Part shown: positions 1 through 64,000 of the stretch, piece after piece
Position numbering within the stretch: position 1 is the stretch's first letter
Layout: each line of letters opens with the position of its first letter
Source of the DNA: Symbiotaphrina buchneri
Taxonomy: Eukaryota; Ascomycota; Symbiotaphrinales; Symbiotaphrinaceae
DNA: 64,000 bases
Reading direction: 5' to 3'
Assembly (NCBI GenBank): GCA_001599915.1
Contig: BCIG01000011.1
Location: forward strand, 434,001-498,000
Position numbers and translations under genes: made by a program
Notes under the pieces: model-generated
Databases searched by the model: none
What the model was told of the DNA's origin: nothing
What the model saw: only the letters and a program-made list of their open reading frames with translations

Positions 1-1008
1 CTGTGGCCGAGCTTTCTGGATGTGTTCGAGGTTTGTAAACAATCAACTCGGAGGTGACGGAAGGGCTAACTGTACGACATCACAGACCAATCGGCCCTTC
101 TGGGAAGCAAGAGAAAGGCACGCAATGGCGCTGCCCTACTTTCATTTGGTGCAGTGATTGGAACTCCGGGTCTACATGATGGGTTGCATTTGCAGGAGCG
201 CGCGGCGTAGTCGGTGCAGGATTATTGGGCGTACACGGTTTGCAGCAAGGGGTCACGGACGTGCTGTGGCACCATAGGGTTGGACACTCTTAGTTCGTAT
301 CTCAAAAGTCCATTACTTCTTGATCAAAGCAAAGATACAGAGAACTTCGCTGTTGCTCCGGACACTTTGTCGTCGCTGTTGCGCTTGCCTTCCTGCTGAA
401 TTCCCTTTTGGGAATGTCTCCCAACCTCTCGGCTTATTCGACGGCCCACACGCCAGCCACCGTCTTTATCGGCCGTCCATTCAGTGAAGAAAGTGCGCAC
501 AGGCGGCAGAAGAAAACATGGAAGAGATGAATCTACAGCGCCAAGAATAAATATTTCATGTCAAAGGCTTATGGCCATGTCATTGTATTACTAATTCTAC
601 CTAAGTCCTAACTACTGTAGAGCATCTGCTGCGTGTAGACACTGAATAGTAAACTGCCATCATAGAAACCACTGCACATCACTTGACATTGTCAGCACAT
701 CCAGTAGAGGAAGACCAGGAGGCACAACAAGACTATAGTCGAGCTGGCCATCTGTGGAGGTGCACCGGCTGCAGTGGTTTCGAAGTACAGCAGTCGAGAA
801 GAGCGTTGCAATATCCTAATCAAACCGACGAGCACACCTGGGGCATAACAGGGGACAGCGAGCTTCGAGTGAGATTGAGAAGCGCCATCGAGCCGAAGTG
901 AATCCATGCAGTGCCATAGATCCACCATGAGCGACTCATCCCTGGGCGAGGACTGGTACCATGTAAGCAGGAATGCACTTGAGGCGGATATAACAATACT
1001 CACTCTGA
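1..1008. other. Left part of the MAT1-2 region, no gene recognised
   Basis: I see no convincing gene here. Short open frames on both strands have no recognisable family signature and no consistent splice structure. The stretch follows MAT1-2-1 and probably holds its 3' UTR: a good donor (GTGAGT on the minus strand near 1000) just after the alternative stop at 1009 hints at an intron in the 3' UTR. APN2 and COX13, the usual neighbours on this side of many Pezizomycotina MAT loci, are not visible and may lie outside the window. Confidence 0.5.
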
Positions 1009-1135
1009 TCAGTTCAAGTCGAACGCTTCCTCGATGAGAAAGTCGTCAATGTTGAACGCTTCTTCGGCATCATCCTTCAACCCTTCCCAATCAACAAGAG
1101 CCGAAGTGTAGTATTGATCGAACTGATCCTCTGCA

Positions 1136-2199
1136 CTAAGGCCGGATCCATTGATGGTGGAAACCGGGGGGTCCGGCAACGCCAACAACGGCTGGATGGT
1201 CGTGATTCCACTCTGCCAACACCGCCTCGAAGTCTTCGTCACTCATGGGAAGCTGAACTTGAGTATTGCCGACATCATCCAACCCGATCTTGCCAGTAGG
1301 AAGGCGAGCAATGGTAGAGACAGACGAAGCCGTGGTAGCCTTTTGAGAAGTGCCAGACAAGCTTCCACCAACACTGGCAGCAGCGACAGTGGGAAGAGCG
1401 GGGACAACAGCATCGTTCGAGAGACGAGAGCCAGCCGCCAACTGAGCAGCCTTGCGACGGGTCATGCGACGCTTCTTCTGCGACGGTTTGCGAGGCTGAT
1501 ATTGATACTCAGGATGATCACTGAGATGCTTCTTCTTGACGTCGTTTGCAAGTTCCTTGTAATGGTCCTTGACATCAGAGGTCTCATCTTGCCATTTCTT
1601 GCCGATGATTACAGCTAGCAATTGTAAGCAATGATTGAAGTATTCAGATGCGGAACTTACAAATGTCGTTGTTATGCATGCCTGGATTTTGCTCTCTGAT
1701 GAGGGGGTGATGAGCCTGGCGATACAAAATGAACGCATTGGGAGGCCTCGGGATCTTCGCCTTCTGGGACTTGGACACATGGTCATGGGCTGCAACAGAC
1801 TGTTTGTTGACATTCGTAAGGGACTGTCCCGGTGCAGGAGGTGGCCCATTCTGGGTGTTCATGACCTGGGCGGCGTTCGCAACAGGAGGACGACGAATCA
1901 AGCGAACACAATTGACAGTAGTGTCGTTGAACATAACCACAGCTGTCTTGAAAAATGCGCTGAAGCGTTGTCAGTATGACTTAACAGTTTACAAGGTGGT
2001 AGAACTCTTACCCAAACAAATTAGCGATCTCCGCGACGCCTTGAGGGCCAAGCATTTGAGCAACCTGGAAAGGAATGGAGAGCTCAGGTGCTTGCAAGTT
2101 GATGTTAGACATGCAGAGACTGAAGACGATGTACGGCATATCAGTGCGAGGGTTGTTCGGAAGCCCGGGCGGCATCATGGCCACAGCAGGTGCATTCAT
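1136..2199 (-). CDS. MAT1-2-1: MAT1-2-1 mating-type HMG-box transcription factor
   Basis: Master regulator of one mating type; family members bind DNA in the nucleus through an HMG box and switch on pheromone and receptor genes. Three exons: 2199-2012, 1959-1661 and 1614-1136, giving about 321 aa. The HMG box (about residues 132-205) opens with KIPRPPNAFILYRQ and continues after the second intron with IIGKKWQDET and KDHYKELANDVKKKHL. The second intron interrupts a serine codon after NNDI, the conserved intron position of this family. The first intron is 52 bp and joins NLFG to AFFKTAVV. A basic stretch (QKKRRMTRRKAA) after the box may be a nuclear signal. The tail is odd: a run of six C lies at 1166-1171, and the alternative frame beyond it stays open to 1009 with an acidic, gene-like end (EEAFNIDDFLIEEAFDLN). 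The true stop may therefore be at 1009 rather than 1136. Identity is near certain; the C-terminus is not. Confidence 0.93.
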
Positions 2200-2746
2200 C
2201 TTGACAGAGTCCTTCGTTGATTAGGATGGATCTGACAGGAAGAGAGAAAGACAGTATGATCAGGCTTAGAAACGAGGTGCAATCCGGAGACTGGAAAGTG
2301 AACGGAAAAGAAGCAAAGAATGTCTCCGCCGTCAACTGCAAATTGACGGAAGAGAGGTTGAGTTTGCAGGAATGTTGATGGTAGAAGGAGGGGAGGTGGG
2401 TTGTCGAGGGAGGAAGAGAGCAGGAGAGGAAGGTTTCCAGAAGAGTGGTGCGAGAGGAGAGCCGAACGTAGAGGGGGGCTGGGGCTCACTTCTTTGTTGG
2501 GACTCGACTGGACTGTTTTGGGTGACAAGACCCAAAGTGTCGTTGTCCCGCACACCCAACGTGGTTACACTGAAGGCTCATTCACTGACTTTATTGACAG
2601 CTCGCCTCTCGCTTTCTCAATAGCCGGTAGTTCAATCCTCACTCTCTTGATAACGGAAACACGTCCACAGATAACCACAACGCACCACAGCTCACTTCAT
2701 CCATCCTCCTCAAAGTCTTATTTGTGTTCTTACTTGTGCCAGCCAA

Positions 2747-3543
2747 ATGGCTTACACAAACGAAGGTTTCAGGCAAGAGTTGGACGACCTGCGCAAATCC
2801 TCAGCGACCTTTGACGATGAAGTGGTTGAGAAGCTACAGCGAATCCTCGAATTAGCAGAAAGCCACCCTCACCAGATCGAAACGCGTCCACATGAACCTC
2901 AGCACGATGGACAACCTATCACCATGAACCGAAATGTCACATTTGCTTGCAGTGTGGAGAGAGCCTTGCCCAGGCTTCGCGCTCTCAACACCTTGTACCA
3001 GGGTGAGCAGAAACTGGCACAGGAGTTGCTTGACTCTTTGAACAGCCGCCCGGTGAGAGAAGATGATACGGTAGAGGGACGCCATAACATGCATCGAGCT
3101 GCTGTTCGAAGTCTCATCCAAGTGTAAGGCAAGACCCGGGGGTCTTCTATCGCCAAGTTGACTGACCTGCCCCCAGACGCTCTGATGCCTTGACCCATGG
3201 CTCCGGGAACGTGCGCTCTTATCTAGACTATGCGGATGCAGACGCCAGGGATCTCTTTGAAGACTTCTTCGAAGTCTGCCAATCTCCGAACGACGCCGAG
3301 AAAGAGTTGCTTGCACGAGTGACGGGATTGGACATCCGCGTAGTCGACTCCTGGTGTAAGCATAACACCATAATGCCGACTGCTCCATTTATCTACTGAC
3401 TAGCAAGAACAGTCCAGACAAAGCGCGGACTAGTTGCTCCGTACTTCCTTGCCAGAACCGCGATCAGAAGAACAGGGCCACTGGCCGAGAAGATTCGAAG
3501 GGAGCGACGCGACATCCAAGGACAGCTCAGCGTGCATCCGTAG
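2747..3543 (+). CDS. Homeodomain-like protein encoded in the MAT1-2 locus
   Basis: Divergent from MAT1-2-1. I infer three exons, 2747-3123, 3177-3355 and 3413-3543, with introns GTAAGG...CCCCAG and GTAAGC...AACAG, giving 228 aa. The second junction splits a Phe codon and creates DSWFQTKRG, which no unspliced frame shows. With that Trp set to homeodomain position 48, the core positions fall into place: Phe16, Phe20, Pro26, Leu34, Ala35, Leu40, Val45, Trp48, Phe49, Gln50, Lys52 and Arg53. The normally invariant Asn51 is Thr. This suggests a DNA-binding or dimerising helix-turn-helix protein. A basic segment (IRRERRDIQG) follows. The N-terminal half is helical and unassigned. Other Eurotiomycete MAT1-2 idiomorphs carry an extra gene (for example MAT1-2-4 in Aspergillus fumigatus), but I cannot say whether this is its orthologue. 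The 3' end is uncertain: a plausible intron near 3559-3615 could extend the gene or lie in the UTR. Confidence 0.72.
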
Positions 3544-5185
3544 TAACACGCATGATCTTCAGAATGTAGGTATTTGCAACTCGCGGGAAGTGATATATAT
3601 GCTGACTATACTAGGACAAACAGCATGTCAGATGGCAAGGGGGTGAGAGCATTTCGAATGGTGGATGGCCAGTACCTTGAATATGGAGGAGCAGAAGAAT
3701 CTTAGGTCATTCCGAAGCACTGTACCTCATGAGTGCCAAGACAAATTGGCAATGATCATCCGCCTGCAAATTCTGTGATCCCAAGAGAGCCCTTTATACA
3801 TTCAGAGCCCATTTTCCAGGTGGATCTACCTCTGCAAACCAAGAATCGGACGGCAATGAGATCACTCACCTACTTGATCGCCACTGTGTTGGAGACCAGT
3901 CATCCAAACACTTCTCTCATGTGTACCTCGGGACCTGGAGCGAGGATTGGATGCGTCGTGCACATGCACCGCAGTCGTCCTCCTGCGATTCTGATACGGA
4001 GAGAGTTAGAGCTTTGGGCAAGCCTGGTGTGCATGCCGGCGCGTGTCCGCCCTCATAGGGATGCTTTGGTATCGGCTTCACGGGCAGTTACAGATGTGTC
4101 ATCGACTATACGGGCCTGGCGTTTCACGCGTCAGGCACCGCCCGCGAGTTGTTTTCATGTGGTAATGGCCGGAGGAAGGAGGAAGGGATGGATAGGTTCA
4201 GGCACGTCAGCATTGCAAACCAGCTGGACGAGGCATTCGATGAACACTCAGATAGGTAGTTTAGGCCCTCCGTAGAAATAACAAGAGAAAAGACACGAAT
4301 GTGTCCCAAAAAGCCAGTTCCCAAGGGCGCGATGATGCAGAGCATTGATGACTACGAGGCATGAAGTGCAAAGAACGTTTTGAGGCTCTACACAAGCGTC
4401 TTGGGAGGCTGCACTTCCATTAGCTCCCGGCAGTAGCACAAACCTAGTTCTCTGTACGAGGAAGGAGCGTACACGGACGCAAGGTGCCCACCATTATTGA
4501 TATCATCATCTACCGGACCTTACCTGAGGCAAGATTGATGGGAATTGATGGGTAGGGGTAGGCAGTGGGACAGATGGCAGAAAAGGATCCCCATGCACCG
4601 CCCAGTGGCCCAAAAGGGCACGGCGACTGTCAAAGCAAGCCAGGCCATTTGTGACCTTGGAGAGGTACCTAGGTACCTGTATGCTCGAACAGGATTCCCT
4701 GTTGGTGCTAGCTCGAGACTGTGCATGTACCTTCGTATAGGGAGCAGGTACGTACTCTTGGTACGTACTTTGGGTACTTCGGTACTTCAGGTACGTACTC
4801 TGGGTACGTACTTTCGATACGAACTTTGTGTACTTTGTACTCCGCACGCCGTAAGAGGAAGGGCCACAGGGCGATAATCGTGGTGGCTGGTGCTGTCAGC
4901 GATCCGCCCTTTTAGGATTCTGTCACGTGACCGCTGCGCCAGCACGGCATAGCTCCCGACAGCTGCACTCGCGGGACTGTGGCAAGCAGGACAGATTGGG
5001 AGGAATATTCTTGCTTGATACATCTACATCGATCCCTGTACGGTGGTGAGCGGCGGGTTGTCTCGATGGAGATTGCATACCACCCCCACGATAGCTTAGA
5101 CCATCCGTCCAGCTGCGATCCTTGACCTCACAGACTAGACAGACCAACAACACTAGAAGATCCCGTACACCATGCGACATGCCAC
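3544..5185. other. Intergenic between the MAT genes and SLA2
   Basis: A 180-codon open frame at 3733-4275 (+) has no recognisable motif. A second frame over the same DNA holds short plausible stretches, so an unmodelled downstream exon of the homeodomain-like gene cannot be excluded. From 4660 to 4840 the DNA is rich in GGTACC/GTACGTAC motifs (listed separately). Nothing else supports a gene. Confidence 0.5.
4747..4836. repeat. Imperfect tandem GGTACGTACT-type repeats
   Basis: About five degenerate copies of a unit of the form GGTACGTACTYTKG, or shortened to GGTACTTC, lie head to tail. The unit core GTAC is its own reverse complement, so the array could form small hairpins. A related AGGTACCTAGGTACCTG motif lies just upstream near 4664-4680. 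It sits in the spacer between the mating genes and SLA2. No function is known; a spontaneous microsatellite-like expansion is the simplest reading. Confidence 0.7.
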
Positions 5186-8100
5186 CTACTCTTGATAAGA
5201 TATCTTCCGCATCTCCCCAAGCCTCTGCCTTGCCTGCGCCAGACTATTCTCCAGTTGTAAGATCTCCACCTGTTGCTCCATCTCACGGACCTTGAACTCG
5301 TGTCCGCTAAGCTTCGAGTAATCCACAGCTTCGTGCTCATCCCGATTCCGCTCGCTAATGATATCCTGCACCAGTCGCACCAGGCTCCTGCATGCGTTGG
5401 TGACCGCCTTGCTCGCGCTCTCCAACCGGTCCTGGGTTTTTGACATCAGCGTGGCCTTGACCCGGCTCGCCGCGACCAATTGGGCCGTGCTGGCAGCAAC
5501 GTCGTTGCTCGCCACGATCAGCTGCTCAGGGCTATTACGTCCACTGATGACGCCGTCCGCCGTCTCGATGAGCATGTTGGTCGATGAAGCCACCGCTTTC
5601 GCAGCGCTGATGAGCCCTTCCGTCCACCGATTGTTCTTCTTGTAGAAAGCCGTCCGCGATGAGCTGCCTCGTCCTTCCTTGACGATTTCCTGTTGGGAAG
5701 CCGTTGCAGCCTTGATCAGTTGGGCAATCGCGTTGGTTACCGCGATGGCAGCCTCAAGGATGGAACTGCGACATGGTCAGTTTCCGCGGCCCGTGTTCGG
5801 GATGCAGGACTTACTCGTGGATCCGCAATTCATATGTGGAGTAATTGTCCCTCGGCTTGTTCATCAGCTTGGTCAGCCTCTCAGTAGCTGCGTCGATCGC
5901 GGCGGCGGCATTGGTCAGTTCCCGATCTACGAGATCGCCCAGGTCACCTGCCGCGTGGGTTATCTTAGAGCTCTTGGGCGCAAAGGTATCCACGAGTTTA
6001 GACAGTTTCTGTAGATTGACCTGCACGTCGTTATTGTTGTTGATGACAACGTCAGTCTTCCGCATGGGCTCCAGGCCGTCGAGCCGGAAGGACAGCAGTG
6101 CCCTAAAGAAAGTGACCGTCGATTGCGCCGATTGCCGCGCACTGTTAATCAGCTGATCGGCTTTCTTCTCGTCGGTTGCGAAACGCGTTAGTCCTTTGGC
6201 GTTGCTAAGTACATCAGCGATAGAGCCAGCGAAGACATTGACGGTGCGGATGATCTCTGCATGAGTGCTGTTAGGACCATCGGCTATGAAATTATTGAAG
6301 GCCGTGGAAAATTCCATTGCGCTCGACGAGGCCTTTTCGATCTGCGACAGGACGTAGGGAGCAGAGGCGTTCTGATTGCCGGCTTGCATGGGCGAATCGA
6401 GCTCGTACAGCGCGTCATCAACCCGTTGAACACCGCTCTGCAGCACCGAGTCTATGATGTCGTTGATCTTGTGGATATTATCCAAGACCAGCGTGTCAAT
6501 CTGCCCATCCAAGACTTGGTCCGCATCCTGATGGGAAAGCTTCAGCTCATTGAGCTCGAGCAATGTCTGATCCATGCCGGCTTTGAATATTTCGAGCTCT
6601 TCCTCCTTCTCTCGCAGAGCCCGTTCCAAGTCAGAGTCATGGTCTCCATATTTGGATTGTATCTCTTCTAATGCTCTTGTCTTATTTCGCAGCGCCTCCT
6701 CAAGGTCAGCCATTTCACGATTGTACTTAGACAGTAGCGATGACATCTCCGTTCCTTTCGAGCGTTCGGCATTATCTGCCCTTTCCAAAGCGAATCGGAG
6801 CTCCCTCTTGAGCTTCTCCACCTCCTCCTTGTTACCCCCTGCGAGTCGATCCTTCTCATGTAGGGCTCTATCCCTCTCCCGGATCATATCTGCCAATTCA
6901 AGGTTCTTGGTCTTGATTTCTCGTTCCAATTTTTCACGTCGATCAATTGCCTCCTGCGCCGAAGCAGCTTTCAGTTGCACTTGCTTGAATTTCTGAAGTA
7001 GCTCCAGATGCTCATGACGTAGCTGAGAGTATAATTTCGCAAGAGCTTCATACTTCGTTCTCCAGGTATTGACTTGCTCTGTAGAATGGTCAATTATCTT
7101 TCTCGTAAAATCCATACATGGAACTAACCTTGTAGTGCTCGGATCTGGTCATCTTTGGATCCTATCTGTTGGTTGAAGTTTGTATTCAGCTGGTTCAGCT
7201 CCGTCTCTAGTGCTTTGACTCTCTGCAAGATATGAATCAACTAAGGATCCAAAATCACGAGACGCGAAAGCTTACCCGGTCGTATTGCTCCAACATAAGT
7301 TGATCACGTTCATACTGTGCCCGGGCGGCGAGGTTTTCCCTCTCTAATTCAGCTAAGCGACCTTGGGTTTGCTGTTGATACTGTTCTCGTAGCAATTGCT
7401 CCTGCGCCATTCGTTGCTGCTCAGCCTGCAGCCGCTGTTGCTCTTCAAATTCCCGCTGCGCTTGTTGTTGCGCCAGTTGTTGTTGGTAAAGCTGGGCATC
7501 TCGTTGTTCTTGCAATCTCCTCTGCTCTGCTTCGAATTCATCCTGCTGCCGTCGTTGTTCATTTTTCCAGAACTCATTGATCGGTTCCGGATCGATGGCA
7601 GACGCCGCTCGCGGAGGCGTCGGGGTGGGCTGCGGCTCGATCTCCCGCGCTGGTCTCTGAGGTAATGCGGGCCTGTCTTCATCGTCCGCAAAGAGGTTCG
7701 GAGGATCTTGTGGCAGTTTGGGCACCGTGATGAGGCTCGTAAGGTAGCGGAGGTTCGAGCATTCATAGTAGAATTTGACGAGTCGATAATGCTGGGCATC
7801 ATAACGTGTACGAAGAGGTTCCAGTGCTTCATCATCGCCAGTAGCTGTTGAAATGTCAGCTGAAGTCCATCGGAGCAAACTCTGACTCGCTCACTCGTAT
7901 GCATTGCGCGCAACATGCTGGTAATGAACTTGTAAATGCCATAACTCTCTTGCACCAGCGGAACCAGAGACGAGATCCTGCATTCATTGTTCGCTCCGCT
8001 CCGGAAGCTGGAGAAGACCAGCTTTTGAAATGAATCGATTTGATCTTGAAGAGTCATGAGATCGGATATTGTCTCATAGCTAGTTGAAAGTGAGTACAAG

Positions 8101-9045
8101 CTTGAATTGTAAGGAAATCTAAATAACGCACCCTTCGTTTGGGTCGTTGATTGATTTGAGACTTATGTATTCCTCATACTCGAATGTACCTGAACCAAAG
8201 TCATTAGCGCTGCAGTAGGTATGTGAGGACAAGGTTAACTACCGTTGAACTCTGGATGTTGGCGATGGAAAGCCAATTTGGCTAAGAGAAAGTAGATATA
8301 CTCCCGAATGAGCGGGCCATAGCCTTAGAAGGGTCAATTCAAGGTCCATTTCCATTCATACAGTTCTTTCGCAATGCCTCTTGAAGGGCGATTACGGGCA
8401 GACGCACCTCTGAGACCATCCCCGGAAACGCCCCTCGTCAAGCTCTCCAACCAGTTCTGGTTTGCTTGCGCCTCTTTAAGGACAATTGGATGGCCTTCCT
8501 GTAGAACCTTATGTATCGTAATGAGGGCTTTGAAGGTTTGGACTTCGTCGGCTAGAATAGGCTGACTGAACAGAACGGGCGTGGGTCAGCGAACGGGCCG
8601 CCACCATAGAGATGTAGGATAAATAGGAGCTTTGAAGGGCAATGCTTACACCTTCATGCCAGCCCAGAATGACTGGGACGATTTATGGTCCCATGTGTAC
8701 ACAATGCAGCTCCGGACATGCTTTCCTATTGCTTATGAGCCCGGATCCGGCTGGAAGTTAAACACATTGCAGGGTTCTGGTATACAGACTTTTGGGGGCC
8801 GTTTCCTCTGCGCAAAGAGCATGTGGTCAGTATAAAATGGACGGATATGGGTGAGGAGTGGTAGGTGCTGGGAGACTTACCGATGCTCGTTGCCTTCCGG
8901 ATGTTGACGACGAGGTCCGATTCGGATCTGAACCACGAATAAGCTTCCGCAGCGAGAATATGTAAGACCTGAAGCCTTCCAGGGAGTATTACTTGTTCAG
9001 ATCAACATTGCGGGTTGCGGTACCAGTGCCGTAGCCAAACGACAT
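5186..9045 (-). CDS. SLA2: Sla2/End4/HIP1R-type endocytic adaptor
   Basis: Links clathrin-coated endocytic sites and PI(4,5)P2 membranes to cortical actin. Starts at the ATG complementary to 9043-9045 (MSFGYGTGTATRNVDLNK) and ends at 5186, in about ten exons of roughly 1,050 aa. The N-terminal ANTH domain is spread over small exons between 7860 and 9045 (VNIRKATSIEETAPK, SCIVYTWDHKSSQSFWAGMK, and EALEPLRTRYDAQHYRL at its end). A Gln/Glu-rich coiled coil follows (7880-6600; QAQREFEEQQRLQAEQQRM). The C-terminal I/LWEQ (THATCH) actin-binding module lies at about 5960-5186 (NPRDNYSTYE, NNRWTEGLISAAKAVA, VREMEQQVEILQLE). Clear introns include 7079-7128 and those near 5765-5813, 7226-7274 and 7850-7890. 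SLA2 flanks MAT in most Pezizomycotina, so its place here confirms the locus. Confidence 0.96.
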
Positions 9046-9766
9046 GGTCGCTGCCGGCGAGCGCCTGGTTGGTGGTGTGAAGCGGCAGCAACGAAGAAAC
9101 AGGGAATAGAAGTTGCAGGGAAGGTGGCAGAACTATGTCCCCAGGTAGTACAGTAGGGTTAGAAGTGTGTGAAGCAATGATGAGGTGAAGAGACGATGAA
9201 GCGCTGCGAGATGATTTGATATTATTATAGGGGACGGGCGGTGGATGAGTAGTTCAGAGGATCCCAAAGTCGAGCCAAGCTACGAAGTACGTAAGGTATG
9301 GCGCCGCAATCATAGTACCTCGATAGATGCAGACTAGTACTTCGGCTTTCTACAGTCGGCGCTATCTGTGTGAGGTACCGACAGCAGCCTCGGCAGGTAT
9401 CTGATTCCGCGCCGGATCCCGGAGCTTTAGGCAACGCTGAATGGAAGCTTCGGTGAACACCGAGCACTGACCTATCCTGGACCTCACCTAAGGTAACGAA
9501 GAGAGAGAGAAATAATGTTGATATCCACATCGGCAGGCTGCCCACTTGACCTTAGAGTGATTTTGTACCCTGTCAATTGGCATAGTTCTGTTTACCCATA
9601 TTCCACCCGCCGACTACCTAGTTTATATCTGAAAAACCCAACTGAGGCCCCAACAACGCGAAGTCTCGGGGAGAATGATACCAAGCCGTGAGACACCATC
9701 AATTGCTGTTCCAAATAAACGCGACCCAACTCCGCCCGGATGCATCGTAATACGTTGTGATTCGTG
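9046..9766. other. Spacer upstream of SLA2
   Basis: Probable SLA2 promoter (SLA2 reads leftwards) plus the 3' flank of the next gene. No gene signature was seen. A few GTAC/AAGGT motifs occur near 9285-9300. Open frames here are short and lack codon structure. Confidence 0.5.
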
Positions 9767-12541
9767 CTATAAGTGTTCATTAGAAGCATCAGTCCAGATG
9801 CTCTTTGCTCTCGCCTCCTCTTCCTGCGCCGCCATCCAGCCGGGAAGCACGCCGCCGTGCTCTTCGGGAGACATAGACAGCCTCGCTGTCGCGGCTGGGC
9901 CTTGCACATTAGAAGCAGCCATCGTATAGCGCTCTTCGCTGTGACCACCTGATGATTCCGAAGAAGCCGCCAACCCGTCGTCCGCAGCCTCTATATGAGG
10001 AAACGGCTCGTTCTCAGGCCAATCTTCATTCATGGGCGATGTCGGTTCCGACTCAGCAGGAGGCGCAGGAACGACGAGGACCTCATCGTCGTCCTGCCTG
10101 CTCAGATCCGAATTTTCGTATTTACGCGCAGGCAAGGGCGGAGCTTTGCCCTGCTCAGTCGGCACTGCGACGCGGCGCGGTGGCAAGACCGGAGGCGGAA
10201 GAGGCTTCCTCTTGGGGACAGGCACCGCTGGTGTCATGGATGATCTGTCCGAAGCAACATGAGAGGATGCACCACCTGTGGACCGTAGCGATCTCGCCTC
10301 ACGGTCCAGCTCTCCTCCGTTATCCTTAAGAGATGCATTGTCGCTGTTTCGATTTAGCACTCCCCAGCCCCATTTCTTCGCAGCAGTAGTTGTGAAGTTC
10401 TTCGATGCTATCGACGCTGCACGCTTTGCATTGCTGATAGGCCCTTGAGCGGACTTAGTCGTGTCTACATTCGCACTTCGTGGGGTGGAAGGCAGGGACT
10501 CGTGGTCCGTGACTTCGAATGACGGCTGGCTGGACATGGCGGTCTCCAAAAAAGCTTCCTCTTTGGAGGATGTTGACGAATAGCTGCCATATCTGTCTAC
10601 AACACTGGTCTCGTACTTCGCAGGTGAGCCAACCGGAGACATGGTCGGGGAAGCCGCTTGCGAACGATTCGAGATTGCAATCATAGCACTCGTAGCATCT
10701 TTCGCCTCTTTCCTTGTCTGTTCCCTGATGGCATCAACAGTTGCTGTATCCATGCTCACGATGGGCGATGAGGCCGAGGCGAAAGACGGAGACCTCATGA
10801 CTTTCGGTTTCTCGGGCGGCTGGCGTATCTCAGCTCCGGATGTAACAGCGATTGAGTCGGACTCCTGAAGCGGTGCCTGAGACTGTATGCTGTGTTTGTC
10901 CGTTTTGCGAGGCGTAAGAGAAGGAGACATCGCCGGTAGGGTGGGCATACTCATGGACTTGTCCTTCTTGGACATCGGCAGCTGCTTGGGAACGTCATTC
11001 GATGCTTCATTCTCCTTCTGTCGTACTTCCTCGACTTTACCCTGTTCTGCAGCCGCAGTGACAGGATCCTCGGCTGCCGGGGTTGTGCTAGCATGGGCCC
11101 TAGCATGGGCCCAGATGCCTCCTCTGACCTTCTGTTGAGATGTATCATAAAAAGGAATGTCGTCCCAATTCGGTAAGACGAGAGTCTCCGCGATGACTTC
11201 CCTGATTCTGCTCTCAATTGCACGGAGGACAACACCGTACGTGATTTGGCGAGAGCTGACGATCGGTTCTATCGACATATCTAACTTCGGCATGGTCTCG
11301 AAAGCGAGCCAGATACGATTGCTGGGTTGCGGCTTACAGCGGGCGAGAAGATGTCCATCAAGCTTTCGAAGCACAACCGCAAGGACAAGATCTACCTCGC
11401 GCGCCTTAAACCTTGACCCGAGTTCTAGACGTGCGGTAGTAGCGATCTGGATGCGGAAACCTCCCGCATAATGGATGTCCGCTTCGACACAACAGTCTCC
11501 GTCGACGTTAAGATCTTTGAGCCTGGGATTCGTGATGTGAGGTGGACCATGGCCCATGTCTATCCTCTGGATGGTGATGTCTGACAGAAAGGCCGGCCTT
11601 TTGACGCGGGCGATTTTCTTGGTAATCTTCTTGCGTACGAGGTCCTTCACTTCTTTGGTCTTATATAAAGCCAAGAATAGTCTCCCCACCAGCGCGTTGA
11701 TCCATCTGGTCTGGAGGTCTTCTTCTGAAGAATGCAGTCGTTGAACAAGCTTTACAATATCCTGGACATCAAAATGCAGCGGACAAGCTCCGCTCTCTGT
11801 GGCGTACTTTCTGCGCTCCTGCGTCTGTAGCATGGCGATGTAGAAATCTTCTTTCTCAGAGCAATTGTCTGAAAAGAAGTAGAAGGGCTTGGGCACCACT
11901 TCGTTCACTCCAAATTGTCCAATATCGACTCTTCTTTTCAAGCAGATCGCATTCCTTTTGATAAAAAGTTCGCCTTCGGGAATATGTCCACCGCCCCCGT
12001 AGATGCTCACCTCGTGGTGTGCAAGGGAGATGACATGCCTAACTTCGACCTGTTCCGAGTCGTCGTAGAGCATCAAGTGGCCGTGGCGTAACACCACGAA
12101 GAAAACATTCCGCGCTTTCTTGGCCCCCCTGCCAGCATCCAGGGTCGGTACCTTATTTCTGTCAAATATGCTCCTGTACATGCTCTGGTAGACACTCGGT
12201 GATTCGCTAGCTATCGTTTCTCCAGCCGGGGTGATGCGTTCCGGCGGTTTCCCGGATGCTCCTGCGGTGTAATCTCGAGACACCGCAAAGTAACCGGCTG
12301 CAACATCTGCTTCTTGGGGTCGGGCACGCTCCGACTTCGGCAGCGGGTCTTGTTCGGGAGTCGTGATGCCTCCATCTGTGGCTGTGCCTGCGAAGAGGTC
12401 TTGACCCAATGGAGTCGGGCTCAGTTCCTTCGCCGGAGGCAGGACAAGGTAGGCGTGCAAAAGCACTAACAGCACAACAAGTGGTATGAAGCTGACGCCG
12501 CCCAGCAGGTACACGAGCAGGAAGCTGGAGAATGAAGCCAT
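9767..12541 (-). CDS. NVJ2/TEX2-like ER contact-site protein with PH and SMP domains
   Basis: A single uninterrupted frame of 924 aa. Residues about 8-33 form a hydrophobic membrane anchor (VYLLGGVSFIPLVVLLVLLH). A PH-like domain follows at about 145-255 (ARNVFFVVLRHGHLMLYDD), then an SMP lipid-transfer domain at about 275-475 (WINALVGRLFLALYKTKEVK, FLSDITIQRIDMGHGPPHI, HYAGGFRIQIATTARLELG). This order (TM, PH, SMP) is that of yeast Nvj2 and animal TEX2, which tether the ER to other membranes and move lipids such as ceramide. The long C-terminal half is Ser/Pro-rich and disordered, with a polyproline stretch (PVPKRKPLPPPVLPPRR) that could bind SH3 domains. Start chosen at the ATG that begins the membrane segment. 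No break or oddity was seen. The lipid cargo is not deducible here. Confidence 0.88.
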   Translation of the reverse strand: MASFSSFLLVYLLGGVSFIPLVVLLVLLHAYLVLPPAKELSPTPLGQDLFAGTATDGGITTPEQDPLPKSERARPQEADVAAGYFAVSRDYTAGASGKPPERITPAGETIASESPSVYQSMYRSIFDRNKVPTLDAGRGAKKARNVFFVVLRHGHLMLYDDSEQVEVRHVISLAHHEVSIYGGGGHIPEGELFIKRNAICLKRRVDIGQFGVNEVVPKPFYFFSDNCSEKEDFYIAMLQTQERRKYATESGACPLHFDVQDIVKLVQRLHSSEEDLQTRWINALVGRLFLALYKTKEVKDLVRKKITKKIARVKRPAFLSDITIQRIDMGHGPPHITNPRLKDLNVDGDCCVEADIHYAGGFRIQIATTARLELGSRFKAREVDLVLAVVLRKLDGHLLARCKPQPSNRIWLAFETMPKLDMSIEPIVSSRQITYGVVLRAIESRIREVIAETLVLPNWDDIPFYDTSQQKVRGGIWAHARAHASTTPAAEDPVTAAAEQGKVEEVRQKENEASNDVPKQLPMSKKDKSMSMPTLPAMSPSLTPRKTDKHSIQSQAPLQESDSIAVTSGAEIRQPPEKPKVMRSPSFASASSPIVSMDTATVDAIREQTRKEAKDATSAMIAISNRSQAASPTMSPVGSPAKYETSVVDRYGSYSSTSSKEEAFLETAMSSQPSFEVTDHESLPSTPRSANVDTTKSAQGPISNAKRAASIASKNFTTTAAKKWGWGVLNRNSDNASLKDNGGELDREARSLRSTGGASSHVASDRSSMTPAVPVPKRKPLPPPVLPPRRVAVPTEQGKAPPLPARKYENSDLSRQDDDEVLVVPAPPAESEPTSPMNEDWPENEPFPHIEAADDGLAASSESSGGHSEERYTMAASNVQGPAATARLSMSPEEHGGVLPGWMAAQEEEARAKSIWTDASNEHL

Positions 12542-13348
12542 GCTGGTCGAAGCAGCATTTTAGAAGGGGGAAGCCTCTCCTAGTGAGAGAGGGATGTAAG
12601 CGCCAGGTACCGGTATCTTGGAGGGCTGATAACAGGCGGGCGGTCCAGCTGTGTGTAATGTAAGTGAGGTTTGTTGCAGCTCCTTCGTACACCGAGTGAG
12701 TGGAGCAGGAGTAGACAGATGGAGACCCGGTGGATTCAGCGGCGGTGAATTGAAATGGCAGGGAAGGAGAGCTCAAGGCAGTCCAGATCAGATAAATCCC
12801 AGTAAGGGCTCACCTTAAGATACCATAATTCGCAAGGACACCTCGAGCAGTCCTCCTGTTTCGGCCGGGTTGGAGCTGCTAGGTAAGGTAGGCAAGGTAG
12901 CGAGCTAGGTAACTGGAAGGTGGAGAAGTGCTTTGCCTCGTAGGTGGTGCTGCTGTGGTGGAGAAGGTCTGACTAAGATAACTAAAGAGCAACTATAGGT
13001 ACTGTACCTATCAATACGGTGCTCCAGGTAAGGTATCTGGGGTACCAGCAATGCGGAGAATCTCAAGACTGCCTCGTAAGGAGACCACATCAAGGTTTCC
13101 ACGTCCCACACCCCCTTAGTGATCCAATGACATGCAGAGGTCACAATAATAAAGTGCATCCCGGCACTTGCGGATCATACAATCCACCTTCGGTACCTAA
13201 GCGTCTATAGATGCCTTGGAATTTATCTTGGGCTTGCCCTACGCCGTCGCTATGTTGCTGCCAGAGAAGCAACCTCCCTGCGCCAAACACCTGCGCCAAA
13301 GACGACATTCCATATCCAATACAACCCCGCCCCAGGTGCGCCCTGCAG
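12542..13348. repeat. Spacer with dispersed AAGGT/GGTACC motifs
   Basis: Gene-free spacer between the NVJ2-like gene and REV3. From about 12880 to 13060 it is studded with AGGTAAGGTAGGCAAGGTAG-like and GGTACC motifs, the same family as the denser array near 57 kb. The right part (13200-13330) has open frames on both strands but only by chance overlap; nothing is recognisable. Confidence 0.55.
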
Positions 13349-16300
13349 TCACTCAGTGTAGATATTCTCACCCATCTGTCCAAGGCCTTCCAACATAGGC
13401 TCGGTTTGAGCCCGAATACTTCGTAGTCGAGTGTGTTGTCGCGTCCTGCTATAGAACACGGGGCAGTCTTTGCTATCGCATCTGACATCGTCCCCCCAAG
13501 CCAGGCCGGCACAAGACCGGCACACTTTTTCAAGCTCAATGGCCTTCCTCTCCATCTTCGACAGGCGCCCGCGCATGGCCAGGTATGACGTGTCAGGTTG
13601 CGCCGCACATCTCTCACATATCGGTAATTCAGCGCCCTCCAACCTCCGGCGGCAGACAAGGCAGGAGGAGGATTTCATATAAGACTCCAAGGTCTTCTTG
13701 ACGTAAGCATCGTCTCCTCCAAGATACAGAGATTGGCCTTCAACACGGCGTATGCGTTGATACTTTGGCATTTCGTCATACCACTGCCGAACGTTGGCGC
13801 CAACCAGATTAAAGATGCGCTCCAACGGCGGTATTATGTTCTTGGATATGTAGTATTCGGCATCCAGTTCATGGGACCTAAAAACTCGTCAGGAAGAGAA
13901 CTTGTACGAATAATGAAGAGATCGCCTCACTCGCTCTGTAGTAAAGTCTCAGGAGGCACACAGCGATCAATAAGCCTCGCACCCGGTGCACCTGTGATGA
14001 CCACGTAAGGTACGCGTTCGCCATACTGAGGCTCCGCTCGTGGATCTTCCAACATCTTCTTCGTACTTATTAGAGCCCCGGGAGGGGGAGGACCCCTGTC
14101 ACTGTATGTCCCCAGTTTAACTTCTTTGGCGAAGCAGAAGTCCTGAACTGAAACTTTCCCTTGCATAATCTTGCGGCATTGAGCCTGGAAGTACCTTTTC
14201 ACCTGACTTAGGTCGGCCGTTCGGAAGAGGATTTTGAGCGCTTTCTCTTCGATCTTCTGCTCAGCGGGAGTACCGTCGCGCCGCACTGTCTCGATGCCTT
14301 TAGCATCGAACTCGGGCTCTGTCTGGCTTTCACTTTCGTATTTGAAACCCACGTATCTTTTTTTAGCCAATAAGACGCAAGGTAAGTACACCTTCTCAAA
14401 TTTCAGCTTGACAGGCCGAGGATTAATATTAGTAACGGCCTTTGCGATCTCATTACCAATAGCGAATGCTTCATGCTTCGTCCGACCTTTCAAGCAGACG
14501 AACAGGCTGTCCGTGTCACCATAGACAACCTCTGCTCCCCATCGGCTTACCGAATGGATAAGAGCAATGGCTTTCTCAAGAGTCTCTCGTCCCGTCTGAA
14601 CGATACTATCTGCGATCTCTGAACAGGGCATTCTGCCAGAGAAAGATGCCGAGGTGTATCCGTAAGTGACGTTTGCAATAAGCTTCAAAGCCAGCTGTCT
14701 GTTGTTTAGTAATTGCTGCAAGATTCTATCATGTCTATCTTCCTTCATTCCACTCTTGACCATTATGCGCGTTTCCAGGATCTCACTGAGCATCTTCGCT
14801 AACAATGACTTGCGAATCTCCGGCTTCACATACATCATCCCGTTGGGAGCTATGTTGAGATGGTCTTTTAGAAGCTCCAGCAGCCTTGGCGTTCTTTTAT
14901 AATCCGTGAACCCCATCTTGTTCTGGCCCCGCCAGTCGGAGACGCGACCTAAGCACGTCGAGTAACAATAATTGTAGGCAATCATAATGCTGGGATAGAG
15001 CGACTGGAAATCCAGCACTAGTACAGGGCTGGTGTAGAAAGCACTTTGAGGCTCCATGACAAGGGGCAAGCACTCCAGAGCATTCTGCTGACCGACTTGC
15101 TTCCGACTCGGTGATACCAATAAGAAGTTTTCGGGTTTAGCTATACGGAACATCAATGATTCGACCTTGAACTGGGACCCACGAGAGAACACTGAGAAAA
15201 AGTCTACCCCCAAAAGGCGCGCTTGTTCGCTCGTCCTAGGAATAAGTTCATTGTGCTCCAGGATCTCGAGGTCAATCTGTACCCTCGATAGGTAGTAATC
15301 TATGACCTTTGCGAGGTCCCTTGGTTTATCGCTGTTATACCACTGAGTTAAGTCGGCGTGTGTATAGTGCGGTATCCGTCGATGGAGCAAATGGAAAACA
15401 ACATTTTCCATCGTGTACTGCAGCAGGTTAAGTTCACTCCGCATTGCACGCCAGATATTGATCATATGTCTGCCTGTCACGCGGATTGTCGAGGTGTGAG
15501 TGAAGCCCCAACGATCAGCCTCCTTTCCAAATCGGCCATGTGATTGTGATTTCATACGGGAGAACTCGTCACAGAGGTTGAAATCGTACTTGTATCTGGC
15601 TCTCTCTATCAGATAGCCCCAGGAACTGCCATGTACCTCGTACCCAGTCAAGATGTCGGGATCAAAGATGCGGACGATATCGATCATTCTGTTAATGAGG
15701 TCCAATTCTGTATTTTCCACCTCAACATGTACTGAAGCTTGGCGTGAGATCTTGCGTGCTAGTCCGTCGTCTTCCGACAAGGCCAGCACACCAACATAGG
15801 TTCCTTCAGTCCCACCGTTACTCTCTAGAGCTTCATCGTCCGACTGTATACACCAGAAGATGGAGGCTATTTCATTCTTCTCGGGATTTGGCATCAGATT
15901 ACCTTGCGTATTGACATGCACTTCCAAGCTCATTGTGCTCATATATTGAACTTCATGTTGGACGCTGGTGTTCTTCCTTTTTTGAGAAAACTTGAAGCCG
16001 TGTTTGTTTCTTTGTGTTGGCCCATCAATCTGAGATAGGTGACTACGGCCCTGCATGCCCGATTGTGCCTGCTTGTCTGGCCTGGGATGGTATTCAATGT
16101 GCTGATCGTGTTGCTCGTTGGTGGTTTGTTCGAGCCATCGTTCCACTAGGGCTCTGGTCGGAGGATCCTCTCCGATCTCCCAGTGGCGAAGCTGGCAGTT
16201 TCTCTTCCGTTTGCGGGAGGAGTGATCGTCCTTGACCTTGTCCCGCGCGGTTGTTTGCCTGATTCCATATGCAGCAGCGGAATTGCCGGTAGCATCAAAG

Positions 16301-18618
16301 TCGGGTAGGTAAGGGACACTGTTGCTTTCCAACTTGAACTCTTTGCCGGCATATTCCCTAGCACGCTCAGGTACATCCCTCTCATCACTGTAGTATGGCT
16401 CCTGATAGATAACAGAAGGTAGTCCTAATGATGGAAGAGTGGCGGACACATAGCTCGATTGTGGTGGACTTGTTGCCAGAAAGAACAAGCTCGTGTGCTG
16501 AGAAATGCCAAAGGTTTCATGCAATCGGGCAGCGAGCTTTGGCCACTTTCCTGGAACAGTGTCGTGACCACACGGGTCAGTCTGGGGGATTCCTTTACTT
16601 TTCTCACCAGTAGATGCCTTAATGCTTCGACTTTTCCCATCTGCATCGTTCGATGAGGAAGGGGTCTTCTGGCTCAACCTGAATATTGTCTCTGGACTGT
16701 TAGGGTTCTTCACGACAGTAAATGCCCGTGTCCGGGTTGGCGTTGCTGCATTCGCCTTGAGGGATTGTTGTGAAAGATTCTGCCCAATAAGATGCGGACT
16801 GCTCGGTAAGGTAGAACGAGATTGATCTAATTCTGAATCATGATGCGATTGGCGCGGCGATAGGGAATCGGATGGCGCGCTGTCCACGTTGTAACCAAAG
16901 TGGTCGCGAGTCTTTTCCGTTGCGTGATGTGACTGGCCATCAGTCCGCCCGTCGCGGATAAGCTTCAATTTCTTCTGCATAGCCCCAATATTCTCATCCT
17001 CGCTCAAACTGCGCTTTTCAGTCGCCCTTGTCGCAGTAAGATCGCTTGCGAAGGCTTCTGGGACTTCGAAATCATCTTCCGGGTCTTGTATATTGTTCTC
17101 TACAACTCTCACCCCATTCTGTGGTAAGTCCTCGGACTTGATCGACCGAATCGACGTTGGCAAATCCAGCAGGACGCGAGATTCAGCATTACCCTCCATG
17201 CCGTTGGGGCGGCGTTCATCGTGGTATTGGCCGTTGACTGTAGTATCATCCGTGTTCCTTTGTACTGGGTCATTTTCCTTTCTTTCCTCCGGGTGATGCA
17301 TCTCCGGCAGTATCTCATCCTCATTAAAGGGTAAGTCGACCTCTTCAAAAATGTGAATCCTGGATTCATCGACTTCCACTTCATCCGGGTACGGTATTTG
17401 ATTGTCGAAGTTAGGCGGCAAGGCCGAGTTTGCTGCACGCAGAGTCTCCGGGAACAGGTCTGCGACACTTTCAACTGTGGTTTTTACATTGTCTGCATGT
17501 GGTGCCTCATCTAACAGCGACTCGAAAGATATGGGTTCCGCGTTCTCTCTAGCCTTCTCTTGTCTGATGAGGACCTCTATTCGATCAGTGTACTCCCTCT
17601 CATGTACCCAGCCGCCTTTCTGAGAGCTTCTAGGCTCCGCAGACATGGAAACCATGACTTCTGGCGGAAATGGGCTACTTCCAGAATCTGGATCTGCCAG
17701 TTTTGCTTTGCGTCTTCGTGTTTCATCTCTCCAAAGGCCTGCCATACTGTACACTAACTTCTCGTCGGGCGAAGTAGGATTGTACCGTTCCATAAAATTA
17801 TGATGTATAGGCCGAGGTTTAATGGCATGACGATTGAGAATATCTTGGACGCAAATGTCAACTTCAATCGAGCAGTGACTCTGTTTTGGGAATCTGGATT
17901 CGTCTGATACCGAGGACTCTGGAATGGACCGGTCATGCCACAGGTGCATTGTACTGTCCATGCTGTCAAAAGAAGGGACAGGTCCTCTGAATTTCAGTCT
18001 GTCACAGTCTATATAGCCGCAGCCGTAAAGGTTATAATCGCACATCCACTGCAATAAGTACTGAAGGTGGCTTTCGTATGGCTGGAAGACGTGTTTCATG
18101 ATTGTTCCTTGACGAAGGAGGTCGGCTAAACGAGTCATGTGAAGGGGATTGTAGATGTAGATCTTCAGAAAGAATCTGTAGCCCACATGGTACCCATAGA
18201 ACGGTACACCCTTGACCAGAGTAATGTGAGCGACAAATGAAGTCTTTCCCTCGTATATGTTGCGCCGGTAAGTTACAGCCATTGCATGGTCGATGGAGAG
18301 GCGGAGGCGATGAATGTACGCATCGACTGGCAAGCACAGAGTCAGCTGCAGGTCAGGTTCACAAATAGATGAGGACCAATCACCATCTTGCTGAGCCAGA
18401 CTTCCATCGTACTCAATGTATAAGTAGGGAAAAGCGCCATGGATGTGGGCACAGACTTTCTGCCCCGTCTCCGTGGCGCTGAAGACCCGTATGACTGGGA
18501 CTTTGGGCGCATTCTTCTCGGATGTCGAGCCATATATTAGATTAAGTTGAGGGTCGAATTCAGAAGCAACAGCCTGGTAGTGGTCGACACAGTTCAAACG
18601 GACGCGGAAGAGTTCCAT
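13349..18618 (-). CDS. REV3: DNA polymerase zeta catalytic subunit Rev3
   Basis: Translesion B-family DNA polymerase that extends from lesions and mismatches. Two exons, 18618-13931 and 13877-13349, with a 53-bp intron (GTGAGG...TTTTTAG), giving about 1,738 aa. The N-terminus (MELFRVRLNCVDHYQA) and a YRRNIYEGKTSFVAH segment are typical of the Rev3/Pol delta fold. A long low-conservation insert follows (about 270-900). The exonuclease-like domain lies near 940-1100 (DPDILTGYEVHGSSWGYL). Palm motif A (DFQSLYPSIMIAYNY, about 1200), motif B (NVTYGYTSASFSGRMPC, about 1315) and motif C (YGDTDSLF, about 1365) are all intact, so catalysis is expected. Exon 2 encodes two C-terminal Cys clusters, CxxC...CxxC (from CLVCRRRL) and CRSC...CDSKDC, the second being the presumed 4Fe-4S and accessory-subunit site. 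It reads divergently from SLU7. Confidence 0.97.
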
Positions 18619-19245
18619 CTAATTAAATTCCAGGGATGGTAGAGCAATAGCAGATAGCCACAAGCCGACGGCATACTGAAGCCCTAGGGTCTAGAGCATT
18701 GAAGCAAAACGCAAAGGAGATGGGGAGAGCGAGTTCCCGCGCACACCGAGTGATTCGATATGATGCTGGTCCTAGGGTGGCCGGCAGGAGGTGGACGGTG
18801 GACTAGCATCGAGCCAGCCACTTGATGCTTGATGCTTCACGTATTACTTCAGGACCTTTGAAGTGATAAGGTAAACAGAGGACCTTCGGTACATAGCTCG
18901 CAGCCTTGGCCAGACGCTGACATCAAGAGATGACGCTAAGATAAGATCCGTTAATACCTCTTCGTATTTCGTTCCGTAAGGTAAGGTAAGGTAACGTTCC
19001 GTGGAAACCACCCATCATCTCTCTCGTCGCACTCGCTTGCGCCTACCACTGTAGGGTTAGGTAGAGTAAGGTGAAGCTTCACTTCCGGCGAGTCTGTATG
19101 AACCTGGCCTGGGTATACGGCGGTATAGGAAGGAAAGAGAGTATACGAATGGTTACTGTTGACTGATTGACAGCCTTCTCCGCCGCCAACGACAGAGTAC
19201 CTAGTCGGAGCCTGCTTTTTGGACAAGGCATCTCAGCACTCAGTT
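18619..19245. promoter_or_regulatory. Divergent promoter region of REV3 and SLU7
   Basis: The two genes point away from each other, so this 627-bp spacer must hold both promoters. No clear TATA box was seen. Around 18975-19075 there are repeated GTAAGGTAAGGTAAGG and GGGTTAGGTAGAGTAAGG motifs of the dispersed AAGGT family. Assignment as a promoter is by position only. Confidence 0.5.
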
Positions 19246-20682
19246 ATGCCACCCAAGCCTGGCGACGTCTCCGCCGCCTCCAAGGAGCGCAACGAATACA
19301 TTCCGACCTTCATCTCCAAGAAACCCTTCTACGTAGACGATGACTCCTCTACAACCGACTATCTCGAGCATCAGCGGCTCCAGAAGTCTGCAGCAGACTC
19401 CGCCAAATGGTACGACCGTGGCAAGAGGCGTGGGCCGGCGGCTACAAAGTTCCGCAAAGGTGCATGTGGAAATTGTGGCGCGATGACACATAAGACCAAA
19501 GAGTGCCTCAGCCGTCCAAGAAAGTTAGGAGCTAAGTGGACTGGAAAGGATATAGAAGCGGATGAAATTGTCCAGGACGTTGAGCTTGGTTGGGATGCCA
19601 AACGAGATCGGTGGAACGGCTATGATACGTCCGAGTATAGGTCGGTCGTAGAGGAATTCGAACACTTGGAGGATCTGAAGCGGCGAGCCAGAGGTGAGAG
19701 AGCAAAGGACGGAAGACAGATTGAAGATGGCGAAGACGGGGATGTGGGAGAGGAAGGTGCAAGGTATGCGGAAGAGACCGATATGGGAAGACAGCAGAGC
19801 ACTGCCACGAGGAATTTGCGAATTCGAGAGGACACAGCAAAATATCTACTCAATCTGGACCTTGACTCGGCGAAATATGACCCCAAGACCAGATCAATGG
19901 TGGACTCAGGTGCTACTGCGGATCAGGCGGCCGCCTTGGTCGCGGAAGAAGGTTTCATGCGTGCCTCTGGTGATGCGGCAGAATTTGAAAGGGCTCAGAA
20001 GCTCGCCTGGGAAAGCCAAGAGAGAGGAGACAGAGCCAAGATACATCTTCAAGCCAATCCAACATCGGGCGAGTATCTACGGAAGAAAGAGATGGCCGAA
20101 GCCGAGGCAAAGCGTGAGGCGCAAAGAAAGGCTCTACTCGAGAAGTACGGTGGAGAACAGCACTTGAAGCCGGCCATCTTGCGGGACGCGGCTGTGGTCG
20201 AGTCCGAGCGATATGTGGAATACGATGCTTCTGGTGCGATCAAAGGTGCACCCAAGACTGTCAGCAGATCAAAGTATGCTGAAGATGTCTTGATTAACAA
20301 TCATACCGCCGTTTGGGGAAGTTGGTGGAAGAACTTCCAGTGGGGCTATGCTTGTTGTCATTCAACAGTCAAGAATAGTTATTGCACGGGGGAGGAAGGC
20401 AAAGCTGCTTTCGATGAGGCCAGCTCTATGCGGACGGGCGAGGTTCTGCTAGAGGCACCTTTGAAAAATCAACATACTGCCGAGGAGCCTGTTACCGAGG
20501 CACGTACTGTCGCAACTTCAGATAAGACTGAAATTTCAAAGGAGATACCCGGCAAGAAGAGGACGCTTGAAGAGATGAAGGGGAATGTAAGTGAAGAGGA
20601 TTTGGAGGAGTACCGAAAAAGGCGTACAATGGCTGAAGACCCTATGGCAGCATTTCTGGGAAAGGACGAGATCGCGATCTGA
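19246..20682 (+). CDS. SLU7: Pre-mRNA splicing factor Slu7
   Basis: Second-step splicing factor that helps choose the 3' splice site in the spliceosome. One intronless frame of 478 aa from ATG 19246 ([20 protein letters not shown]); a longer frame upstream has no ATG. A CCHC zinc knuckle lies at about residues 74-87 ([14 protein letters not shown]). The conserved stretches around it are present ([43 protein letters not shown]), as are the later signatures [27 protein letters not shown] and the C-terminal [20 protein letters not shown]. The length is somewhat shorter than many family members but no block is missing. It converges on RPS9. Confidence 0.96.
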
Positions 20683-20900
20683 GGTCGCCCATCCATGGCT
20701 CGGAGTTAGGCGCTGATATTATTACAAGTCTGTTGGTTTCACGGCGGCAGGCAGAAATTACACAGCGGTTTGGAAACATAGGACCATGTAATCGAGAAAC
20801 CTTGATTGAGACACAGACTCCTCCTAGCTGCTTCGATCCCATCCGGAGAGAACCGTGACATGCATTTTGCGAGCTTATTGCCGTAAATGAAGCAAGTAAT

Positions 20901-21730
20901 CTACTCCTCTTCCTCTTCACCGTCCTCGCCCTCGTCCTTCTTCTCCGCAGCTCTAGCCTTCTTTCTCCTCACACGCCCTGGACGCCCGCCGCCAAATGGC
21001 GAAGTAAGAGCGAAGTCGATGTGCTTTTGGGAGTCGAGGCGGACAACGAAGGATGGGACATTGACGATTTGCTTCCCAACACTATAGTCGACAGTATCAG
21101 CAAAAGTAGCATAACAATCAAATAATATTGAAACTTACCGGATGTGTCTCTGCTTGATGAGAACACGAGCGTGATGGATACTCTTGGCCAAACCGAGCTT
21201 GTAGACACAAGTCTGTAGACGGCGCTCCAAGAAGTCCTCGACCTTCAAAGCCAACACGTAATCGAGCTTCATGCGAGATTCATCGAGCACGCCGACACGG
21301 ACAAGACGGCGAATCAGGGCATTGCCTTCGAATAGACGCTTGGGGTCATTCTCGTCCAGGGTCAGAAGTTGACTATATGATTCAATTAGCCTAGCCGGGC
21401 GCACACGCGACAGTTGAGATATCCATACCGGGCCGCACGACGAATCTTCGACAGGGTGAGCTGCACGCGCCACACTTCACGCTTATTGCGCAGACCGTAC
21501 TCGCCCACGATCTTCAACTCGGAGTCACTGCGGCCGATAGTTAGTACATAGGACAAACGACATAAGCGGAGCGAGCTCCTGCTCAGTGGCCGGGAGTAAC
21601 TGACAGACGAGCCGACTCGAAAGCTATGGGCAGCCGATTAGCTAGAGCAATGAAGATTTGTTCGCAGGGACAATGATAACTTACGCCGACGAGGGACCTT
21701 ATAGGTCTTGCTGTAAGACCTGGGCGCCAT
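20901..21730 (-). CDS. RPS9: 40S ribosomal protein S9 (uS4 family)
   Basis: Component of the small ribosomal subunit, needed for decoding accuracy. Starts at the ATG complementary to 21728-21730 ([15 protein letters not shown]) and ends with an acidic tail ([10 protein letters not shown]). The S4 domain is clear ([60 protein letters not shown]). It is intron-rich: after the first coding exon comes a 19-nt microexon (21605-21623, encoding part of PFESARL), then exons joined at DSELK, at AARQLLTLDE and at HIRVGKQ. All junctions keep the frame. It is divergent from RPL21 across 251 bp and convergent with SLU7. Confidence 0.97.
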
Positions 21731-21981
21731 GATTGCGATGGGCTCCTGCAATCAAGTGTCGTGAAGGTGTGGTTGAGGCTATCTCAAATGTTCGCGGGAA
21801 CGAAACGAGATGGTGGAACAAGTGGCTGCCAAGACTCGCTTAGCGACCGAGACTGCTTCGCGAAATTAGGGCAAGCAGCCCACAGACCTGCCAGGCCCTT
21901 TCGCCAACTTCCTGCAGAATCATCACCAAACGGCGCAAGAGTCGACAACCACCAAAACATCGTCAACTCTCCACTGTCGCC
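21731..21981. promoter_or_regulatory. Shared bidirectional promoter of RPS9 and RPL21
   Basis: Two ribosomal protein genes start back to back with 251 bp between their start codons, which suggests joint control of the pair. No canonical TATA box was recognised. The inference rests on geometry; binding sites for ribosomal-protein regulators were not identified. Confidence 0.6.
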
Positions 21982-22670
21982 ATGGGTCACTCCGCCGGTC
22001 TCAGAGCTGGCACTCGGGTATGATCACTCTCTTTGTGGAAATATCGACCACTTAGCTCACAAAGCCTTCAGTATGCCTTCTCGCGGGACTTCAAGAAGAA
22101 GGGTTACATTGCCCTGTCGACCTACCTGAGGCAATACAGGTGTGTCCGAATTGCGCATCAACGTTGGGAATTGCTGGCTGATTCGTTTTAGGGTCGGTGA
22201 CATCGTCGATATCAAGGTCAATGGTGCCGTCCAGAAGGGGTCAGTATTTACACAACCCCTCATTGTTCGATGTGTGGCCGCGGTCGAGAGAGCATATAGT
22301 GGGGTTTGTTGGAGTGCATCATTGGCTAACTTGGCACAGTATGCCGCACAAGGTATACCACGGAAAGACTGGGGTTGTCTACAATGTTACGGGCCGTGCT
22401 GTCGGAGTGATTATCTACAAGCGGGTCGGTAACCGTTACATCGAAAAGCGTGTCAACATCCGCATCGAACACGTCTCTCATTCAAAATCAAGGGATGAGT
22501 TCCTCAGCCGTGTCAAGAGCAACGCTGAGAAGAGACGGGCTGCAAAGGCTGAAGGCACCAGTGTTCAACTCAAGAGGCAACCGGCGATGCCGAGGGACGC
22601 GAGGACCGTGAGCGCGGTGGACAACTTCCCTGAGACGATCACTGCTGTGCCATATGAGACGACGATTTAA
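21982..22670 (+). CDS. RPL21: 60S ribosomal protein L21 (eL21)
   Basis: Large-subunit ribosomal protein. Starts at ATG 21982 (MGHSAGLRAGTR). Three introns follow: after TR (GTATGA...TTCAG, to about 22069), in an Arg codon after LRQY (GTGTGT...TTTTAG, to about 22191) and in a Met codon after VQKG (GTCAGT...CACAG, to about 22339). The spliced protein reads YAFSRDFKKKGYIALSTYLR, VGDIVDIKVNGAVQKG and MPHKVYHGKTGVVYNVTGRA, then VGVIIYKRVGNRYIEKRVNI, all hallmark eL21 segments, and ends at TAA 22670. About 160 aa, the normal family length. Confidence 0.97.
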
Positions 22671-23518
22671 GGTGGATTCGGTGCAGTTGGTCTGCGTCCT
22701 TCTGTTGCTGGAGTCAATCTCCTATGTCACAACTGAGATCGGCTCATGCTGAGTCCAATTCCATGGCTTGTTCTCAGACTGATTCTCTCATGCCCCTGGT
22801 TCGGACCCATGAAACCATGTCCATGTGGAGAATTGCGTTCCTGTGTTTCTGATCTCGAGAGATCATATACCGTGCCTGGCTGAGAGATATGCCCTTGCCA
22901 AGTGATCAGCGATATGGGTCAACTCCATCTTGTCGGGAGTTTCGACAGGTGCCTAATGGAGCATTTGCCGGATTGATCGCCCCCGTGTCAGACCCTCTCC
23001 GTGCATCAAAGTGTCAAACATGCCGGAGCAGTGCAATCATTCAAACTGTTCGTCATTACGAATGGGGCCTTTCCCAAGCATGCAGGTTTGCCGCGCAGAC
23101 GTGAATGCTCCTTGATCCATAATGGACCATAGTTATTTCTATACTTGCCCACAGCGGAGCAAAATAAGTTATGATTTTGTTGTACATCGTAGAGGACGAG
23201 TATAAAGGTAGGTGACCCGAGGCCTTAGGTACCAGCTTGTAACTTTGCGAGCAAGGAACGGAGGTTCGGCCACTCGAATTCCGGCTAGACCACCGCAGGC
23301 GGAAGTTCGATGGCGTAGCTTGAGAGACTTTTTATGATACTTGCATGCCTGTGTGAATAGCAACCAACGAACAACTTCACGAAGCGCGCCTACTTGTTCC
23401 CCCAGGCCATACCTAGCATCGTTAAGTGAACTTTTACCAGGTTTCTATCTTCAATGGTAGACTCTTCTGCTCGTCATCACTAAGGCTCCTTTCCTTCACC
23501 TGCGCCGCAACTCCGTAC
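22671..23518. other. Spacer between RPL21 and RIM2
   Basis: 848 bp that must contain the RPL21 terminator and RIM2 promoter. No gene, repeat or strong regulatory motif was recognised. Base composition matches the neighbouring genes. Confidence 0.5.
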
Positions 23519-24879
23519 ATGCCCTTTAATCCAGCTCCAAGTACCCCAGGGCAGCGGCAGTCACAGGACTCTAATTCGTCTCTCCCACAGACACCCATTC
23601 CGCAGTCGAGGGAGACTGGCGATGTTTTGCCGGATGATCGCTCGAAGTACGCTTCGATAGCCAAACGGCAGTCGCCCATAGCGAAATCATGGGCGCACTT
23701 CGTCGCCGGCGGGTAAGTCTATGATCAAGCATCGCTATAAGCTCGTCGTCGAAGCCCAGGGCCACTCGCTCTGATCATCATGCTAATCCGGAAATTTCAG
23801 GGTAGGGGGCATGACCTCTGCTGTACTCACAGCCCCTCTAGACGTCCTCAAGACTCGATTACAATCGGACTTCTATCAGGGCCAACTAGCTAGCATCCGA
23901 GCTGCACGGGGCCTACCTCCTCCTGGCGATCTTCCTTTCCCTCGAAATGCGCTGGCTCACTTTGGGGAGACGTTCCGCATATTATTCTCGATACACCGCG
24001 TGGAAGGCTGGCGTGCGCTCTTCAAAGGCCTCGGACCGAACCTGACCGGTGTGGTGCCGGCCCGGGCTATTAATTTCTATACCTATGGCAACGGGAAGCG
24101 TCTGATAAGCAGCTACTTCAATAATGGACAAGAAGCAGCGTGGGTCCATCTGTGTGCGGCTGCTTTTGCTGGCATCGTCACCAGCACTGCTACCAATCCA
24201 ATCTGGCTTGTTAAGACTCGGCTGCAACTCGATAAGTCTCACGCAGAGAAATCCACCGACCCCGCATCTACTCGCCAGTACAAGAACTCCCTAGATTGCA
24301 TTCGGCAAGTCATTCGAAACGAGGGTGTGAGAGGTCTCTACAAAGGCTTAAGTGCGAGCTATCTCGGAGTGACAGAGAGCACCCTGCAGTGGGTGCTGTA
24401 TGAACAAATGAAGATGTATATGGCTCGCAGAGAGGCAAGGCTTATCGCATCAGGAAGACCAAGGTCCGGGTGGGATCAGACGGTGGACTGGACTGGCAAG
24501 GTTGGGGCTGCTGGGAGCGCAAAGTTCTTTGCAGCAATTATCACATACCCCCATGAGGTTCGTGTGATCACCCTACTTGCAATATTTGGACAGATCTAAT
24601 CTTCCCTTCCTTAGGTCGTGAGGACCAGATTGCGGCAAGCCCCAACCCAAGGCGGGACGCTGAAATATAGCGGACTGATCCAGTGTTTCCGGCTGATATG
24701 GAAGGAGGAGGGTATGGCGGGGCTGTACGGTGGCCTCACCCCTCATCTGCTCCGCGTGGTGCCAAGCGCTGCCATCATGTTTGGAATGTAAGGCTCCGCC
24801 GACCCTGGAACTGCAATTGAGGAATACTGACTGTCGTGCCAGGTATGAGATGATACTTCGGGTGTTTGGTGCCGATTAA
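23519..24879 (+). CDS. RIM2: Mitochondrial pyrimidine nucleotide carrier Rim2
   Basis: Inner-membrane carrier of the SLC25 family; Rim2 exchanges pyrimidine (deoxy)nucleotides and supports mitochondrial DNA maintenance. Start at ATG 23519 (MPFNPAPSTPGQRQ). Four exons, with introns after FVAGG (GTAAGT...TTTCAG), after ITYPHE (GTTCGT...CCTTAG, near 24556-24615) and inside a Met codon after IMFG (GTAAGG...GCCAG), ending at 24879 with YEMILRVFGAD. Three carrier repeats are visible, each with a PX(D/E)XX(K/R) signature: PLDVLKTRLQ, NPIWLVKTRLQL and YPHEVVRTRLRQ. The second signature has Trp where most carriers have an acidic residue, a feature shared by the Rim2/nucleotide branch. The long N-terminal extension is low complexity. 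Confidence 0.93.
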
Positions 24880-25294
24880 GAGCAGTCCTTTGCCCCGCTT
24901 CTTGCTCTCAGAAACTGTTCAAAGTGTAACATGACGAACCTCCCACCTCCTTCTAGTACTGGACATAGAGGGAATTAGCACATATGTATTATAATGGCGA
25001 AGTCGCAGTGGTTGGCAGAAACTCAGCAGAACTACGGTAGTTGACGGCGACACTTTTGCTCCCTCTTGACTCAGGCCGCAAGGTCCCCCATTGCAAATCC
25101 AACGATTTCCGCCTGCGGATTACTATTGACAAGTAATGTTGAAGTTCTTCGTTAAGACGTGAAAGTGACATAGAACACCATAGAGAGAACAATCGCTGCA
25201 GCAACTCCGATTTGTATGCCAGAGACACGAAGCAAGAAAGAGGATCACATCCATTCCAAAACCTTCTTCCGCGCCGATTCATGCCGACCGGCTC
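24880..25294. other. Convergent 3' spacer between RIM2 and SNX3
   Basis: 415 bp between two converging genes; it should hold both polyadenylation regions. The open frames here have no recognisable content. Confidence 0.5.
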
Positions 25295-25855
25295 TCACCA
25301 CGCGTTCCTATCCCAATTCGGATCTGGACACCAAGTTCAGCATTTGCTCACGATCAGGGCACAACGTAGACCTGGAAGATCCACTCACCCTGGACGAAAC
25401 TCGCCAGCACCTTGCTCCCGGTCTGGAGCAGAGGATGACCGACGACGATCTGTAGAAAGCGCTGGAGGCCTTCGCGCCTGTGCTCGATGACGTCGTCGGA
25501 GAAGCGGTTGGTAAAGACCTTGCCTGGCAGCGGCGGGTTGGTCACGCGGGCGCTCTCGCGCTCGAGGATGTCACGGAAGTATTCGAAGTCGCTGTAGCGC
25601 CTACGCACTGACGACTGCCGAAGCTTGAAGGCGGGGATGTTGGTCCGGCAGACGATCTCGTACGTTGTGTACATGTTGCGTCCGGTACCATGTGTTTGCG
25701 GGTTGCGGACCTGTTTTTGATCAGCGCGCTGGCCCACTGTCGGCGACCGGGATCGGGGCAAGGCCGGTAGGCAGTACCTCGATCTCTAGGAAGTTTTCGG
25801 GAGGTCCATAGATCTCTTCAAAGCTCTGCTGTCGCGATTCGGGAAGTGCCTGCAT
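25295..25855 (-). CDS. SNX3: Sorting nexin-3 (Snx3/Grd19-like PX protein)
   Basis: Retromer cargo adaptor of endosome-to-Golgi recycling; its PX domain binds PI3P. Three exons on the minus strand, starting at the ATG complementary to 25853-25855 ([20 protein letters not shown]). The first intron falls between IE and VRNPQ, the second within an Asp codon after LASFVQ. The last exon encodes PNWDRNAW and the stop at 25295. The PX core is intact: [18 protein letters not shown] carries the PI3P-binding Arg-Arg-Tyr, and [20 protein letters not shown] carries the Pro loop and second basic site. Without splicing the last exon, the frame would end in an unrelated tail, so the splice is needed. About 140 aa, normal for fungi. 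The start codon is only about 65 bp from an AT-rich block, which may have altered its promoter. Confidence 0.93.
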
Positions 25856-25921
25856 GTTGACTGCTCTCGGGATGCGGGGTGCTTCGGTAGGGAGAGGTTC
25901 TGTGATTATGGCGCAAGGTGA

Positions 25922-27760
25922 TCTATTTTTAAAGGATTATAGATTATTAAAGAAATCATTGAATCAATTTAATAAAACAATATTATTATTCAATTTAAAG
26001 AATAATAAAATATTTAATCTAAGGAATAATAGAATATTTAACTATAAAATTTAAAAGATCTTAGATTCTTAATAAATAAAGAAGAATTTTTAATAGTTAA
26101 TTTATTAGATAGAATATAATAAACTAATTTGAAAACTAATATAACATCTTTATAAAATTTAATATACCTGAAAATGATTATATTGGTAATATTTTAATAT
26201 GTTATTTTCTATTAGAAATAAATTCTATAAAAAGATTAAATCAATAAATATATTAATTTAAGAAAAATCTATTAATATTTTTCTAATTAAATAACTTTAA
26301 TTTAAGTTAATTTTATTTGATTATTTATAATAATTTATTTTTTTAATAAATATAATATATCAATAATATTTTTAATAATATTATAAATTAAGATTATAAC
26401 CTATAAAATAATAATTCTAAATTAATTAATACTTTAATATTCCTAGTTTAATTAATTATAATAATATCAATATAATTATTAAAATATAAGAAAAAATATT
26501 ATATAGTATTAAATAGAATAAATAATTAAATCAGATTTAATAAAAAGGATTAAACCTTAAATAAAATAAAAAGATTTTTATTTTAAATATATATATATTT
26601 ATACATTAGATTAATAATAGTAGTTTATTAATATAATTAAAATAAACATTAATATTCTAATCTTATTTATAATAAATTAGAATTTAAATCTTAAACTTAT
26701 TAAAAAATTAATTATTTATTATAATAACAAGTAATTAAATATTTAAAATAATCAATAATAAGTTATAATTTATTATTAATTTAAATTTAAAAAAGATCTA
26801 AATTAAAAATATCTTTTAATTTAAAGATATTTTTAAAATATAAATAATATTTAAATTATAAAATTATATTAATAACTTGAAAAATAAATTTATAATTTCA
26901 ATTTATATAATTATTTTTATAGAATATAAATAATTTTCAATTTTATAATAAAACTTCAATTTAATTTAATTAGAAAAATCAAATTAAAATTATAAAAAAG
27001 GAATTTTTTAAATTATCAAATTAGATTATTTAATATTATAGATTTAAGAAATAATTAGATAAAAAAACTAATATTTAAAATTTAATTTTAAATAAAACAA
27101 AGGGTTTATATTTAAAATTAATATATTATCATTTTTTATTATTTATAATATCTATTATTAAATAAATTCTTAAAAAACCTTTTTAAAGATAAATAACTAT
27201 TTAAAATTATATTAAATTAAAACAAGAAAATAATTAAATATAAATATTAAATTAAAATTATATAAATACTTTTAATATAATTTTTAAATTCAAATTCTAA
27301 TAATTATTATAATAAAACATATAACTTTTATTTTTTAATATAATAATAAAAAAGAAATAAAATCTAATAATTAATATAATATAATTAAAATTAAACCTTT
27401 TAATTAATCTATAAAGTAAATAAAATATTATTAAGTTTAGAATAATCAATATAATAATAATATATTTATTAATCAAAATCATCAAATAAATTAAAATATA
27501 AATCTTTATATTCTAATCTTATTATTTTTAAGAATCTTAAAATAAGATTAACTATTATTTGTTATATAAATAATTTTTTAATTCTAATAAATTTAAATTA
27601 AAAACAAAAAAATTGAAAACAAATATAATATATATATAATCTATATTTATATTATTATTTTTTATAATTTTTAACCTTTATTCTAATGAAAATAAAATAT
27701 TTTTTTTATTTATAATTTTTTTTTATAATTCTTTATAATTATTGTTGTTTTAAGAATTGA
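25922..27760. repeat. Extremely AT-rich, RIP-like block without genes
   Basis: Composition drops abruptly at about 25922 to nearly pure A/T with only scattered G and C, and recovers at about 27760. No ORF of note, no terminal repeats and no recognisable transposon protein remain. This is the appearance of repeat DNA saturated by RIP. The parent element cannot be named from what is left. A centromere or origin role is conceivable for such DNA but unsupported. Confidence 0.75.
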
Positions 27761-28096
27761 CACACTGATTTTGATACACCAAGGCCGTATATATAAACTC
27801 AGTATTCTGGGAAACCTTACAAGGACGTGAAGATGGAATCTAATGGATGTAGACTACAAGTGAAATGGGTGAGGTTAGGCACATACAATTATATGGCCTC
27901 GCGATAGAAATTTAGTGGACCATAGTGTCACCGAATCTGGTGTCCCACTACATTCCTGAAGAAGACACTACAACGGTCAAAGATGATTGCTACCCAATCC
28001 TATGTACCGAGCCTGCAAGTCTCTGCCTCCTGAAGATCCAAGGTCACAGATGTGGCAGCATCTTCAAGCTGCCAGCTTGCCAAGCTCCCACCCGGC
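27761..28096. other. Edge of the AT-rich block and 3' flank of the dioxygenase gene
   Basis: Normal composition returns with GGCCGTATATATAAACTC near 27783. Nothing gene-like was seen up to the stop of the dioxygenase gene. Confidence 0.45.
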
Positions 28097-29032
28097 TCAT
28101 ATCTTAATGGTTTCCTCGTCAACAACTCCAAATATTGCCTCCATCGGATCCTTGTAGTCGACGAACCCGCAGAACGGAGGGCTAATCGCATAGCCCAGTA
28201 GCCGCTGCGCTTTGGGGGAGAGCCGTTTAGCCTTTTCGGGCGGCACCATGAAATACTGATTCTCTACTTGCCGGTACATTCCCTTACACAAGAATATCCC
28301 GACAGTTTCGCGAGCTTCGTCACTAGTTCCGAGTCAATGCCAAAGACCACGAAGGAACCAAGCTGATACTTACATGGTGGAGTTGGCACCTCCGGCATGA
28401 TATGTCCCTCCCAAGAACAATAAAGTGTCTCCCGGGTTGAGCTCTGCTGGGACTGCTTCATGGTCGTATGGCGTCCGATCGTCTCCCCATTTATGAGATG
28501 CCGGAATAACAATCGTGGCACCGTTAGCTTTTGTCGTTTTGACGATGGCGGTGACAGCACCGAGCATCATCGCCCCGTCGCCGGGTCGGGTGTGGTAGTC
28601 GATTTCATCGCGATGGAGGCCTTGCTGCTTGCCGCCAGGGTTCACCTGGAACCCAACCGTGCTCGAGATCTGAGGTCTGGATATGGCAGTATGCCGTTCC
28701 TGGCCAACCCAATATTCGTATTTCGAGGTTAGAAGCTGTGACGCGACCTCTGTGAGGAGGGGATGTAGAGCTAAATCAATGCACGCGTCTGAGATACCTA
28801 GCAGCCCGATGGCTCTGCGTGTTGTCTTTGGGAAGAATCCAGAGACGTCTCCACCGTCCGCGTCAAAGTAGGGTTTGAGGTCTGTCCGGATCTGAGCAGC
28901 AGCGTCTGGGCTGATGAAATTCTCGATGATGATGCCACCATCGCGTTCGAGAATCTCCAAAAGGAAATCTATACTTGCATCCGCCGCATTGACGCGAACG
29001 ATACTGGTGGTCGACGGGCTCGGGATAGCCAT
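28097..29032 (-). CDS. Phytanoyl-CoA dioxygenase family Fe(II)/2-oxoglutarate oxygenase
   Basis: Two exons, 29032-28374 and 28322-28097, with a 51-bp intron (GTAAGT...ACTAG), giving 294 aa. The metal triad is in place: His140 and Asp142 in GLHRDEIDYH, and distal His212 in GGTYHAGGANST. A basic residue for 2-oxoglutarate is expected shortly after, in exon 2 (IDEARETVGIFLCKG). The C-terminal block KGMYRQVENQYFMVPPE is typical of the fungal PhyH group that includes fumitremorgin B endoperoxidase and AsqJ-like enzymes of secondary metabolism. The exact substrate cannot be read. A cytosolic enzyme is likely, since no signal peptide is seen. It lies next to a Zn2Cys6 regulator and an APC permease, suggesting a small catabolic or metabolite island. 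A duplicated TATA-like element lies upstream. Confidence 0.87.
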
Positions 29033-29126
29033 GTTAGCCTCAAATTCAGAGGACGTGAATAAATTACAATGATCGGGTGAAGCAATGGTGACAGTTGAAC
29101 CTGGGGATCAAAGGTATGTCGGAGTG

Positions 29127-29161
29127 TAGCACGGTATATAAGGATAGCACGGTATATAAGG
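29127..29161 (-). promoter_or_regulatory. Tandem 18-bp duplication carrying two TATA boxes upstream of the dioxygenase gene
   Basis: The unit TAGCACGGTATATAAGGA (plus-strand reading) occurs twice in tandem, the second copy lacking the last base. On the minus strand each copy presents TTATATA, about 100-130 bp before the start codon at 29032, a sensible distance for a fungal TATA box. Which copy is used is unknown. Confidence 0.6.
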
Positions 29162-29646
29162 CCTTCTACACTATGATGAATCGACGAGTAGTCTTCGTCT
29201 TCGGGGAAAGATGTCTCTTTTCAGTATAGGCATGGTTAGGCTTCGCCGAGTGAATGGTAGAACAACCCTTCTTGCATCGACAGATATGGCTCCAGCAAGA
29301 AGGGGTTGTCGGGGTGCCGCCTCTCGTCGACCAATCGAACCAAACTTCCATCTTCGGGTTGAGATGTCGTGGGTTGGGCCAATCGGATCGGCTGAGCCAT
29401 CTCCGATAATGCAATGCCAAGGTTTCTCACACAGGTACGCTTGCTGCAACCCGCACGTCACGCAGTGACAGCTTGAGCTGACTCCAATAAGATGCACAAG
29501 GTAGTATCTAATACTGTATATAGAGATCCCAATGACTGGGCAGGCCATTCTTGCTTCCTTTTACTTGCGCCTCCCGGACTCCGCTGGAATGCTCCTTTTG
29601 GTATCAAGCGTCGCACTGCATACTCAAATCTAGATGTTGAATGTTC

Positions 29647-31395
29647 TTAAAGGAAAAATCGTAGACCCATGTCTTCCATAACATCTACCCAGTGGAGGCC
29701 TCCTGCAGACTGCAGTTGATCATCTGACTGGGCTAAAGCTTCCCCTCGTATCCATACCTCATTAAGGAGAAGTCTAATTTTTCGGTGCCCCTCAAGGTTG
29801 ATCATTTTCTCGAGATTTGTGATCCTCCCGACCACGAACCGGCGCCAAAAAGCGGTCGAAACACTGCTTGGTTTGTCCAAGACATCACTGCATTCGACGC
29901 CCGAGACTGGTAAAAGCGTCGAGGACGAATGCCCCATCACCTGCGGCACAAGGACGCTCCCCGCGATCAAGAGAGGGAGATGATGTAGTGACCGTGTCCC
30001 TGAATCTGTTGGGATGTCTGACAAAAGGCGCAATATCTGCAATGCCAGCATCTGTAGAACACCGGTATATGAGAGAGCCGGACAACCCTTCTCGTTCGAT
30101 TGACCTGTTGAAAGGTACTTTAAAATATTGGTGACCAGACCCAAGTTTTCTCGCTGCTCCGAAACATTCTCAAGTGACCTAACGCACTCTAGCAGCGCTG
30201 CGAGCTGGCAACAGAGTGCTAAATCCCTTAGATCTGATTTCGAAGTATGCTTGTCGAAGGTGTCCGCGATCTGGGAGGCATCTGGGATTTTGTAGCGTAG
30301 AAGCACATCGATGAGGTGGTGTGTCGCTCGAGAGAGTGAGAGCAGGGAGCGTTGGCGAGTGCTGCCGGCGATAGTGCTCCCATCAAGGACACCCCGGCGT
30401 AACAAATTCCTCTTCAAGCGGACAATGCACCCTGCTCTTGCCAAGCACAGCCAGGGGATTGCACTGATTCCCGTCCAGGGATGGACAGACACGGCTTGCG
30501 TTCGGGGGATGGTCGAGGCAGGATCCAGGTAGCCCAGCTGATGAATATCCTGGTCAATTAGGAAGGCAGCCATGGCCTCCCAGTAAGCCTGCAGGCCCAC
30601 GTAGAAATCTAAACGTGACCATTCATCGTGGAGTATTTGTCCGTGCCTGAATTTGTGTTCGATCCAGAATCGAAATAAGGCGCGAGATCCGGAGATATGT
30701 TCGAGTCCGAGACCTGAAACAGCATGCCACGAGGTGGTCATACCCAGCATGATTACTCCGAGGAGAACATTTTCAAATCTCCGGCCCCCCACGGTAGATG
30801 GAGAATGGTCGCGGAGGATGCCTTTCATTTCTTTCCTCAGCTCGGATACTGCTGCTGTAAGGTATTCCAAGCTGTCGAGCGACAGATGCGGAAACGTGTT
30901 GCGAAGATGGCCGGCCGACATGCTCAAAATGCACAACTCTATGAGGGGTGACGAGGTCATCAGAGCCGGAACCTCACTTCGAAGCGGATTGGCAGGGGAA
31001 TCGAAGCAGGAATTGATTACGCAAACCTTGCGAAAGTAATGTGCCAGGAGGAGTAGCATCTTGTCGTTTGATGGCCGTACCTCTAGGGGCAGAGGGGGCA
31101 GAGGAATCAGGACGGTTGCGCCTTCTTGATCCGCCAATCTATCATGCCTCAGAGCAGACAGCTCGCATGCATCTGATGGATCAAAGAAATTTGGCCCATT
31201 CTCCAAGGATGTAGACTGAGTAATCTGATGCTTCTTTTTCCACGTGAGCGTTCTGTCGTAACCGGGACAGGCGAAGCTCCGTCTCGAACAATTGAGACAA
31301 CTTGGTACACCACTATCACATTTAATGCGGCGTGCTTTGCATGTTGCGCAACCGGCTATACGATGAGTCAGACTACGGTCGAGTTGAGTGCCCAT
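29647..31395 (-). CDS. Zn2Cys6 fungal transcription factor
   Basis: Intronless frame of 582 aa. The N-terminus holds a full binuclear zinc cluster at Cys16, 19, 26, 33, 36 and 43 (spacing C-x2-C-x6-C-x6-C-x2-C-x6-C), followed by a basic linker (LTWKKKHQ). The rest is the helical Fungal_trans_2/DUF3468-type middle region (LLLAHYFRKVCVINSCFDS, SAGHLRNTFPHLSLDSLEYL, LLGVIMLGMTTSWHAVSG), typical of cluster-specific regulators. Nuclear and DNA-binding by family. It lies between the dioxygenase (same strand) and the permease (opposite strand), so it may control them; that is inference from position. Confidence 0.93.
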   Translation of the reverse strand: MGTQLDRSLTHRIAGCATCKARRIKCDSGVPSCLNCSRRSFACPGYDRTLTWKKKHQITQSTSLENGPNFFDPSDACELSALRHDRLADQEGATVLIPLPPLPLEVRPSNDKMLLLLAHYFRKVCVINSCFDSPANPLRSEVPALMTSSPLIELCILSMSAGHLRNTFPHLSLDSLEYLTAAVSELRKEMKGILRDHSPSTVGGRRFENVLLGVIMLGMTTSWHAVSGLGLEHISGSRALFRFWIEHKFRHGQILHDEWSRLDFYVGLQAYWEAMAAFLIDQDIHQLGYLDPASTIPRTQAVSVHPWTGISAIPWLCLARAGCIVRLKRNLLRRGVLDGSTIAGSTRQRSLLSLSRATHHLIDVLLRYKIPDASQIADTFDKHTSKSDLRDLALCCQLAALLECVRSLENVSEQRENLGLVTNILKYLSTGQSNEKGCPALSYTGVLQMLALQILRLLSDIPTDSGTRSLHHLPLLIAGSVLVPQVMGHSSSTLLPVSGVECSDVLDKPSSVSTAFWRRFVVGRITNLEKMINLEGHRKIRLLLNEVWIRGEALAQSDDQLQSAGGLHWVDVMEDMGLRFFL

Positions 31396-33109
31396 AACTT
31401 TAATATACCTCGGGAGTTGTGCCGTGCCACATGCTGAAATCGAGACCTCGTTCTGCCAGAGGTCCCAGAAGTAGCCATCAGGGCAGTAGTGGGGAGCTTC
31501 GAACGATACGTAGATACGGAATTCGGCGAAGGAGAAGCCACAGGCTATAAATGTGATGGTCCCGTTGGCGCAGAGTCGACCGGCCTGGGGAGGCCTGACT
31601 CTCTGGATGGCAACAGGGTGGAATTGGGAAGAAAAGCAGACCGGGCACTGCAGGAGCTGCTACCGTGCGTTTTGTTGCTGGGAGCGGAGTTGGCACATGC
31701 TATCAAGTCCACCCACACCGACCGACTAATCCGCACCTTAAGGATCTTCCCCGCCTAACGTAATCTGGGTCTTCTCCACCTCTCTGCCGACAACCCTTGG
31801 TAAAAGATCGCTGATTTTGTCGTGCTCTCTTTTCCCCTTCAGAGTTGGCCAACATCACCATACCAATTACTACAGCACTGCCTGTTTCCCTATTTGCTTC
31901 AATACGTGACCGCCTGGTTCAATCGAGGTACGATACCTACAACTCCCGCCACTCTGGTCAAGAGCCCGGCCTGGTACGGTGAGTCCGGTACAAGAGCAAA
32001 GGGAGCCCAACGCGGCAAGCTCTATCTCCAGACAGATGCCGCTGGTGTGGTGAACTTGGGTCCCCGATACCGGCAGACACTACGAAAGCAATTGGCGGTC
32101 TGTGATGGGAATAAAGGGAGTCGAATATTCTCAAACTTGTGATAATCTCCCGGTCTTTCAAAGCCTCGTTTGTGGGTGATCAGCAACCGCCTTCTCGAGA
32201 ATATGGCAAGCCTTTGTGATCTATACCACTTCAATAAGTCGAGGTGCTCTTGGGAACATTGGTATTTGGAGAGCCGTTACCGTTGCAGACATGTTCGACC
32301 ATGGATCTCTGTTATTGAGGCCGATGCTGGCGGTACCATATCCTGAGGCGTCGATTCGGTGTTTTCATATGGATCTGGCTCGTCTTTCACCACAACACCT
32401 CTACCTCGCCCAAGCCCGAGTCTATCCTTGACTGAGACACCATTCATCGACGACTGTAACTAGGACTGGGTCCCTCTGACCAATCGAACAAAATTTCCCG
32501 ATTCGGCCTAGCCCTTCCATATCTGGTTGGGTGGAGTGTGGGGACTAGCATTGGCCTCGAGTCCTCGTCATGAAGTCCAGGATCCTTTTTCCCTCTGAGG
32601 AAGGACAACACAGTCAGGATCCTTTTTCCCTCTGAGGAAGGACAACACAGACTGTGGCGCAACCTCTCCGGGACCGACGAAAGGTTATTCCACTTGCGAC
32701 ACTGCCATGTGTCGAGTCGGAAGCAGATGCTTCTAGCGTTGATCTAGATAGGTTTTGTCGGAATGAGGTCCAGGTTGATATGCAGTGTCAAGGAGAGTCT
32801 GCACCACGCCGACGAGGAGATACATTCCTCTTCAAGTATTTAATCAACGTCAGCCGCATGGGCAATCCAAGAGTGTTTTTGTTCCTCTCAGCCTTCCATT
32901 GTCTCTCTCTCGCCCTCGCACGCAACCCATTTTGAGCTATCTCGGAGGCTGAGAACCTGCTTGCAACCTCAAACATCTTGCCGTAACGGACTTTCTGAAA
33001 AGAGATCTTCAGGGAAAGGGGAATACCGGTGAACGATTTGCGACTGCGTTTACTCACGAAGTTGAAATTTACAACCTATTCGCAGTCTTTGGTACAAACC
33101 ATTTTCGCC
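31396..33109. other. Long spacer between the regulator and the permease
   Basis: 1.7 kb without a supported gene. It must carry the promoters of both divergent genes. Short open frames on both strands show no family motif. It contains a 37-bp tandem duplication at 32579-32652. Slightly AT-rich at its left end, otherwise ordinary. Confidence 0.5.
32579..32652. repeat. Two-copy 37-bp tandem repeat
   Basis: Two head-to-tail copies of a 37-bp unit beginning AGGATCCTTTTTCCCTCTGA and ending ...GGACAACACAG plus two bases; they are identical except at the last position or two. Within each unit CCCTCTGAGG is partly palindromic. A recent duplication, about 460-530 bp upstream of the permease start. 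Confidence 0.85.
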
Positions 33110-34946
33110 ATGCCAGCCCATTCTTCTGTTCTCGATCACGAAAACACCGTCCAGGCGAGCGATATCAAGCCCAAGCATGGAGACAATACTGATGGCGCGA
33201 CCGAGACCGTAGTGTCAGCCGGCGACCTGCTCGCAGTCCTGGGATATCACTCAGAATTATCTCGCAATCGGTCAACATTGCAGGTCGCCTTCATGTCCTT
33301 CGTGCTTGCCTCCGTTCCATATGGACTCTCATTGACACTATACTATCCTCTCATCGGCGGCGGCCCTGTTTCAATCATCTGGGGCTGGTTAGTCGTAGGC
33401 CTGATCATGGTATGTGTTGCCATATCCCTCGGAGAGATCACATCGGTCTTCCCAGCCGCAGGAGGAGTGTACTACCAGACGTTCATGGTGTCGCCACCCT
33501 GGTGCCGCAATATTACTGCTTGGATTTGTGGCTGGGCAAACACCATGGGCGTCATCGCCATTACGCTCTCCGTAAATTTCGGAACCGCTCAGTTTTTCGT
33601 GGCCTGTATCAACATCTTCACGGATGCTGCTGGGGATCCTGTCTGGGATGCCGAAACATACCAGGTCTTCCTGCTATTTATTGCCATTACCACTTTATGC
33701 AATAGCATCTCGTCTTTAGGGAATCGATGCTGCCGGTATTGGACGTGAGTATGCTCCCATGAACTTGCACAGCAGTAGTTGCTTATCCATCATCAGACTT
33801 TTGCGGTTTTTTGGACCATCGTCGGCATCCTGGTTATCGTTGTTTGTACCCTTGCATTTGCACGGAGTGGGCGACATAATGCCAGCTATGTCTTCACTGC
33901 ATTTGAGGTCAGTTCGGGTTGGATCTCGGGCTGGTCCTTTTTCATTGGACTGCTGCACGGTGCGTATGTCACCTCGGCGACGGGTATGGTCATTTCGTGA
34001 GTCTTCTTCTTCCCCATTCGATAGTTCAGGCGGTTTCTGATAAAACTTGTTAGTATGTGCGAGGAGGTTCGAGAGCCTGCCATCCAGGTTCCCAAGGCTA
34101 TGGTCCTAACGGTTGTGCTCAACGTCATTTGTGGCCTGGTTTTCTTGATCCCGATCGTTTTTGTCCTACCTCCTATCGAGGATGTAGCGGCACAGAGCTC
34201 GCCGATTCCATACATTCTCAGTGTGGCCATTGGCAACGAAGGGGGGGCTTTTGCCGTCACAATACCTTTACTAGTTCTGGCTCTAATTTGTGGCACAGCC
34301 TGCACTACTGCTGCCTCTCGAACTGTCTGGTCTTTTGCACGAGATGGTGCAATACCTGGCTCGCGTTGGTGGAAGAAGGTTCATCTCAAGCTTGATATGC
34401 CGTTCAACGCAATGATGCTCAGTATGGCAGTTCAGTGTCTCTTGGGCGTCATTTATTTCGGCTCGACGGCAGCGTTCAACGCGTTCAGTGGCGTGGGTGT
34501 CATTTTCCTGGTAAGTACTCCGCTTGCGCGACATGAGCTTCCTAACTTTCTGCAGACCATTGCCTATACGATGCCAATTTTTGTGTCTCTCTTATCCGGT
34601 CGGAAGACCTTGAAACGAGGACGCTACAATCTTCGTGCGGTTGGTGTTGCATGCAATGTCGTTGCAATTTGTACGCTACAGAACCCGCATTTCTCTCTCC
34701 ATCATCGATCCTGCTGAAGGTCCTGACATGACTGCAGGCTGGTGTCTCTTGATAACGCCATTATATTGTATGCCATCTTCTCTTCCCACCACAGCCTCAA
34801 CCATGAACTATGCGTCTGTGGTGTTTACAGGTGGTGTGGCTATTTCCACCGTGTGGTATTTTGTCTGGGGTCGGAAGAATTATGATGGGCCACCAGTCAG
34901 TCAAGAATTAGTTGAGGGACGTCGTATCTCTCAGGTCGAAGTGTGA
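33110..34946 (+). CDS. APC-family amino acid/choline-type permease, apparent frame break
   Basis: Plasma-membrane transporter of the fungal APC group that includes choline (HNM1), GABA and polyamine permeases. Start at ATG 33110 (MPAHSSVLDHENTVQASD). About 12 membrane segments are readable, for example VAFMSFVLASVPYGLSLTLY and GGGPVSIIWGWLVVGLIMVC, the signature SLGEITSVFPAAGGVYYQTF, and later CEEVREPAIQVPKAMVLTVV. Introns join VLD to TFAVFWTIVG, GMVIS to MCEEV, VIFL to TIAYTMP and VAIC to WCLLITPLYC. In exon 1 the frame ends ...SSLGNR, while the next expected residues (LPVLD before the first donor) lie in the +1 frame: one base seems to be missing near 33727-33729, where relatives read NRWLP. 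So the gene is either a young pseudogene, a sequence error, or uses splicing I cannot see. Substrate unknown. Confidence 0.8.
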
Positions 34947-35559
34947 GCATAGGTCATTGTCATGACGCATGTTTGCCTGCTCCGGCGTCCTCAATTTAGC
35001 TTCGATGACATACTAGGCTGTAATGGGCGCGGACCAAGCAGGAGTTGGTTCTATAGCATAGCTTTGGCCTGGGTGGTTACCTAGTGTGTGTACCATGGTT
35101 GCCATGAGTCGAGTAGCTAGTAAAAGTGTTAGGATCTGCCAACAGTCATATTTTTGCTCCTGCTTTAGGATAATGTCCTATTTATCATCGCTGAATCTCG
35201 TAGATATCTCCGGAGGAGCTAGACAATATTTCGCGGCTGATTCTCTAATATCTCCTGTGTCAGTATGGAACGTGAGTTGCTTCTCTACTCAATGAAATGC
35301 GGAATGAGCTCTATACCACTCAATACATGATCAAACTTGAAGATGCCAACGTCCTCGTTAGGCTTATTTGCAACAGACTTCGACGTGAGCTTGATGCCTT
35401 GCCAATACCGATCTCGAAAATAGGAATTGGGTCCGTTTCCTACCCCATTGTCGGTAATTGACGACGCGTCGCGTCGCGAAATCGAGTGTTCATTTTGGAT
35501 GTGCTGAATGCCTAACGCTCGTCATGTCCGGGGATCACTGTTGGAGCGAGACATCGTTT
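34947..35559. other. Spacer downstream of the permease
   Basis: 613 bp with no recognisable gene. Near 35440-35480 a CG-rich GACGACGCGTCGCGTCGCG stretch stands out in otherwise average DNA. Confidence 0.45.
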
Positions 35560-36300
35560 GAGGTGGCCTCCAACCTACCTTGTTCTTGACCCAGGTCCGC
35601 GATTCCTACCACGGATAATCTTGCTGTCAGTCGAAACCATAAATTGTACAGCGTCACCCATGACAAGTTTGTCAATGGCATTGATGCTTTCCCTGAAGCG
35701 GCGATCTGCTTGGGAGCAGATCTTCATGTGCTGGCGGGTTGTCTCGCAACCTTCCGTAGCCCAGCAAGATCATCTGCCTTTTCCTGACGCGTTGACGACG
35801 TCTCGAATTTCCTTCTCTTTCGGCCCACGGTGGCTTGCGGCTACCTTTCTGCCTCTGTCGCCGCCACAAAAAAACCTTTTCTCACATTCCCGTAGCCTAA
35901 TAGCCTAATTTCGGTGATCCTGTCGGGAAAGGCACCTGTGTCAGCAAGTCCAGTGGAACTACTACTGCTCTCGGGCGTGAGCTGTATCTGACTGGGGTAT
36001 TCCGACAACTGGGCGTGGAATTTAGACATTGCGTGCTTGATTGCACCTCCTGTATGAGTTCTCGTCCAGCTGAACCCGACTAAGAGTGTGTTACGGTTTG
36101 CTTGAATATGATCTTTAGTTTCTTATTAATGTTCGCCAGGTGAGCCTCGAGGTCAGCAGTGAGACTCTCGACAACATCGTTAAGACTTTGAAGGCCTTCA
36201 GCTGCAACTGAGGATCTACAAGTACTCGGATTGAGAAGTGGTCAGAGGAGCTTTGCAATTTACACCATGGCCTAGACTTACATACTTGAGCCAGTAAGTA
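35560..36300 (-). pseudogene. Decayed STAND/HeLo-like N-terminal domain gene
   Basis: On the minus strand, separate stretches match the helical N-terminal domain found at the front of many fungal STAND/NLR and ankyrin proteins. One stretch (about 36115-36200) has the coil pattern EGLQSLNDVVESLTADLE. A second (about 35640-35760) has KICSQADRRF. A third (about 35580-35660) has the family hallmark AVQFMVSTDSKIIRGRNRG. No nucleotide-binding or repeat domain follows. The copy is broken several times and is treated as a fossil. It borders the AT-rich block, and its changes fit mild RIP or simple decay. Family assignment is moderate. Confidence 0.6.
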
Positions 36301-36368
36301 CAATGTTAATCGTCGATTATACTTTTTGTTTTATAGAAGATAATTAAAACATAGTTGTCGGTATCTTT

Positions 36369-37241
36369 CAGGCTTGTCATTGGTATGGTATGGTATGGTA
36401 TTTTGATCTTTTAAGCTTGTCCGTCAAGGAACTTGATTACATGTGGTAGTTTAGACTCTACTACCAGATACCACTAGTTACAAGTACGAATACTACCATT
36501 AAATGTTTATTCTGTATTACTAAACTGTATTATTAACTGTTTACTAAACATTTAATAGGTGTTTACTAAGCAACTTTAAACGAAACCCAATTTTATCTCA
36601 GTAAATAATCATGATTAATCTTTTAAAATAATAAAAATACATCTATATAACAAATCTATTGCTGAATAATACTCTTTCAGAAATTTCAGAATCTGATAAG
36701 GAATGGTTAAGATATCATCATTTTCTAGCCTAGCCCTAGGTTCTACGATGGCCAGGAACTACAGGATAACAACAAGCTGGAAGTGTAAAAAGGACTTGGC
36801 ATGGTAGCTTGATTAGAATTTAAAGAAAATATAAAATATGATCATATTCCAACTGATCTGTCTATTTAAACCTAGTTTACCTTTTATTCCTAAACATTAA
36901 TAAATAATAAAACATATTAATACAAACTAATACACATTAATACATTAATGTAAGCCATTTTGTACATTAAACCTGATTAGGTATAGTTTGTTACTATAAA
37001 TATAGTAACAGAACTTACTGAGCTCTAGTTCTATACCCCTTCCAAAAACAGTAATTCTAAGAAAAGAAATCTTATCTTATCTTTTTGATCTGGTAATCTG
37101 GTATTATACCACATTTAATGCCGGTAGAATATGGTATCATGACTAAGTACTACTGGTACCAAGTTTTGGTACTAGACCATATTTAGTACCGGTATGGTAT
37201 ATTTGTATTCGGTGGTATATACCATACCAACGGTAAGCCTG
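36369..37241. mobile_element. Non-autonomous DNA transposon with TIRs, hAT-like
   Basis: 873 bp bounded by inverted repeats: the left end starts CAGGCTTGTCATTGGTATGG and the right end, read on the other strand, CAGGCTTACCGTTGGTATGG. Twenty of the first 23 bases match, and the three mismatches are transitions. Extra GGTATGG/GGTACC subterminal motifs lie inside both ends. No transposase frame is present, so it is a deletion derivative or MITE. The CAGGC start suggests hAT, but no 8-bp target duplication is evident (GTATCTTT left, TTTGAACT right), so the superfamily is tentative. Confidence 0.62.
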
Positions 37242-37605
37242 TTTGAACTGTGGTACTATAATTTAAAAGGAAAGAAAAAGGACCTTCTTTTAAACATTAA
37301 GGAGGAATACAGCAGATTTCTAAAGAATGTATTGAAACAGAAGGATCAGATGGTAAAAATTCATCTATAAGCACAAGATAGATTCAATGATCTAACAGGT
37401 AACTAGGGCAGGATTTGATAATTATGCTGTATATATCTAGTTAGGTAGTAGGACAAGTTCTACTAAATTATCTCTTTATACAAATAATACAACAATGTCT
37501 TTAATGATAACATAATCGTATATATGCAATGCTATGATATTATAACTTTATATACTGTAGATATAAAGGTTATCAATATAAGTACTAACAGATAAAAGGA
37601 CTAAC
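37242..37605. other. AT-rich spacer between transposons
   Basis: 364 bp of AT-rich DNA with no gene, ending in the CTAAC that forms the left target duplication of the outer LTR element. Probably older, decayed repeat DNA. Confidence 0.45.
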
Positions 37606-37882
37606 TGTTGGAATATAGCGATTGCAGCGTCTTGGAGAGCTTGGTGGTGTTAAGGCTCTGCAAGGGGTGCAGCTCTGTAGGTAGTGTGGTTCTGCCACCA
37701 CGCCGGCTTACCCTGCTCAGGGTAAACAGGCAGAAAGGTGCAGAGCCGCACCACCAAAGGGGAAGCCACACCTGCAAGGCAGGGCCGTACCACCAAGGTG
37801 GCTAGGAACGCAGGCATATAGCTAGAGCATGTTTCCCACCTTAGATAGTAGTAAATCAAGCTGCACAGCATACCTTTCAACA
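37606..37882 (+). repeat. 5' LTR of the outer copia-like element (little mutated)
   Basis: 277 bp, TGTTG...CAACA. It is surprisingly GC-balanced compared with its partner at 53531-53807 and with the element's interior. Its open frames (for example on the minus strand 37650-37934) are fortuitous. Confidence 0.85.
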
Positions 37883-39327
37883 GGTTATGAGCCTGGAACA
37901 CAGTAAATAGACGTCCAACACCTCCTACAGTCAAGCGTTAAGGTTAACGCTAGAAGGGATTAGCTATATAATAGCTAGTAAAGAATTCAACCAGCTACAC
38001 CAATCAGCTAAGGACTTTACTTATCATAGGCTTCTGATTAGCCAAGCAGTAACTGATAAACACAGTAAATCAAAAGGCTAGGTAATAGGCCTTTCAGCTT
38101 GTTGCTAGGTAGATACCAGACTATGGAAAGAAGGTTACAACATACAATTAGCCCTATAGAGAGACAGGCCAACTATATGCTGTTGTTATTATTACTAACC
38201 TTGTAAGCTTGTAAAGTTCTCCTAACCATCATTTATTTAGGTTAAAGAGAGTTAAAATGGCTGCTTTAGCTTTAGCTTTATCTTTATCCTTAAATCTACA
38301 ACTGTAAACAATTCTATACATGCTGCTGCAGTCAAGCTTTGATAACCTCTATCATTAATACCTATAAGGTATCCTTTTTAACCTCTGTATTGACCTAGGA
38401 TCAAAAGACTTCCTTTATATCCTTTAAGATGTATAAAACCTTTATTGTAACAAGAAGAAAAAGAGCTATCTAGACATCCTAGAAAAACAGTCTATAGAGA
38501 TTAAGTTGTTATATTATCCAAAGAACACTTTACCATGTTAAAAAACATTATTAACAGCAGCTAAGCTAAAGTCTAGGCCTTTAACACCTTTAAGTCCTTA
38601 GGTACTATTTGGACTTAAAACAGAAAGACCTAGATAACTATATACAATAACTATACCTGATCTATATAGCATTAACAAGAAATCAACTGTTATACCTGAC
38701 AAGATAATAACTAATAATCTAACCTTAATGATAAAAGAGAAGGTAATAAACACCAGCATTATAAGCATCTTTTTAGTAACTATGTTAATGCTAGAAACTT
38801 TTAATAACTAGAGAAACTAGCATTAACTGATTAAAAATTACCTTATTCTAGCTAGCCTTTAGATTAAGCTGATAAAAGGACATAAAAAAGTACTTTATAA
38901 TACAACTTGGAAAAATAGATAGCTTAAAGCCTACATGTTAATTAAAAATCATTTTAGCTACAATCCAAGATTACTAGTTAAAAACATCTAAGATAATGTT
39001 AAAAACATTTTTAAAAGATTTAAACAAGAATATAAGCTTTAAAAAAACAAAGTATTCAACAAAATCTACAAGCAATAGATTAATCTTAAATTTAATAACT
39101 TTAAGATAATTAGTAAGTATATTAAAAATTTTTAAAAAGTTATATAAAAACTAGTTAAGTTCAATATATAGATCCTTAAACTGACCTTTGTTTAATTCTA
39201 CTTTAATAATTTTGATTTAACATTCAATATCTTTTGTACAACATATAAACAAACCTATAGATTGATTGATAAGGATAATAACAATAAGAAAACAATAACT
39301 CTAGATATCATAACATTTGTAACCTTG

Positions 39328-39733
39328 TGTGAGCCGCGCTCATTGGTGAACCAGCCAGTGGTACGTTGGGAAGCGCCCGGCGGATAGCCGTCGGAGACTC
39401 GGGTATACGGCATCCTTATCTGCCTTGGCAGGTTCGTCTCAGCATGCTAGTGATCCTGGGGGTGTGCACTAGTTATATCTGAGGGTGTGGTCGTCGGACA
39501 CCTGTCGGACAGCCAGCGGTCTGTCTGCGTATACCGGGTCTACGGCATTCCCACCCAGTGCAGGGACTCGAAGGAGTCCCGGTATATAGTGCTGGCCAGA
39601 TCCATGTTTGGATAGCCAGCGATTAGTTTTGGAATCTACCGGACTGATAGCTATCCCCTCGCCGCCGCCTCGCCGTGTGTCCTCCACCAGATATTGTAGC
39701 AGCCTAAGAAGCCAGTCGCATATAGCCCTCACA
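39328..39733. mobile_element. Solo LTR, 406 bp
   Basis: A GC-balanced island in the AT-rich interior of the outer element. It begins TGTGAG and ends CTCACA, perfect short inverted ends, and is flanked on both sides by the 5-bp duplication CCTTG (39323-39327 and 39734-39738). This is the product of recombination between two LTRs, which removed the interior. It is barely mutated, so it is younger than its host or escaped RIP by being short. Family unknown. Confidence 0.82.
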
Positions 39734-42700
39734 CCTTGATTAAAGAAAAAGACATAGCTATATAAAAAGATAATAAACATACAATAACCATGTTTATCAA
39801 AGGTAACCTTATATATTAAAAGCAAAGATCTAATATAACTCAGGCAATAAAACATTATAATTATTATAACTAGGATTACCATGACAAAAACAACTATTAA
39901 AACCTATATCCAAAACTTATTTTAAAGAATAAAAGCTGTAAAAGGAAATAATAACAATAGGATAATAAAAGGAAAATAAAAAACATTATTATGATCCCAT
40001 CTAAGAAGATAACTAAAGAAATACAATTTATAACCAATACAAGAGCTATTAAAACATTATTAGCACTAAGTCTGCAAGATATATATATATTAAATAGCAA
40101 ATACTTATAATATTTTATCTGTTAACAATTTATGTTTATATCCTTCTAAAAGCTTTTTAACAAGGTAATTAACAGCATAAAAAGTATAACTGCCTAGGCA
40201 ATTGGCAAAAAGATCATTACATTATACTATAAAGATAAAAAAAGGTAGATAGATCTATATGCAATTCTCTAATATTCTCTTTATTCTAGATTTTAAAGTT
40301 AATCTTATATTTAAGATTTAATTAACTAACAGCTATAAAGGTATTATATAAATCTATAAAGGGAAAAGATCTATCTTCTATAATAACATTAAATTTACAA
40401 CAATAAACTATTTTAGTATCTTAATAATCAATATAATTATTATAATCATAACAATAATAGCTATCTAAAAGAACCTTATCTGTTAACTTTAGCATAACAG
40501 GATAGAATACCTTAAAAACCAAGGCTTATAACAACTATAAAGGATGTTAACAGGCATAAACTTAATAAAATCATCAAAACCTATCTGTTAAGCCTACATT
40601 AACAACAAGCTGTATATATAGCTGTATAGGATATTAATTAAACCAGGATAATATAAGAATAAACTTGTATATAGCAATATAATAAGGCCTTTTAAAAGGA
40701 AAAGACATAATAGATTAAAGTATTTTATTACCTTTATAGATAACAAGATTAAAGTGTTAAAGGTATACTTTATATAATAGAAGTCCTAAGTTAAAATTAT
40801 ATTCTATATATATTATATACAAAAGGAATATAGATACTATATCATATAATATCTTTATATAGATTATAAGAAAGAGTACATTAGTTAATCATCATAGGAT
40901 CAGTTAGTAAAAGTAGACATTTAATAGAAACTATCTATAGCTAGGAATCTATAAATAAACAGAAAGACAGAATATCTAAGCTATACATTGTACAAGAAAG
41001 CATACCTTATGCTAATTATATCAGGCTTTAAATAAGAATACTGGATAGAAACAGTTTATTATGCTAACTAGCTATAAAACCAAAGTTTTAAACATATACT
41101 GTATATAATACCTTTTAAAACAAAAATAGATATATAATCAGACTTTAACCATGTTTATATCTTTAGCTTAATAGCCTATATACTGAAACAAGTCTAATAA
41201 AAGCTTAAAGATCAAAGTTTAAAATGCTGACTTTTAATATATAAAAAAAATCAAATCTATTATCTTTTAAGCCTAAATGGCCAAGTCTATCAAAGTGCTA
41301 TTATTATTTTTAATAAAGGCCTTTTGTATTAAAAAAAAGATCTAAACTAGTTTAAACCTTATTTTATTATACAAGGAAAAAATCAAATATATCAAAATAT
41401 AGTTTAAGATAACCTAATAATAACAACATAGATTATATAAACTGTTTTATCTATAATATAAAAAGCAGCTATCCTGTTTATAATATAAAAGATAACCTTT
41501 TTTAAAATTAAATATAAAGATAACCTAGAATTTAACTAGGAAAGCCCTGTTTAACAAGCTATAATACACAAAGGATAAAGGCTTATAATCAACCTAGACA
41601 ATTATTAAAAGCTAAAAGATATTTTTAATAAACATCTACAGCTATAAATTCTAGAATTAAACTTACCTGACCTATTATAACTGGCATTTCTCTTTTTAAT
41701 AAAAGCTTTTAGCTTTAAACTGTACAAACTAAAGATCTATTATGCTAAGGTAGTTAGGGATAGATAGATAGCTATTAAATCAGGTAGGAAAATAGGTAAA
41801 AAATATATTATAAAAAAACACCATTATAAAACAATAGAAATAAAGCCTTTACACAGGTTATCATATAGAGAAATCATATAGAAAACCATATAAAGAAATT
41901 ACCTATTTAAAACAAGAAATAAATATCAGTAAAACAGGTTTTAAATTTATTGTCCAATATACTAATCCTTTATCTTCTTATCAAAAAAAGAACTTTTTAT
42001 CTCTTAGAACATAGAATACTAAAGAAACATTATTCTGTTTTACTTTGTTAAAGCTTGAACTACATTATATAACACTGATGTAAAAGCATAAATTACCTTT
42101 TGTACCTTTTATACCTTTTGTACCTTTTACACCTTTTTCCCTATTATATACATCTTCTTCCTATTAAATAATTATTTTATAACCATTAACAGGTTGAAAA
42201 AGATATGCAACATGTTCTAAAACAGCTATCAGCTACTTATAAAAGCTTTTCAATCGTTGTAAACATCTAGCTAACAACCTGATCAATTTTCCATGTTTAA
42301 ACATAGAAAATCAGGCCTTGGCTAAAGATGCTTAATAAGCATAAACTATAAACTCCTGTACTATCTTTCTCTTGCTAACTATACCTTTAGTTATAACCTT
42401 TTAAGCTTTAGGTAACAATCTATCTAAAGTTAAATAACGATTTTTATTATAATAGTAAAGGCCTTTCTTTATATCTTTATATAAGCTAGAATAGTAAGCC
42501 TAAACATAGTTTAAGACATAATAATAATAACAGGTACAAAGATACAGAACCTGATATCTTTTTCTATAAACTTCTTGTATATCTGACAATAACCTAGCTA
42601 ATATCAATAGGTTATATATCAGCCTAAAAAATAGGTATAGCTTTATAAAATTAACATAAACAGCCTTTTTTATATTATCTTTAAACAACATTATTAAGAT

Positions 42701-44434
42701 TAGAAGTATTATCTTTTACAAAGTTTTTACAAGGTTATCTATTTTCTTATCTAACTTTTAGCTTTTTAAATAGATATAAACTTTAATAAAGCTTTTAATT
42801 ACAATTTAAATTGCTATAAGGTAGCATTAGCCATATGCTAAACCTGTATAAAATCATAAAGTTTATTAAAATTTAAACTAGTTATATTACTTAAATTTAT
42901 ATAGCATTTCTATACTATATTAGCTTAAACAACAGTAAAAAGCCTTTATAGAAACTATAGACCTTGGGTATAAAGGTTAAAAACATCTTAATTAACAAAG
43001 GCTTATAATTTAATAATATATTCATGATAATATTATTATAGATTATCTTTTTTACTTTAAGGAATTTACTTATACTATTTAAACTATTAACAGAAACTTT
43101 ATTATTATTTAATATTATTACTTTTATATTCATTGTATAATACCTTGTAGAAGCCTTCTTAGCTGTAAGCCTTTTATTCTAAAACAGTTTTAATATAAGC
43201 TTTAAAGATTCTATTATAGTAATATAATAAATGTTTTACCTTCTTAGCCTTTCCTAATGTATAATCATCATAAAGATCTTTATACTGTTTTAAAAACTTA
43301 GTAATATTCTTCTTTTTAAAGAATAATGCATTTAAAAAGCCTAGGTATAGTATCCTTCCTATTATTTACACTTTTAAAGCATTGGCCAATAATAAGACAA
43401 TAATAAGAATAATAGTTAATATTAAAACAACATGTTTAATAAAAGCAAAAACAGAAGAAAAGAAAGAATTCCTAATAGTTTGATTTCAGGATTTTTAACT
43501 ATTAACACTATTTGTTGTTAATAATAAAGCTATCTAGAATTTAAAGTATTCTGTTTACATAGAATAAGCTTATAATATAACCTATAAAATAATTATAACA
43601 AGATAATGGATAATAGGTTAAAAGTCTTTATTTTCGTCTATTATTGTTTTTGTTATTAATAATAAGCTATTTAACATTATATCCCTATCATTACTATTAT
43701 TATTATAGCATTTATTGAACAATATTTTTTTCTTAGCAAAAAGCCTTTACTGTTATCATTTTTCTTGATTTACAATGTAAAGCCTATTAAAGCTATTATG
43801 CTGTTATATGTTCAAGCTTATCATTATTGCTTTCTACTGTACCAGTATACTCCTGTATAATTTCTAAAACTTTAAACTAACCTTTTACCCCTTTTCAAAC
43901 AGTAAACTTATAGTTTTAATGTTTTTCAAGGTTTTAGCTACCTTTCCCAGTTTTAATAACCATGTTAAGACTTTAAAAAACGATATATGTTATTATATAG
44001 CAGTTATATCTTGTATTAATAGCTGTACCTTTACAAGGTTGAATTTTCTAAGGTTATAATAGTATAGCTGCAATTCTTATCAGTTAATAAACCTTCTTAA
44101 CGCTTTTTTACTTCTTATTCTCCTACTATGTAATAATAACATCCTTATATAGGTTATCAATATGCTAGGGTAGTTAAGGGTAGGTAGATAACTATTGAAT
44201 CAGGTAGGAAAATAGGTAGAAAGATATACTATAAGGGAAACACTATTATAAAACAATAGGAATAAAACCTTTATACAGGCTATTATATAAAGAAATCATA
44301 TAAAAAACCACATAGAGAAATTACCTATCTAAAACAAGAAATAAATATTAGCAAAACAGATTTTGAATTTATTATCTAACATGCTAATCCTTTATCTTCT
44401 TATTAAAAAAAAGCTTTTTATCCTTTAAAACATA

Positions 44435-44616
44435 TGTTGCGGACTTGCATATAGGGTAGTCACTCGCTGAGCGCTCCCTACTAGCTAATTGCTAGCATTA
44501 CACTCGCTTGTAATCACATGACTTAGCATTCACTATATAGCTTGCTACCCTGCAGTTAGATAGCTTCTTAATCAACCTTCTTACTATTCAAGACTCCTCC
44601 ACATTGATCCTTATCA
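44435..44616 (+). repeat. 5' LTR of the gypsy element
   Basis: 182 bp, begins TGTTGCGGACTTGC and ends CCTTATCA; it matches the 3' LTR in length and sequence apart from transitions. Confidence 0.9.
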
Positions 44617-47600
44617 ACCTGATAGCAACACTGCAAGGTGACACCAGCTAGTATATAGCAACCAGTCTAGAACGACAACCAGGAAGTCCTCCACCAGCTC
44701 TAAGCAAAACACCACAAGCAGCCGTCTGGGTGGTCATGTCTGTTCCCTCTTACCCTATCTACCTACAACCTCTCCAACTGACACCTGAATCAAGACTCTC
44801 GATTCAGACAGCTTAATCAGCAATCTAGCGACCGGAGAGATACTCAGCTTGCTTACTTTATCGTCTGAGACCCTGACCGTTGTATATCAGCTTCATGACA
44901 TGCTTCAAGGCGGATACCCTTCAGCTTGCACATTTGATCAAGATATGCATCTTCTCATTAAGGCAGTCATGACCTACTACCGCTACCCATTACTACTAGG
45001 TAGAAAGACCTCAGCTAGCCAAGACTCAGCCAGCCGTAACCAAGGTCAAATACATCATATGCATGTTTCCTCCGCCTTGTTATCATCTGTTCCAGACTTT
45101 ACCACCTTACCCCGTCCAGAGTTCCTATTCACTCAGTAGGACTTCAATCGAGCGATGGATGAATTCAAACTCAAAACCGCCAACTTCCAACATACTGAAA
45201 CCTATCATCGTTTTAAAGAAGAACATCAGCCATTATCTACTGGATCAAGCCCTTCTCCTAAAGCTCAGTCTCCACCTGGTCATCTACCTCAGTCAAGACC
45301 GATATAATCAACAGCATCAAACCAAAATCGTGTCGGTCAGCTGTCACCTAGTTCAGACACCTCAGTCAAAGATAAGATACCCTATAATAATATGGATAAC
45401 CCAAACCCTGCTGACCAGGTCCTATCTGGCATAACGGCTATTGCATAGGCTGCTATCCAGCAAGTCATTGAAGCTTCTATCCAACAAGCTAATCAAGATA
45501 ACCAAGGTTGTGGCCTCCTTGGTCCGCCTGATGAATCCGGTGAGCCAGGTCCGCCCGGGCCAGCCGGTCCCAATGGCAGTGGTAACTACTGGAAGGCAAC
45601 CAAGATTGGTCTCTTCTATCTAGACATGCTAGACAGCTATGATATAGGAGACATCATTGATAAAGACAACAAAATATACTATCAAGATATCTTTAGCTTT
45701 ATGAACCATATTTAAGTCGTTGTACTGACTTAGGACCCAGTCAAGATCCATCAGAACCTTGAGACTTATCTGTATAGTCTCACCTAATCATGATGGAACT
45801 TCAAGCTAAATAACATCTCCTGAATCGGTATTATCAACTACCTGAGTCTGGTTAAAGGATGGTATCAACAACTAAAGATGCATTTCAGACCTACTCTTGC
45901 AGACACTTGAAAGAAACTTAATTCAGTCAGATACACCGTCAAGGGCACTCAAAACAACTGTACTGCTGCAGAGTATATCAACACCGTCCAATCTGCTGCA
46001 TAAGCTGCCGATCAAGCCATAGATGGCTTCAGCATTATCATAGAAGCCTAGATGCATTTCAACATGCTGTTACATCATACAATCAACGAACCTAAACACA
46101 GCACTATCATCCAGCAGTTCATACAGATACTGAAGCATAAGCAAGCTAACTGGTTTGATGATTTTACTCATTAAGACTTGCATATTCATGCTGAAAGACC
46201 TCATGACTCACAAGACTCCTGAGATAACAGTCATAATAATCAGAACAGGGATGACAACCGACAGCCTTGATTCAGTCAGTATCCATTCTATAGGCTACCT
46301 TTCCACAGAGGATTCGATCTCTGTTTTCAGCAGCCTAACTTCCAACCGTATCAATCAGGATTCAATGCTTATCAGAACCAACAGTACTATCCTAACAACA
46401 ACCTGAGTCCCTATCAAGAAGACAGACATGCACTACCTGCCCTGCCACCTTGTCTACAGATCATGGCCAGCCTAACAAGAATAAACATCAATGTCTCAAA
46501 CAATCCTAACCATTATATATCCAAATCAGGAGGCAACTCATACAACAGAACCCGTTACTTACAGCCTAGACAGTTTAATCCAGGACAATTCAATTCCAAT
46601 TTCTGTCTTTAGAAAGCCTACCAAGCTAACTTAACAGAGCTAGTTGACAGTTATGACCAAGGTCTAGACTCAGCTAATCAGCTATATAAACAATGGTCAT
46701 TAAGTTAAGAGGCTGGTCCAGACCAAGGTGTTTACAATTCTGAAACATACAATAATGATTACAATGTCTTCTAAAGGCTAGCTAACACCAGCTACTTTAA
46801 GCATAGCAACATATACAACCATGATAACGACCTATATACAACTGACCACTTCTTTGTTGTAATAGGAGCAATCCTAAGCAAAGCTACCCACCAATGTCAA
46901 TGTTGTAAAAAGGTTTTTCCGTTAGGCAACAAACTCTATGAACATGTTCAAGATAAGACCTGTCACCGGCATGCTACTCCCAAGACTACAGTACCCTATA
47001 TTACTACCCCAGAATTGATAGCCTTGATTCCCACCAAGGTGGCTCTAACTGAATCAATCTTAAAGACCAAGTCAGATAAACAGGCCCAACAAGTTAACAC
47101 AAACCATATGTCTCTAGTTCAAATCATCATATCTACAACACCTCAGAACCGATTCCCAGGATACGGCTTCTGAGGTTAGCGTTATATAACAGTCAATATT
47201 AAGCTATTGCTAAAAAGGCTTGTCCAGAATGTCTGTCTGGATACCAACTGTACCATAACCTTGATAGATTGCGATTTCATACATCAAGAGGTCCTGGATA
47301 TCACTATCTACTATATAAAGGAGCCAGTAACAGTCTGAAACATTGGTTCAAAGATTCATTCAGCTACTAAGTATGTATTACTGTATATATACATGCCTGG
47401 ATACTTGAATGGTAAGCCTATCAAAGGTCTACTAACTCAAGAAGCCTATATCATAGATGACCTACAAGCTAGGATGTTGATTAGCATGGATATCCTCAGT
47501 CCTAAAGATGTAAAAATCAATCTTAGGACTTAACAGCTCACCCTCCAGTACTGTCAGGATATGATAACAGACCTGATAATCGTTCCTCAGTCAGGATGAA

Positions 47601-50600
47601 CAAATTAGTTTATATTAACCATAAAAAACACCATTATCCCAGCCTATTCAATAGCTAAAGTGCCTATCCAGGCAAACAGACTAGTAGATGATCATAACTT
47701 AATGTTCAAACCTGACTACAAAAATCACAACTATATGGTATATGCTCATGTTATCAATACAAGTTTCTCCTTCATACAAGTTCAAAACAATGTTCCTTAC
47801 CTAGTTAAGATACCGAATAAGACTCAAGTAGATACAATAGCTGACTATGACAACAAAGAATGCTATGTAGTCTTTACCTACCACCAGTCAGTTAGGATAA
47901 CTGATAGAATCAAGAGTCTTAATTCTTTTGCTATTATGGCAGAGCCAACCTATAAACAGCTATCTAAGCTTATTGCTTTGGATCATACTCCGGAATCTAC
48001 ACCTGAAATGACCCTGATAAACAGAATCACTATATACAACTCTTAAGACATTATTAGCTGAGTCATTCCCATCTTAGAACAACATGCTAATCTCTAGATC
48101 AACCATGGTCAAACTGTTAATATACTCAAATCTGAATATATACAAGTCCTTCTTATCACTGACTGGAAGCAGAAGGAACCACAACAGTCATACCTGATCT
48201 ATCAACAAGGTCACAACATCAAAAAGCTGATCAACAAGGTTTTTAACAAGATACAGGACCAAGGTCATATAGAATGGACTACTTCCCTAACTCTGTTCTC
48301 CTACCCTGTATTTATTATCTAGAAGACTATCAACGGAAAGAGAAAAGGATATGTAATAGTTGATATCTGTAGTCTAAATCGGATCACTAAGCCAGATAAC
48401 TACCTGTTCCTTACTCAGGATGATATCCTGTCTGTTGTTCAGGACTATCTGTATATCACTACGGTTAACACTCTGACTTTCTTCTATTAATAGCCTGTTA
48501 TCCAGCAAGATCATCATAAACTGATAATCATGATTTACCATAACCAGGAGACCTTCTCAATAGCACTCATAGGCTATCATAACAACGTTGCTTTTGTACA
48601 ACGCCATATAGACTGTATGCTCTGTCCTTATCAGAAGTACGCTTATTGCTATATAGATAATATCATCATCTTTAGCCATACCCTGGATAAGCATGTTCAA
48701 CACCTGGATACAATCTTTCAGCTACTAGCTAGCAAGCGAATTATACTCTTACCAAACAAGATATTTATCAGATATCCAACCATAACGCTGTTTAGACAGT
48801 AAATTGATCGCTTCAGGCTCACAACTACTGATAAGAAGATCTAAGCCATACTAAGACTTAAGTTCCCTGTGACCCTCAAGGCTTTAGAATCATATCTGGG
48901 TCTGACTGAGTATCTCCAAAAGCAGATACCATACTACTCACAGCTTGCAAAGCCACTTAGGCAACAAAAGGTCCTTTTGCTCAAAAATGCCCTAAAGAAC
49001 AATCAGAATCAACAACACCAATATACCCAGAATATGTATCTAACCAAGCCGTCAGATCATAAAGTCCGTTCCTTCAGACTGATTCAGGACACGTTTCATA
49101 ACAAGCTATTCCTGGTGCACTTCAACCGCTCCTGGATACTGTATATCAATATAGATACATCTAAGGAACACAGCTTTAGGATCATAATCTATCATATCAA
49201 GAAACAGAATAAGGATAAGTCTCTCTGTACCAAGGCTGATATCAAGCCTATCCTCTTCCTAAATAAGCAGTTGAATAGGCCAGAGATATGTTACTGGCTG
49301 ATAGAGCTAGAAGTTATAGAATTCATCTAGATGATCAAGAAGGTCCAACACTTAATCAAAGCTCTTGTTCCCAAAGCTTGTCTGGTTATCATCTATATTG
49401 ACTATGCTATAATAACCAGGATAGTCAAACAATCTTAACTCTTAGGCATTACATTTATAGATAAAATGAATCTGTAGCTGATGAAAGCTTTGATGTTCCT
49501 GTTTCAATTTAACCTTGATATATGATACAAGGCAGACAGACACCATGTTATCCTGGATGCCCTATCTTGACTATGTTAGGAAGCCATTAATCTGAACCTA
49601 GTCAGTTATGAAAAAGACTCAGACAGTGTTCTTAACTCTTTCCAGGTTTTCATTCACCATGTCACCCTGGTAGAACTATCAGACAAGTTCAAGATAAAGC
49701 TTTACAAGGCCTATGCTGCTGATAAATAATGACAGAAGATCTTAGAGGTTGCTCAGACTGAACAACAAGATGCAGACCTGACTGAGCAAGATGCAGACAA
49801 ACGCAAATCAGCAGATTCAGACTCAGACTCTAACAATGAGTTATCTGCTGATATTGACTCAATATCTTGCAGGCTGGCCCAGGTGGATCAGCCAGAGTAG
49901 CCAGAGCAGCCAATTCATGCAAATCAACAATGTTGATTTAAGAACTGTTTCATCTTGAGGAACAGGCTCCTTTACTATCAAGATAAAGATGATGATCATG
50001 AGCAGCTATGCATACCATAAGCTCTGGAATAAGATGTTTTCCGTCTGGCTCACAACAAAGCCAGTTATACAGGCTTCCATTGCACTTATGGCCGGATTAT
50101 CACCATTTTATATCTCAAGAAGCTCTCCTATTGTCTTAAATGATATATATGCCATTGTCTACAATGCAAGGTCAATCAGATGAGCCGATATAAACCGTAC
50201 AGAATGCTACAGCCACTTAAGATCCTGTTACAAGCTTTTGACATGATCACTATTGACTTTGTGCTAGGTTTGCCGGAAGTATCGCCCATAAGATACAACT
50301 CTCTCATAACAGCTATAGATAAGCTGTCTAAGGCCATCACCCTGATGCCTAAATGAGATAACTACTCTGCTGAACAGTGGGCCAATGTTCTACTGGACAG
50401 GACTGTACATTAGAGAATGCTAGCCAGGATCATATCCGATCATGACCTGAAATTCTTATCTGATATATAGAGAGCTATCTTTAACTGCCTAGGTATGAAG
50501 CTGTTGTTTTCAACCGCCTATCACCCCTAGACAGATGGTCAGAATAAGCATATAAATCAGACTATCAAAATCACTCTATGTTTCTGGTTGATTCAAACAT

Positions 50601-51564
50601 TGATATATGCAATTAAGACTCCTAAGGACAACATTTACAAGAGGGAGCAAATCAATACCCTTAAGTCAGACTGGTCCAGTTTCTGCAAACAGCTAGAATC
50701 ATAGCTAAACAATATAACAAATATAACTACTGGACAAGCTTTAAATAAAGTTATATACAGATGCAAGCTGAATGACGGCCTTAACCTTCTAATAGGTCAG
50801 CAGCTCTTAAATGCATCTAGCGTAGCTGAAACAAGGCAAATCCATATATAAGAGGCTTAAGACTTGATTATATTCAGCAATGTGATGGCTAAGATGTATT
50901 ACAACCGTTGCCATATCCTGATCAATCTATGTATCGGTGATTCAGTCTTCCCAAAACTCTACCATGGTTATTAAGTCGTTGGCAGGCTGAATCGGAAGTT
51001 GTCAGGACAATGAATAGGACCTTTTAAGATCCTTAAGAGAATAGGATGCCTTGCCTATCATCTTGACCTGCCTGCTAGGTAGAACATCCACCTGGTCATC
51101 TCAGTCAGTCAGCTTGAACTAGCCGCAAAATGCAACCTGTACCATTGTCCATGTCCTGACCACCCAGGTCCGGTCAAGACTAAGGGTGACGATGATGAGT
51201 AGAAGAGTTTCGAAATTGAGCGCCTTCTGGATCAATACATCCAGTGTCTGCAAGGAGGACATCAGTGATATCAATATCTAGTCAAGTGGAAAGGTTATGG
51301 CCTGGAGTTCAACAAGTGGTATGATGAGGATTTACTGGAGTTGTCTTCTGATCTGATCAAGGACTATGATAACATAAATCCTCATCCATAGCAGTTACTC
51401 ATCAGATGCTCAATACATCAGACCGGTCAGTTGTTCTAAAGGGAATATATATAGTTTGTCAAGACAGATGATACCCTTACGTCAGAAATCGCCAGCCTTG
51501 ATATGTGCATTTTATATTAGTTAGAAACATCAGGATGATGTTTTATTTTTGCTATTGTGGCAGT

Positions 51565-51746
51565 TGTTACGGACTTGCATATAGGGTAGTCACTTGCTGA
51601 GCGCTCCCTACTAGCTAGTTGTTAGCATTGCACTTGCTTGTAGTCATATGACTTAGCATCCACTATATAGCTTGCTACCCTGCAGTTAGATAGCTTCTTA
51701 ATCAACCTTCTTACTATTCAAGACTCCTCCACATTGATCCTTATCA
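51565..51746 (+). repeat. 3' LTR of the gypsy element
   Basis: 182 bp, begins TGTTACGGACTTGC and ends CCTTATCA, followed by the target duplication ACATA and then the resumed LTR of the older host element. Confidence 0.9.
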
Positions 51747-53530
51747 ACATAGAATACTAAAGAAACATTATTCTATTTTGCTTTGTTAAAGCTTAAACCA
51801 TATTATGTAACATTAATACAAAAATACAAATTATCTTCTGTACCTTTTATACCTTTTACACCTTTTATACCTTTTTTCTTATTATATTATCAAAAGGTAA
51901 TTTTAGATATTTATGCTTATATAAAGTAGAAGCTTATAATAAACAAGAAAATAGACTTGTTAATAAAAAATCAAACTTAAAAGTTGGTAAAACTGCTAAA
52001 AGGCTAAAAAACCCTTTAAAGCAAATAGATATATAAAATAAAATAAAGGCCTAACAGCAAAATAATCAGATATAAGGCCAAGTAGGTTATATAAGGATTT
52101 AAACAGGAAAAAGGTATTAACTATAATAAAACCTTTGTTTTAATTATAAAACTAATAAGTTATAAGGTTCTTTTTATAATTACTGTTTATTATAACTAAA
52201 AGATTAAACAAATAGATATAAAAATTGTATTTTTATATAGAAAGATCAATAAAAAGATCTATATATAACAACTTATTAATTATATAGATAAACAATATCT
52301 AAATAAAGTATACAAGCTTATAAAGGCTTTATATAAACTAAAATAATCATTATAGGTATAGTATAATATATTAATTATATTTTAAAAAAGATAAGATTTA
52401 GACCTTTATCAGTTAACTTTAGCATCTTTATCAGCTATAAAATATATATAATAATCATTATCTATATAAATAACCTTTTGATTATTAATCTCTTTATATT
52501 ATGTATTTATTAACTAAAACAGAAACTAAATAAACAGTTTAAAATAATAGATCTAGAACCTTATTAATATTACCTTAGTATAATAATTATCTGTAATAGA
52601 TAAAATTAAACTATTATCCTTGGTTAGATTATCTATATATAAAAGGTTTTTAAAAACTTAAATATATAATACTTTAAATTAAATATAATGCTAATAAATT
52701 CTAATATACAATTTGTATTAGCTAATAAGAATTATTAAACAAATAATCAATTTAAAGTTATATATTAATTAACAATAGGTTTACTTATATATATACTATA
52801 TTAGGTATTTGATTAAATATTGTCTTTTCTGTTTTAATAGTTAATTAATACTTGTTAAACCCTATATCAGCATATTAAATAGCTATATAATATATTTTAT
52901 AATACTTTAAAAGAATAATTAATTTTTACCTTATATTCTAAAGAAATCTTTAAAACCTAATTAGATATATAAACTTTAATTAAAAAAAGTAACCTTAATA
53001 CCTGATATTTAACAACAGGCTATATGTTTAATATAAAGAACAAAGTAATTAGCTAATCTTTAAAAAGATAACCTATAATTATAATATTATCTTATAAGGT
53101 AGAATATATAATATAGATATAGGTTATAAAAGAAGTTATCTAGCTATAGCACCTGTTAATAAAGCTAGATAACAAGGATAATATATAGTTTTTAATTATT
53201 ATACTATATAATAATAATTAAAAGATAATTATTTTTATCTAAAACCTTTAATTCTATACATATATTAAGTATATTAATATCTAGTATTATTTTATATAAG
53301 AAAAGGTATTAAGTAAAAAGGTAAACCTATATTATATACCTATAAAGGATCAGGTTATAAATAGCTTTATTAAGCTGTTAAACAAAGATAAGTTCTTTAA
53401 GTTTTAAAACAGTTTAAAAGTTAAAAAGTACTAAATAACTTCTAAGCATATTCTTTTTAGGTTTTCCTTATAAAGGTTTTCTTTGTTTTTAATAAAATAT
53501 ATAACTGATTAATGCTAGATTAAATAAAAA

Positions 53531-53807
53531 TATTAAAATATAATAATTATAGCATCTTAAAAAGCTTAATAATATTAAAACTTTATAAAAGGTATAGCTT
53601 TATAGATAGTATAGTTTTATTATCATATTAGCTTACTTTATTTAGGATAAATAGGCAAAAAGGTGTAAAATTACATTATTAAAAGGAAAGCTACATTTGT
53701 AAAACAAGGCTATATTATTAAAATGGTTAAAAACGCAGGTATATAGCTAAAACATGTTTCTTATCTTAGATAATAGTAAATCAAGCTATATAGTATACCT
53801 TTTAACA
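53531..53807 (+). repeat. 3' LTR of the outer copia-like element (RIP-saturated)
   Basis: 277 bp, the same length as the 5' LTR and alignable without gaps, but a large share of C and G positions have become T or A. Recognisable anchors include AACGCAGGTATATAGCTA and TAGTAAATCAAGCTATA. Confidence 0.85.
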
Positions 53808-56280
53808 TTAACTGATTAAATGCTGTTAATTTAATTAAGGTTATTAATGCTATATAAGCTATTTATACTATATAATAAAGATATAAACATAATTTACATA
53901 TAGTAAGCATTTTAATTATAGTTATCCTTAAAGTAAACATGTTATTATTAAATAGAACAATATAGTTTATTATATTAGATATTATAAAGTAATTGCATTT
54001 AAAAGATAGAATAAGATAATATTTATTATAAAAATATAATAAGTTATTGAATAGAATAAAATAGGTTAAACATCTTAAATTGTTATAAGATAAGCCTTAA
54101 GTATAAAAAGAAAACTTTTAGCTAAGATTATTATTTTATAAGCCTATCTAGCATGTTTAAACCTATTTAGCTAAATACTAACATTAGGTTTTTTTTATAA
54201 AATACTGATATAAATCCTTTAATATCTAGCTTTATTCTTTTATCTTTTATCTTATTAAGGTAAATAGGTATTATATACTATCTAAGAAATAAAAGCAATA
54301 TAATGATAAAATTAGAAATATTATCTAGATTTTAACATAGTTAAATCTTTAATAATCAGTTTTTTTTACTGCTGTTTTGGTTTTAGACTTTATTTCTTTT
54401 ATATTAATATTAATGCTTTTTATTTTTAAAGATAAACCTAGTAGGTTTTTTTTCTTTCTTTATTACTTTATCTTATTTATTATTAATAGTTTTTAAAAGG
54501 TTCTTATTAATTATATAATTAATATTTAACTTATTATACTTTAAAATCTTAAAAATAGGTTTCTTATCTAATTATAGCAATTTTATTATCTATTTAATTA
54601 TAAAAAAACATAGTATATAACTAAGTAACAATATATAACTTTAGATTATATTAAATTATTTAACGTCCTGCTGTTTTATTAGTTTTTTTTATGCTATTTT
54701 TAATGTTTTATACCTTATTAAAAAAACAATAATAAAATAGTAAACTAAGGTCTTTTTAGTTATTATCTTTTATTTCTTTAATATACTAAAGAAGATTATT
54801 TACAGATTTATTAAATAAAGTTCTAAAGATTACTTATATTTTTATATTAATATTTTATTAAACAGTCTATATTTAAACTAAATACATTATTATTATTATA
54901 TTTATTATAAATACATAGTATAAGGTATATATTAAAGTTAAACATCTTTACCAGGTTATTAAAATAATAAATAGTAAGTCTATTAATAAAAGACAAAAAT
55001 AGCTTTATATTACCTTGTATAATAAGTTCTAAAAAAGATCTTTTATATAATAATAAGAAAAGTTGATAATAAATAGCAATAATAAATAACTTGCCTTGTA
55101 TTCTTAAATAATAATCATCTAAAGGTTTTTTTATTTATAAAGACATATATAATTATCAGGAAAGAGAATAATTAAACTATTATAACAAAGACTTATTAAT
55201 GTTAAATCTTTTTGCTATTTGTTTTTAAGTTAGTTAAATATAATAAAACCTTATAATTTATAAAACTTACTCTAAACAGATATTATATAGGTTCTATAAC
55301 AAACTTTATCATAGTTAATTTACCAGAATCATTAAGATATATCTTTTTATCTAATCTTAAACAATTTGACTTAATGTTTTATTTAAGTTTAAAAAGTTTT
55401 ATATAGACTTTTATTATTATAATAGTTGGTCTAATATCAATATTCTCTTTTGCAATCATGTTATTATATAGTTAAAAAGCAAAATGCTTAAAAGGATCTA
55501 TAGTAATAATCTTCTTTATATCTATCTATTGTAGAAATGATTTAATATTAATAACAGGTTTAATATTTGTAAAATCTAGCTTATGGTTTAAATTAAGGTT
55601 TTTACTAACTATAGCCAAAGCATGGTAAATAGAATATAAGCTATTATATGTATTGATAGCTATTAGAAAGTTAACTTTTTTAAATGTTTTTATTTAATAG
55701 CTGTTAATAATTACTATTTTATCTTCTGATTGTAAAAAGATTTTAAGAAACTATCATTAGGCTCTTTATTACAAGGTCTTTATAACTTTAGTTTATAATG
55801 ATTAGGTTAATACCTAACTGTTTTAGATATATAATCAAGATAATCTTTAAAATAATACTTTTACAATGTTTTATAACAATTAAAGATTAGCTATCTTGAT
55901 TCTTTTAGATATCTCTGGCCAAAACTGATTAAACAGCAAAATCTATTTCTAAGGCTATAATAATAGCTTTTTAAAGGTTTAATAAAACTATTATTTCTAA
56001 AGGTAAACTTAAAAAGCTGTTACTTGCTTAATTATGTTCTTTAGCTATATTCTATACTTGTTTAACATTAATAAAGGTATTAACCTGCCTATTAATCAAG
56101 TTAATTATAGCAGTTAACTGATGTTGTTTAGATTAAAAGCTTTTTAAAACTGAAAATATATTATTAAAGATAATATCCTAACCTATACTAGTGTTAATAG
56201 TTAAAAACATTTTTTTATTACCTGTATAGTTAATTTATTAAAAGATAGATAAGTATAAAGCCTCTATGCTAAGAATGTTA
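53808..56280. repeat. AT-rich RIP-like block right of the LTR nest
   Basis: About 2.5 kb of AT-rich DNA with poly-T and poly-A tracts and no usable frame. Probably more transposon remains; I could not define ends or a family. Confidence 0.65.
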
Positions 56281-56720
56281 AACTAAAGAAGGTCAATACA
56301 TGATTTTGTTTTTGATAAAATGTTTGTAATAATAAATTCCTTTGAAGAGGAATAGATCTCTAGAAAAAAAGCAAAGAAACAGGAAGTAATTACCAGGCCA
56401 GCTGATCAAATGAAAACAATAGAAGCATAGAAGATCTTTCAAAATGTGGCACAGGGTCATGGTTAAGGTAAGATTCAATACTTGAAAACAAGTTTTCATT
56501 ACCTGCTGGAATAGTACAAAGCTGCATTTGGATGATAGCTTGCTGATAATAAAAGACAGCTGGAGGGACAAGATAGATGGGTTAAGGCAGTCGGTATTAC
56601 AAAGATCAAAGCATCTTAAGAGAACAGAAGAACAAAAGGTTTGGCTTTCAGTCTACTTTCAAACAACTTTAGATGATTGAAGCAAGAGAGAGTTGTGTTT
56701 ACAGGGAGTTCCGTTGAAGT
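56281..56720. other. Transition zone out of the AT-rich block
   Basis: Composition rises gradually. A 92-codon frame on the minus strand (56293-56571) encodes a hydrophobic, low-complexity product with no family match and is likely fortuitous. Confidence 0.4.
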
Positions 56721-56724
56721 TGAT

Positions 56725-57130
56725 ACCTAAGGTACCTTACCTAGGATAAGGTAAGATAAGGTAGGTATAGCTCCTACCTTACCTGACCTTGAGGTACCTT
56801 CGGTAGGAAGGCGGCTGGGCAGGTAAGGTGGCTCTCTAAGCTACAGGTACCCTTATTGATTGAAGAGACATAAGGTAAGGTAAGGTAAGGTAGTAACCTT
56901 ACCACGCTTGAGGTTCAAGATATCGATTAGCGGCGGATACCTCAGACACCTTACCTGTAAGGTACCTTACCTTACCTTAGGTAAGGTACCTTGATTTGGT
57001 ATCGGTACATACCTGCCGAGGCTGCAGTGGGTGAAGCTACCTTAGCACCCGCTTGAGGTACCTCACAGTGTGGTCACATTGCGTGTACTCCGCTTGTACC
57101 TTACCGTGAGGTCTCGGTTTTAAGGTTCCT
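56725..57130. repeat. AAGGT/ACCTT array with GGTACC palindromes at the isochore border
   Basis: About 20 copies of AAGGTA or its complement TACCTT in 400 bp, some in tandem (AAGGTAAGGTAAGGTAAGGT near 56872-56893), others arranged as inverted pairs around GGTACC (for example TAAGGTACCTTACCTTACC near 56970). The same motif occurs thinly in other spacers of this window (12880-13060, 18975-19075, 59640-59700). No gene was found. It marks the switch from AT-rich to normal DNA. Confidence 0.75.
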
Positions 57131-57793
57131 CTGCAATCCGGTGAACGGATACCTAATGGGCAAGGTATAGATAGTATCGTGCAGAAATAATACAGTTACT
57201 TCGACCCATCGGGCAGCTCAGTCAGCCTTTTCCCCACTGACATTCTCATCAATAAACCTTCCTGTCCTCCCATATATGATGGTGGATGAACGAGCTCTGG
57301 ATGCCGTGGACTGTGGTTAAAAGTTAAAAGAGAGGTCGGGTTGCATACACTGGAGTCTGGTCGAGCTGAGATGAGTTACTGGGCTCGTGGCTTCGTTGCA
57401 GTCGAGCAATTGTCGCATGCATGTTCTAGAAAGTTTCCTGTTCAAAAGGGAAGGTGCGTCAAACTGCGCCGGCTGCTGGAGCCGATGCCCAGCCGCGCGG
57501 GTTTCTTCTTCCCCATCTGCAGCCAAAACAGCTGTCCAATACAGACTCACATTACGAAGTACTTGAACAGGAGCATTATTATAAGTTCAGAATCTATTTC
57601 TATAACTCTCTACATCTAGACTAATGGACGCAACCGCCTAGACGCTTTCGCTGGAATCTAGTCTATGAGCTCCCAAACGCAGATGAAGCAAAGACTGAAC
57701 TAAGCGGAAGGACGTCTATTTGCTTGCCCAGATATTGTAACTCCATTTGCCAAATGACCATGAAAATCAGCTCGAACAGGCGTGGCGTCACCC
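57131..57793. other. 3' flank of TSA1
   Basis: 663 bp without a supported gene. Overlapping open frames on the two strands at 57317-57619 are mutual shadows with no recognisable motif. Confidence 0.45.
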
Positions 57794-58586
57794 TTAAGAG
57801 GAGTTGCCCATGACCTTGTCCTTGACGGTGTCTCCGACCTTGGCGAAGTAGGCCTTGCTGTCGGTGGGAGTGGCCTTGATGGTCTCCGCACCAGGGTTCC
57901 AGTTGGCTGGGCAGACCTCACCATGCTCGTCGGTGAACTTGAAGGCATCAATGAGACGAAGGGCCTCGTCAACAGAACGGCCGACGGGAAGATCGTTGAT
58001 GGTAACCTACACAAGCGACGGTCAGCAATGAAATCGAAGAATAGATGCGCCGGAACGCAAGAGCGCAGGAGATAACGGACCTGTCTCAAGGTACCCTTGG
58101 GGTCGATGAGGAAAGAACCGCGGAGGGCAACTCCCTCGTCCTCGATCAGGACACCGTAGTCCTTGGAGAGCTTGTGGTTCTTGTCGGCCAGCAGGGGGAT
58201 TGAGACACCACCGAGACCGCCCATTTTGCGAGCAGCCGAGTCCCAAGCCAGCAAGCTGTACTCGGAATCGGTTGAGGCCACGACCACCTTGGCGCCACGA
58301 GCCTCGAATTGTGAGATGGAGTCGCTGAAAGCAATGATCTCAGTCGGGCAGACGAAGGTCCAGGCCATGGGCACGAAGACGAGGAGGAGCCATTCGCCCT
58401 TCTTGGTGTAGTCGGAGAGCGAGATCTCTGGACATTCAGGTCAGTGGACAATTTCATTAAAATGGTAAAGCGCAGATTGAGATGCAAGGCAGACGATCAC
58501 GCACCCTCGAATTGGCCGTTGACCACAGCGGTCACGGTGAAAGAAGGGGCCGGGTGCTGCACACGGGCCTTTCCGATGTACGACAT
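57794..58586 (-). CDS. TSA1: 2-Cys peroxiredoxin Tsa1 (thioredoxin peroxidase)
   Basis: Cytosolic enzyme that reduces hydrogen peroxide and organic peroxides, recycled by thioredoxin, with a possible chaperone and signalling role. Three exons: start complementary to 58584-58586 ([16 protein letters not shown]), an intron after NGQFEE, another after KGTLRQ (about 80 bp), and the end at 57794. The peroxidatic Cys lies in [18 protein letters not shown] and the resolving Cys in [11 protein letters not shown], so it is a typical 2-Cys enzyme. The GGLGG segment ([15 protein letters not shown]) is the loop linked with sensitivity to overoxidation; the matching C-terminal YF motif appears as SKAYFAKV. 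It lies just beyond the AT-rich block and is intact. Confidence 0.96.
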
Positions 58587-59885
58587 GATGGGCGTGAGTT
58601 GTTGAGGTCTGTTGACGAGAGAGAGAGAGAGGCAGATGCTGTTGATGCAGAGGCAAGGGACAAACGTGAGGCCCTGATGCGCAGAAGATGTACAGTGAGA
58701 AGAGAGAAAGATGAAGATTCAAGGGAGAGTGGGAGATGTCGTGTACTTGTACTCTCGGCGGGTGGTGTTATCTAGCTTAGGTTGGCTGGCTCTAAGATGG
58801 GCGAGGTACCTCGAAGATCACCCACTTTCAGTGCGGTGTATTCGTACCTTCGGCGCGGTCAGGATGCCAGACGCTTCGATGGGACTCGCCGCGCCTCGTC
58901 CGGTTATCGGCGCCGGGCGCATGATTGGTCAAGCACAGCGGTCCAGAACGACGACGCCTGAGTAAGCATGGCCAAAACGAACAAACGAACCGTTGCTGGA
59001 GCTTCAAAGGCCAAACAGCCCGCAGGCGTCATCGTCCAAATAATTATTCATGATCGCTATGATTATTGCGGGCCTCCATCAAAATTTCTACTCCACTCGG
59101 ACAAATTAGGGGGTTGGCTTATCTAGATGGCTACGAGGTTGTTCGGGCGTCTGGCAGCAATTTCTAAGAACTTTCTGCTTTCCTTTTGTTCTTCGAGGCC
59201 GAGGCTTGCAGAAGATCAATGACAGCCGCGTTATCAATATCTGGCTAGCTTCCACCTGCCGCTCGTCTGTCTCCAGAGTTGTATTTCGTACGAGTTAATC
59301 GCACGAATACGAACTCTAGATTGTCATCTCACCGCTGCATCGCACATTTTTGCCTTAGGGTCACGAATAATCTGCCTTAATCATAAACTGACATGCCAAA
59401 ACATAAAAACATGGCGTGTCCCGATTTTGATGAATAATCTTCTGTACAGCCGTCCACCAACGTCTCGTAGTTGCACAGTTCTTACCTCCCTTATCGCGAA
59501 GATAGTGCAAGGACCTCGGACCTCATACCGTATCAGTACATACCTTAGTACCTTTATTCTTGCCGAGCCTGATCAGAGATTCAGAGTATGGAAGTACCAT
59601 GTACCTAGGTATCGTCCAAGCACCTGGGCTTCGTGTACTTGTTTGTGTCTTGTGCCTTGACCAGAGCATGAAGTACAAAGTACAAGGTACCTATCTAAGC
59701 TCGCTGCTTCGGACTTAAGCTTCCCAGGTGAAGCACCTTAGCTTCATGCCCCTCGTCTCCGCTTCCGTTCGTACGGTAAATCCAGCACTCCTTTATCGCC
59801 AGTGCACGGGATTCTGGGGTGATGAGATAGGTACAGAATAGGCCTGACGACTTCAATTAGATAACTTCCGGCCCGATTAAAGGAC
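58587..59885. other. Divergent spacer between TSA1 and the WD40 gene
   Basis: 1.3 kb holding both promoters. A GAGAGAGAGAGAGAGG tract lies close upstream of TSA1 (about 58617-58632). Several GGTACC/CCTAGGTA and AAGTACAAAGTACAAGG motifs lie at 59590-59700. No gene was recognised. Confidence 0.5.
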
Positions 59886-62262
59886 ATGAGTCAATCTCCT
59901 CCGCCCGCCGGTCAGCCCACGGGCAATCGGCAGCCGCTGTCAGCTTACAGTCCGGAAGGCGAGTGGATGGAGGACGATGACGACATGGAGTACGAGCCCA
60001 CAGAAGAAGAGGATGAGGAGGAGCTGGAGGAATACCTGATCGAAGAGGATGATGAGGAAGATGAAGACTATCATGGTACTGCCCCCCATCCTTGTAAGTC
60101 TGAAGTGCCCAACTTCCGCTGATAAGCCAGCAGACGCCGAGGAGAACGTTGGGGATTTTGAGATCGAATTATCGATGGGCGAAGTCGAGGGAAGCCAGGA
60201 ACCAGAGGCTGGAGGCGCTGAGACGGAAACGGGACAAGATGGCAATCGACGCACTGCTGGATCTGGGCACCTGATAAGTAAGTGGCCCTCATGAGGCGCG
60301 GCTCGTCGGGTGCAAAAGCGGTCAAAGCTGACTGCTATCGTCACGCCGAAGTGACGAGAGAAGACATTGTTCAGCTGCTCGGCCGGACAGGCCTCAGTCG
60401 TATCATACTCAGCCAGCTCGGCGGTAGAGGGCATCTGATAGACGAGGATGACGACGAGGAGGATGGTCTTGCCGATCCGTATGGCGGCATGCGTACACGA
60501 AGGAGGAGGAGAACGGCAGCTGCGCGTGGCGACAGATTTCCAAAGGTTCCGAGCGAAACTGGACGGGAGCTCATGAGATCTGGTGTCTTCGGTACGAACG
60601 AAGTCCATCTCAAGGCACCAAAGAAAAGGGATCTCCACCTGTCAGCAAGATTACTCACCCGGGAAATTGGAGTCGGCAGTCATGGAAAGCTGAGGAGCGC
60701 TAATAATCTCATCAAGCAGGTATGTATCTGGGTGAAGGAGTGACGAACAGCAAAAGGGTGTTGACAGAAGTGTTAGAACTTGATACCATCGTCAGCAGCA
60801 GATACAATAGTCCATTACGACGATCGTTGCTACTCGGGACAGTTTTCGGACGATGGTAATTTCTTCTTTTCCTGTGCGCAAGATTTCAAGGTCCGTATGT
60901 ATGACACGTCGAATCCATATGAATGGAAGTATTACAAGAGTGTCGTATATCCTTATGGCCAGTGGACGATAACAGATGCCTCTTTAAGTCCAGACAACAA
61001 GTACCTGGCATACAGCTCCATCAGGAGCATCGTCTGTCTCGCTCCCACCGACCCAGGCGAGACCGGTGAACCTTGGCTGCTGGATTTCTCCGACATGGGT
61101 GACACGAGCAGTAGACGGGGATTCCAATTCAGTCATTTTGGGGTATGTCTGCGCATCTTCCTACTATCCCAGCTAGCCTCCTGATAGCGGATGACTGATA
61201 TTTCCTAGATATGGTCGATCAGATTCTCCGGCGATGGAAGAGAGATAGTGGCGGGCACGTCTGACCGATCTGTGTACGTCTATGATATCGAGTCCCGACG
61301 ATCCATCCTGAAGATCCAAGGACACGAAGATGATGTCAATGCTGTCTGCTTTGGGGATGTATCTTCACCTCACATTCTCTACTCGGGTTCCGATGATACG
61401 ACGCTCAAAGTGTGGGATCGTCGAAGTATGGCCGACAAACGTGCGGCAGGGATTTTCCTTGGACATACCGAAGGCCTCACCTATGTTGATAGCAAAGGCG
61501 ATGGGAGGTACATCTTCAGCAACGGGAAGGATCAGATGATGAAGCTCTGGGATTTGCGAAAAATGATCAGCACAGAGAAGTTCGATAAAGAAAGGATCAA
61601 TCCCTCAAGGTACTCCACTGGATTCGACTATCGTTTCATGAACTATGACGACGAATCATACGAACCACATCCATATGACTGTTCACTGGTCACGTTCAGG
61701 GGCCACCGTGTTCTCAAAACGCTCATTCGGTGCCATTTTTCGCCTCCTGGCAGCACGGATTCTCGATACGTTTACTCCGGCAGCGAAGATGGCTGTGTCT
61801 ACATCTATAACATGGATGCAACATTGGCCGGCAAAGTGGACGTCAGCTATGCTACTCGCTACACCAGGCCCAGAGATGCGCATCTGTATACCACCTCTTA
61901 CGAGTCAACCGGTCGCAATGGGCACAATTGGAAGACTTGTGTTAGAGATGCTAGTTGGCACCCATATGCACCCGTCATCGCAGGTATATGTGAAAGCCCC
62001 ATCCAGGTACCGATAAACGCTAACACCTGTCTTAGCGACCTCTTGGAATGGCTACGGCATGTCCACCGGTACCTGTACTCTTCACGCATGGAACCAAGGC
62101 GCGGAGGAAGACGAAGGCGATCCGGAGATGGGTCGACGCGTCAATGACAAGCTGGAATACGACGAGGACCTCTATGGTACGACACGTAGCATGGGCAGGG
62201 CCGGTTATCGTACCAGACTGAGGACCAGAAGAACGGCAGCCGATGATTCTGATGATGAGTAA
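59886..62262 (+). CDS. WD40 protein of the LEC14B/DCAF11 family
   Basis: Putative substrate receptor of CUL4-DDB1 ubiquitin ligases, by family. Start at ATG 59886 (MSQSPPPAGQPTGNRQPLS), followed by a long acidic tract (EEDEEELEEYLIEEDDEEDE). About seven exons. Introns include GTAAGT at about 60092, GTAAGT at about 60279, one after NNLIKQ (60720), one after FSHFG (61141-61208) and one near 61983-62034. A basic helical segment follows the acid tract (MTREDIVQLLGRTGLSRIIL). WD repeats include YSGQFSDDGNFFFSCAQDFK, VRFSGDG-type and GTSDRSVYVYDIESRRSILK, and IQGHEDDVNAVCF, then SGSDDTTLKVWDRRS, NGKDQMMKLWDLRK and YSGSEDGCVYIYNMD. The end is WNGYGMSTGTCTLHAWN plus a basic tail (TRLRTRRTAADDSDDE). 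All repeats appear intact. Confidence 0.88.
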
Positions 62263-62565
62263 CTATCACCGGGCATTGTCTGAGGTGATATATCCATTGC
62301 ATTACTTGGAGTTCTGGGGACGAGCGGGCTTTATGAGGGGGCGTCACTAGGCTTTCATTGTTTTGCCAGCATATGGGACGATACATGACTAGAACGAACA
62401 AAAGAGGCATATTCATCCAGATAGCATATTGATGTATTGTACAAGCGGACAAGCTGTCTTGGGCAGCCGCTTAGCATCTGAAATATGCCGGTGATGCATA
62501 CCGCCCCACTATAGGAAATTCCCCCCCAGCTCCTCACATGCTTGTATTGACACATGGACCGTCGA
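62263..62565. other. Convergent spacer between the WD40 gene and SSS1
   Basis: 303 bp of 3' flanks of two converging genes. A run of eight C (62519-62527 region) is the only feature noted. Confidence 0.45.
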
Positions 62566-62925
62566 TCATGCTCCTCCCACTAATATGTTGTTGACCGGTA
62601 TGTGAACTGCCCCACTGGTTAGTACTCGTTCACTCACGGTAGCTCAGCAGAGCTATCTGCCACGACGAATGTGACGTGCGGGTACAGATCCAGGGAACGT
62701 ACTCAGCTTGACGAAGTACCCAATGGTGCCCATGACCACGAAACCTACGCCCACTGCTTGAGAAATCTTGATAAACTCGCGCTTGTCGGCTGCCAGCAGT
62801 CAGCAAACAAGGAATCAAAAGCTCGGCCATGGGGACGCACGCTTGGTGCATCGATTCAAGAACTGCATGCCATCCTTCAGAAAATCTCGTGGGATCTCCG
62901 CAAGCTCCTTCAATTGTTCAGACAT
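62566..62925 (-). CDS. SSS1: Sec61 gamma / Sss1 translocon subunit
   Basis: Small tail-anchored subunit of the ER protein-translocation channel, clamping the two halves of Sec61 alpha. Three exons: start complementary to 62923-62925 (MSEQLKELAEIPRDFLKDGM), a donor GTGCGT inside a Pro codon after NRCTK, then DKREFIKISQAVGVGFVVMG, and a 96-bp intron (62607-62702) inside an Ile codon after FVKL. The last exon reads HIPVNNILVGGA, stop 62566. About 70 aa, the exact family length. The amphipathic N-terminal helix and single transmembrane helix (VGVGFVVMGTIGYFVKLIHI) are both present. Without splicing only fragments are visible, which is why it is easily missed. Confidence 0.95.
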
Positions 62926-64000
62926 GTTGGCAGAAGACGTTGTTTGACTGATCTGACGAGGTCGATGACCAAGAAGGTGCGGTTGGCACAGGCACCGGCA
63001 ATGGGCCGTTAAACTTTGTGATCGTTAATATCAACGGAAAGGCAGGCGCTTGTTTCCCAGTCTGCCTATTTCTTTCTGAGGGCTGTGACAGGGTAGATGA
63101 GGTGAGTTAGTTTGCAGGGAGTGCTGGCGACTCACGAAGTGGAAGGTGTCCTCGCAGGTCCCGAAGTGGACTAGCCTCCATGGCTCTCCCTGTCGCTCTC
63201 CCTCCCTCCCTGCTCCTGAACTGCACAGCTCCTCCTCCCCAGCACTTCAATCTTGGCTTGCAACAACTTCTGTCGCATCACTTTGACTCTCTCCTTCATT
63301 TCTCACTTGGGCCCGAGCCTTTTCTAAAGATCAGGCGCCGTTCCGCCCCTCTCGGTTCACTTCGTTGCACTACAGAGTTGATCCGATAACTGTGTTAAGG
63401 TCTCGGTAGGAGTGTCGGTCGACGCAGTAAATTGGCCGCCGTCCTCTTGCCCGGCGTGAAGACTGGGAAAGTCTCTCCTTATCTTCTCTCAGGAAATTTG
63501 ACCTTACATTATGATCTGTGGGCGGACTGGATCAGGCTTCTGGTACTTCAGGATACAAATTTGAGCCTCCGCGAAACTTGTCTTTCAATCCTCCCGGGGA
63601 AGAAGCTGGGCACAGAGCTTGCTTTTTCCTCATCTTCATTCATCCTCCTCACATCTAAACATTTTGCGCCTGAAATACTGCTCAAACTATCAAGTCATAC
63701 AACTGTGTCTTAGAAGCTTGGTTCATCTTTGGGGTTTGCTCTGCTGTTGAGCTGCGACAGGGATTGTACGTATTGCCGATTCTCACCTGACTTTTTCAAC
63801 AATCATACTGCGAAAGGAGCTTGAATATGCTTCCTCTCAGAGCATGTGCTGGCTCAGCGTTTGGCTCAAAGCTCGGCAGCTGTCCAGTTGATCATTCAAT
63901 ATGTCTTCTTTTCATAGGCTGATCCGAGTTTCGTGTTATATAGTGTTGTACATTGGCTTCACCTGTCGGAACAAGGCTTGTTTCTAAGGCAATCAAAAGA
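62926..64000. other. Gene-free right end
   Basis: SSS1 promoter plus about 1 kb of unassigned DNA. A pyrimidine-rich segment (CTCCCTCCCTCCCTGCTCC near 63200) resembles fungal 5' UTR or promoter DNA and may belong to a gene starting beyond the window. Open frames at 63180-63389 and 63432-63713 lack any recognisable content. Confidence 0.45.

Follow-up and report, generated by a model that had tools for sequence, protein, structure and literature searches.

The window, that is, the whole 64,000-nt stretch of the Symbiotaphrina buchneri genome that was analysed, contains a mating-type locus with two divergent mating genes. MAT1-2-1 lies on the minus strand and a three-exon gene on the plus strand, with 547 bp between their starts, which agrees with the arrangement described in an earlier reading of this DNA from its letters alone (the sequence-only reading). 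The pair has APN2 on one side and SLA2 on the other (Table 1). The frame adjoining the putative APN2 end, outside the window, matches PF03372, an exonuclease-type domain, with 43.6 bits, and a COX6A-like frame on the left side scores 19.9 bits, which is under the cut-off of 25. From this gene set we infer that the locus is a MAT1-2 idiomorph of the Eurotiales type. A search of the genome for the alpha box of MAT1-1-1 gave no match; as the control genomes likewise gave none, this result does not establish heterothallism.

The three-exon gene adjoins MAT1-2-1 in the MAT1-2 locus, and by position it is MAT1-2-4, a gene known from aspergilli and not a new one. The sequence-only reading had offered a domain identity for an accessory mating gene; the identity is backed by a profile match, but the gene itself is one already known by its position.

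Two further observations concern the surroundings of the pair. On the minus strand, an acid-rich open frame (1009-1242) runs across the 3′ terminal part of MAT1-2-1 in a different frame, and the C-terminus of MAT1-2-1 (stop at 1136) may therefore depend on an additional intron or a change of frame. Imperfect tandem repeats of GTAC-rich 13-bp units lie at 4747-4827, in the interval that separates the mating genes from SLA2.

Table 1. Features of the mating-type locus and its borders, in window positions.
Feature	Position	Strand	Basis or remark
Open-frame end taken as APN2 3′ part; start outside window	1-154	+	Open frame; neighbouring frame outside window, PF03372, 43.6 bits
MAT1-2-1, 321 aa, HMG box	1136-2199 (exons 2199-2012, 1959-1661, 1614-1136)	-	PF00505, 81.1 bits
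Intergenic region, 547 bp, separating the two divergent mating genes	2200-2746		Gene models
MAT1-2-4-like gene, exon 1 (codons 1-125 plus 2 nt)	2747-3123	+	Frame
Intron 1, 53 nt, GTAAGG...CCCCAG, CTGAC at 3162-3166	3124-3176	+	Splice motifs
Exon 2	3177-3355	+	Homeodomain positions 1-48 coded at 3211-3354
Stretch aligned to PF00046, residues 152-190, model positions 14-52 of 57	3253-3426 minus intron 3356-3412	+	31.5 bits
Intron 2, 57 nt, GTAAGC...GAACAG, CTGAC at 3396-3400	3356-3412	+	Splice motifs
Exon 3, remaining recognition helix (F49 Q50 T51 K52 R53) and basic tail	3413-3543	+	Stop TAG 3541-3543
Possible intron 3, GTAGTA donor, GCTGACTATACTAG end, GCTGAC...TAG	3540-3614	+	Unproven; splice motifs and tail codon score
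SLA2 3′ part, I/LWEQ domain; more frames of the gene to the right	5189-5776	-	PF01608, 213.1 bits

Gene model of the MAT1-2-4-like gene

When joined, the three exons can be read without interruption through 228 codons up to a stop. Both introns have a 5′ GTAAG and a 3′ CAG, and both contain CTGAC, ending 10 and 12 nt upstream of the intron end, which we take to be a branch-point-like motif. Intron 2 cuts the codon of Phe49 after its first base (phase 1). The codon scores of the proposed frame amount to 0.20, 0.30 and 0.23 bits per codon for exons 1, 2 and 3, respectively, in each case the highest of the six frames, and a coding signal is present in all three exons. The open frame, the intron ends and the codon score are consistent with the 3123/3177 and 3355/3413 junctions proposed by the sequence-only reading. 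When the 23.4-Mb, 82-contig assembly was searched with the whole protein, its own three exons were the only matches at E≤0.001, and exon 1 alone matches no Pfam family at E≤10.

The C-terminus of the product is uncertain. The region 3540-3705 holds a candidate third intron and a coding-like tail downstream of the first stop. Removal of the putative intron would delete the stop and lengthen the product from 228 to 257 aa; the tail that follows scores 0.168 bits per codon, again the highest of the six frames.

The homeodomain match

The spliced product matches the Pfam family PF00046 (Homeodomain) with 31.5 bits, against a cut-off of 22.9, and an E-value of 1.6e-7 for one protein compared with 24,736 models. 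The alignment begins at model position 14, so that the N-terminal arm and the first part of helix 1 are not covered by it. The same product scores 19.2 bits with PF05920, below the cut-off of 24, and gives no match to PF11569 (Homez) at E≤10 in the Pfam scan. Of the two homeobox profiles that had been suggested as a check, it is therefore PF00046 that recognizes the protein. In addition, all twelve residues that had been listed as diagnostic, from Phe16 to Arg53, are found at the homeodomain positions assigned to them.

The score of the match depends on the proposed splice. Four of the 11 enumerated alternatives for intron 2, with acceptors at 3403, 3417, 3423 and 3433, were scanned and gave 20.6, 24.3, 20.6 and 25.5 bits to PF00046, those at 3417 and 3433 lying above the cut-off, while unspliced read-through of exon 2 gave 20.8 bits. 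The 3355/3413 junction has the highest score of the junctions tested and, as had been claimed, completes the domain. A whole-genome scan with PF00046 gave nine matches, among which exon 2 came seventh with 20.3 bits, a score under the cut-off because the scan ignores introns; in the corresponding PF05920 scan it comes seventh of seven with 15.7 bits.

Comparisons with other homeodomains point in the same direction. A phmmer search of the PDB with the C-terminal 88 residues returned 43 sequences at E≤10, the best being LMX1A (E 2.8e-5) and with yeast MATa1 at E 0.14. Nearly all of the 43 are presumably homeodomain proteins, and one is a TetR regulator. A local HMM was built from seven other homeodomains of the same genome together with yeast a1 and alpha2, with the MAT1-2-4-like gene left out. 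It gave 26.6 bits for the gene and at best 10.4 bits in 5,000 shuffles, 2,683 of which returned a score. The observation of a three-exon gene with a homeodomain match is confirmed, and the match is above chance.

In homeodomains, helix 1 lies at about positions 10-24 and helix 2 at about positions 28-38. Exon 2 alone, which ends at Trp48 and lacks most of helix 3, was modelled by AF2 from its single sequence, and the model contains helices at residues 12-16, 21-35 and 39-49 (mean pLDDT 70.6). The two long helices correspond to homeodomain positions 10-24 and 28-38 and the short one to positions 1-5; the start of helix 3 is not helical and no third helix is formed. With this truncated model Foldseek found a single match at E≤10, not a homeodomain, and none at E≤0.001. 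The single-sequence model of exon 1 is predicted to contain helices at residues 5-18, 24-39, 64-100 and 107-124 (pLDDT 67.8, pTM 0.42), and for this low-confidence model there were 22 Foldseek matches at E≤10 and none at E≤0.001.

Contact surface, class and relatives of the domain

Homeodomain positions are given here as the residue number minus 137. The core residues at positions 16, 20, 26, 34, 40, 45, 48 and 49 (F, F, P, L, L, V, W and F) are kept, with Ala at position 8, and Q50, K52, R53 and the W48-F49 pair are retained. Positions 5, 47, 51, 55 and 57 of homeodomains touch DNA, and Asn51 is near-invariant. In the MAT1-2-4-like product position 51 is Thr, and the other contacts are Leu at 5 and 55, Ser at 47 and Ala at 57. 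Among the ten sequences compared (the gene and nine comparators, i.e., the homeodomains used for the local HMM), Asn51 is present in eight, the exceptions being the MAT1-2-4-like gene and a locus on contig C26, which has Lys. These two also share a net domain charge of -5; the remaining eight range from +3 to +9. The domain has neither Asn51 nor a basic DNA-contact surface and, given its Thr51, its charge and the residues at the other contact positions, it is not classed as a canonical DNA-binding homeodomain. With the core kept and the contact residues changed, the fold is probably retained, and autonomous DNA binding by the domain is doubtful. The proposal of a homeodomain mating regulator thus stands insofar as a curated profile is passed; the list of diagnostic residues had left off Asn51, other contacts are changed as well, and DNA binding is unproven.

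TALE and MATalpha2 homeodomains carry three extra residues in the loop that links helix 1 to helix 2. The alignment shows no such insertion in the gene, so that the domain belongs to the typical class and not to TALE. The closest of the nine homeodomains compared is MATa1, with 32% identity over 53 positions, followed by a homeodomain encoded on contig C24 of the same genome (31% over 55 positions), whereas alpha2 reaches 14% over 56 positions. The nearer yeast match is accordingly MATa1 and not alpha2, the yeast example given in the sequence-only reading. In a ten-sequence tree with very long branches the gene groups with the C26 protein (support 64) and not with MATa1; the tree does not resolve the ancestry.

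Several other homeobox or homeobox-like loci of the genome were noted. The C26 locus (G000:C26:463323-463424, L018) encodes an acidic homeodomain-like stretch with the motif WFYKQ and without Asn51, and its PF05920 score of 20.4 bits is below the cut-off of 24. Introns in the third-helix region, placed by eye, lie between positions 46 and 47 in L008 (C8:680010) and L006 (C24:328818), between 44 and 45 in L009 (C8:393157) and in codon 52 in L004 (C2:786663). Intron position lends no support to common descent with the MAT1-2-4-like gene, as none of these four genes has an intron in codon 49. A search for orthologs in a viral contigs collection gave five pattern matches and no relative.

Comparison with known mating genes and possible role

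Yu et al. 2017 are said to have found that A. fumigatus needs MAT1-2-4 for mating. Strain Af293 of this species has two MAT1-2-specific genes, Afu3g06160 and Afu3g06170, the second of which encodes the HMG protein (PMC4409388); the first is MAT1-2-4, occurs in all MAT1-2 strains studied and is called essential for sexual recombination (PMC9714929, with reference to Yu et al. 2017). Like the gene described here, Aspergillus MAT1-2-4 is an extra MAT1-2-specific gene beside MAT1-2-1, of about 240 aa (as in A. lentulus) and with several short introns. The A. lentulus gene has 242 aa and three introns (PMC3697472), compared with 228 (or 257) aa and two (or three) introns here, and its three introns are the reason why the putative intron 3 merits attention. 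Unlike the gene here, Aspergillus MAT1-2-4 has no domain stated in the literature covered, and the two are likened by position, not by sequence. In A. niger CBS 554.65 a putative MAT1-2-4 homolog is unique to the MAT1-2 region, where APN2 and COX VIa are also found; SLA2 differs in lying more than 12 kb from MAT, and the flanks vary among aspergilli (PMC8454179).

The sequence-only reading had described Pezizomycotina accessory mating genes as being without domain assignment, which does not hold throughout, since a homeodomain leucine-zipper call (pfam11569) has been printed for MAT1-2 auxiliary genes of some lichens (PMC6414310). In the literature searched, this is the only source that gives Pezizomycotina MAT1-2 accessory genes a homeodomain, and it also reports that the auxiliary gene of Xanthoria parietina clusters with Aspergillus MAT1-2-4. 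The lichen genes are comparable in being accessory MAT1-2 genes with, in some species, a homeodomain-type call. They differ in lying between the MAT1-2 gene and APN2, whereas the gene here is on the SLA2 side, and in the pfam11569 call, for which the gene here has no match at the threshold used above. MAT1-2-14 is described as having no homolog outside Lecanoromycetes (PMC10512270). The hbx homeobox genes of Aspergillus, eight per species, share the homeodomain fold but are developmental regulators (PMC5666362, PMC7142095). In a term search, 'MAT1' was absent from the available text of three homeobox surveys (PMC11508405, PMC5666362, PMC7142095); the homeobox list of T. marneffei contains nameless proteins, among which an unrecognised MAT gene may be present (PMC11508405). 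No homeodomain assignment for an Aspergillus-type MAT1-2-4 emerged from the literature searched, although an earlier one may exist in Yu et al. 2017 or in protein databases.

Saccharomyces MATa1 resembles the product in its typical-class homeodomain and its mating-locus origin, but has Asn51 and a charge of +9 instead of Thr51 and -5. Yeast a1 works together with its partner alpha2, and in many yeasts the homeodomain gene a1 adjoins an HMG gene in the a idiomorph; the parallel between that idiomorph and the locus here is suggestive only. The HD1 and HD2 proteins of basidiomycetes are homeodomain mating regulators with variable N-termini, encoded by divergent HD1/HD2 pairs. They are likened to the present product by description, and differ in that the divergent neighbour there is an HD partner and here an HMG gene.

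The best explanation, which we regard as fairly probable, is that the gene is MAT1-2-4 of a Eurotiales-type MAT1-2 idiomorph and that its product is a mating regulator acting via a partner. The N-terminal half of the product would be helical, and its C-terminal part would be a typical (non-TALE) homeodomain that is acidic and keeps the core residues. In mating the product may act at the level of transcription, and it would require a partner, which could be the MAT1-2-1 HMG protein or a TALE homeodomain protein from another locus, comparable to a1 and alpha2 in yeast. The helical N-terminus may serve as a dimer interface, and the protein's own contact with DNA would be weak or altered. The presumed role in mating is carried over from A. 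fumigatus MAT1-2-4 by position rather than by sequence.

Other explanations have to be weighed against this one. A chance resemblance or a decayed frame would be in keeping with the partial alignment to the model, but is very improbable in view of the E-value, the shuffle control, the splice-dependent gain in score and the coding signal in three exons. It is unlikely, too, that the product is an autonomous regulator whose domain binds DNA despite Thr51, with altered specificity, and controls mating genes directly. Such a protein would make use of the retained R53, Q50, K52 and W48-F49 and of the basic tail formed by residues 191-228 (eight K/R versus three D/E); it would have to do so with Asn51 lost, the other four contact positions changed and a net charge well below that of eight of the nine comparators.

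Two explanations concern the origin of the gene. A recent capture or duplication of a homeobox gene of the genome, followed by divergence at the mating locus, has some plausibility, though not the greater part of it: the divergent contact residues and the long branch would be expected, and the C26 locus provides a second acidic homeodomain-like stretch without Asn51 in the same genome. Against capture, the whole protein finds only its own exons in the genome, and the phase-1 intron in codon 49 differs in position from the introns of the four other homeobox genes. A counterpart of MATa1 is rather improbable. The ancestral ascomycete a idiomorph would then have been a divergent pair of an HMG and a typical homeodomain gene, of which some Pezizomycotina kept both, the homeodomain now being partner-dependent and without Asn51. 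The pairing of a homeodomain gene with an HMG mating gene is the same as in yeasts, the class is typical, and MATa1 is the nearest of the nine sequences and is reached in the PDB search; yet the tree joins the gene to C26, and the C24 homeodomain is equally near. MAT1-2-4 is, moreover, reported to be missing from many aspergilli (PMC3697472), which also speaks against such a counterpart.

The homeodomain identity matters since MAT1-2-4, with its reported need in A. fumigatus mating, has an origin that is called obscure, with derivation from MAT1-1-1 as a speculation (PMC3697472). The alpha1 domain of MAT1-1-1 is assigned to the HMG-box superfamily (PMC2999568), and a homeodomain in MAT1-2-4 therefore argues against an origin from MAT1-1-1. 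The identity gives the MAT1-2-4 protein a testable molecular role, and it raises anew the possibility that an HMG gene and a homeodomain gene stood side by side in a single idiomorph of the mating locus in the ascomycete ancestor.
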